From: Candidatus Heimdallarchaeota archaeon
GTDB taxonomy: Archaea > Asgardarchaeota > Heimdallarchaeia > Heimdallarchaeales > Heimdallarchaeaceae
Length of the DNA stretch: 38,604 nucleotides
Assembly: GCA_023705945.1 (NCBI GenBank)
Contig: BPTM01000167.1
Location: 1 to 38,604 of the forward strand
Direction: 5' to 3'
A program made the translations under genes and the position numbers. The number at the start of each line of letters is the position of its first letter. Positions within the stretch are counted from its first letter, which is position 1. Below, one piece after another: positions 1-38,604 of the stretch. The notes below the pieces were generated by a model that saw only the letters and a program-made list of their open reading frames with translations, ran no database searches and was not told where the DNA came from.

Positions 1-144
1 ATATCAGGAAAGATGAAACCTTTGGCACCTTTCTCTAAGAAAGTAACTATTGATCTCAAAATTCTACCTGCAAATGCTTTCACCATTACTGGGATTGCCT
101 TAGGTACATTTCTTGTAGCACTTATTATCTTCGTTTTCATTTAA
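1..144 (+). CDS. C-terminal end of a membrane protein (truncated by window edge)
   Basis: The first frame is open from base 1 to a TAA at 142-144 and gives 47 residues. The last 22 or so are a clear hydrophobic helix (ITGIALGTFLVALIIFVFI) ending directly at the stop, preceded by a short basic stretch (FSKKVTIDLK). This looks like the C-terminal membrane anchor of an exported or membrane protein whose body lies outside the window. No family can be named from this piece. Confidence 0.5.
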   Translation: MSGKMKPLAPFSKKVTIDLKILPANAFTITGIALGTFLVALIIFVFI

Positions 145-202
145 ATCACAACAGAATCAACTCCTCGATAGATTTTTAATTTCTTGATAGACTGTACACC
201 TA

Positions 203-2599
203 ATGTCTAGTGAATTAATAGGAAAAGTACCATTTTGGATAGTTAAATTCGCCTTGAATAATGTCATCAGAAAAAAAATGATGCAATATAATGAAGTGGT
301 TTTACCAGAAGACGAGTCTAAATGGAAAAAAATGGGAAAACTATCGTCTAGTAAAGTTCGCAAATTTGATTTTAAAGCTACGTTAGATGATGGAGAATTT
401 CAAATAAAATCTATTGCTAATGGTGTTCTAAACGTTAGAATCTCTAAACAGCTGTCTGATATCCCGCAAACCGACGCGGTAATTCAAGACAATAAATCAG
501 CACCAGGATTAGTAATAAAGAAAGAGGAAGAAAAAATAATCATTACTCAAGAATCTGGTCCAACTGTGTTCATTGTTGCTATGATTGACAAAGAAACTAG
601 CCAGATCACTTTTGAAGATGGATTTGGATTCCAAATTTATACTGAAGAATTTCCTTGTTATCATGAAGAAGATTGGTACAAAATCGAAAAATTACCGGGT
701 GTAGCTTGCGAAAATCATTATGGTTTTGGTGAGAAAGGTGGGCCTTTAAACAAAAGAGGTGAAACCATCTCATTCTGGAATACAGATTCATTTTCCTATA
801 GTAAAAATGATTCAAAATTATATCAATCTCAGCCTATCCAAATCGTAGTTCGATCAAATGGTTTCTGTTATGTTATTGTTTATGATAACCCTAATAGAAG
901 CCAAATTACAATTGGTGACGATGATGATTGTTCAACAAAATATTATGTTAATGGTGGTGGTATAAACTACTACATTATTGTCGGACCTACAATATACAAG
1001 GTATTTAGAAAAATAGCTGATTTACTTGGTAGAGCTCCTTTCCCACCTATTTCAGCACTAGGGCATCACCAAAGTAGATGGTCTTACTATCCTGAATCAG
1101 AAGTAAGAGCTCTAGCCTTAGAATTCAGAAACAGGAAAATACCCTGTGATTATATTCACTTAGACATTGATTATATGGATGAATATAGAATATTTACCTG
1201 GAATAAGGAACATTTTCCAAATCCAAAGAAATTGTCTGATGATCTTTTTAAGCAAGGTTTTCGTTTAATGGCAATGACTGATCCAGGAGTCAAAGTAGAT
1301 CCTGATTATAAGATATACAAGGAAGGAATCAAAGGAAAACATTTCTGCTTAAATCCAGATGATTCTGTTTATATTGGTCCTGTCTGGCCTGGTGATTGTC
1401 ATTTCCCTGACTTTACACAAGCAAAAACACGTGAATGGTTTGGTAGCCACTTTGTTGCATTAACAAAGGTAGGCATTAGAGGTTTTTGGATTGATATGAA
1501 TGATCCATCTGTATTCAACGATAAAGGAACAATAGATGATGATGTTATACATCCTGGAGAAGGAGAACCTCGCTTACATAAAGAAGTACATAATGAATAT
1601 GCACATTTAATGGCTAAAGCATCTTATGAGGGATTACAAAAACTTCTCCCAAATAATAGAATTTACATCAATTCTAGGTCAGCATACCTAGGGACTCATA
1701 GATATGCAGGGACTTGGACAGGTGACAATATTGCAAAGTGGGGGCATTTACAATTATCTATACCCATGATGCTGAATATGGCTGCTTCTGGACAAGTAAT
1801 GATTGGTCCTGATATTGGAGGTTTTGCTGGAAAACCCGGTGCAGAACTTCTTATTCGCTGGTATCAAGCTGGGTGTTTATATCCATATTTTAGAAATCAC
1901 ACAATTAACAAAAAGTGTTCTCAAGAACCGTGGGTTTATGGAAGGAAAACAGAGAGGATTATTAGACATGTTATCCAATTTAGATATTCTCTGATGGTTT
2001 ATATCTATAATAGTATAAGACAATCTTGTCTGACTGGTGTTCCTGCATTTCGACCATTGTGGGTAGATTTCTCAAAGGATCCTATGTGCCATATTGCTGA
2101 ATGGTCAGAAACCGAATATTTGTTCGGAGATAATCTGCTTTTAGCTCCTGTTCTTAAGAAGATTAGAAGAAAAAGAGAAGTTTATCTTCCTCAAGGTAAG
2201 TGGTATAGTTTCTGTGGAGAACTTGTTCTCGATGGTGGAAAAGTACATGAAATTGATGTACCTTTGGAAATGATACCTCTGTTTGTGAAGGAAGGTTCGA
2301 TTATACCTTACATTAACGAACCTATTCAGCATACAGGCGAGATTTACAAATCGAAAATTTCTCTTAGAGTGTATCCAAAAGATTCGGAAGTTGAAGGAGA
2401 AATATACCTTGATGATGGAGATTCACTCGAATTTAATAACGGTGATTATGAAATCGTAAAAATACAAGGAGAGAAAAAGACTGGGGATACATGGTATTTC
2501 AATATAAGTAGAGAAGGAAAAAAGAAGAAATACATTGAACTTGGTGAAATAAATATAATGGGTGAAGAAAAGTCGAATTATTTGGTATTTGAGAAATAA
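203..2599 (+). CDS. GH31 family alpha-glucosidase
   Basis: A 798-residue glycoside hydrolase of family 31, expected to release glucose (or xylose) from the non-reducing ends of alpha-linked oligosaccharides by a retaining mechanism. The N-terminal beta domain runs to about residue 270, the TIM barrel from about 280 to 620, and the C-terminal beta domains follow (a DUF5110-like acidic segment LDDGDSLEF lies near 750). The nucleophile region is GFWIDMNDPSVF with Asp431; the acid/base region is GTWTGDN with Asp508. The residue after WIDMN is Asp where the family usually has Glu. There is no signal peptide, so the enzyme is probably cytoplasmic. The start at 203 is the first ATG in frame; a later pair of Met codons at residues 26-27 could also serve. 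The gene converges on the PIG-L gene with only four bases between stops. Family call is firm; substrate is not determined. Confidence 0.93.
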   Translation: MSSELIGKVPFWIVKFALNNVIRKKMMQYNEVVLPEDESKWKKMGKLSSSKVRKFDFKATLDDGEFQIKSIANGVLNVRISKQLSDIPQTDAVIQDNKSAPGLVIKKEEEKIIITQESGPTVFIVAMIDKETSQITFEDGFGFQIYTEEFPCYHEEDWYKIEKLPGVACENHYGFGEKGGPLNKRGETISFWNTDSFSYSKNDSKLYQSQPIQIVVRSNGFCYVIVYDNPNRSQITIGDDDDCSTKYYVNGGGINYYIIVGPTIYKVFRKIADLLGRAPFPPISALGHHQSRWSYYPESEVRALALEFRNRKIPCDYIHLDIDYMDEYRIFTWNKEHFPNPKKLSDDLFKQGFRLMAMTDPGVKVDPDYKIYKEGIKGKHFCLNPDDSVYIGPVWPGDCHFPDFTQAKTREWFGSHFVALTKVGIRGFWIDMNDPSVFNDKGTIDDDVIHPGEGEPRLHKEVHNEYAHLMAKASYEGLQKLLPNNRIYINSRSAYLGTHRYAGTWTGDNIAKWGHLQLSIPMMLNMAASGQVMIGPDIGGFAGKPGAELLIRWYQAGCLYPYFRNHTINKKCSQEPWVYGRKTERIIRHVIQFRYSLMVYIYNSIRQSCLTGVPAFRPLWVDFSKDPMCHIAEWSETEYLFGDNLLLAPVLKKIRRKREVYLPQGKWYSFCGELVLDGGKVHEIDVPLEMIPLFVKEGSIIPYINEPIQHTGEIYKSKISLRVYPKDSEVEGEIYLDDGDSLEFNNGDYEIVKIQGEKKTGDTWYFNISREGKKKKYIELGEINIMGEEKSNYLVFEK

Positions 2600-2603
2600 A
2601 TCT

Positions 2604-3311
2604 CTAATCTAAGTATTTTCTCGCCGATCCCCAATTAATCTTTTTAAAAGATTCCGCATATTTTACATAAGCCATTCTGCCTGTCATTAACATGCCTGCT
2701 AGCTTATATGCTCTTACTGGCCATTCACCATATGCTTCTTCATAAACGTTGAAGAACTCCATTATTCTTTCATGTTGTTCAGTTACATCAATGTAAACAC
2801 AGTTTTGAATATTGGGATCATCTCCTATGTTTGGTGTATATAGACTTATAGGTTTTCGATGAGGTTCTAAATTGCTATCATCTTCTTTATATCTAGCATA
2901 AGAAATTGCATCAAGAACTATATCATGAGTATACCTGTGATCTGGATGCCCAGTTCCTGTAGTTGTTGATTTCCCCCAAGTAATTATGATATCTGGTTTA
3001 AGTTGTTTGAATATCCTAGCAACTTTCTTACCATTTTCAACTGAAGGAAAAACTCCTGAATCTGGAAGGTTCATCAGTCGATATTGAGCCCCCATGATTT
3101 TTTCGATTTTGTTAACATGTCCTTGTCTAATCATTTTTATTTCATCATGTGTCCCCTTCAAAGAAGATGCATTCTCGCCATGAGTCAACATTATAACATA
3201 GACATTATCACCACGATCGCTATGATTCATTAATGTGCCAACTGCTCCTGCTTCATCATCTGGGTGAGCAAAAACAGCTACAACATTAAGTGGTTTATAA
3301 TTGTCATTCAT
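2604..3311 (-). CDS. PIG-L / LmbE family zinc deacetylase
   Basis: A 235-residue member of the GlcNAc-PI de-N-acetylase superfamily, zinc hydrolases that remove acetyl groups from N-acetylglucosamine conjugates. Both signature motifs are present: AHPDDE at residues 15-20, supplying metal ligands and the catalytic Asp, and HPDH at 122-125, supplying the third ligand. Length is normal. No signal peptide is visible. It lies just downstream of the M32 carboxypeptidase gene on the same strand (61 bases between), so co-transcription is possible. Members act in GPI, mycothiol or bacillithiol synthesis or in glycan catabolism; which one applies here cannot be read from the sequence. The neighbouring glycosidase makes an amino-sugar role plausible, but this is inference. 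Confidence 0.9.
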   Translation of the reverse strand: MNDNYKPLNVVAVFAHPDDEAGAVGTLMNHSDRGDNVYVIMLTHGENASSLKGTHDEIKMIRQGHVNKIEKIMGAQYRLMNLPDSGVFPSVENGKKVARIFKQLKPDIIITWGKSTTTGTGHPDHRYTHDIVLDAISYARYKEDDSNLEPHRKPISLYTPNIGDDPNIQNCVYIDVTEQHERIMEFFNVYEEAYGEWPVRAYKLAGMLMTGRMAYVKYAESFKKINWGSARKYLD

Positions 3312-3372
3312 AACTATACAATGTCATTTTGTTATTAAAAAAACCACCATTATACAAAAAAGGAAGGATTCT

Positions 3373-4875
3373 TCAGAATCCATAGAGTTCAGAGTATTTT
3401 TTCTCTAAAAAATCAATAAGGTATTGAGGAGTAGGATATTCCCCTGTGACAACTTTAACAAGTTCAGGAGCATCGTAAAGATTCCCTTTCTCTTGGATGT
3501 TGGTTTTCATCCAGTTCAAGATTGAAGATACATCACCATTTTCTAATTTGGTATTCCAATCTGGGATGTCCTTAGTCAATTCGTTGAAGAATTGAGAAGC
3601 ATAAACGTTACCAAGTGAATATGTTGGGAAATAACCAAATGTTCCTCCACTCCAGTGAATATCTTGGAGAACACCATCACTATCTTTTTTGACTTCTATA
3701 CCAAGCATATCCCTCATTCTATCTTTCCATATCCTAGGTAAATCCTTTATCTCAATTTTTCCTGCAAAAAGATCTCTTTCAATTTCAAATCTAAGGATTA
3801 TGTGCAGATTATAGTTGACTTCATCTGCTTCAACTCTTATCATGGAAGGTTCAACTACATTAATTGCACGAATGAAATCCGCATATTGAACGTCGGAGAA
3901 AATATCTCCTGTTAGCTCTTTGAATCTATCCAAATAATAGAACCAAAATGATTTACTTCTCCCAAGAGTATTTTCGTAAAATCTAGATTGAGATTCGTGA
4001 AGTCCTAAAGAACAGTAATTCCCTACAGGTTGATATTTCCACTCCTCTGCTTGGTTTTGTTCATAACATCCATGACCACCTTCATGCATAACCGAGAAGA
4101 ACGAGCTTGTAAAATCATCTTCTTGATATCTTGTAGTTATTCGTACATCATCATATGCTCCAGTTGTGAATGGGTGTGTCGAAACATCAACTCTTCCTTT
4201 ATCCATATTAAAATTGATCAAGTGAATTATATCCCTGGACAATTTATCCTGTATATCTAATGGAACTTTTCTATATATCAAAGAAGTATCTGGTTGAATA
4301 GGTGCTTCTTTACATTTCCTTATGAGCTCAATGGTTGCTTCTCTTAAGGGTGTAAAAATGTCTGTATATTTTTCGCTTGACATTCCAGGTTCAAATTCAT
4401 CGAGAAGAACCTCATATGGAGGAACCTTTGGATTGATATAGTTAGCGTACTGCTTTGCCATTTCAAATATTTTCTCTAGAAAAGGTTGAAACTTAGAAAA
4501 ATCATTGTCAGCTCGTGCTTCCCTCCAAGCTTCAACAGCCATCACTCTAGTTTTAGTGTATTCAACAACAAAGTCTTCAGGTAGTTTTGTTGCTTTTTCG
4601 TAATCCCTTTGAATTAGATATAAATTCCTTTTTTCTATTAAAGATTGTTTATCGTAATTTTCGTGCTCTTTGATTTCTTTTAATAGTTCTCCTATTTTGG
4701 GATCTGTTCCTATTTTGTGATTTAATCTCGCAATATATCCTTGTTGTTCACTTCTTTGGATTATACCTCCCTTTGGCATTAAAACCTCTTGGTCCCAACC
4801 GAGAAGCATACCTATTTGTTCAACAACTTGCATCTCCTTGTATATTGCTAAAAGTTGCTCATATTTCTCTTTCAT
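3373..4875 (-). CDS. M32 family metallocarboxypeptidase (carboxypeptidase Taq type)
   Basis: A 500-residue cytoplasmic metallopeptidase that trims C-terminal residues from peptides. All family M32 signatures are visible in order: HPF (STHPFTTGA), DxRxT (DDVRITTRY), the zinc-binding HEXXH as HEGGH with His264, HES-Q (LHESQSRFYEN), the IRxxAD box (MIRVEADEVNYNLH) and GxxQDxHW (GVLQDIHWSGG). The length equals the usual 490-505 residues, and the protein is mainly helical, with no signal peptide. The ATG at 4873-4875 is the first in frame. The gene is divergent from the exported C11 protease, sharing a 126-base AT-rich intergenic region, so the two may be co-regulated in peptide use. Archaeal members are often cobalt- or zinc-dependent. 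Confidence 0.96.
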   Translation of the reverse strand: MKEKYEQLLAIYKEMQVVEQIGMLLGWDQEVLMPKGGIIQRSEQQGYIARLNHKIGTDPKIGELLKEIKEHENYDKQSLIEKRNLYLIQRDYEKATKLPEDFVVEYTKTRVMAVEAWREARADNDFSKFQPFLEKIFEMAKQYANYINPKVPPYEVLLDEFEPGMSSEKYTDIFTPLREATIELIRKCKEAPIQPDTSLIYRKVPLDIQDKLSRDIIHLINFNMDKGRVDVSTHPFTTGAYDDVRITTRYQEDDFTSSFFSVMHEGGHGCYEQNQAEEWKYQPVGNYCSLGLHESQSRFYENTLGRSKSFWFYYLDRFKELTGDIFSDVQYADFIRAINVVEPSMIRVEADEVNYNLHIILRFEIERDLFAGKIEIKDLPRIWKDRMRDMLGIEVKKDSDGVLQDIHWSGGTFGYFPTYSLGNVYASQFFNELTKDIPDWNTKLENGDVSSILNWMKTNIQEKGNLYDAPELVKVVTGEYPTPQYLIDFLEKKYSELYGF

Positions 4876-4970
4876 TTAAATCATCAACTATTTTGATTTC
4901 ATATGAATAAAGAGAATGATAAATATTTTGTCTTAACGTATATTTTCTTGTCACATCCTATTTGTAAAAA

Positions 4971-4978
4971 TATAAATA
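4971..4978 (+). promoter_or_regulatory. TATA box of the C11 protease gene
   Basis: TATAAATA is centred about 27 bases before the ATG at 5002, the distance expected between an archaeal TATA box and the transcription start. The mRNA would therefore begin at or within a few bases of the start codon (leaderless). No Shine-Dalgarno site is seen before this ATG, which agrees. Confidence 0.6.
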
Positions 4979-5001
4979 ATACCAATTAACATCTAGTTAC
5001 T

Positions 5002-7326
5002 ATGAACTTTTCATGTTTCAAAACAAGAATTTTAATATTTTCCTTATTACTCACCTCCATTCCTTTGACCTTAGTCGCAGGTACTAATTCTGATGTTACT
5101 CAATCGGATATCTCATTAGATGCTACTACCAAAGAATGGACAGTCTTAATCTACATGTGCGGTGACAATAATTTAGAATATTTTGCTATGGATGATTTAA
5201 ACGAACTTGAAGCAGCTGGAGGCACAACTGCTGATGTTAATGTTGTAGTCATGGTTGACCAAAGCACAGAAGATTATCCTGATCCCGCGTACGTAAGTGC
5301 TTGGACAGAATCTAGATATTATGTGATAGAAGGAGATTCACTAATTAGCACTTTTACATCTCCTTTGAATACTTCACTTGGAGAACAAAATATGGGAGAC
5401 GGTGCAACACTAGAAGCTTTTGTAAATTGGGGATTAACCAATTTTCCTGCTATCAATACTGCCTTAATCCTTTGGGATCATGGTGCTGGTTTAGATGGTG
5501 TTTGTTGGGATGATGATGATAATGATTATCTGACAATTGATGAAGTTGATGATGCCTTAGAAGGTTATTACTTCGATATGATTGCTTTTGATGCTTGTAT
5601 TATGGGTCAAATAGAAATATTGTATGAACTCCAAGATAATTGTGGAACACTAGTATCCAGTCTTTACAATATACCTGGGGATGGTTACCCATATGATGCC
5701 ATTCTTGCAGATTTGATTGCCGATCCAACTCAAACAGCAAGTGAATGGGCAAATACAATCGTCTATGAATACGTAGATTCTTACTCAGCATATTCTGTAG
5801 ACGTTACTCTATCAGCTTATAATACTACAGCAATATCAGGAATTGATACGCTTGTAGATGACCTTTCGCAAGCTTTGATTGCTGCGTTGCCAACGTACTA
5901 TAGTACTATCTACAATGCGATAAATATGGCAGATAGTTATTCACCGGAATTTGTGTGTGAATTTTATCAATTCATTGAAGAAGTGCAGAGCATATCTGCT
6001 TTTGGAGTTGATACAGCTGCAACCAATCTATTAAACATGCTAGATGATGCTTTGATTGCAACGGATTCAAGTTTGTACACAACACCCTATGGGCTTTGGG
6101 TTTTCCTTCCAAGCTTGCCCTATAACTATGTAAACGATTTCTACATTTACTCGAATCAAAGTGTAGTCAACAGTTATTACAATAATTACTATGATCTAGG
6201 GTTCGTTACTAATACTGATTGGGATAACTTCGTATATGCATGGAGAGATACAGTAGACACTTTTATTCCTTCAGTCTCTGTTGGTTCTCCATATTCTGGG
6301 TCTCTCACCTCTGGCTCTTACAAATATATACAAGCTGATTTATCAGATCCTGGAACTGGAATTGCTTATAAGGTTACTCTAACAATGGATTCAATTGTCG
6401 ATTTCGATTTATATGCATTTAATGAAGAAATTTATCTAGGTATGTCAAATGGAGTTAGTACTTCAAGTACAAACACAGATAATACTCCAGAAGTGCTGAT
6501 TCTCCCAATTTCAGGTGTAACCACTGTGTTCTTCCTTGTTTATGCTTACGATGGTTCCGGTTCTTTCACTTTGACCATGGAAACAATTGAGTATGATGAT
6601 GATGAATATGAAGAAAATGACCATCTAAATTATGCTGCTTACTTAGATATCAATAATGAGTATGATTTGATTGCATATGATGATGATTTCTTTGAAATAG
6701 AATTAATCTCTGGTCAAAATATTGAGATAATTTTAGATTTCAATCCTTCTACAGTCGATTTAGATCTCTATTTGGTTGATAATCTAGGTAATATTGTTGA
6801 CTATAGTGAAAGCTATACTACTGATGAATACCTTGAATATACTGCAACATACACTGGATCCTACTTCATCTATGTCAGTTACTTCGAGGGTGAATTGGGT
6901 TCAAGCTATATTCTTGGTATTTGGTCAGATATCGGTCCTGATATTTCAAGCATAAATCATGTACCATACAATCCTGAATCTGGAGAGGACATTCAAGTTA
7001 CATGTACAGTTACAGGTCCATATACTATTACTTCTGTTATCCTTTCTTATTCATATGATGGCGGATCAACATGGACGAATGTTACTATGTCTGCCGGTTC
7101 TAGTGAATATGCTGGGACAATACCCGGGAATGAAAATGCTGATGATGTTCGTTTCAAAATTTATGCTATAGATTCAGAAGGCAATTCTATGGTTACTACT
7201 GAAAGAACAGTGGTGTATGAAAGCTCATCTTTCATTGCATTTCCATGGTTTATGATACCTGTACTACTTGTAGGTTTAGCTTCTATCAATAAGCGTTTCA
7301 TTAGAAAACTCAGAAATAAGAACTAA
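5002..7326 (+). CDS. exported clostripain-family (C11) cysteine protease with PPC-like domain and membrane anchor
   Basis: A 774-residue cell-surface protease. Residues 1-27 form a signal peptide (basic start, hydrophobic ILIFSLLLTSIPLTLVAG). The C11 domain begins with EWTVLIYMCGDNNLE near 46 and carries the catalytic dyad: His160 in LILWDHGAG and Cys199 in FDACIMG. Clostripain enzymes cut after basic residues, usually after autocatalytic activation. After about residue 420 come beta-sandwich segments; the stretch with DDDEYEENDHLN around 530-640 resembles a bacterial pre-peptidase C-terminal (PPC) domain, followed by an Ig-like domain. A C-terminal helix (FPWFMIPVLLVGLASI) and a basic tail (KRFIRKLRNKN) anchor it in the membrane. 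The mature part is rich in Asp, Ser, Tyr and Thr, as is common in archaeal surface proteins. It may supply peptides for the cytoplasmic peptidases encoded nearby (inference). Confidence 0.93.
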   Translation: MNFSCFKTRILIFSLLLTSIPLTLVAGTNSDVTQSDISLDATTKEWTVLIYMCGDNNLEYFAMDDLNELEAAGGTTADVNVVVMVDQSTEDYPDPAYVSAWTESRYYVIEGDSLISTFTSPLNTSLGEQNMGDGATLEAFVNWGLTNFPAINTALILWDHGAGLDGVCWDDDDNDYLTIDEVDDALEGYYFDMIAFDACIMGQIEILYELQDNCGTLVSSLYNIPGDGYPYDAILADLIADPTQTASEWANTIVYEYVDSYSAYSVDVTLSAYNTTAISGIDTLVDDLSQALIAALPTYYSTIYNAINMADSYSPEFVCEFYQFIEEVQSISAFGVDTAATNLLNMLDDALIATDSSLYTTPYGLWVFLPSLPYNYVNDFYIYSNQSVVNSYYNNYYDLGFVTNTDWDNFVYAWRDTVDTFIPSVSVGSPYSGSLTSGSYKYIQADLSDPGTGIAYKVTLTMDSIVDFDLYAFNEEIYLGMSNGVSTSSTNTDNTPEVLILPISGVTTVFFLVYAYDGSGSFTLTMETIEYDDDEYEENDHLNYAAYLDINNEYDLIAYDDDFFEIELISGQNIEIILDFNPSTVDLDLYLVDNLGNIVDYSESYTTDEYLEYTATYTGSYFIYVSYFEGELGSSYILGIWSDIGPDISSINHVPYNPESGEDIQVTCTVTGPYTITSVILSYSYDGGSTWTNVTMSAGSSEYAGTIPGNENADDVRFKIYAIDSEGNSMVTTERTVVYESSSFIAFPWFMIPVLLVGLASINKRFIRKLRNKN

Positions 7327-7357
7327 TTTCCTTTTTCTTCTTTTTTTCATTTTCATT
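7327..7357 (+). terminator. T-rich terminator after the C11 protease gene
   Basis: Several runs of T (CTTTTTC, CTTTTTTTC, CATTTTC) follow within 30 bases of the stop codon without a hairpin. Archaeal RNA polymerase commonly stops at such oligo-T tracts. The assignment rests on composition and position only. Confidence 0.4.
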
Positions 7358-7392
7358 GCAGTTATATAGTACTGATTCATTTTCATTTTCAT

Positions 7393-8292
7393 ATGACTAG
7401 GTTAAAGATTTTGGGCATTGATTCGGAGAAATGTATCAAATGTGAAAAGTGTATAACGTCTTGTTCCGTCAGACTTTTCTCTGTTCAAAGAGCTGGTATG
7501 GAAAAGAAAATAGTTTATGATGATCCCCATCACTTCTGTTTTAGGTGCGGACATTGTATCTCTATCTGCCCCACAGAAGCAATTTCTTATGAAGGGGAGG
7601 ATAAAACCTATGCTTTTGAAGAGATTGGTCATCCTGAATCTCTAATCACTTATGAAGATTTGATGAAGTACATAAGAGCTAGAAAATCAATAAGAATCTA
7701 TAAAGACAAACCTGTTCCTAAAGAAGATATAAACTGTGTTTTGGAAGCTATGAGATACTCTCCTAGTGCTAGTAATAGACAAAGTAGGCAATATATAGTT
7801 ATCACGAAAGGAGAAAAAATCGCTTGGTTGTCCTCAAGGGTTTCGAGTTTTATGAAGAAGACAAGAAAACTTTTGCCTTTGCGTCATCTTATTGCTCCTT
7901 TCTTAAGCCCTACCTTGCGTAGACGAATTAAGAGTCCAAGAACTAAACGGAGTTTAGAAATGTTCCTTGAAAGAACAGAAAAAGGTGATGATTTGATATT
8001 CTTTAAAGCTCCAGTTGTTATAATATTATATGCTCCCTCTTACTCAAAAATGACAGGTGTTGATGCTGGAATCGCCATCACTCACGGGATGTTTGCAGCA
8101 CAATCTCTTGGGTTAGGAACTTGTTGGATAGGTTTTGCACATGAGTATCTCTGGAGAAGCAAGAAAACAAGAAAAGCTCTAGGAATTCCAAAAAACCGCA
8201 ATGTTCATGGTGTTTTCATAATGGGCTACCCAGATATAACCTTTGAACGAGCAGTGCCAAGACGCAAATTAAAAGTAAGTTGGAAAGAGTAG
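7393..8292 (+). CDS. ferredoxin-nitroreductase fusion protein
   Basis: A 299-residue flavoenzyme with an N-terminal two-cluster ferredoxin domain. Cluster 1 cysteines are C14, C17, C20, C24 and cluster 2 cysteines are C49, C52, C55, C59 followed by Pro, the classic 2[4Fe-4S] pattern. The nitroreductase domain starts near residue 90 with the FMN-binding box ARKSIRIYKDKPVP and continues with YSPSASNRQSRQYIV; the C-terminal part has GLGTCWIGF. Such fusions are widespread in anaerobes and are thought to reduce flavin-bound substrates with electrons from reduced ferredoxin; the substrate is unknown. Compared with family members, a basic insert (residues about 150-185) sits between the two halves. 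A TATA-like element (TTATATAG, near 7362) lies about 28 bases before the ATG, suggesting a leaderless mRNA. Confidence 0.92.
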   Translation: MTRLKILGIDSEKCIKCEKCITSCSVRLFSVQRAGMEKKIVYDDPHHFCFRCGHCISICPTEAISYEGEDKTYAFEEIGHPESLITYEDLMKYIRARKSIRIYKDKPVPKEDINCVLEAMRYSPSASNRQSRQYIVITKGEKIAWLSSRVSSFMKKTRKLLPLRHLIAPFLSPTLRRRIKSPRTKRSLEMFLERTEKGDDLIFFKAPVVIILYAPSYSKMTGVDAGIAITHGMFAAQSLGLGTCWIGFAHEYLWRSKKTRKALGIPKNRNVHGVFIMGYPDITFERAVPRRKLKVSWKE

Positions 8293-8309
8293 AAAAAATT
8301 TCTCTTTAC

Positions 8310-8753
8310 TTACTCTTCTTTTATTTTAACATCCCCTGTTTTCAGATCAAATATGTATATGTCTCTTTTAACAGGGATTTGAACACTGATCTTCTCCAAA
8401 TCGAGTCGATATAAATAGAACATTGGGTCATCATATGACTTCCAATATCCATCAAACCAAGGAATTGCTTTAATAACTCCCTTCTTTGTCTCAAAATTAG
8501 TTATTAGAATTGCTTTTCCTGTACCTCTGATAGTACTCAAATCTTCTCTATCTTGGGGATTGATAGTGAATTCAACCTTATTGTTTTTTTTAATTTCATT
8601 AATTTTTTCTCTTCCTGCAATACTAACGAACCAACAAGTATCATTGTGATAGATTAAGGCCATAGGTCTCACTCTAGGTTGATTTTCATCTACAGTAGCG
8701 AGATACATCAATGGTTGAAGCTTCAGATAATCTAATACATCTTCTAGTTTCAT
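8310..8753 (-). CDS. pyridoxamine 5'-phosphate oxidase-like (PPOX) flavin-binding protein
   Basis: A 147-residue split-barrel protein. The opening LDYLKLQPLMYLATVDENQPRVRPM is typical of the PPOX family that binds FMN or F420 (a helix, then the first strand and the R-P-M segment that contacts the phosphate). TCWFVSIAGREKINEIKKN and KVEFTINPQ follow in the usual order. These proteins reduce or bind flavins and occasionally heme; the reaction here is unknown. It converges on the nitroreductase gene with 17 bases between the stops. The start ATG is preceded by an AT-rich stretch without a clear Shine-Dalgarno site. Confidence 0.82.
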   Translation of the reverse strand: MKLEDVLDYLKLQPLMYLATVDENQPRVRPMALIYHNDTCWFVSIAGREKINEIKKNNKVEFTINPQDREDLSTIRGTGKAILITNFETKKGVIKAIPWFDGYWKSYDDPMFYLYRLDLEKISVQIPVKRDIYIFDLKTGDVKIKEE

Positions 8754-8859
8754 AGGTTCTCAATCAAATGAACACTAATATGCTTTTTTCTTTTCTCAAT
8801 CAGAAATTCAGATTTTGTAAAAATGTCAAGTTTTTAAGTAAAAATCTGTAACTAAAAGT

Positions 8860-9258
8860 ATGAGCGATAATCATAAAACACCTATAAAATACAAAGCGAT
8901 TTACTTTGCAGTGATGGTTAAGGATTTAGAGAGAGCCAAGAAATTCTATGAAGATACATTCGGTTTCAAAGTAGCTTGGTATGAAGGACCTGAAATTGGG
9001 TGGTGTGAATTTCATTTACCAACAACAAATTCCCGTTTGGGGTTGAATGCTTCTGGAAAAGATAAGGAGTTTGGGGAAAATAATGGTGTTCTATCTTTGG
9101 AAGTTGAAAACTTAGAAGAAACAAAAGAATACTTAGATTCAAAGGAAATCAAAACATCAAAGATTTTTGATAATCCCAACTATGTTTCATTTTTCAATCT
9201 CGAAGATTCAGAAGGAAATAGGATTCAAATTGTAGCTGAGCCACGAATACGTACTTAA
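8860..9258 (+). CDS. VOC superfamily (glyoxalase/bleomycin-resistance-like) protein
   Basis: A 132-residue protein built of two beta-alpha-beta-beta-beta units. The N-terminal half has FAVMVKDLERAKKFYEDTFGF and the C-terminal half has LSLEVENLEETKEYLDSK and NLEDSEGNRIQIVAEP, the two classic VOC signatures. The usual first metal-ligand position (His before the first strand's end) is occupied by an aromatic residue, so metal dependence is doubtful. Function cannot be told: the fold is used by glyoxalases, dioxygenases, epimerases and antibiotic-binding proteins. It stands alone with its own promoter region; the ATG follows an AT-rich stretch without a Shine-Dalgarno site. Confidence 0.82.
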   Translation: MSDNHKTPIKYKAIYFAVMVKDLERAKKFYEDTFGFKVAWYEGPEIGWCEFHLPTTNSRLGLNASGKDKEFGENNGVLSLEVENLEETKEYLDSKEIKTSKIFDNPNYVSFFNLEDSEGNRIQIVAEPRIRT

Positions 9259-9469
9259 TACTGTCACTCTCTTAGAATTAATCTAGGCTAAAATAGAGTG
9301 CTATTTTCTCTAAACTGCTTCTGTGAAGCTTAAAACGCCTTGAAACACCAAAACAGTCCCGACAAAAAACGAATTACTCACGTATTATTCACGTAAGATT
9401 CCATGCTTGTTTTTTCACAGTTTTTGGAGAAACTTTATTATTATTCAGTACATTTGTTAGCTGAACAAA

Positions 9470-10333
9470 ATGACATTTTCAATTGTAGCTTATGATCCTG
9501 AGAGAAAGGAATGGGGAGTGGCTGTCCAATCAAAATTCATTGCTGTAGGTAGTATTGTACCATTCGCTAAATCTGGTGTTGGTGCAATTGCAACTCAAGC
9601 TTGGGCTAACACAAGTTATGGTCCAAAAGGTCTTGCTTTGCTGGAGCAAGGATTAACTGCAGAAGACGTAATTTCCATACTGACAAAGCAGGACGAAAAG
9701 AGAGAAGATAGACAAGTGGGTATAGTTGATTCCTATGGTAATACTGCTTCATTTACTGGCTCAAGATGTTTTGATTGGGCTGGACATATTGTAGGAGAAA
9801 ACTACTCTTGTCAGGGAAATATCTTAGTTTCTGAGGACACAGTTTTAGCAATGTCACAAGCTTATCGTGAAACTGAAGGTGATTTGGTTCTCAAACTACT
9901 CGCTGTTCTAGAAGAAGGTCAAGAAGCTGGTGGAGATAGCAGAGGCAAACAATCAGCTGCAATACTTATTGTGAAAGAAAAAGGAGCTTATGATGGTGGA
10001 ACTGACAGATACGTTGATGTAAGAGTTGATGACCATGAGCACCCCATTAAGGAACTTAGAAGAATCTTTGAACTGTATGATCTATCATTGCTTAAACGAG
10101 ATGAATCCGACGATAAGGTAAAAATGGAAGGAGTTGTCATGAAAGCAATAAAGGAAGTTCTCAAAGCAGACGGTTTCTATGAGAAAGACATTGACGATAA
10201 GTTCGATGCTTATACCAAAGAAGTTTTGCAAAAGTGGATGCACACTAATAATTTTGAGGTTAAAGAAAGGGAAGATAACTATATGTGGGGAGCAGTTTAT
10301 CGTTATATCGAAAAGAGAAAAGAAGAACTATAA
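9470..10333 (+). CDS. DUF1028 family protein
   Basis: A 287-residue protein. Residues 1-200 match the DUF1028 pattern: MTFSIVAYDPERKEWGVAVQ at the start, VGAIATQAWANTSYGPKGL near 40-60, and the conserved SCQGNILV region near 120. The family has an Ntn-hydrolase-like architecture and Thr2 would be exposed after Met removal, so hydrolase activity is suspected but not established. Residues 200-287 form a C-terminal domain of the kind sometimes annotated as peptidoglycan-binding-like; with no murein expected in an archaeon this label should not be taken literally. The 211 bases upstream contain two CACGTA copies 11 bases apart and a TTTATTATTATT stretch that could hold the promoter; nothing else is evident there. 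Confidence 0.85.
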   Translation: MTFSIVAYDPERKEWGVAVQSKFIAVGSIVPFAKSGVGAIATQAWANTSYGPKGLALLEQGLTAEDVISILTKQDEKREDRQVGIVDSYGNTASFTGSRCFDWAGHIVGENYSCQGNILVSEDTVLAMSQAYRETEGDLVLKLLAVLEEGQEAGGDSRGKQSAAILIVKEKGAYDGGTDRYVDVRVDDHEHPIKELRRIFELYDLSLLKRDESDDKVKMEGVVMKAIKEVLKADGFYEKDIDDKFDAYTKEVLQKWMHTNNFEVKEREDNYMWGAVYRYIEKRKEEL

Positions 10334-10372
10334 AGATATGAGTTTATTTAGTTAAAACTGAATGTGATTAAT

Positions 10373-10825
10373 ATGAAATATAGAGCACCAATTCAAGTTC
10401 TTGTTTACCCCTTCAAGCAATCAGAAGAGAAGATAGAATTTCTGTTGTTAAAAAGAACAGAAGAGCGTGGAGGATTCTGGCAAGGTGTTACCGGACATAC
10501 AGAAAGAAGTGAGAAAATAATTGATGGTGCTAAACGTGAATTGCTCGAAGAAACAAGTTTCATCCCAAAATTCATTTTTCAATCTGAATATTCATACACT
10601 ATTGCCATTAGGGAAGAAATGAAGAATCAATTCCCACCTGATATTACTGAATTAATAGAATATGTTTTTCTCGCTAGAATTGATCAAGAAGATGATCCAA
10701 CCATAGATCCAGTTGAACATGTTGAGTGGAAATGGTGTTCTTATGAAGAAGCGTTAGAACTCTTAAAGTGGGAAGAAAACAAGAAGGCACTTGAATATTG
10801 TAATAATCTATTAAGAGAATTGTAA
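10373..10825 (+). CDS. Nudix hydrolase
   Basis: A 150-residue pyrophosphohydrolase. The Nudix box is complete: G-x5-E-x7-REL-x-EE, beginning at GHTERSE and ending at RELLEETS, so magnesium binding should be intact. It follows the opening LKRTEERGGFWQGVTGH. The C-terminal PVEHVEWKWCSYEEAL segment is reminiscent of dihydroneopterin-triphosphate pyrophosphatase-type members, but substrate cannot be assigned. The ATG at 10373 is chosen over a GTG three codons upstream because GTGATT lies four bases before it as a good archaeal Shine-Dalgarno site. It is 39 bases downstream of the DUF1028 gene on the same strand and may be co-transcribed. Confidence 0.9.
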   Translation: MKYRAPIQVLVYPFKQSEEKIEFLLLKRTEERGGFWQGVTGHTERSEKIIDGAKRELLEETSFIPKFIFQSEYSYTIAIREEMKNQFPPDITELIEYVFLARIDQEDDPTIDPVEHVEWKWCSYEEALELLKWEENKKALEYCNNLLREL

Positions 10826-10859
10826 ACTGTACAAAAAAAAGAAGTGGAAGTTAAAATAT

Positions 10860-11336
10860 CTATGTTTCACTTTTTTTAAAAGATTTCACTATCTGAATAG
10901 TTCTAAAACTCGAATAGATTGCAGCTAGGAGTAGAGATGATGAACTAAATATTATGCTAATAGGGGTGTTTGGCAATAGGAAGAAAAATAATAGTGAGAT
11001 AACTAAACTTGCTCCTAAAAAACCGGCGAATAATCCTAATGAAGGGATCATCCATCCTTTGAAAACATATATCTCTGTTAGAATACCAATTTTCAGACTT
11101 CGTAAACTTTCATATTCTTCAGGTAGATTATATTTGTTATTTTCATTCCTTTCAAGTAATTTGATTTGTTCAAGTCTCTGGAGATGATATTGTGCATGAC
11201 TAGCAGTTTTCAAACCAAGATCTCTCTGGGTTTCTCTCACGCCTATATTGTCCCCTTTCTTTACAGCATAAACAAAGACACGTAATGCCGTTCCTGTTAA
11301 GGATGAGATGATGTCTTCATTAGATAGTTCAGTCAT
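10860..11336 (-). CDS. membrane-tethered winged-helix transcription regulator
   Basis: A 158-residue protein. Residues 1-75 form a winged helix (EDIISSLTGTALRVFVYAV, then VRETQRDLGLKTASHAQYHLQRLEQIKLL, with the recognition helix around SHAQYHLQRL). Two hydrophobic helices follow (about 92-116 and 122-142). The layout is that of an archaeal one-component regulator fixed to the membrane. It is the second gene of a pair: an AGGAG Shine-Dalgarno site eight bases before its ATG lies in the 11-base gap after the exported-protein gene. It may sense the state of that partner (inference). The TTGTAC repeats upstream of the pair could be its own target. Confidence 0.75.
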   Translation of the reverse strand: MTELSNEDIISSLTGTALRVFVYAVKKGDNIGVRETQRDLGLKTASHAQYHLQRLEQIKLLERNENNKYNLPEEYESLRSLKIGILTEIYVFKGWMIPSLGLFAGFLGASLVISLLFFFLLPNTPISIIFSSSSLLLAAIYSSFRTIQIVKSFKKSET

Positions 11337-11347
11337 TCTTAATTCTC

Positions 11348-12058
11348 CTAAATTACTAGATAGGGTGTGAATAGATCTTTTAATGATTGAATATAATCAT
11401 CAAATGCACTTTCAGGTAATAAGACATCAGCACCGATCATATTCATATTTACAGCTTGAAAGTTGCCTTCCCATGTAGTTGTTTGGTATAGAATTAAACC
11501 TTCCAAATTCACATATAAGAAAATTACAGTTCCATTTTCCAAATAGAGTTCAGTCACCCATTTAAGATTTGGAATCTCATCTTGATCACCATATGGTTCT
11601 TCACCGTAAGTTCCAGCTCTTTCAGTATTATTAATTGATGTAAAAAGTCCTGTTCCAATCTGATCAACTTCAGAAGTTGATAGAATGAATTCTATAACAT
11701 CATCTGGAAACATTACATATGCAGTTACATTCCAACTATAATCTGAACTGCCACCTATCTGATCAATTGTAGCCCATATTAATCTTTCATGTATAGCTTG
11801 TGTAGCATTCCCAACTATCTCTACATGAACTATGTTTGGGATTTCTGATTCTATTTCCTCCGCCAATCGGGTAGTGAAGGATATCTCTGGGTCTGGATTT
11901 GAATCTGGTCCTGCTGGGGTGTTTGTCCCAAAGTACACACTAACTCCAACGACAGCGCCTAAAACCATAGCGGCACCAAGACCAATTGCAAACCACTTCA
12001 AAAAGTTTCGAGTTAGATAACGCGAAACTACTTTTCCTAAGAAGTTCTCTTTGCTCAT
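11348..12058 (-). CDS. membrane-anchored extracytoplasmic protein of unknown function
   Basis: A 236-residue protein with a basic cytoplasmic start (MSKENFLGKVVSRYLTRNF), one membrane helix (about 21-45, FAIGLGAAMVLGAVVGVSVYF) and an acidic external domain of about 190 residues rich in Thr, Asn and Asp. No known domain is recognised. It is the first gene of a two-gene operon with a membrane-tethered wHTH regulator, 11 bases apart. The minus-strand TATA-like element TTTATTATAAGG near 12108-12119 would drive the pair, leaving a leader of about 30 bases. A sensor or stress-response lipoprotein-like role is a guess from context only. Confidence 0.65.
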   Translation of the reverse strand: MSKENFLGKVVSRYLTRNFLKWFAIGLGAAMVLGAVVGVSVYFGTNTPAGPDSNPDPEISFTTRLAEEIESEIPNIVHVEIVGNATQAIHERLIWATIDQIGGSSDYSWNVTAYVMFPDDVIEFILSTSEVDQIGTGLFTSINNTERAGTYGEEPYGDQDEIPNLKWVTELYLENGTVIFLYVNLEGLILYQTTTWEGNFQAVNMNMIGADVLLPESAFDDYIQSLKDLFTPYLVI

Positions 12059-12121
12059 TATTTTCCACCGAAGTGTGTAACTTCAAGATTCTTTGGGCAT
12101 CCGACCCTTATAATAAAAGGT

Positions 12122-12162
12122 TTTGTACATCTATTAACTTTTCTTGTACAAAGATTTGTACC
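12122..12162. promoter_or_regulatory. three TTGTAC repeats between divergent wHTH modules (candidate operator)
   Basis: TTTGTACA (12122), CTTGTACA (12143) and TTTGTACC (12155) lie within 41 bases. They sit directly upstream of the minus-strand TATA-like element of the exported-protein/wHTH operon and about 100 bases upstream of the plus-strand membrane-protein/wHTH pair. GTAC is palindromic, so each copy could bind a dimer. Spacing of 21 and 12 bases is close to two and one helical turns. An operator for one of the two flanking wHTH proteins is inferred. Confidence 0.45.
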
Positions 12163-12259
12163 CTTTGAAATTAACCTCCTATGTTAATTACAATTTTGTT
12201 AAACAAAGTATAATCTGTTTTTATATATCTGTTAAATTATAATCTTCTTGAAGATAAAA

Positions 12260-13021
12260 ATGAATGGTAAATCTGATAAAGAAAAAGTGGTTGAAGCTAT
12301 ATCAACTGTCCAAAGATATGAAAGTTATCGTGTTCAAAAATTGTGGGGAATAGCTTTGATTAGTATTCCTTTATTCAATTTTCTATATCTAGTACTATTC
12401 GAAACTACTACTTTATTTTCGAGAAATGCTGTGTTAATATATACGATTTCTCAATCAGTATTAGTGGCAATTATCACTAGTATTTTTTGCTATAATTTGA
12501 TCCAAACAAAGAAATTAAAGATAAAAGATAGTGAAATTATATCTACATATTATGTAGGTTTAGGGATAGCCTTATTTCTAATATTCTACTTTTTTGCGAT
12601 TCACTTCATGGTTGGAGAATTTTTAGAACGCTATAATCCTCCTGATTCTCCATGGTATGCTTTCCCATTTATATTGTTTGGATATCCTTTTCCTATTGAA
12701 TCAGCAGTAATTCCTCATGATACTTTTGTTTACTGGGGAGATAATATTGCCTTCTTAATAAGTTATTTTCTCCTACGCAATAGCATAAAAGATTGTAAAT
12801 TCAAAGAACTACTTTATAGCACCATTTTCCTTTTCATTTTCGATCCACTAGCATACATACTTGATGCATTTGCTTTTAAATCAGAATTTTTTGGTAATGG
12901 TATTTCGTTTTTTGCCATTTCTAGTTTTATTTCAGTGTTTTGTGGAATTTATTCGATAAGAAGAGCTTATAAGACATTAGATAAACAGTCTAATTTGAGT
13001 CTAAGTGATATTAATGTCTGA
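12260..13021 (+). CDS. polytopic membrane protein coupled to a wHTH gene
   Basis: A 253-residue protein with about six or seven hydrophobic helices (starting near residues 28, 60, 100, 130, 160, 190 and 215) and no recognised family. The ATG at 12260 is preferred; a TTG four codons earlier is also open. Its stop overlaps the next start by eight bases (ATGTCTGA), which indicates translational coupling with the winged-helix gene. A membrane sensor or anti-regulator for that DNA-binding protein is a reasonable inference. Upstream TTTTTATATATCTG near 12217-12230 is a good TATA element. Confidence 0.6.
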   Translation: MNGKSDKEKVVEAISTVQRYESYRVQKLWGIALISIPLFNFLYLVLFETTTLFSRNAVLIYTISQSVLVAIITSIFCYNLIQTKKLKIKDSEIISTYYVGLGIALFLIFYFFAIHFMVGEFLERYNPPDSPWYAFPFILFGYPFPIESAVIPHDTFVYWGDNIAFLISYFLLRNSIKDCKFKELLYSTIFLFIFDPLAYILDAFAFKSEFFGNGISFFAISSFISVFCGIYSIRRAYKTLDKQSNLSLSDINV

Positions 13022-13334
13022 TAGTAATAGAAAAGAGGTAAAATTACCTCCACTACATGAGATTTTTTCTTTCTCTGCTAGGTTTAATATCATGTTAATA
13101 CTCTTTGTACATAAGAAGATTGTTTTTACAAAGCTACAAAAATTACTGAACTTAACTTCAGGAAACTTATCTCATCATCTTAGTAATCTTTCAGAAAATG
13201 GATTTATCACAACTAATAAAATGCTTCTTTCGGAACGTCCAACGAGTATTATCCACATAACTGAAAAAGGAAAAGAGAGTTTTGCTTTGTATTTAACTCA
13301 GTTTAAAGATATTTTAGACGATATTGAGTTATAG
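13014..13334 (+). CDS. winged-helix transcription regulator (MarR/PadR-like DNA-binding domain)
   Basis: A 106-residue protein consisting of essentially one winged-helix domain: IFSFSARFNIMLILFVHKK, then FTKLQKLLNLTSGNLSHHLSNLSENGFI (helix-turn-helix with recognition helix SGNLSHHLSNL) and a wing with ITEKGKESF. This matches the single-domain archaeal wHTH group. Translation probably starts at ATG 13014 inside the end of the upstream membrane-protein gene (eight-base overlap); a GTG three codons earlier is possible. The coupling suggests both proteins are needed in a fixed ratio. Confidence 0.82.
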   Translation: MSDSNRKEVKLPPLHEIFSFSARFNIMLILFVHKKIVFTKLQKLLNLTSGNLSHHLSNLSENGFITTNKMLLSERPTSIIHITEKGKESFALYLTQFKDILDDIEL

Positions 13335-13363
13335 GTAAATATGGTAATCTATTAGCTATTGAA

Positions 13364-14164
13364 CTAGAGAATATTTGTCAAAAATGGCTCTATGAAATTG
13401 TCAAGAAACATCATAAAGACAAAACCTACTACTAAACCATACGTTGCCATTCTAGAATAACCTTTATCAGGTCGGTGGGTTTCAGGTATTATTTCGTCAG
13501 CAACAACAAAGATCATTGCTCCTGCTGCGAAAGCCATTCCAAACCCTAAGAAGAATTTTGCAACTCCAACAGCTGCAACACCAATAAAAGCTCCAAGGGG
13601 TTCAACCAATCCTGATAAAGTTGCAATAAAGAAAGCCTTTCGTCTGGTGTAACCTTCTTTTAGTAAAGGCATAGCTACAGCTGTACCTTCAGGTATATTC
13701 TGTAAACCAATAGCTATAGCAACAATTAAGCCTGTTACAATATTTTCTCCACCTTGCCCGAAACTTACACCCACTGCCAAACCTTCTGGAAAATTGTGTA
13801 TAGTTATAGCAATGACAAATAGCCATGTTGCAGCTAATCTTTTTGAAACCTTACCTTCAGGACCTTTGACAAAGTGCTTATGTGGGGCCCATTTATCAAT
13901 AAGCGCAATAAAGAGCACACCAACTATTAATCCTCCACTGACAACCCACACTCCTCCACCTTCTTCAGGTGGAAGATTGAGAGCAGGAACAAGCAAACTA
14001 AACGCAGAAGCAGCTAGCATCACTCCTGCTGCAAAACCTAGAAGTACATCTAAAGCTTTTTCTGAGATATCTTTAAGGAAAAACACTGGAAGCGCACCTA
14101 AACCTGTAGCTAGCCCTGCTGCAAGAGAAGCGATTGTTCCCCATAGTATTATCGACCAATCCAT
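13364..14164 (-). CDS. ZIP family divalent metal transporter
   Basis: A 266-residue zinc/iron permease with about eight membrane helices. The two signature helices are visible: HNFPEGLAVGVSFG (metal-binding helix IV) and GLQNIPEGTAVAMPL (helix V), whose His and Glu/Asn residues form the binuclear metal site. The variable loop between helices III and IV carries HKHF, a possible metal-handling site. Residues resemble the ZupT/GufA branch. The ATG at 14164 is chosen because GTGATC, a six-base match to the archaeal anti-Shine-Dalgarno tail, ends four bases before it; upstream in-frame codons (ATG near 14203, TTG 14233) would add a hydrophobic extension of up to 23 residues. The gene diverges from the M17 aminopeptidase, a metalloenzyme, but a link is speculative. 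Confidence 0.92.
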   Translation of the reverse strand: MDWSIILWGTIASLAAGLATGLGALPVFFLKDISEKALDVLLGFAAGVMLAASAFSLLVPALNLPPEEGGGVWVVSGGLIVGVLFIALIDKWAPHKHFVKGPEGKVSKRLAATWLFVIAITIHNFPEGLAVGVSFGQGGENIVTGLIVAIAIGLQNIPEGTAVAMPLLKEGYTRRKAFFIATLSGLVEPLGAFIGVAAVGVAKFFLGFGMAFAAGAMIFVVADEIIPETHRPDKGYSRMATYGLVVGFVFMMFLDNFIEPFLTNIL

Positions 14165-14302
14165 TTTGATCACTAGAATATTAACTAACAATAAAGCAAC
14201 CATAACTTCCTTAATAACTTTAACTTTTGCCAATTATTTGTGTAATTGATAAAGGCAAAAATTTTTTATCTCTATAAGTTATTTTATTTAGTAATTGTGA
14301 TT

Positions 14303-15808
14303 ATGATGAAAATTTCTACATTAAACAAAAATTTGGCTGACATTGATATTCCTCTAGCGATTATTAGTGTTTTAGAGAATCCAAAGGAAGATCCAATCGT
14401 ATATGATGAACAAAGTAAACTTTGGAAAGCTATTCAAGAAACTGTAGACCTTGGTGACTTCAAAGGTAAAACGGGAGATTTTTCAGTTGTTTATTCGAAA
14501 GGACAAATCGGTCCAAAGAGAATTCTGCTCGTTGGGCTTGGAAAAGCGGAGAAAATAACCCTTGAAAGTATCCGGAAAGCTTTAGGAAATGCTTCTAGAA
14601 AGGCAAGAACTCTTAATGTGAAGAAAGTGGGGATATGTGTAAATAACTTCAACCGTGGTGATTATACAGTTACTGAACTATCTGAAACACTTGTGCAAGG
14701 TATTGCCTTAGGAAGTTATCAAGATATTGAATATCGAACAAAGAACCTAGAAAAATACAAGTCCATAGAAGAATTAATCCTTTTCAGTCCCGATTATTCA
14801 GATGATGAAATGAAATCTGGAGCAAAAAGTGGACAAACCATTAGTGAAGCTGTTAATTTGTGTCGAAAACTTGCTTGGGGTCCAGCTAACTTCATCACTC
14901 CTACTAGACTTGCAGAAGAAGCTAAGAAACTTGAAGAATATGGTGTTAAAACAACTATAATAGATCGAAAAGAAGCTGAAGAAATCGGTCTAGGTAGCTA
15001 TTTGGCGGTTGCAAAGGGAACAGAGGAACCACCTAAATTTATTATAATGAATTATGGTTCGGAAAAACAAGATGTGGAAACAGTAGCGCTAATTGGTAAA
15101 GCTATCACATTTGATAGTGGTGGAATAAGCATCAAACCTGGTCAGAATATGGAAAAGATGAAAGCAGATATGACTGGTGGAGCTGTAGTTATTGGAGCTA
15201 TGAATGCAGTAGCAAAACTAGGTTTAGATTTGCATGTGGTAGCGATTGTACCTGCAACTGATAACATGCCCTCCGGAAAAGCTTACCATCCAGGAGATAT
15301 CATTACCAGTTATAGTGGTCAAACTATAGAAGTGATAAATACTGATGCTGAAGGACGAATGATTCTGGCAGATGCTTTAACATATGCTGCTAAACACTAC
15401 CAACCAAAAGCTATGTTTGATTTTGCAACTCTTACTGGAGCAATGATGATAGCATTAGGGGAACATGCAATAGGCTATTTTTCCAATCATGATTTTGTAG
15501 TTGAAAAGCTAGAAGAAGCATCAAAAACAAGTGGAGAAAGAATCTGGAGAATGCCTCTATGGGAAGTTTATGACCAACAATTAAAGAGTGATGTTGCTGA
15601 TATGAAACACACTGGTGGACGACCAGCTGGTTCCATTACAGCAGCTAGATTTCTAAGTAAGTTTACTATGGAAGTACCTTGGGCACATCTCGATATTGCA
15701 GGAGCAATGGAACAAAGTAGTGACAAAGATTACAATCCAAAGGGAAGCAAAGGACCTGGTGTCAGATTAATAGTTGACGTGTTAAGAAATTGGAAAATAG
15801 AGAACTAA
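14303..15808 (+). CDS. M17 leucyl aminopeptidase
   Basis: A 501-residue cytosolic aminopeptidase that removes N-terminal residues from peptides using two metal ions. The catalytic core is intact: GKAITFDSGGISIKPGQNM holds the Lys and Asp metal ligands, MKADMTGGA the next Asp, and NTDAEGRMILADALTYA the Asp/Glu pair and the bicarbonate-binding Arg. The N-terminal macro-like domain (about 1-180) is present and length is normal. GTGAT lies just ahead of two successive ATGs (14303 and 14306); either may be used. An upstream TTG at 14246 is open but would add a hydrophobic, AT-rich stretch and is rejected. It converges on nadM with six bases between the stops. Function with the M32 carboxypeptidase in peptide breakdown is likely. 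Confidence 0.95.
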   Translation: MMKISTLNKNLADIDIPLAIISVLENPKEDPIVYDEQSKLWKAIQETVDLGDFKGKTGDFSVVYSKGQIGPKRILLVGLGKAEKITLESIRKALGNASRKARTLNVKKVGICVNNFNRGDYTVTELSETLVQGIALGSYQDIEYRTKNLEKYKSIEELILFSPDYSDDEMKSGAKSGQTISEAVNLCRKLAWGPANFITPTRLAEEAKKLEEYGVKTTIIDRKEAEEIGLGSYLAVAKGTEEPPKFIIMNYGSEKQDVETVALIGKAITFDSGGISIKPGQNMEKMKADMTGGAVVIGAMNAVAKLGLDLHVVAIVPATDNMPSGKAYHPGDIITSYSGQTIEVINTDAEGRMILADALTYAAKHYQPKAMFDFATLTGAMMIALGEHAIGYFSNHDFVVEKLEEASKTSGERIWRMPLWEVYDQQLKSDVADMKHTGGRPAGSITAARFLSKFTMEVPWAHLDIAGAMEQSSDKDYNPKGSKGPGVRLIVDVLRNWKIEN

Positions 15809-15814
15809 CTTTGG

Positions 15815-16342
15815 TTAGTTAGTTTCATCCGTTTGACTAAGTGTTTTGATTCTCTCTACTCCATTAAACTGACTAATTAGAGGTAGGATTATCTCTGGAA
15901 CCAAAGATTTCCATTCCTCTCCTTTTATCATATTCTCTCTAATAACTTTTCCACTAAATTCTTCTCTATTGTTTAAGGGAATCTTCCTGACCTCTTTCTT
16001 GCCCAGATTTGAGAATAATTGTTGCACTAATGGGTTATTGGTAAACATTACTTCGTAAGAAGATACAAGGTCTTCAACATTTGCTGCCCAAATAGTGTTC
16101 CTGTTAATGTCTGGAATAGCTGTAATGTAGAACAGGTTGATATTGAAATGTTTTCTTATAATAGCAGTTAACATTTCCAGTCTTTCTCCACCTGTGAATG
16201 GATTCTTAAGAGAATAAGCTTTCTCACCACTACCAATAAGGATGATAATCTCGTCTATATCTGTTTGTTCAAGAATATACTCTAAAGCATAAATGTGCCC
16301 CTTATGAGGTGGATTAAATCTACCAAGGTATAAAGCTCTCAT
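15815..16342 (-). CDS. nadM: archaeal-type nicotinamide-nucleotide adenylyltransferase
   Basis: A 175-residue nucleotidyltransferase that joins NMN and ATP to make NAD, the last step of NAD synthesis. The start LYLGRFNPPHKGHIYALEYI carries the GRFxPxHxGH ATP-binding motif with His13 and His16, followed by IIILIGSGEKAYSLKNPFTGGERLEM, a signature of the archaeal NadM group. A second motif near 135-145 (FSGKVIRENM) corresponds to the ISSTxxR-type phosphate contact. ATG at 16342 is used; a GTG just before it is open. The minus-strand TATA element (AAATTTATATTC, about 16364-16375) is about 26 bases upstream and ends next to the left end of the tnpB element, so the insertion abuts but has spared this essential promoter. 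Confidence 0.92.
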   Translation of the reverse strand: MRALYLGRFNPPHKGHIYALEYILEQTDIDEIIILIGSGEKAYSLKNPFTGGERLEMLTAIIRKHFNINLFYITAIPDINRNTIWAANVEDLVSSYEVMFTNNPLVQQLFSNLGKKEVRKIPLNNREEFSGKVIRENMIKGEEWKSLVPEIILPLISQFNGVERIKTLSQTDETN

Positions 16343-16481
16343 CACATATAAAAATAAACATTCGAGAATATAAATTTTCTTTGTCTCCTTGTCACTTTAA
16401 ATAAAAGAAACATAAAGTTAAACAGATCCTTCTAAACAAATATTACGGGGGTTTTTATAAGAAAATAAAGGGAAAGAAGCG

Positions 16482-17729
16482 ATGACAAAGGTCCTTCGAG
16501 TGGAGTGTATGGAGATAGATTATCACCCTAATTTAAGTATACTTTGTCATCAAGCGAAAAATCTCTATAATCGAGCAAATTTTTTGATAAAAACCTCCTT
16601 GAACAAACAGAACAATCTCCTCTATTATAATCAGCTAGATGAATTACTGAAGCGCGAAGAATGTTACCGTGCTCTCCCTGCTCAAACTGCTCAGCATACC
16701 CTCAAGCTTCTCTGCAGAAATTGGAAAGGATACTTTAATGCACTCAAAGAGTGGAAAAGCAACCCTGACAACTTTTTTGCCATGCCTAATCCACCTAGAT
16801 ATAAAAAGAAGGATGGAGAAATAGTAGCCATCTTCACTAATCAGCAAGCGAGAATAATCAATGGATGGTTGATTCTACCCAAGAAAGTGGGATATATATA
16901 CAAAACAAGACTAACGGAGCACACAGAGCTAAGAGAAGTAAGGATAGTCCCAAGAAGAGTTGGATATACGCTAGAGATTGTCTATCGGAAAGTTCTGCCT
17001 AAATTCTTGAAAAAAATGATTAGGAAAGGAGGAGTAGATTTGGGGATGGACAACCTCGCAGCCTTTGTGGATAACCTCGGAGGACAACCGATTGTTATCA
17101 AGGATGCAGGGAAAGGGATAAAATCCATAACACAGTATTATTTGAAGAAACAAAAAGAATTACAGATCCAATATGCTCAGCAGCAGAAACAACAATTAAG
17201 AGGAAAAGGCAGCCTAAGATATGGGCACGTGTACTATAAGCTTAAGGAGAAGTGGCGAAGGAAACTGAAGGATGCAATCCACAAACTCACCAGTTATCTA
17301 GTTGATTTGTGGGAGGAACGTCAGCTCCATGAAGTGATTATCGGTTACAATAAAAAGTGGAAACAAGGTGTGCACTTTTGGAAGAAGATTACCCAGATGT
17401 TTGTTACTATTCCCTTCATGAAAATTATTAACATCTTGAAATACAAAGGTGAAGAGAGGGGGATAAAGGTGGAGACCATCCCCGAAGAATTCACCTCCAA
17501 GAGCAGTTTCCTTGACAACGAATTCCCTAAAAAGCGTAAGAAGTTTAAAGGCAAAAGGATTAAACGAGGGTTATTCTCCTCAGCCCAAGGGTATCTAATC
17601 AATGCTGACGTCAATGCAGCATATAATATTCTAATCAAAAGCGATCCGAAAGCACTGCCCAAACGCAGTGTGAACGGGGTAGGAGGATACGTGATGTATC
17701 CACTCAGAGTGAGTATAGAACTGCTTTAG
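16482..17729 (+). CDS. tnpB: TnpB RNA-guided nuclease homologue (IS605 OrfB), zinc-finger-less type
   Basis: A 415-residue protein. The N-terminal REC/WED-like half has LCHQAKNLYNRANFLIK and LPAQTAQHTLKLLCRNWKGYF; the RuvC half has GVDLGMDNLAAF with Asp186 and INADVNAAYNI with Asp376. Two features depart from the textbook family. The four-cysteine zinc finger normally between RuvC-II and RuvC-III is absent; instead there is TSKSSFLDNEFPKKRKK followed by RGLFSSAQG. At the usual RuvC-II glutamate place the sequence reads IIGYNKKWKQ (residues 286-295) with Asn290; a conserved Glu pair at 335-336 (IPEEFTSK) could act instead. A subgroup with this TSK-SFLDNE pattern is known among TnpB proteins. 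TnpB proteins cut DNA next to a short motif using a guide RNA from the element's 3' end. Whether this one is active is open. Confidence 0.92.
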   Translation: MTKVLRVECMEIDYHPNLSILCHQAKNLYNRANFLIKTSLNKQNNLLYYNQLDELLKREECYRALPAQTAQHTLKLLCRNWKGYFNALKEWKSNPDNFFAMPNPPRYKKKDGEIVAIFTNQQARIINGWLILPKKVGYIYKTRLTEHTELREVRIVPRRVGYTLEIVYRKVLPKFLKKMIRKGGVDLGMDNLAAFVDNLGGQPIVIKDAGKGIKSITQYYLKKQKELQIQYAQQQKQQLRGKGSLRYGHVYYKLKEKWRRKLKDAIHKLTSYLVDLWEERQLHEVIIGYNKKWKQGVHFWKKITQMFVTIPFMKIINILKYKGEERGIKVETIPEEFTSKSSFLDNEFPKKRKKFKGKRIKRGLFSSAQGYLINADVNAAYNILIKSDPKALPKRSVNGVGGYVMYPLRVSIELL

Positions 17730-17806
17730 TAATATATGTTGATCTCTAAGAATCATGCTCAACTTTCTTTGTCTAAGGCGACAAGGAGACAAATACCCAT
17801 CATATG
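17650..17806 (+). ncRNA. predicted omega (guide) RNA scaffold of tnpB copy 1
   Basis: TnpB guide RNAs typically overlap the 3' end of the gene and the right end of the element. Here GGATAC-GTGAT-GTATCC (17685-17701) forms a perfect six-pair hairpin inside the last codons, and CTTTGTC-TAAGGC-GACAAGG (17767-17786) forms a seven-pair hairpin (one G-U) after the stop. Both have counterparts in the second copy, and the first is embedded in an almost unchanged stretch of about 60 bases. The guide would start beyond about 17806. Limits and transcription are inferred. Confidence 0.5.
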
Positions 17807-17934
17807 TGTTTGCAAATGATTTAATCTTAATTGATGGGAATTCATCTTGCATTGTAAATTTCTAAATACAGTTGAAACAAAATAATTTGTTAGAACAATA
17901 GAGGTTTAGGAGAAGTTCATATTGTCTAATTAGT

Positions 17935-18211
17935 ATGAAAATCAAAAATGTTTTATTGGTTATTCTGATATTTTCTTCGCGTTTAAATACCATTCTGTGG
18001 ATAGTATAACTGAGAGATATTGGGCACACAAGCAACTAGTAGAACACAAATATCTTCTCCCATCAGAACAGCAGCAGTGATTGAAACTTATAACAGATAT
18101 GGTGTCCCTACTATTACAGAGTTTAGCCCTCTACAAAGATCAATTCTACTGATACTCATCATTTCTACATTTGCATTGATTCCTATTGCACGAAGAAAAT
18201 TTAAAATTTAA
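17935..18211 (+). pseudogene. remnant of a surface-protein gene (signal peptide and C-terminal anchor only)
   Basis: An ATG at 17935 opens a signal-peptide-like stretch (MKIKNVLLVILIFSS) that ends at TAA 18007-18009. In another frame from 18014 to 18211 there is a typical archaeal surface-protein tail: YGVPTITEFSPLQRS, a hydrophobic helix (ILLILIISTFALIPIA) and a basic end (RRKFKI). The short motif, helix and basic cluster together resemble sortase-like (archaeosortase-type) processing signals. The large middle part expected of such a protein is missing and the two ends are out of frame. The piece lies just right of the tnpB element. A short intact gene starting at TTG 18020 is possible but less likely. 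A T-rich tract follows at 18226-18243. Confidence 0.45.
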
Positions 18212-18345
18212 AAAAATATGAACTTTCTTTTTTTTTTCTCTTTGTTATAGTTTCAAGAACTGTTTTTAAAACTCTATTAAATTGATAATTTATTATTTAC
18301 AATACCAAACATTTAAGTAAAAAAAATAATAAACCCAAAACGCTC

Positions 18346-19074
18346 ATGAAATTTGATTCAGAGGATCTTAAACTTTATGGATTAATTTCCGCTCTTGCTG
18401 CAATTGCTATCTTTTTAATTGGAACTTCAATTGCTATGATAGCTTATCCTAGTTACTCTTTTTCCAATGATTTCTTCTCTGAATTGGGTATTAGAGGAGA
18501 CCCTTCTCAGGAATGTCCTTGTGGAATAAGTAGTCTAAGTGTCGCAGAATATCCTGAAATATTTAATGTAACTATAATCTTAACAGGTATTTTTCTCCTA
18601 CCTTTCTTCCCAATTGTGTTTCTCATTCTTAACCCTAAAGAAATTTACAGACAGCTTCTCCCAATCGTTGTTGTAACAAGTGGTATATCTACATCTCTGT
18701 TCCTATCTTTTGTTGGTGTATTCGATGCTGGGTACTTCTATTCTGAGCACATATTTGCAACAAATGGACTCTATTACAGTATCATTGCTACTTGTTTAGC
18801 TTGGGGTCTAGCAGTTTTATTTTTGAGTAAAGATTCTCCATACAAACAAAGTAAACTATGGATTATAGATCCTCTTGTCAGTTTAGCTGGTATTTTCATT
18901 GGAGTTATCAATGCTGGTCTATTTGGTTTAAGTGATATATTCACACAATTTTTTCCAATAGCTTTCTATCAAAAACTTCTTGCTTACCTATTTATGATGT
19001 TTTTTGGATTTGTTGCAATTAGATTTATTATGATACAAAAAAGCAAAATGAGTAGTGATTTAGAAAGCAACTAA
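18346..19074 (+). CDS. DUF998-like membrane protein
   Basis: A 242-residue protein with about six or seven membrane helices. The opening IAIFLIGTSIAMIAYPSYSF followed by NDFFSELGIRG matches the start of the DUF998 family, in which an N-x-hydrophobic-SELG segment follows the first helix. The first loop carries a Cys pair (ECPCG). Function of the family is unknown. A TTTAAG element about 35 bases upstream is the only promoter candidate. It stands alone between the surface-protein remnant and the phosphatase gene. Confidence 0.72.
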   Translation: MKFDSEDLKLYGLISALAAIAIFLIGTSIAMIAYPSYSFSNDFFSELGIRGDPSQECPCGISSLSVAEYPEIFNVTIILTGIFLLPFFPIVFLILNPKEIYRQLLPIVVVTSGISTSLFLSFVGVFDAGYFYSEHIFATNGLYYSIIATCLAWGLAVLFLSKDSPYKQSKLWIIDPLVSLAGIFIGVINAGLFGLSDIFTQFFPIAFYQKLLAYLFMMFFGFVAIRFIMIQKSKMSSDLESN

Positions 19075-19197
19075 ATTGAGAGTAAAAGATTTTGTTATAT
19101 TAACAAATATTATCATCCTATCACTAGGCTATTATGAAAACTTGAAATAGGACTATGATTATATTATCTGGTAAAGAGATTAACTGAGGAAAATATT

Positions 19198-19857
19198 GTG
19201 GACTTCGAATTAGCTCTAGAAAGTGTTCAAAACACTATAGGAAATTTTAGAGATATGGCTCAGTTTAATCAAACATATATCAAGCAAAACATCATTTATC
19301 GTTCTGCAACACCTATTCCCCATCAATCTCCTGAACTCCTTCTAAATCTTAAAGAAATAGGAATTAAGAGTATCATTGATCTTCGTTCTTCGGTAGAAAT
19401 TGGTTATGCTTCTTACAACGATACTTTTCTTCACAATTTCAACTATTTCTGGATTCATTACGATATCTCAATGCCTCCCGAAGTTTTAGTACAAGCAGGT
19501 GTGGACATCTTACCTTTCTACAAGCAATTTGTATGGTATACACTCTTTCATAACAAACCCCAAATTCGAAGATTAATCAATGTTATTTCTAGACCTGAAA
19601 ATATGAATTTTGTTATGCATTGTCATGCAGGTAGAGATAGAACAGGAATTTCTTCAGCAATAATTCTCCTTTTACTCAATGCTCCTGAGGAAAATATCAT
19701 TCAAGACTATCTTGCTACAGATGAGTTTACTCAGGTTGAAGATATGGCATTCTTAATAGAACAAGTTGAAAGTATGGGAGGCATAGAAAAATATTTAGTT
19801 AGTTGTGGAATTGAGCAAGAAACCTTAGAACGCATTAAGGAAAGACTTCGTCCATGA
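19198..19857 (+). CDS. tyrosine phosphatase (Y_phosphatase3 / dual-specificity-like)
   Basis: A 219-residue cysteine phosphatase. The active-site loop is HCHAGRDRTG with Cys142 as nucleophile and Arg148 as phosphate ligand (CX5R). The region upstream, IIYRSATPIPHQSP and KSIIDLRSSVEIGYAS, is typical of the MptpB-like group PF13350, in which the general acid is an Asp in the DLR segment. The GTG start at 19198 is chosen because GAGG lies about 11 bases ahead and no ATG is available before the conserved region. These enzymes dephosphorylate phosphotyrosine, phosphoserine or phosphoinositides; the substrate here is unknown. Confidence 0.88.
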   Translation: MDFELALESVQNTIGNFRDMAQFNQTYIKQNIIYRSATPIPHQSPELLLNLKEIGIKSIIDLRSSVEIGYASYNDTFLHNFNYFWIHYDISMPPEVLVQAGVDILPFYKQFVWYTLFHNKPQIRRLINVISRPENMNFVMHCHAGRDRTGISSAIILLLLNAPEENIIQDYLATDEFTQVEDMAFLIEQVESMGGIEKYLVSCGIEQETLERIKERLRP

Positions 19858-19983
19858 TATGTAAAAGAGCATATAATCAATCTTTATGGATACAAAATCT
19901 CTTTTTTTTCAAAATCTAATCATAACAATTATTTTTGGTGTATTAGGAAATTTATTAAAGGTCTGAAGTTGGGTTGGTTTGAA

Positions 19984-20256
19984 ATGTCCGTATTAGCTTT
20001 AAACAAAGTGAAGCAGAAGTATTTCTTTACATCAGAGATTGAGGTAAAGCAAGAACCAGAAGATTTTTCTGGACATTTCACACGATATGATTTAGAATTA
20101 AGAGAACTAGAAACTCAAGCAAGGGAATTTCAAAAACTAGCTGGAAGACTCTATTATGAAGGATATTTTTCTACTTCTAAAGAAATATTGCGAAGAAGAG
20201 AAAATATTGTATTCCGAATGGACGAATTAAGAAGTATTCTTCCTAATATAATTTAA
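19984..20256 (+). CDS. small helical protein of unknown function
   Basis: A 90-residue protein. Residues 40-90 form a long amphipathic helical hairpin (LELRELETQAREFQKLAGRL and STSKEILRRRENIVFRMDEL), so a coiled-coil interaction is likely. No family is recognised. The ATG at 19984 is preferred over the TTG at 19969 because a TTTATTAAAGG element (19950-19961) is about 28 bases upstream, giving a leaderless mRNA. Codon use matches neighbouring genes. Confidence 0.55.
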   Translation: MSVLALNKVKQKYFFTSEIEVKQEPEDFSGHFTRYDLELRELETQAREFQKLAGRLYYEGYFSTSKEILRRRENIVFRMDELRSILPNII

Positions 20257-20341
20257 GTGTTAATTAACAATTCTAAGTTTTTTCAAAAGAATAGTTTTAT
20301 AACTATCGGTGGGCAGTTTTACTTTAACAGTAATTATAGGA

Positions 20342-21517
20342 ATGAAGGTGAAAAAAATTACAGAATTTTGCACAAAGTGTGGATCTCAACTAGCCGATCA
20401 AGCAGATTTTTGCCACAAATGTGGTTCAAAAATTGAGATTGTTAAGGGTGTTCCAACAGCTGTTCCTGTCGAAACAAAAATCCCCTCCCAATATGTGGTG
20501 GAATACGACAGTAGCAAATATGACCGACGACGAAAAATCGTTATCGGATTATCTGTTGGAATAATAGTGATCATAATAGTACCAATAATTCTTTGGAGTA
20601 TTTTTGGTGTTATTAATTATCAACACATTGGTACATACAACTATGATGAAACATCAATGGTATATACTAATCTGAATCTTGTTATAGATAACAATGTAGG
20701 TTCAATTGATATTTTCTATGATGACACAATGACAAAACCATTTGAGGCTAAAGTTGAATTATATGGAAGAAAAGATGCATCTTTATCGGATGCGGTGAAC
20801 TTTACGACTACGTATCTGAATAATGATACGATGGAAATAACATTTGTTTCAGGGGAATTTGATTTCTTCTTCTGGGATAAGAAGGTGTTTACATACGATA
20901 TCACAGTTTATATCAATCCTGTAGTAAAAGCCGATATTTTCGTATATGCAAGTACAGGAAGTGTATCATTATCAACTGAAGCAATTGATAGTTTAAACAT
21001 GATAAATGTTGATTTACAATCTTCTACAGGAAGCATTGATCTTGACATGAGAAATTCTGTCAATACAACGTTGAACAGGTTGAACCTTGAAACAAGCACT
21101 GGAAGAATAGATGTTGACTTAGGTATTAGAACAGTTTTGAATGATTCTTATGTGTTGATTGCTACATCTACTGGAAGTATTGATTTCGGGTTCGTTGATC
21201 TCATATCTACTGATAGTATGACTTGGGAAATTACTACAAGTACAGGATCAATTAATCTTGAAATAATGCAAGATATTGTTTATCCTTTCCAATTCTTATC
21301 ATTTTTCGATGTGGATACATCTACTGGAAGTATAACAGTTGATTTCTTCTTTAATGCTACAATTGGATACCATTTCTATGGTTCAACAAGTACAGGAAGT
21401 GTAGACATACTTGGAAGTGAAGATGAATACTCCTCTCCAAACTATGCAACAGCAGAAAATCTCTACGATTTTGAACTTATTACATCTACTGGAAGTATAA
21501 CTGTCACTGAAATGTGA
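20342..21517 (+). CDS. zinc-ribbon, membrane-anchored protein with eight STGS beta repeats (DUF4097-like)
   Basis: A 391-residue protein with three parts. Residues 9-29 are a double-CxxC zinc ribbon (C10, C13, C24, C27). A membrane helix follows at about 64-88 (IVIGLSVGIIVIIIVPIIL). From about 205 the external part repeats S/T-STGS/R-I/V eight times (ASTGSV, SSTGSI, TSTGRI, TSTGSI, TSTGSI, TSTGSI, TSTGSV, TSTGSI), each followed by a short strand of alternating D and hydrophobic residues. This is the pattern of a right-handed beta helix as in DUF4097 proteins. The orientation places the zinc ribbon in the cytoplasm. The ATG at 20342 suits a TTTTATAACT element about 45 bases upstream; an in-frame GTG at 20309 is also open. 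Function unknown. Confidence 0.78.
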   Translation: MKVKKITEFCTKCGSQLADQADFCHKCGSKIEIVKGVPTAVPVETKIPSQYVVEYDSSKYDRRRKIVIGLSVGIIVIIIVPIILWSIFGVINYQHIGTYNYDETSMVYTNLNLVIDNNVGSIDIFYDDTMTKPFEAKVELYGRKDASLSDAVNFTTTYLNNDTMEITFVSGEFDFFFWDKKVFTYDITVYINPVVKADIFVYASTGSVSLSTEAIDSLNMINVDLQSSTGSIDLDMRNSVNTTLNRLNLETSTGRIDVDLGIRTVLNDSYVLIATSTGSIDFGFVDLISTDSMTWEITTSTGSINLEIMQDIVYPFQFLSFFDVDTSTGSITVDFFFNATIGYHFYGSTSTGSVDILGSEDEYSSPNYATAENLYDFELITSTGSITVTEM

Positions 21518-21563
21518 TACTTTTTCTTTCTTTTTTCAAAATCCTGTTTTCATAAGACAATTT

Positions 21564-21570
21564 TATATAA
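21564..21570 (+). promoter_or_regulatory. TATA box of the nucleotidyltransferase gene
   Basis: TATATAA is centred 25 bases before the ATG at 21592, so transcription should start at the ATG itself. No Shine-Dalgarno site precedes this start, which agrees with a leaderless mRNA. Confidence 0.6.
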
Positions 21571-21591
21571 ATTACAGTTGGACATCATGTA

Positions 21592-22737
21592 ATGCATGAA
21601 TTAATATCATACTTCAAGGAGAAATTACTTGAAGAATATAAAGAGCATATAGATTTGATTGTAGTTTATGGTTCATACGCAAGAGGGACTTTCAATGAAT
21701 TTTCTGATGTTGACGTGTTTGTTCTTGTAGATGCAGAAAAAAGATATTCAGGTATTACCTCCCTACCCTGGAATTTTAGGTATAAGAATATTGGAGTAGA
21801 CTGTTGGGAGAGCATCTGGAGTCAACAAGAAGAAAATGTAGAGTCTATTAAGAATAGTTATTTCTTGTTTCCAATTGGGGGATTAATAGATTGCGATGTC
21901 ATTTACTATAGAGATGATAAAACATTAGCGAGATTTAGAGATTTGCAGGAAAATGTTCGAAAAATTATTGCTGATGAAGAAGAGAATTTGAGATTAATAG
22001 AAAAACATTACAATCTTTCTGATGGGTTTCAGAATATCCTGAAAGCTCAAAGGAAGGATGATTTACTAAGTGCTAGAATGAGTATTTGGCATACAGTTTT
22101 TCATATGATTACTGCTCTTGCTCGTTTAAATAACACTTACTATAAATACAATTGGGGAAGGAATTTAAATGAAGCATATTCTCTAAAGTTTTTACCTAAA
22201 GACTTCGAATCAAAGGTAAATTGTCTAGTCCAAACTGATGATCTTTCTCAAGCATTGAATATTATATTGGATTTAGATGAAGAAATTAGAATGATGATCA
22301 AAAAGAAAACAGAAGAGATTTTCAAACCAGAAAGAGAAAAAATAAATGTTGATGAAGAGCACATTGGGATTGTTGAATATCTTAATAAAATGCGTTCCTC
22401 GTGCAAAAACCGTAATCTTTTTTCACTCTCTTATGAAGCTTCTGAGTTACAGCTAATGGTCGCTAAAATGATAGCATTTTTGGAGGGCACTATTGATAAT
22501 AGGGAGATTTATGTGCCGTATTCTATTATAGAGAAAGATTACAGAATGCAAGAGTTACCAGATTTTAGTCCAATAATAACGAGAGGAGATCTAGACGAAA
22601 TGACAAATGCAATTGAGATATTTGAAGAAAAAATAGATTCGTATTTGAAAGATAAATCATCTAATTACAACATCTCTAATATTGCTGAATTAAAAAGCGT
22701 TATAGAGAGTAAGATAAAATTTTTGAAAAATTCATAG
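21592..22737 (+). CDS. nucleotidyltransferase-domain protein with helical (HEPN-like) C-terminal part
   Basis: A 381-residue protein. Residues 1-110 are a polymerase-beta-type nucleotidyltransferase domain with GSYARGTFNEFSDVDVFV, giving Gly27-Ser28 and the metal-binding Asp39 and Asp41. A further acidic residue is available in LIDCDVIYY. The remaining 270 residues are mainly helical. One helix has R162-x4-H167 (RMSIWHTVF), the form of an HEPN motif, so the protein could be a fused MNT-HEPN pair; it also resembles the layout of aminoglycoside nucleotidyltransferases. Possible roles are AMP transfer onto a protein or RNA, or modification of a small molecule. The stop overlaps the convergent C_GCAxxG gene by six bases. 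Confidence 0.7.
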   Translation: MHELISYFKEKLLEEYKEHIDLIVVYGSYARGTFNEFSDVDVFVLVDAEKRYSGITSLPWNFRYKNIGVDCWESIWSQQEENVESIKNSYFLFPIGGLIDCDVIYYRDDKTLARFRDLQENVRKIIADEEENLRLIEKHYNLSDGFQNILKAQRKDDLLSARMSIWHTVFHMITALARLNNTYYKYNWGRNLNEAYSLKFLPKDFESKVNCLVQTDDLSQALNIILDLDEEIRMMIKKKTEEIFKPEREKINVDEEHIGIVEYLNKMRSSCKNRNLFSLSYEASELQLMVAKMIAFLEGTIDNREIYVPYSIIEKDYRMQELPDFSPIITRGDLDEMTNAIEIFEEKIDSYLKDKSSNYNISNIAELKSVIESKIKFLKNS

Positions 22738-23163
22738 TTCATATATTACTCTTCTTACAACATTTGCTGCTACTTCAACAGCTCTTGTACATTTCATTCC
22801 TCGGTTAGGATGATCTTTGTCTATTGAGCCATCTGGTAGGATGAATTCTTCTAAAATCTCTCCACATTTCAAGGTGTCAAATTCCATCTTGAATAATTCT
22901 CTAAATTTCTTGAAAGCCTCAAATTTTGCTTCTTTCTCAAGATTTCTTTTAGACATGATTATACCTAACGCTGCTAATCCACCTGTTACAGCTCCACAAA
23001 TAGATCTTTCTCCCATACCTCCACCAAAACCAAGTAAAGCATTATGAGTGGTTTCTAGACCATCATTTTGATTATAGTATTCAAGAACTCCACATGCAAC
23101 TGCTTGGGCACAGTTGCTTTCCTGGTTCCAGTACTTGGATGCTTCATTAACTATATTTAACAT
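22732..23163 (-). CDS. C_GCAxxG_C_C family redox protein
   Basis: A 143-residue protein of PF09719. The signature cysteines are visible: NCAQAVACGV near the start, RSICGAVTGGLAALG (the GCAxxG-like box), LKCGEIL and GMKCTRAVE. These are thought to bind a cofactor or form redox-active disulfides, often next to electron-transfer genes. The ATG at 23163 is chosen because the minus-strand TTATTATAT stretch lies about 25 bases upstream; alternatives at 23184 (ATG) and 23211 (TTG) would add up to 16 residues unlike the family. Confidence 0.85.
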   Translation of the reverse strand: MLNIVNEASKYWNQESNCAQAVACGVLEYYNQNDGLETTHNALLGFGGGMGERSICGAVTGGLAALGIIMSKRNLEKEAKFEAFKKFRELFKMEFDTLKCGEILEEFILPDGSIDKDHPNRGMKCTRAVEVAANVVRRVIYEL

Positions 23164-23255
23164 ACGGGAACAGAAAAAACGCATGATATAATAAGAATTT
23201 CTCTTTAACAAAAATAGCTGAAAAGGAAATTAAATCAAGACTTGACTGAATTCCT

Positions 23256-23858
23256 TTAAGATAAATGTTTAGACTCATTAAATCCAATTATTTTGTATGT
23301 TCCATCAGTTTTCAGTTGTATGTGAGTAATGGAACAAGGTTTGACGAAAAAGCTATAGAATTGAGAAGGGTCAGTTCGTGCTAAATAAACAAATATCAAG
23401 TTAATCACAGCTCCATGACTGACTAATGCAACATTCTTCTCTTCTTGTCTTTGTAATCGCTTGAACAAACGATGAATCCTATCTAGAACTTGGTAGAAGG
23501 TTTCACCATTTGGGATAATAAAATTGTTAGGGTCTTTGAACCAACGTTTCTCTTCTGCAGGTGTAAAGACTTCTTTTAGACTCTGACCTTGCCAATCACC
23601 AAATGACATATCAAAAAGATAGGGTTCTTCAGAAAATTCCGCTCTTGATTGATGTTCTTTAATCTTCTCAGCAGTAATCCTAGCTCTTGAAAGTTTACTA
23701 TAATATATTACGTCTATTGGGACATTAGCTAAAACCTTCCCCGTCTCTACAGCGTGATTGATGCCTAATTTGGATAAGGGAACATCCATCTGCCCCCTAA
23801 AGCGCACTTCTCCTACGTTGAATTCTGTTTCTCCATGTCTTACGATGTAGATATCCAT
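23256..23858 (-). CDS. histidine phosphatase family protein (phosphoglycerate mutase-like)
   Basis: A 200-residue enzyme. It begins IYIVRHGETEFNVG with the phosphate-accepting His8 in RHGE, followed by GQMDVPLSKLGINHA. The second catalytic His is in LVSHGAVINLI near 145. An acidic general acid candidate lies in SFGDWQGQSL. Members act on cobalamin precursors, phosphosugars or proteins, and this one cannot be placed further. It is 45 bases downstream-facing from the C_GCAxxG gene's start and is read in the same direction. Confidence 0.9.
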   Translation of the reverse strand: MDIYIVRHGETEFNVGEVRFRGQMDVPLSKLGINHAVETGKVLANVPIDVIYYSKLSRARITAEKIKEHQSRAEFSEEPYLFDMSFGDWQGQSLKEVFTPAEEKRWFKDPNNFIIPNGETFYQVLDRIHRLFKRLQRQEEKNVALVSHGAVINLIFVYLARTDPSQFYSFFVKPCSITHIQLKTDGTYKIIGFNESKHLS

Positions 23859-23984
23859 AGTAACCTGAACTTCTAAAGATATGTTGAAATAAAAACCATT
23901 TGTATATTTGAAAATCTATTCGTCTCAAAAAATTAGAAAAAAAGAAAAAAAGGTAAGAGATAAGATCTATCTCTTAGATTTCTT

Positions 23985-25025
23985 TCAGAAGAGAACTGTT
24001 AAACCAGTTACTGTAAGAATTGCTACTGCGGAAATGATAAGTATTTCAGTTGAACCTACAGCACTTGTTTGGGTTTGGATGATATTTGTAATACCTACTT
24101 TAGGATCATGTATGATTTCTGTACCTCTTGGATAACTTAGATACATTTTGTTTTCTCCTTCGCTAGTTTCTATTGGAGTAGCTTTAACAACTTGTTCTAC
24201 ACCATCAACCATTGCGGTTTCAATCCAAGAGAAGAACCCAATATAATCACCTGCTACAATCTCAACTTCTTGCTCATCAGAAGCACGTCCATCTTCTTCG
24301 TCTTCAGTCTCGTCATCGTTTTCATAATCAACTTCCATCTCAGATTCAAGTTTCACTTTGAGTGCAAGAACTGAATCAGGTTCAGTGTAATTGAAGTTGT
24401 GAATTCCAAAATCTATTTTCAACTGATTGGGGGCAACTATGACATCATTTACAACTGTAAATTCAGTAGTTACATATACAGTAGCTGAGAATACTTCATC
24501 AACTGTTTCTATTGAAAAGATGTGTACTGTATCATTTGAGATTTCTTCTGTTGTATAAACAATTGGTTTGAACTCATCGAGTTTAAGTACTTGTACTTCT
24601 TGATCAACAGAGTCATTATAAAAACCATCAGCTGAAGTGTCAATGAATTCTATTATCTCTGAAACTAATATTTTGTATTCAATCTCAGTTTCTAATGTTT
24701 CGTTATCAACCTCAAACTCAAACTTGATCATTACACCTTCATCTCTAACTTCGATTTTGACATCAAATTCATTACTTATTCCATCTGCTTCTAGAGAAGA
24801 TTCGATTTGAACCTCACTATCACTGAATTCAATTTCTACCTTGCGTCTGTTTTCATCTTCATCGTGATCCGAAATACCATCATTATCTTCGTCTTCATCA
24901 TCATCATGACTATCTCCTAAAACAGGAGTATATAGAAAAGACGAGATCACTATTATGGCCAAGAGGCCACCCAGCATTAGTTTTTGCTTGCTCATTTGTT
25001 TTGCTTTCATTTTGCTAAACTCCAT
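23985..25025 (-). CDS. acidic exported surface protein, paralogue 1
   Basis: A 346-residue protein. Residues 1-37 are a signal peptide (basic start, LMLGGLLAIIVISSFLYTPVLG). An Asp/Glu-rich stretch follows with DEDNDGISDHDEDE, a match to the thrombospondin type 3 or dockerin-like calcium loop. The body is beta-rich (DFGIHNFNYTEPDSVLALKV) with a second acidic run (DDETEDEEDGRASDEQ) near 235-250. After PRGTEIIHDPKVGI a C-terminal membrane helix ends at the last residue. It is about half identical to the protein encoded at 26102-27172, with the same landmarks in the same order. No known enzyme domain is recognised. A surface, calcium-binding structural role is inferred. Confidence 0.75.
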   Translation of the reverse strand: MEFSKMKAKQMSKQKLMLGGLLAIIVISSFLYTPVLGDSHDDDEDEDNDGISDHDEDENRRKVEIEFSDSEVQIESSLEADGISNEFDVKIEVRDEGVMIKFEFEVDNETLETEIEYKILVSEIIEFIDTSADGFYNDSVDQEVQVLKLDEFKPIVYTTEEISNDTVHIFSIETVDEVFSATVYVTTEFTVVNDVIVAPNQLKIDFGIHNFNYTEPDSVLALKVKLESEMEVDYENDDETEDEEDGRASDEQEVEIVAGDYIGFFSWIETAMVDGVEQVVKATPIETSEGENKMYLSYPRGTEIIHDPKVGITNIIQTQTSAVGSTEILIISAVAILTVTGLTVLF

Positions 25026-25260
25026 TTTTTGACTAATTTACAAATGATTTTGCTCGAATAAATAGCTAAGCTTATTCCGAATTGTAGTTTTTCTTACAAT
25101 AAAAAATAGCTTTGACTACCTTTAACTGTAATAATTGCTACAGAAGTATGTAAGTGTGGCATAACAACGGCTCTAACCTTATTTTATTCATGTCAATTGC
25201 TAATATTGTGGCTGGAAATTTTAGAGAAAAGACATATAGCTCTATGAGAATCTTCTCGTA

Positions 25261-26085
25261 ATGCTAGGAGATTTAAACAAGGAATGGATGGATAGTTACG
25301 AAGTATCATATTCTAAACATAAAATAGAATGGGATGAGCATTATGCAAAAGTTAGATTATTTATTCTCTCGTCCTTGCCTGACAAAGTCCTAAATTGGGG
25401 TTTATTTGGCGTTACAAGCTCAATTCCTGAAATCAGTTTGGAAATGCTAAAAAACACTGAAAAATTAACATTACTAGATATTTACAAAGATGGAATGTAT
25501 CGCGCAAGAAAGTTTTTGGGAAAACAATACAATTTCTCCAGTGTTGATATTAGAATATTCGATTCAACACATGGATTTGTAGATCACGTTCTTTCGGAAT
25601 TTAGTCAATATGATGATGGGATTATCGAAAGTGAATATCTGTTAAAAACATTGAATAGAATACCGTTGCCAAGTGTAAATTACAAGAAAACTCAATATGA
25701 TTTTATCACACATTTAGGGCTTATGGATTACTATCTTATGCCTGTCTATAGTTTGTATTGTAATAAATTCAAGGACCAATACGAAGAATTTTTCACTATA
25801 ATGCAGAAGCTGAATGGTCAAGCTTTAGTAGTTTCCCTCTCCCTACTCCATCAAATGCTTAGTCCTAATGGTAAGTTAGTAATATCCACACCTGTTAGTC
25901 GAATACCAGACGGAAAAGGATGTGAAGTTTCATTGTTCTGGGAGCGATCGTTTGAATCCCATCTGGAAGCAGCTGGATTTGATATAGTTGGTAAAACAGA
26001 ACATATCTGGAAGGAGTTTCCTGAAGAAAATGGGCATTCACACAATGTTCTAAATGTTCTCTGTGTGAAGAAAGAAAATGAGTGA
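25261..26085 (+). CDS. putative class I methyltransferase-like protein
   Basis: A 274-residue protein. The central segment KLTLLDIYKDGMYRARKFLG resembles strand 2 and its acidic tip in Rossmann methyltransferases, and MLSPNGKLVISTPVSRIPDG resembles the strand 5 region of many SAM enzymes. The glycine-rich motif I is weak (NWGLFGVTSSIPE), so cofactor binding is uncertain. No signal peptide or membrane helix is present. The gene lies between two paralogous surface-protein genes of the opposite strand. A TATA-like ATATAG about 28 bases before the ATG suggests a leaderless mRNA. The substrate is unknown. Confidence 0.5.
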   Translation: MLGDLNKEWMDSYEVSYSKHKIEWDEHYAKVRLFILSSLPDKVLNWGLFGVTSSIPEISLEMLKNTEKLTLLDIYKDGMYRARKFLGKQYNFSSVDIRIFDSTHGFVDHVLSEFSQYDDGIIESEYLLKTLNRIPLPSVNYKKTQYDFITHLGLMDYYLMPVYSLYCNKFKDQYEEFFTIMQKLNGQALVVSLSLLHQMLSPNGKLVISTPVSRIPDGKGCEVSLFWERSFESHLEAAGFDIVGKTEHIWKEFPEENGHSHNVLNVLCVKKENE

Positions 26086-26101
26086 AAAACAGTCTAATTT
26101 T

Positions 26102-27172
26102 CTATTTTTTTCGTGTAATTAATACTAATGCTACAAGCAATCCAAGAACAGCTCCTGAAACTATTAATAGTTCATATTTTGTAACATTTGGTAATTCTAA
26201 CCAGGGAATGCCATTGAAGAGACTAGTTGTAAAATCTTGTAATATGTTTGCTATGCCTATCTTTGGATCATGTATGATCTCATCCCCCCGAGGATAGTTT
26301 AGATATAGTTTGGTCTCTTCTTCATCTGTTGTTAAAGGTGTAGCTTTGACAAGATGGTTAACGCCGTCTACCGTAACATTTTCTATCCAGCTAAAAAACC
26401 CACTGTACTCACCTAGAATTATATCTATTTCGCTTTCATCAGTAGCTCTTCCATCTTCCTCATCTTCCGTTTCCTCATCCTCTTCATATTCTACGTCCAC
26501 CTCTGACTCTAATACAATTTTAAGTGCTAGTGCCGAGTCTGGTTCAGTAAAATTGAAACCATGTATACCTACATCTATTTTAATTTGAGTAGGTGCAATT
26601 AGAATCTCATTTACTAGTGTAAATTCACTGGAGATATAAACTCCTGCAGAAAATACCCCATCTGTACTAACTATGCTCAGATGATGCACCAAGTTATTTG
26701 ATATGTTCTCAATTGTATAAACTATGTCATCAAAATCATTCAGCTCAACCTGTTGTATGAGGGTATCGATTGTCTCATAATAAAACCCATCTTCATGAAG
26801 GTCTACATACTCAACTATTTCTGAGATCTCAACTGAAAACTCTATCTCAAATTCTGAAGCATCACTTTCGTTGTCAAAAGAAAATTCGAATACCAATCCT
26901 TCACTTTCAGCTTTCATCTGAATGCTTATTTCATTTTGAATATCACTATAGTTTTGATGTGATTCTATTTGTGCTTCTGTTCCTGATACTTCTACAGAAA
27001 CCCCTCTCTCATTCTCCTCTTCCTCGTCATCATGAACTCCATCCTCATCATCATCGTCTCCGTTTGCGGTGACTGGATTGATTAAGAAAGAGGACAACAC
27101 TAATACTGTAAGTATTCCTCCCAGTAATATTTTATTCCTAGCAATCCGTTTAATTCTCATTTTGTTCACCAT
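26102..27172 (-). CDS. acidic exported surface protein, paralogue 2
   Basis: A 356-residue protein with the same plan as the 23985-25025 product: a signal peptide (KILLGGILTVLVLSSFLINP), an acidic calcium-loop-like run (DDDDEDGVHDDEEE), a beta-rich body including DVGIHGFNFTEPDSALALKI, a second acidic run (EDEETEDEEDGRATDESE), PRGDEIIHDPKIGIANI and a C-terminal membrane helix, here followed by a short basic tail (TRKK). The ATG at 27172 is taken as the start; a TTG two codons earlier is open. The wHTH-membrane regulator gene ends 167 bases upstream on the same strand. Duplication of an ancestral gene is the simplest explanation. Confidence 0.75.
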   Translation of the reverse strand: MVNKMRIKRIARNKILLGGILTVLVLSSFLINPVTANGDDDDEDGVHDDEEEENERGVSVEVSGTEAQIESHQNYSDIQNEISIQMKAESEGLVFEFSFDNESDASEFEIEFSVEISEIVEYVDLHEDGFYYETIDTLIQQVELNDFDDIVYTIENISNNLVHHLSIVSTDGVFSAGVYISSEFTLVNEILIAPTQIKIDVGIHGFNFTEPDSALALKIVLESEVDVEYEEDEETEDEEDGRATDESEIDIILGEYSGFFSWIENVTVDGVNHLVKATPLTTDEEETKLYLNYPRGDEIIHDPKIGIANILQDFTTSLFNGIPWLELPNVTKYELLIVSGAVLGLLVALVLITRKK

Positions 27173-27338
27173 TTTCAACTGAATTACTTTATAAAATAAT
27201 TCGTTAAATAGCTTAGCTTACACTCAATTATAGTATCTAATACAATCTTAAGTAGATTCTCTTATATCTTAATGTAGTTTTAACTACAAACTTCTGTAGG
27301 TTTAGATCAAATACGCTCTAATGTGATTTTTTGGTTTT

Positions 27339-28175
27339 TTAGCTTAACATCACAAAGATCAAAACAAAAACTTGAACATAAATCACAATTAATGAAATAA
27401 TTACAGATTTTTCTTTTGATAACTCTTTCAGTGAACCTATTGCTGTTGTCAAAATCAAGAAAGACCATATTTGAAAGATTCCATGTAGTATTAATAAAAC
27501 AAAAGATGGCACAATAATTGTTGTTGCACTTGTTAATCCAATGAGCCAAGAAACTAAGATGAATAGGAAAGCTGGAATGAAAACTAGCCAAGATACACCA
27601 AATATCCTAATAGTATTTCTTTTCTTCTTGTAAACAAACCTTGCAAGAATTTCAGTCAATCCTGCAGTGAATAACCAACTAGCTATCATTATAACATAAA
27701 CTAACCATAAACTAGCTTCAAAATTAACCACAAAATTACCTAAGACAATAATTCCATATGCTGAAGCAAGGTATCCAAAAACAGCAACCAAAATGAAGAA
27801 CTCTATAAAGATGTGATAAGGATTCTTCACAAAGAATGTTATGAGAGGTTCTAATGAAAATTTCCCAATACTGAAAACTTTCGGTTTTTCTTCCTCTATG
27901 ATACCATGAGGTTTAGGTTCTTCTTCTCCCTTAAACAGAGCTAAAGCTTTTTTCCCTTCATCTGTCAAACAGTATTTTTTATCCTCTCTTTGATAAACAA
28001 ATTTCTTAATTCGTCGAAGGTGATGATATAGTGGACCTGATTTTAGTTCAAATTTTGCTGTCAGCATTGTATATGTTGCTTCCTCTTCCTCCACTATATA
28101 TTCCAACATCTGACGTCTAATAGGATGCGAAAAAGCTGCGAACATCTCTGCCTTTTCTTCTATATCATCCGTCAT
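27339..28175 (-). CDS. ArsR-like winged-helix regulator fused to a membrane domain
   Basis: A 278-residue protein. Residues 1-85 are an ArsR-type wHTH (AEMFAAFSHPIRRQMLEYI, then TMLTAKFELKSGPLYHHLRRI as the helix-turn-helix, then a wing with YCLTDEGKKALALF). Residues 115-278 contain about five membrane helices. No cysteine metal site of classical ArsR proteins is seen. Such proteins are one-component regulators in which the membrane part may receive the signal. It is read toward the acidic surface-protein gene, which makes that gene a possible target (inference). Confidence 0.8.
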   Translation of the reverse strand: MTDDIEEKAEMFAAFSHPIRRQMLEYIVEEEEATYTMLTAKFELKSGPLYHHLRRIKKFVYQREDKKYCLTDEGKKALALFKGEEEPKPHGIIEEEKPKVFSIGKFSLEPLITFFVKNPYHIFIEFFILVAVFGYLASAYGIIVLGNFVVNFEASLWLVYVIMIASWLFTAGLTEILARFVYKKKRNTIRIFGVSWLVFIPAFLFILVSWLIGLTSATTIIVPSFVLLILHGIFQIWSFLILTTAIGSLKELSKEKSVIISLIVIYVQVFVLIFVMLS

Positions 28176-28236
28176 ATGCTGATCACATAGATATTCTACT
28201 TAAACTATTATTTAGGTGTTGCTAAATTCCAAGAAA

Positions 28237-31230
28237 CTAAAGATAACTATCCAATCCTAATCTTTCTAGCTCTTCTTTATTTGGATAACCTGTTTCAAGA
28301 TTGTAATTTCTACATTCATACCATTCTTGAAGTTGTAGTTTAAGATCGGGTGTGTTTCCTTCTGTTGGACCATCCAACCTGTTTTTCATTACTCTTGGAA
28401 ATCTCTGCAATTCAGGTTTCCAACCAAGTTTTAGGTTTATGAGACGTTTGAGACCATATATCCTGTCTCCCAGTTCTATAATCTTTTCAGCATTTATTTC
28501 TTCATTCATTGCCATGCTTAATAGTTCTCCAACCATGGGGACGGGAGGGTTGTAAAATTGGCAAATTGTCATAGCATTGTATAGTTGTCTATAACTTTGC
28601 AAGCGTACCATCTGCTGTGTTATGCCTGAGTTTGCAAATCTGTCTTCAGGCAAATTGTCAACACCTATTTCTGGATATTCTATCCCTTGCTGAACTAAAT
28701 ACCCATCACCGTTGTTGTGACAAGCTCCTCTAGGGCTGGTAAGATATAGAATTGCCATACTACTAAATGCTCTTGGATCATGAAATGGTGCTTCTAAACC
28801 CGCAATTTGTGGTGCTAGTTCTAAATAGTGATACCTTTCTGCAAGTAGTTTACTACCCTCTGCTAGAAAGTTACCTATATTTTTTCTATAAGCAATCAAA
28901 TCTAGAAACTTTAGTAATGTTTCAGGATTACCAAAATCACATTCAATATCTGATGGTATGTCTTTTTCTGCAACAAATCCTTTTGAAATTAAATCTAGGA
29001 AAAGGCCTATGGTTGTTCCTGCAGATATTGTGTCCACACCATAATCATTTGCCTTGTGATTTGCAAAGGCAAGAGCTTCAAGGTTATCTATTTTGAGATT
29101 TGTTCCGAATGCTCCAAGAGTTTCATATTCAGGTCCTTTTGTTTTCTCTAATTTATATTTTCCTTCAGGAATTTCAACTACGCGACCACAACCTATAGGG
29201 CATCTATAACACGCCTTTCTTCCAACAAGAATAGTTTCAGCCATGGTTGCACCTGAAATGTTGAAAGTTCCTTCAAAGCTACTTTCTGACCAATTACGGA
29301 TGGGCATGTCCCCATACATATCAACAGCTACATCTATAAAACCAGAAGTTCCCAGTTCTCTGCTCATTTCAACAGAAAAGTCTTCTTTGATGAAATCATA
29401 TGCTTCTTGTGATTTAATCTTAAATTCGTCTGGAAGTTTGAAGGCTTTATTTGATCCTTTAACAGCTATAGCTTTCAAATTCTTTGATCCCATAACTGCT
29501 CCTAGTCCTGTTCTTCCTGCAGCTCTAGCATCGTCATTCATGATTGATGCATATCTAACTAAGTTCTCCCCTGCTTGTCCTATGCATGCGATTTTGTAAG
29601 ATTCATTGTTTAGATCTTCAAGAAGTTGTTTTTGACAATTGAATACACCCATTCCCCAATATTTTCTTGCATCAACAATTTCTATTTTATTATCTTCTAT
29701 AAGCAGATAAACAGGATTCTCTGAAGCTCCCTGTATGATTATTCCATCGTAACCCGCAAATTTAAGCTCTGGTCCAAAGAATCCTCCAGAATTTGATTCA
29801 CCCCAAAAACCCGTAAGAGGTGAACGAGAACAAATCGAGAATCGACCAGAACATGAGGTTGGTAAACCAGTCATTGGTCCTGTCATGAAAATCAATGGAT
29901 TCTCAGGAGAAAGAGGAGCTATTATTTTGTTTTTAGTTATTTTGTGATAATAAAATGCTCCTAATCCGCTACCTCCAACAAATAGCTTAGCTCCTTCAAG
30001 ATCAAGAGTTTCACTTGAAATCTCTCTAGTGGTAAGGTTTACTCGTAGAATTATTTCTCGATATCCTCCTTCAAGTTCCCCAAGCATAGCATAGAAAAGT
30101 TCCTTTAAAGCTTCATCAGATATCTCTCGAGGATTCACCAGAGACCCAGTATCGTTTAAAGCAAAATCACTAAGAAGTTGTAAATTTTCTTCCAAAACGT
30201 TTTCTGTAATTCCAAATTTTCTAAGGTTGGTCTTCAAACCAATTGAAGAGATTAATTCCTCAACTCTTTTAATTAATTCTTCTGCACCTTCTTGATTGGT
30301 TGTGAATTGAGCACCAATTGCATGAGCAATTTCAGCATAATGTTTAGCAGTATTTTCTTCTTCAGCGCAATATCTCATCATATGGGGTAAAGCTATAGCT
30401 ATCATTTCCCCATGAGGTATATTAAACAAAGCTCCTGCAGAATGTGCAAGTGCGTGTGCCCCTCCAATTTGACTGTTTCCAATTGCAATTCCGGCCATTG
30501 TAGCAGCGTTATGCATTTTCTCTCTATTTTCGATATTTTGACCATCACTAACTACTTTTGGTAGATACTCGAAAACTAGTTTTATTGCTTGCATAGCCAT
30601 GGCATCTGCAAAATCATTTTTCCATTCTATTGTATATGCCTCAATAGCGTGTGCAAGAACGTCTAAACCCGTTGATGCAGTAAGCTTTGGAGGTAGAAGG
30701 AGTGTTAAATTTGGATCAACAATGTCAATGTCAGGAATTAAATCACGGTGTCCTACACTTAGTTTTTGTTTCGTCTCTGGATCTGTGATTACAATAGCCC
30801 AATTGGCATCAGACCCAGTTCCACTTGTTGTAGGTATTGCGATAAATCTAGCTTTATTTCTTAAAGGAAGAGGGTCTTCAGGAAAAACACTATCAATACT
30901 TATGTCTGGGTTTTCATAAAACACCCAGATAGACTTGGCACAATCAATAACTGAACCTCCTCCTATTGCAACAATCCAGTCAACTTCTTCTCTTGCTGCA
31001 ATAACTGCACCCTCCTTGGCTAAAGGTATAGTTGGTTCGTAAGATGCTTCATCAAAAACAGTTATCTTAAACCCATTTTCTTCCAGCTTCTTAATTGCTT
31101 GTTGAGGAATTCCTAGCTCTAGAAGAACTTTATCAGTGACAATTAGAGCACTTTTCCCCTCTACTTGTTCTAGTTCGTCTAAAGAATCTTCCCCAAAAAC
31201 TATCAGTCGCGGAGCAGAATAAAACCACAT
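28237..31230 (-). CDS. alcohol dehydrogenase - aldehyde:ferredoxin oxidoreductase fusion
   Basis: A 997-residue single polypeptide. Residues 1-385 are a group III iron-type alcohol dehydrogenase: GGGSVIDCAKS binds NAD(P), PTTSGTGSDANW follows, and the metal ligands are Asp190, His194, His259 and His273 with FucO-like spacing. Residues 388-997 are a complete aldehyde:ferredoxin oxidoreductase: ILRVNLTTREISSETL, GRFSICSRSPLTGFWGESNS for the tungsten bis-pterin site, and [4Fe-4S] cysteines 674, 677, 681 and 890, which match Pyrococcus AOR spacing after subtracting 387. The linker is only a few residues (LEGG). Separate enzymes convert alcohol to aldehyde with NAD(P) and aldehyde to acid with ferredoxin; both sites look intact, so the fusion could pass aldehyde internally between an acid and an alcohol. 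It sits 32 bases downstream of an SCP2-like gene. A GGAAG site lies about nine bases before the ATG. Confidence 0.95.
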   Translation of the reverse strand: MWFYSAPRLIVFGEDSLDELEQVEGKSALIVTDKVLLELGIPQQAIKKLEENGFKITVFDEASYEPTIPLAKEGAVIAAREEVDWIVAIGGGSVIDCAKSIWVFYENPDISIDSVFPEDPLPLRNKARFIAIPTTSGTGSDANWAIVITDPETKQKLSVGHRDLIPDIDIVDPNLTLLLPPKLTASTGLDVLAHAIEAYTIEWKNDFADAMAMQAIKLVFEYLPKVVSDGQNIENREKMHNAATMAGIAIGNSQIGGAHALAHSAGALFNIPHGEMIAIALPHMMRYCAEEENTAKHYAEIAHAIGAQFTTNQEGAEELIKRVEELISSIGLKTNLRKFGITENVLEENLQLLSDFALNDTGSLVNPREISDEALKELFYAMLGELEGGYREIILRVNLTTREISSETLDLEGAKLFVGGSGLGAFYYHKITKNKIIAPLSPENPLIFMTGPMTGLPTSCSGRFSICSRSPLTGFWGESNSGGFFGPELKFAGYDGIIIQGASENPVYLLIEDNKIEIVDARKYWGMGVFNCQKQLLEDLNNESYKIACIGQAGENLVRYASIMNDDARAAGRTGLGAVMGSKNLKAIAVKGSNKAFKLPDEFKIKSQEAYDFIKEDFSVEMSRELGTSGFIDVAVDMYGDMPIRNWSESSFEGTFNISGATMAETILVGRKACYRCPIGCGRVVEIPEGKYKLEKTKGPEYETLGAFGTNLKIDNLEALAFANHKANDYGVDTISAGTTIGLFLDLISKGFVAEKDIPSDIECDFGNPETLLKFLDLIAYRKNIGNFLAEGSKLLAERYHYLELAPQIAGLEAPFHDPRAFSSMAILYLTSPRGACHNNGDGYLVQQGIEYPEIGVDNLPEDRFANSGITQQMVRLQSYRQLYNAMTICQFYNPPVPMVGELLSMAMNEEINAEKIIELGDRIYGLKRLINLKLGWKPELQRFPRVMKNRLDGPTEGNTPDLKLQLQEWYECRNYNLETGYPNKEELERLGLDSYL

Positions 31231-31262
31231 TGTTATCTTCCAGAAATAGTGTGAAAATGGTT

Positions 31263-31673
31263 CTATAAAAATACAGTATCAACTTTCTGAGCAGAGTTAA
31301 CTAATTCCTTTGCTGCTTTTGTTGCACGCATTACTTTTCCTTTATCACCAACTAGTTTGAATTTTCTGGTAAGAATTCCTTTAATTGGATCAAGCTCTCC
31401 TCTTATAACCTTCAACCATTCAGAGTATTTTCCTATATACTGAAATTCTGTTTTTGGTGCTGGTTTGTCATCTTCTACAAGACTTACTCCTCGACAATCT
31501 CCATGCCAGAGATCTATATAATATGTTACTTCTTTATCTAATGGGCCATCAGGTTTAATTACAAATAGGAAATCGCCTTCCCATGTTTTTGCTGCTTCTT
31601 TATAAGCTGGGGAGTTGTTGAGTACCTCCTTGTATTCATCGATCCATTCCTTTGTTAGAAATTGTTTTGCCAT
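31263..31673 (-). CDS. SCP2 sterol-carrier-like protein
   Basis: A 136-residue protein matching the SCP2 fold: FLFVIKPDGPLDKEVTYYIDL, then RGELDPIKGILTRKFKLVGD as the conserved GxLxPxxAxxxGxxxxxGD part, and a C-terminal helix. The family binds hydrophobic acyl chains and lipids. The ATG at 31673 is preferred, with GTGATT six bases ahead; the GTG at 31682 is also open. It is the first gene of a likely operon with the ADH-AOR fusion. A role in holding an acyl or lipid substrate is inferred only from this position. Its promoter region, CTATATTC near 31704-31711, is shared with the divergent amidotransferase-like gene. Confidence 0.78.
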   Translation of the reverse strand: MAKQFLTKEWIDEYKEVLNNSPAYKEAAKTWEGDFLFVIKPDGPLDKEVTYYIDLWHGDCRGVSLVEDDKPAPKTEFQYIGKYSEWLKVIRGELDPIKGILTRKFKLVGDKGKVMRATKAAKELVNSAQKVDTVFL

Positions 31674-31852
31674 AATAATCACTAAATTTTTTGTACAGGT
31701 CGAATATAGTTGGAGCTAAAATAAGTTGTTTTTAAAATTTGTTTCATCATGAAAGAATATACAAACAAAAAATTCGTGGAAAGATGCAAAAGGGATTTAC
31801 GAATCAAATGGTTTATTAAAACTGCTACGTATATTTAATATGAGTAAAGATT

Positions 31853-32632
31853 ATGACACAACTACTAGGAATAAACACTGAAGAAGAAATTAATGTTTCT
31901 TTCTCCTTCCGAATGGCTTCAAGTTTTGAAGAAAAAGCTCCAGATGGCTGGGGTTATGCTTTTTTTTCTGGAACTGAATGGCAATCCTTCAAAGAATCTT
32001 TAGATATGGAAAAAATCCTCAGATTGGGTGTGAAAACTATGAGTTCTCACGAATTCATCTGTAAGACATTTATGTCGCACATTCGTTATGCAACACTTGG
32101 CAAAGTAACGTATGATAACACTCATCCTTTTGACAAAGATCTTTTTGATTCAAGATGGTTCTTTGCTCACCATGGGCATCTTAGATTATATCGTCATATA
32201 GTCAATTCAATGGAATATTTCAAACCAATAGGTGATACTGATTCTGAAACAGCTTTTTGTGTTATCTTGGAAGAACTAAGAAAGTATGGCAGACTTCCAA
32301 GTGATAAGGATCTTGCTGGAACCGTTCTAAAGACAGCCAAGGAACTCTCTACGCAAGGTGGATTGAACTTCCTTATATCCAATGGTGAGGTGCTTCATGC
32401 TTTCTATTCTGGATACAAGTCAATGTTTTATACAACTATTCGACCACCCTTTGAGGATGAGATTGTGGGCGAGAATGATCAGTTAAAAATAATACTAAAA
32501 ACACGAGATATTCAAACTCCTATAAGCATAATAGCAACTGAACCTTTCTCTGATGAATTTGACTGGAAAGAATTTGAAATAGGAACTCTCTACAGTTTCA
32601 AAAATGGACAAAGAATAAAGTTTGTGTATTAG
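31853..32632 (+). CDS. class II glutamine amidotransferase-like protein with changed nucleophile
   Basis: A 259-residue Ntn-hydrolase of the YafJ/GATase-2 type. It opens MTQLLGINTEEE where the family has MC-LLG, so the Cys that becomes residue 1 is a Thr (ACA codon). Later motifs fit well: APDGWGYAFFSG, FMSHIRYATLGKV with NTHPF after it, FAHHGHLRLY and IGDTDSETAFCVILEEL. In FAHHG the usual Asn of AHNG, which forms the oxyanion hole, is His107. Glutamine hydrolysis by the standard mechanism is therefore unlikely; a Thr nucleophile as in other Ntn-hydrolases, or a binding role, is possible. Start choice is not in doubt because the MTQLLG motif sits at the ATG. A short out-of-frame ATG lies 13 bases upstream. 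Confidence 0.82.
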   Translation: MTQLLGINTEEEINVSFSFRMASSFEEKAPDGWGYAFFSGTEWQSFKESLDMEKILRLGVKTMSSHEFICKTFMSHIRYATLGKVTYDNTHPFDKDLFDSRWFFAHHGHLRLYRHIVNSMEYFKPIGDTDSETAFCVILEELRKYGRLPSDKDLAGTVLKTAKELSTQGGLNFLISNGEVLHAFYSGYKSMFYTTIRPPFEDEIVGENDQLKIILKTRDIQTPISIIATEPFSDEFDWKEFEIGTLYSFKNGQRIKFVY

Positions 32633-32671
32633 TGTAGCAAGCATTAAAAGAAAAAAAAGAGAGAAAGAAAA

Positions 32672-33706
32672 CTAACCCTTTTGTGAAAAACCTTTTACCT
32701 CAAGTTGAATGAGTTTTATTAACTCACCAATTGCACCAAATAGGTGTCCAATTGCAACTATCCAAGATCCTATGGTTACATACAATTGTATGTCTGCACC
32801 ACTAAATATTCCTTCTAGAGTTGTTATAATAATATCTGGGTTGTATTGTAGCTGTAGTATTAATGGTATGAACAGACAGCTTGCTGCAATATGGAGAACC
32901 ATCATAACTTGATGCCATCGTAGATTATTACCTGCTAAAGCTTGACCAAACCTGACGACACCTTGTGCTAGAATAAGTGCGCCTATTAGTCTTAACCATT
33001 CGACAAATGCCTCAGGATCAGCTACGTAATCTACTATAGCTGGAAGGGTTGCAATTGGATACAGAAGTAAGAAGAATCCACCTGTTATGGCAAGTACTCC
33101 CATAAAAATGTAACTCCCTTGACTTTCAAGTATTCCTTTCTTTTTTGCTTTCTTCTCAGCTTTTCTCTCAACTTTAGCTAGATCCACTTCTGGTTTTTCA
33201 ACTGTTATGCCTAGTGTTCCCTTCTGAGCTGTCATCTTCTTCAAATCTTCAGGTAGGAATCCATTCATTGAAAGCTGAACAAATAATATTGTAACGATTG
33301 CAAAACCAAATACTATCCCTGATGCTGTACCCGCAAAGAACTCTCCAACAACCTGCCATGCAGTATTTTCGCCACCAAATGAGAACGCCATAGTAAGCAA
33401 ATTTCCAAAGATGATCACTGAAGTGATAATTATAACTGATTTATAATACCATGGAAATAATTCCTTTGTAATGTAAATCTTTGGTGTTCCTCTTCTCCTA
33501 TACTCTTTGGCTATTTCTCTAGGAGATCCCATCAGTGCGATAGCTTCTCTTACATGCAAAGATGTAATAGTTCCACCTTGAGCCAATTCTTCTGATTTAT
33601 CCCAGATATGACTCTCTAATTCATCAAGAACATCTTTTTGTTCTATTGATTTTGTCTTAATCCATATGGGTAGTTTTCTAACTACCTGCTCTTTGAACTC
33701 CTTCAC
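32672..33706 (-). CDS. HAAS-domain membrane protein, partner of PadR regulator
   Basis: A 344-residue protein. Residues 1-80 form the soluble helical HAAS (DUF1700-like) domain, recognisable by LDELESHIWDKSEELAQGG, REAIALMGSPREIAKEYRRRG. About six membrane helices follow: a pair around 90-150, then a group from about 200 to 330, with a Lys-rich loop between (KAEKKAKKKG). HAAS proteins are encoded next to PadR regulators and are thought to relay membrane state to them. Translation probably starts at GTG 33706, 38 bases after the PadR stop, with AAGGA upstream; no ATG is available nearby. Function otherwise unknown. Confidence 0.75.
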   Translation of the reverse strand: MKEFKEQVVRKLPIWIKTKSIEQKDVLDELESHIWDKSEELAQGGTITSLHVREAIALMGSPREIAKEYRRRGTPKIYITKELFPWYYKSVIIITSVIIFGNLLTMAFSFGGENTAWQVVGEFFAGTASGIVFGFAIVTILFVQLSMNGFLPEDLKKMTAQKGTLGITVEKPEVDLAKVERKAEKKAKKKGILESQGSYIFMGVLAITGGFFLLLYPIATLPAIVDYVADPEAFVEWLRLIGALILAQGVVRFGQALAGNNLRWHQVMMVLHIAASCLFIPLILQLQYNPDIIITTLEGIFSGADIQLYVTIGSWIVAIGHLFGAIGELIKLIQLEVKGFSQKG

Positions 33707-33744
33707 TAGAGTTTCTTGTTCCTTTATAACTCATTTTCATAACC

Positions 33745-34248
33745 TCACTTTGTCAATCCTTCAATATTTAATCCACATATGTTGCAAAATCTGTACTCTT
33801 CATCAGTAACATCGATTTTATTTGCACAATTGGGACAATAGATGAAGTGTTTCTCCGGCAATTTTACTTCTATCTCTATTAAAGAAGCAATTGCTTCTAA
33901 TAATTTTGAAAAGAAGCCTGCCATATGATCGTTAAGTTTTACTCCTTCCTCTGTTAGTTTATAGTACTTTCGAGGACGTCCACCTGAATGCTTTTTTTCA
34001 GATGTTAAAATTCCATCTCTTTCAAGTTTTCTTAATATTGGGTATAGAGTGCCTTCTTCGATCACTAACATTTTTTGTGTTTCCTCTTGAAGCTCTTTGA
34101 GAAGCTGATAACCATAAATTCCTTCTTCTGGGTGTTTGCTTATGATCGACAAAGTCGATAAGGTTGATATCCCTCGAAGTAATTCCGATTCAAAACTCTC
34201 AATATATGCTCGGTACCGTTCTGTTCCGATCATCGCTTCAGGTCTCAT
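33745..34248 (-). CDS. PadR family regulator with C-terminal zinc ribbon
   Basis: A 167-residue protein. The PadR winged helix covers about residues 30-120: SIISKHPEEGIYGYQLLKEL, then GTLYPILRKLERDGIL (recognition helix), then SGGRPRKYYKLTEEG. A C-terminal double-CxxC zinc ribbon (YCPNCANKI and FCNICGL) replaces the usual dimerisation helix-rich tail or adds to it. ATG 34248 is chosen; a TTG at 34269 is open but weak. The gene is first in an operon with the HAAS protein. A palindrome and two direct repeats in its promoter are good candidates for its operator. Confidence 0.88.
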   Translation of the reverse strand: MRPEAMIGTERYRAYIESFESELLRGISTLSTLSIISKHPEEGIYGYQLLKELQEETQKMLVIEEGTLYPILRKLERDGILTSEKKHSGGRPRKYYKLTEEGVKLNDHMAGFFSKLLEAIASLIEIEVKLPEKHFIYCPNCANKIDVTDEEYRFCNICGLNIEGLTK

Positions 34249-34269
34249 TGTTTTTATGTTTCTGAACAA

Positions 34270-34328
34270 ACTTTTCCACCATTACATTGTTCTTTTTTAG
34301 TATTCGTGCTATACTTTTCCACCAATAC
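34270..34328. repeat. direct repeat pair ACTTTTCCACCA in the PadR leader/promoter
   Basis: ACTTTTCCACCATTAC (34270-34285) and ACTTTTCCACCAATAC (34313-34328) differ at one base and are 43 bases apart, about four helical turns. On the minus strand they read TGGTGGAAAAGT. The upper copy overlaps the arm of the palindrome at 34325. Binding by PadR or a second factor is possible. Confidence 0.5.
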
Positions 34329-34345
34329 TATATCACCTATAGTAT
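34325..34345. promoter_or_regulatory. perfect inverted repeat in the PadR promoter (candidate operator)
   Basis: ATACTATA and TATAGTAT, perfect eight-base arms, are separated by TCACC. The element lies about 80-100 bases upstream of the PadR start and contains TATA-like sequence on the minus strand. PadR proteins bind short AT-rich inverted repeats, so self-regulation is likely but inferred. Confidence 0.5.
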
Positions 34346-34447
34346 GGGACATTTATAAATCTTCCTTAACGAGCTTAAAACAATATCTGTGTGGAGACTG
34401 CAATTTCGTGAAAAGCTTTATTATGTACAAAACGAATAATTAGGTTG

Positions 34448-35512
34448 ATGAAATCATTAATCGCTAGGAAACGGAAGAAATTCTTTGTAGCGATTTTAAT
34501 GATTTTACTTTTGCTCGTATTTGGAGATATAAAAGCGCCCACAGCTGATCCTGGACCTTTCAATCCATTTGATATCCCAAATGTTAACCCTATTGATCCA
34601 GGGATAGGACAATTTCTATTTTATGGCGACCATAATCTGAGCTTGGTAGATGCTCAAGTAAAAATTAACTTGTGGATTGAAGAAGGTACTTATTCAGATA
34701 TTTACTATAGCTTTGATGGTAACTATACAATTCTGAATCCCGATAACAGCTTAAGTTTAGCAATTTGTGCTCCATTTGATTATAGTTTCTGGCGATATGG
34801 CGTCAATTTAACTCTTTCAATAAATACTCTAAATTTAACTATCTCGATAAATGAAACTGAAATCTCAAATATATTGGACAGAGGCACCTATCTATGGGAA
34901 TATCATGAATTATACAATATCTCTACCTATTTGTTTCCCCTAATACCGACTCAAGTTTATACAACTGAAAGAATCTTCTTAGTTGTGGAGGATATAGTAT
35001 TCCCAGAAAATTCTTCAACACAACTACGTTATAAAATTGATTCAATTTTTCCGAGAGAGAAATCAACTGAAGATGCTGAAGTTTTACTTTATTATGATTT
35101 GTACACAGCTAGTGGGTGGAATGGAAATATCAATGAAAGTGTTGAATTTATAATTGAAGGTTTACAACCTTTTGAATATTATACATTTAATGAAATGATG
35201 GGTCAAGAAGACGTGGACCCTGAGATTGTCGATTTAAACTCGTCAGAGACCTATTACAGAGATAGATGGGTTAGCACATCTTGTTATATAAGTAATATAG
35301 GGAATGCTACAAGTTACAAATGGTATTGGGAGAATCAAAGAATTATTGATAATTGGGTTTATGTCAAATTTCTCTTTCCTAAACATATGGGCACACAATT
35401 ACTTTACATTGCAAGAAATATAGGAATTGTGATACTTTTTTCTACGCCCGTTACATTTCCAGTTGCAGTGTGTCTCCTGATAAGGTTTGAAAAAAGAAGA
35501 AGATTATTGTAA
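34448..35512 (+). CDS. exported protein with N- and C-terminal membrane helices, unknown function
   Basis: A 354-residue protein. A basic start (IARKRKKF) and helix (FVAILMILLLLVFGDI) form a signal or anchor; a Pro-rich stretch follows (PGPFNPFDIPNVNPIDPG). The external part (about 50-310) is beta-rich and has many N-x-S/T sites, the normal sequon for archaeal N-glycosylation. A C-terminal helix (about 325-345) ends in RFEKRRRLL. No domain is recognised. ATG 34448 is used with AGGT seven bases before it. It converges on the M23-like gene with six bases between the stops. Confidence 0.65.
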   Translation: MKSLIARKRKKFFVAILMILLLLVFGDIKAPTADPGPFNPFDIPNVNPIDPGIGQFLFYGDHNLSLVDAQVKINLWIEEGTYSDIYYSFDGNYTILNPDNSLSLAICAPFDYSFWRYGVNLTLSINTLNLTISINETEISNILDRGTYLWEYHELYNISTYLFPLIPTQVYTTERIFLVVEDIVFPENSSTQLRYKIDSIFPREKSTEDAEVLLYYDLYTASGWNGNINESVEFIIEGLQPFEYYTFNEMMGQEDVDPEIVDLNSSETYYRDRWVSTSCYISNIGNATSYKWYWENQRIIDNWVYVKFLFPKHMGTQLLYIARNIGIVILFSTPVTFPVAVCLLIRFEKRRRLL

Positions 35513-35518
35513 AATGAA

Positions 35519-36163
35519 TTACGGATAGCACAATTCCCAAGTTGGATGAAAACTATGGATCATTTCCATGATCTCATCATAACCTTCTTCAGAGAAATAT
35601 TTCTCAACGCAGCTTCTTTCATTATTCTCTATGACATCAAAATGAATATGAGCTCCTTCTCCCACGTATAAGAATCTAGCAATTTCTTGTCCAATTTCAA
35701 CCCAATCTCCCACTTGAACACTAAACATTGATAGTTGTTGATTCTTATCTTCTTCATTCTGTGTCCAAGGTTCAAAATTATACCCAATTTGAATGTCTTT
35801 GTTGAACCTAATCCATATCCTTGCATAAAATCTATTTTCGGTTCCTTCTCCATTGTCTCTCCATTCTATATCTTCAACTTGTCCTGGAGCAGCTGCAAGA
35901 ACTTTGGAGTTATTTATTAGAAAATAATCTATTCCTTCATGAATAAAACCCCAAGGGCAGCTTATTGAGGAACTGTAACCCTCATTAAAGGCATAGATAT
36001 AAGATCGATTTTCATAAACAACATTCATGTAATCAAGTTCAACATCCTCGTAAAGATCATTATTATCAAAGAATAAATTATCCCATTGAATGTAAAGATA
36101 TACTCCACCAAAGCCTACAGAAAGAACTATAACAATAATTAGTATAATTTTGAACTTACCCAT
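35519..36163 (-). CDS. M23 (LytM-like) metallopeptidase-domain protein, membrane-anchored
   Basis: A 214-residue protein. Residues 5-24 are a hydrophobic anchor (KIILIIVIVLSVGFGGVYLYI). The M23 motifs are present: HEGID with His75 and Asp79, and AHIHFDV with His172 and His174, the zinc and catalytic residues. The biotinyl-lipoyl-like barrel segment VQVGDWVEIGQEIARF is also typical. The usual middle Y-x-H-L motif appears as GYNFEPW, so one His is missing. M23 enzymes cut peptide bridges in bacterial walls; most archaea have no murein, so a protein or glycopeptide target or defence use is possible. No partner is nearby. Confidence 0.8.
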   Translation of the reverse strand: MGKFKIILIIVIVLSVGFGGVYLYIQWDNLFFDNNDLYEDVELDYMNVVYENRSYIYAFNEGYSSSISCPWGFIHEGIDYFLINNSKVLAAAPGQVEDIEWRDNGEGTENRFYARIWIRFNKDIQIGYNFEPWTQNEEDKNQQLSMFSVQVGDWVEIGQEIARFLYVGEGAHIHFDVIENNERSCVEKYFSEEGYDEIMEMIHSFHPTWELCYP

Positions 36164-36237
36164 ATCTTTGAAATTACTTCTAGAGTTAAAAGTTTTAAGG
36201 AAAAAAAATGGAAAAAGAAAAGTAAGTTAAATATCAA

Positions 36238-37119
36238 CTACAATTTTTTCTCAAAACTTTCAGAGGTTGCTTTTAGTTCAAAACCAAGTTGTTGATATAT
36301 TTCTAGAGTTGGTAAAAGGTTTCCAAATAATGCTACTTGGAGTCTTGTTGCATTTTTTTCTTTACAAATCTCAGCTACTTTGGATAACAGTATCTTCTGG
36401 TATTTTTGATCTGTTGAGTAGATATAGCCTAGTTGTTTTCTATCTTCTTCTTGTGTATTAGCCATATATGTACGAGCAACAATCTTTCCTTCATCTCTTA
36501 GAACTAGATGAGCAATAACACCTTCATGCGTGTCTATTAGCTCGAAATTTTGTACTGCTTGTTCTTCTGTCATTTTTAGATCTCGAACAAAAATCTCCTT
36601 CAATTCTTCAAGATCAGTCTCTTTGTTATAGGGCTTTACTTCTTGATGCCCTTCAACTGTTTCTAGTTTATCTACAGAAATTTCCAAGATTTTACCTGTG
36701 GTGGTTGTTTTTTCAAAGCCATATTCTGTGGCTTTCTGAGGGAAATCTCCCCAAGTATCAGTAATATTCGCTCGAATAACTTGTACTTCTTTTTCTTTGA
36801 GAACCTTAACTATCTCATTAAAAAGTAAATCAAAGGCTTCATTGTGACCTGGTAAACTTAATGGAAACCTTATACTTGCAGCTTTTATTCCATCTTCCCC
36901 CACTGGAAGAATTTGTGAAGTTACAAAACTCACCATCTTGTCTTCTTTGAAGCAATAAAGTCTTGTATCTGGATCAAATGTTTCTTGGGAATAGGCCTGT
37001 TTCAATCCTTCTACATCTGTTTGACCGAAATAATTCCAATCTTTTGATGCTTCTGTACCAATTTTAGCTTGATCTTCAATATATTCTTCTTTATATTTTT
37101 CAATCTTATAATCTGACAT
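36238..37119 (-). CDS. GNAT acetyltransferase with two domains
   Basis: A 293-residue protein made of two GNAT-like halves (about 1-145 and 150-293). Each half has the helix-strand order of the fold: the first contains IEDQAKIGTEASKDWNYFG and ALDLLFNEI-like helices; the second ends with ATRLQVALFGNLLPTLEIYQQLGFELKATS, the classic end of a GNAT domain. The acetyl-CoA pyrophosphate loop (Q/R-xx-G-x-G/A) is degenerate in both halves, so activity is uncertain. A minus-strand TTTATAAT element lies 25 bases before the ATG (leaderless). Confidence 0.75.
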   Translation of the reverse strand: MSDYKIEKYKEEYIEDQAKIGTEASKDWNYFGQTDVEGLKQAYSQETFDPDTRLYCFKEDKMVSFVTSQILPVGEDGIKAASIRFPLSLPGHNEAFDLLFNEIVKVLKEKEVQVIRANITDTWGDFPQKATEYGFEKTTTTGKILEISVDKLETVEGHQEVKPYNKETDLEELKEIFVRDLKMTEEQAVQNFELIDTHEGVIAHLVLRDEGKIVARTYMANTQEEDRKQLGYIYSTDQKYQKILLSKVAEICKEKNATRLQVALFGNLLPTLEIYQQLGFELKATSESFEKKL

Positions 37120-37184
37120 AGCCTAGCATTTGTTTGGACAATTATAAATCATACTACTTCTCGAATTTTTATCCAAATCGAGAT

Positions 37185-37192
37185 TTTATATA
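37185..37192 (+). promoter_or_regulatory. TATA box of the DoxX gene
   Basis: TTTATATA is followed about 25 bases later by the likely start site around 37214. The ATG at 37226 has AGGA nine bases before it, so a short leader with a Shine-Dalgarno site is expected. Confidence 0.55.
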
Positions 37193-37225
37193 GGTAGACC
37201 CTTTCAAATTACATAGGAAATTATT

Positions 37226-37771
37226 ATGGGTCTCAGTTTTTTTACTAATTTATGGAATAAAAAGGATTTTTCAGCCTGGTTAGTTGTAATTAGATTAATA
37301 CTAGGTGTTGAATGGTTTATGGCTGGACTTGGAAAGGTCCTCCAAACTGATCCTACAACCTTTCCTGAAGGAATGGCCGGTACATTAGGGTTTTTTGCTT
37401 CAGCAAATCCTAATGGCTGGTATGTGAACCTAATCAATAACGCTTTCCTCCCCAACGCCACTTTGTTCGGTTATTTAGTTATGTTGGGTGAGTTAATCGT
37501 CGGTATAACTTTAATACTTGGCCTCTTCGTTAATTTCGCTGCTATTGTTAGCATATTCATGAATCTGAATTTCTTTTTTGCAGCAGGATGGTTAGGTGCT
37601 TCAACATTATCAATTAACTGGATTATGCCAGTTTTAGGTTTCATTATTCTTCTAGGTTACGGATCAAAACAATTAGGTTTAGATGCCTTAATTGGGAGTA
37701 TAAACTATCCTCTCTACAGAATATTTGTAGATTGGTTCGGCTTTGACAAATCCATGAAAATAGCAAAATAA
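37226..37771 (+). CDS. DoxX family membrane protein
   Basis: A 181-residue protein with four or five membrane helices. The opening WLVVIRLILGVEWFMAGLGK is the classic DoxX start; GYLVMLGELIVGITLILGL and NLNFFFAAGWLGAS match helices 2-3. DoxX proteins are named for the small subunit of the Acidianus terminal quinol oxidase, but most members are unassigned; they are linked to redox and detoxification. A well-formed hairpin terminator follows. The gene stands alone. Confidence 0.88.
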   Translation: MGLSFFTNLWNKKDFSAWLVVIRLILGVEWFMAGLGKVLQTDPTTFPEGMAGTLGFFASANPNGWYVNLINNAFLPNATLFGYLVMLGELIVGITLILGLFVNFAAIVSIFMNLNFFFAAGWLGASTLSINWIMPVLGFIILLGYGSKQLGLDALIGSINYPLYRIFVDWFGFDKSMKIAK

Positions 37772-37785
37772 ATAATTAAAATGCT

Positions 37786-37820
37786 TGCAAGTGCAACTTG
37801 CATGTTTTTCCTTTTTTTTC
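37786..37820 (+). terminator. hairpin plus T-tract terminator after DoxX
   Basis: TGCAAGT-GCA-ACTTGCA (37786-37802) is a seven-pair perfect hairpin, directly followed by TGTTTTTCC and an eight-T run. This is the clearest terminator in the window. It also separates the DoxX gene from the oppositely oriented tnpB copy. Confidence 0.7.
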
Positions 37821-37824
37821 TCTT

Positions 37825-37990
37825 GCAAAGTATTAAATGATGAGTTTTTGTCTTGTTGTCAGATAAAGACAACTTTAGTTGAGTGTCTTTATTAGAGGTC
37901 AACATATACAACTATAACAGTTCTATACTAACTCTGAGTGGATACATCACGTATCCTCCTACCCCGTTCACCCTGCGTTTAGGCAAGGCT
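37825..37990 (-). ncRNA. predicted omega (guide) RNA scaffold of tnpB copy 2
   Basis: On the minus strand the hairpin GGATAC-GTGAT-GTATCC (37940-37956) is identical to copy 1. After the stop, GTTGTC-TTTATCT-GACAAC (37855-37873) takes the place of the second hairpin of copy 1 with different bases and a preserved stem. Sequence beyond about CATCAT (near 37836-37842) diverges, consistent with a locus-specific guide. Limits are inferred. Confidence 0.45.
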
Positions 37991-38604
37991 TTCGGATCGC
38001 TTTTGAGTAAAATATTGTATGCAGCATTGACATCAGCGTTAATGAGATGCCCTTGAGCGGATCTAAACAACCCTCGAGTCACTCTACGACCAGCATACTT
38101 TTTCCTGGCTTGGGGGAATTCATTATCTAGGAAACTACACTTGGAAGTATATTTTTCGGGAATCATCTCTACCTTTATCCCTCGTTCTGCTCCTTTATAC
38201 TTTAAGATGTTGATGATACGTAGAAAGGGTATAGTGACAAACATCTGGGTGATCTTCTTCCAGAATTGCACCCCTTGTTTCCACTTCTCATTGTAGCCGA
38301 TGATGACCTCGTGTAACCCTCTTTCCACCCACAAGTCAAGTAAATAGCAAGTGAGCTTGTGGATAGCATCTTTCAGTTTCCTCCTCCACTTTTCTCGAAG
38401 TTTGTAGTAAGTATGGCCATATCTGAGCTTGCTTTTTCCTTTTAGTTGTTGTCTTTGCTGTTGAGCATATTGTATCTGTAATTGTTTCTGTCTTTTCAAA
38501 TAATATTGTGTTATGGATTTTATTCCTTTCCCTGCATCTTTGATAACAATCGGTTGCCCACCGAGGTTATCCACAAAGGTGGCAAGGTTGATCATCCCTA
38601 AATC
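37912..38604 (-). CDS. tnpB: TnpB homologue, copy 2 (5' part beyond window)
   Basis: The last 230 residues of a second TnpB; the frame stays open to the window edge at 38604 (its first residues are DLGMINLATFVDN). It is close to copy 1 but not identical (for example GMIN for GMDN and GYNEKWKQ for GYNKKWKQ). It shares the missing zinc finger (TSKCSFLDNEFPQARKK), the Glu pair region (IPEKYTSK has one Glu and one Lys where copy 1 has two Glu), and INADVNAAYNI. The last 60 bases of the gene are nearly unchanged between the copies. GC content is higher than that of its neighbours. Confidence 0.9.
   Translation of the reverse strand, partial: DLGMINLATFVDNLGGQPIVIKDAGKGIKSITQYYLKRQKQLQIQYAQQQRQQLKGKSKLRYGHTYYKLREKWRRKLKDAIHKLTCYLLDLWVERGLHEVIIGYNEKWKQGVQFWKKITQMFVTIPFLRIINILKYKGAERGIKVEMIPEKYTSKCSFLDNEFPQARKKYAGRRVTRGLFRSAQGHLINADVNAAYNILLKSDPKALPKRRVNGVGGYVMYPLRVSIELL

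Follow-up and report, generated by a model that had tools for sequence, protein, structure and literature searches.

A gene joining an iron-type alcohol dehydrogenase to a tungsten-type aldehyde:ferredoxin oxidoreductase in one genus of Heimdallarchaeota

In the window analyzed here, the 38,604-nucleotide stretch of contig BPTM01000167.1 from a Candidatus Heimdallarchaeota archaeon, one reading frame encodes an alcohol dehydrogenase (ADH) followed by an aldehyde:ferredoxin oxidoreductase (AOR), which raises the question of whether this is a genuine two-part enzyme, how it arose and what it does. The plus strand at 28237-31230 contains many stops and the 997-codon frame is open on the minus strand only; the probability of finding no stop in 997 random codons of the same composition is ~ 3e-34. 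The gene and the residues discussed below are located at the following positions.

28237..31230, minus strand: fused ADH-AOR gene, 997 amino acids, with its ATG at 31228-31230 and its stop at 28237-28239
30082..31230, minus strand: Fe-type (group III) alcohol dehydrogenase half, residues 1-383, from Pfam and structure matches
28240..30069, minus strand: tungsten-type aldehyde:ferredoxin oxidoreductase half, residues 388-997 (PF02730, PF01314)
30055..30087, minus strand: junction, residues 382-392, MLGELEGGYRE
30412..30663, minus strand: ADH metal ligands D190, H194, H259 and H273, from an alignment of 28 sequences
29188..29211, minus strand: 4Fe-4S ligands C674, C677 and C681 (CYRCPIGC)
28561-28563, minus strand: fourth 4Fe-4S ligand, C890
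28717..29124, minus strand: active-site residues E703 (29122-29124) and H838 (28717-28719), aligned with the Pyrococcus furiosus AOR

All four Pfam domains were matched above their cut-offs and over nearly their full length, with Fe-ADH (PF00465) at residues 7-173 and ADH_Fe_C (PF25137) at 184-381 in the ADH half, and AFOR_N (PF02730; 394-592, 261.5 bits) and AFOR_C (PF01314; 608-993, 331.3 bits) above the curated cut-offs in the AOR half. The Pfam stretches 7-381 and 394-993 bracket a join of about six residues, residues 379-392 reading ...FYAM-LGELE-GGYRE.... The ADH half has the sequence features of the group III enzymes, namely the N- and C-terminal Fe-ADH domains, an Asp-His-His-His metal site and the GGGS nucleotide motif. 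In the AOR half, E703 and H838 correspond in the alignment to E313 and H448 of the P. furiosus AOR, and these two residues, the four ADH metal ligands and the four cluster cysteines were all invariant among 28 fused or paired relatives. A first-pass annotation, made from the sequence alone, had described a 997-codon frame holding a complete Fe-type ADH and a complete AOR, a linker of a few residues near residue 386, and the eight metal and cluster ligands; the domain boundaries and the alignment agree with it on each of these points. It did not name the strand, which is the minus strand. An AlphaFold monomer model of the fusion, built from a 28-row alignment, had a mean pLDDT of 90.2 and a pTM of 0.77, and the predicted fold of each half appears sound, with the mutual placement of the halves less certain at that pTM. 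The modeled AOR half superposed on 9mqx, 1aor and 9g7j with a TM score of 0.94 of the target, while the ADH half gave 0.88 of the target with the ADH domain of AdhE in 3zdr, 0.90-0.91 with that in 6scg, and 0.93-0.94 with Bacillus methanol dehydrogenase. The solved structures nearest to the ADH half were the ADH domains of AdhE, 3zdr and 6scg, and those nearest to the AOR half were 9mqx and 1aor.

The same junction was then found in related genomes, a check that had been proposed in the first-pass annotation. Of the 21 genomes of the genus, 11 contain copies that extend across the junction, 12 in all, and 12/12 are a single fused frame, with two further genomes carrying only fragments of the gene at contig ends. 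The codons at the join vary between species of the genus and the frame stays open. Several independent studies have also produced public records with the fused frame, under the names Candidatus Heimdallarchaeota or Asgard group archaeon. When the window was compared to a 92%-identical copy (L038), dN and dS were 0.038 and 0.61 in the ADH half and 0.043 and 0.58 in the AOR half (dN/dS ~ 0.06-0.07 in each), values that indicate strong purifying selection on each of the two. Each catalytic half is complete and conserved, and within the genus the join has become fixed. G016, a genome of this genus, carries two different fused copies, L040 and L039, 74% and 78% identical to the window.

Outside the genus, the two enzymes are encoded by neighboring genes. 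In a locus from another genus of the same family (L043, genome G021), the ADH gene ends in ATG TTT TAG, with an in-frame GTG immediately behind it, giving MF-stop(TAG)-VVPISGYRG at the junction position, and in a locus from another family (L037, genome G041), the two genes lie in frame across an 18-bp gap. The order of ADH then AOR, as separate genes, is common to Thorarchaeota, Baldrarchaeota, Archaeoglobi, Bathyarchaeota and Chloroflexota, and the gap is 60 bp or less in 39 of 58 split pairs. Some collinear matches outside the genus are interrupted by in-frame stops and others have the two genes in different frames. No fusion outside the genus was found among 228 Asgard genomes, where every collinear match from beyond the genus had at least one in-frame stop, confirmed as lying at the join for a subset of loci including L043 and L037. 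Recoded stops would turn split pairs into hidden fusions, and pyrrolysine recoding in Asgards has been reported as restricted to Sifarchaeia (PMC9723677). Likewise, none was found in about 1,090 sampled genomes of other phyla (~ 400 from the Chloroflexota phylum, 398 from the Bathyarchaeota phylum and 295 from the Archaeoglobus phylum) in a search with E-value limits of 1e-140 to 1e-160, which distant or reversed fusions would escape. Two groups of long frames were considered as further fusions and rejected as read-throughs of stops: other Asgard "open frames" of 1000-1100 amino acids, and frames of 1231-1237 amino acids in L035, L036 and G086, the first two of which were checked and are two genes. 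L035 and L036 represent a second, distant ADH-AOR neighbor pair in which the two separate genes have long extensions (436 and 786 amino acids).

In the AOR tree, the fused copies form one clade (98), joined by the split pair L043 (99) and on the next branch by L037 together with AORs from another family that lack an adjoining ADH (100). The ADH tree agrees except for L051, a row with only half of the columns. A single stop-codon loss in the genus ancestor would account for a fused clade beside a split sister pair. At the nucleotide level, the ATG TTA GGT GAA found at the join in several species resembles what a two-base deletion would leave of ATG TTT TAG GTG.

We consider it probable that the gene encodes one bifunctional polypeptide, which arose once in the genus ancestor by stop loss and serves as a coenzyme A-free, SCP2-linked converter between alcohol and acid. 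The stop codon between two already cooperating neighbors, ADH then AOR, would have been lost in the ancestor of this Heimdall genus. As judged from their families, the N-terminal half would use NAD(H) to interconvert alcohol and aldehyde, and the C-terminal half would use ferredoxin and a tungsten-pterin/4Fe-4S site to interconvert aldehyde and carboxylic acid, so that the fusion could run in either direction between alcohol and acid with no need for coenzyme A and tie the NAD(H) pool to the ferredoxin pool. The tether would confine the reactive aldehyde to the vicinity of the enzyme and fix the two activities at a 1:1 ratio; direct substrate channeling between the halves is a guess. It is also possible, if doubtful, that the tether fixes expression at 1:1 and does nothing else, the stop loss having been neutral or mildly useful and the product acting as two independent enzymes in aldehyde detoxification. 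Everywhere else the two enzymes come from separate genes and function as such, the short linker varies in sequence, and AOR is a known aldehyde scavenger (PMC10816221), whereas the gene is fused throughout the genus and 0/12 copies have reverted. Purifying selection does not discriminate here, as conservation and low dN/dS fit mere linkage and a functional tether alike.

The neighboring genes, of which two directly flank the fusion, bear on the substrate and direction of a bifunctional converter.

31263..31682, minus strand: SCP2-family (sterol-carrier type) small protein, 139 amino acids, 32 bp upstream of the fusion
27339..28175, minus strand: possible regulator downstream of the fusion, with a weak winged-helix match at the N-terminus and a membrane region at the C-terminus

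The upstream protein matched PF02036 with 37.6 bits against a cut-off of 21.3 (E 3e-9) and the Thermus SCP2 structure 2cx7 with an E-value of 2.7e-18. An SCP2 gene lies directly before the fused gene and before the ADH-AOR pairs of L043 and L037, and it is kept beside AOR in relatives without an adjoining ADH. Across 69 testable loci, mostly from other phyla with a few from the window's own genus, 58 had SCP2 upstream of ADH in the same orientation, with the two genes within 200 bp of each other in 39, and this upstream association with ADH-AOR is conserved across Asgard archaea, Archaeoglobi, Bathyarchaeota and Chloroflexota (loci L035-L133). No SCP2 match was found near the distant pair of L035 and L036, and SCP2 also precedes some ADH-only or AOR-only loci. 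SCP2 is therefore a conserved third member of the ADH-AOR cluster, one that the first-pass annotation did not include, and it probably delivers or buffers a hydrophobic substrate, whether medium or long-chain or isoprenoid. A group of AMP-binding (acyl-CoA-synthetase-like) genes, of which three were checked against Pfam, is represented in 11 of the compared loci; its members lie directly behind AOR in several Chloroflexota and adjoin ADH in two Bathyarchaeota. In the window's genus, the neighborhood comparison found no acyl-CoA-ligase-type gene adjoining the fused gene. An FrhB/FdhB-type gene follows in five of the compared loci.

Since SCP2 lies upstream and AMP-binding genes flank the module in relatives, the gene context appears to favor hydrophobic substrates and, weakly, oxidation over reduction. 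The context in relatives is what would be expected for a route from hydrophobic alcohol to aldehyde to acid to acyl-CoA. We consider net oxidation of alcohol or aldehyde somewhat likelier than acid reduction, and there is precedent for it in Desulfofundulus kuznetsovii, where a neighboring ADH/AOR pair dominates growth on methanol (PMC10907483).

Other genes near the module were also recorded. The possible regulator is encoded after the fusion in 10 loci of the genus and was not found after ADH-AOR outside it. Further downstream, 23985-25025 and 26102-27178 (both minus strand) encode two related exported acidic proteins, for which no Pfam family was found (26102-27178 tested), and each of ten fused loci of the genus has at least one homologue. 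Elsewhere in the window, 16482-17729 (plus strand) and 37912-38595 (minus strand) encode a pair of closely similar proteins resembling IS605-type TnpB, one of which, at the window edge, is incomplete.

The opposite direction would make the fusion a coenzyme A-independent analogue of AdhE run reductively, with acids converted to alcohols as a sink for ferredoxin and NADH electrons, the aldehyde channeled and the protein perhaps assembled in spirosome-like filaments, given that both partner families form homodimers. This version we regard as unlikely. In its favor, the ADH half is nearest to the ADH half of AdhE, and no CoA-dependent AdhE over the family cut-off was found in the genus. In Thermoanaerobacter, an AOR-ADH pathway reduces acids, and removal of acetaldehyde with AdhE doubled acetate reduction (PMC10816221). 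Against it, acid reduction requires ferredoxin near -520 to -560 mV (PMC10816221), the ligase neighbors in relatives suggest acid as the product, and AdhE has the opposite domain order. The idea of a coenzyme A-independent AdhE counterpart, put forward in the first-pass annotation, is nevertheless plausible: the conserved fusion, the AdhE-type ADH half and the lack of an AdhE over cut-off in the genus speak for it, whereas it gave no preference to the oxidative reading, which the neighborhoods of relatives somewhat favor.

The single-polypeptide reading would be altered if the AOR half were also made separately from an internal start at M382, which is invariant in the fused copies. This is very improbable, as M382 also belongs to the ADH in L043 and L037, where the genes are split (MF-stop), and inspection by eye revealed neither a conserved ribosome-binding site before it nor another conserved start codon near the join. 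Finally, an assembly or gene-calling artefact that missed a stop was considered, given that all sequences are draft metagenome bins and a neighboring genus has a single in-frame TAG at the join, and was rejected as practically impossible, since one open frame persists at 12 junctions in 11 genomes despite differing codons and the named records with the fusion stem from different studies.

The bifunctional reading depends on a pterin cofactor for the AOR half, and here the genus presents a puzzle. MoaC (PF01967) and the MoaA C-terminal domain (PF06463) were each found in 0/21 genomes of the genus and in 11/14 control genomes, moaA-like matches in the genus being far under the cut-off, even as each genome of the genus has several AOR homologues. 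Incomplete bins cannot explain so uniform an absence; the genus may import the cofactor or a precursor, may produce it by another route, or may have MoaC and MoaA homologues that diverge too far for the models to recognize. The AOR half might lack its cofactor or rely on a salvaged one, and the claim of a working tungsten site is weakened because no recognizable MoaC or MoaA C-terminal domain was found in the genus. In many genomes of the genus, a radical-SAM gene of ~ 435-489 amino acids, distantly MoaA-like, lies a few kb from an AOR (for example L164-L167, G012:C128, G018:C175 and G014:C417) and possibly encodes a cofactor-modifying enzyme. In the Dehalococcoidia loci L112 and L117, a ThiF-family gene (the family confirmed in L112 only) and a small MoaD/ThiS-looking gene without a Pfam match lie just upstream of an SCP2-ADH-AOR-ligase cluster, which would be fitting for a pterin enzyme. 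A fuller picture, which we put forward tentatively and think improbable as a whole, is a tethered counterpart of AdhE that needs no coenzyme A, a single tungsten/iron enzyme that interconverts hydrophobic alcohols and carboxylic acids via an aldehyde held in the protein, with a dedicated SCP2 feed and a tungstopterin that comes from salvage or a non-canonical route.

The ADH-AOR pair is old and widespread across many phyla and the partnership of the enzymes was already known; what is new is the covalent join, which is confined to one genus. As the first-pass annotation had supposed, no description of a natural AOR-ADH fusion was found in the open-access papers searched, which leaves room for an earlier mention elsewhere. 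New domain fusions of molybdoproteins have been listed for the DMSOR, SO and XO families only, with none for AOR (PMC6147048). AORs are described as the only known enzymes that reduce non-activated acids (PMC9295118). The fusion provides a natural test case for an alcohol-to-acid converter without coenzyme A. Cascades of AOR and ADH are wanted for making alcohols from acids, and the natural fusion is a ready-made 1:1 module in which channeling is directly testable, with the split enzymes of the sister genus as the comparison. The wider SCP2-ADH-AOR cluster suggests that a route for hydrophobic alcohols or aldehydes has been overlooked in Asgard archaea, Archaeoglobi, Bathyarchaeota and Chloroflexota, and that organisms with several AORs seem to lack pterin synthesis is a testable puzzle in itself.

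Among known systems, AdhE (PRK13805; PDB 3zdr, 6scg, 6ahc) likewise tethers an Fe-ADH of the same subfamily to an aldehyde-handling enzyme with the aldehyde as the shared intermediate. In AdhE, the partner is an N-terminal, CoA-dependent NAD aldehyde dehydrogenase, whereas in the fusion it is a C-terminal, ferredoxin-type tungsten AOR that involves no CoA. Only the ADH part of PRK13805 (458-862) aligned with the fusion, at 320 bits against a cut-off of 951, and AdhE proper was rejected as an identity for it, with the CoA-acylating aldehyde dehydrogenase domain absent and the domain order reversed. The likeness would be a functional one, and is made stronger by the AdhE-type ADH half together with the lack of AdhE over cut-off in the genus. 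The solved AORs (P. furiosus 1aor, Clostridium autoethanogenum 9g7j, Aromatoleum aromaticum 8c0z and the bifurcating 9mqx) have the same full fold (TM 0.91-0.94) and share the four cluster cysteines and the E313/H448 equivalents with the fusion, but they are separate polypeptides, some with extra electron-transfer subunits, whereas the fusion has an ADH in place of the free N-terminus. The AOR-ADH pathways of Thermoanaerobacter X514 and D. kuznetsovii place the same two activities in series as two proteins (PMC10907483, PMC10816221), and the adjoining D. kuznetsovii genes have AOR upstream of ADH, the reverse of the order in the fusion module (PMC10907483). Closest of all in arrangement are the SCP2-ADH-AOR clusters of Thorarchaeota, Archaeoglobi, Bathyarchaeota and Chloroflexota, which are orthologous and have the same order with SCP2 upstream, but in each of which a stop codon parts ADH from AOR.
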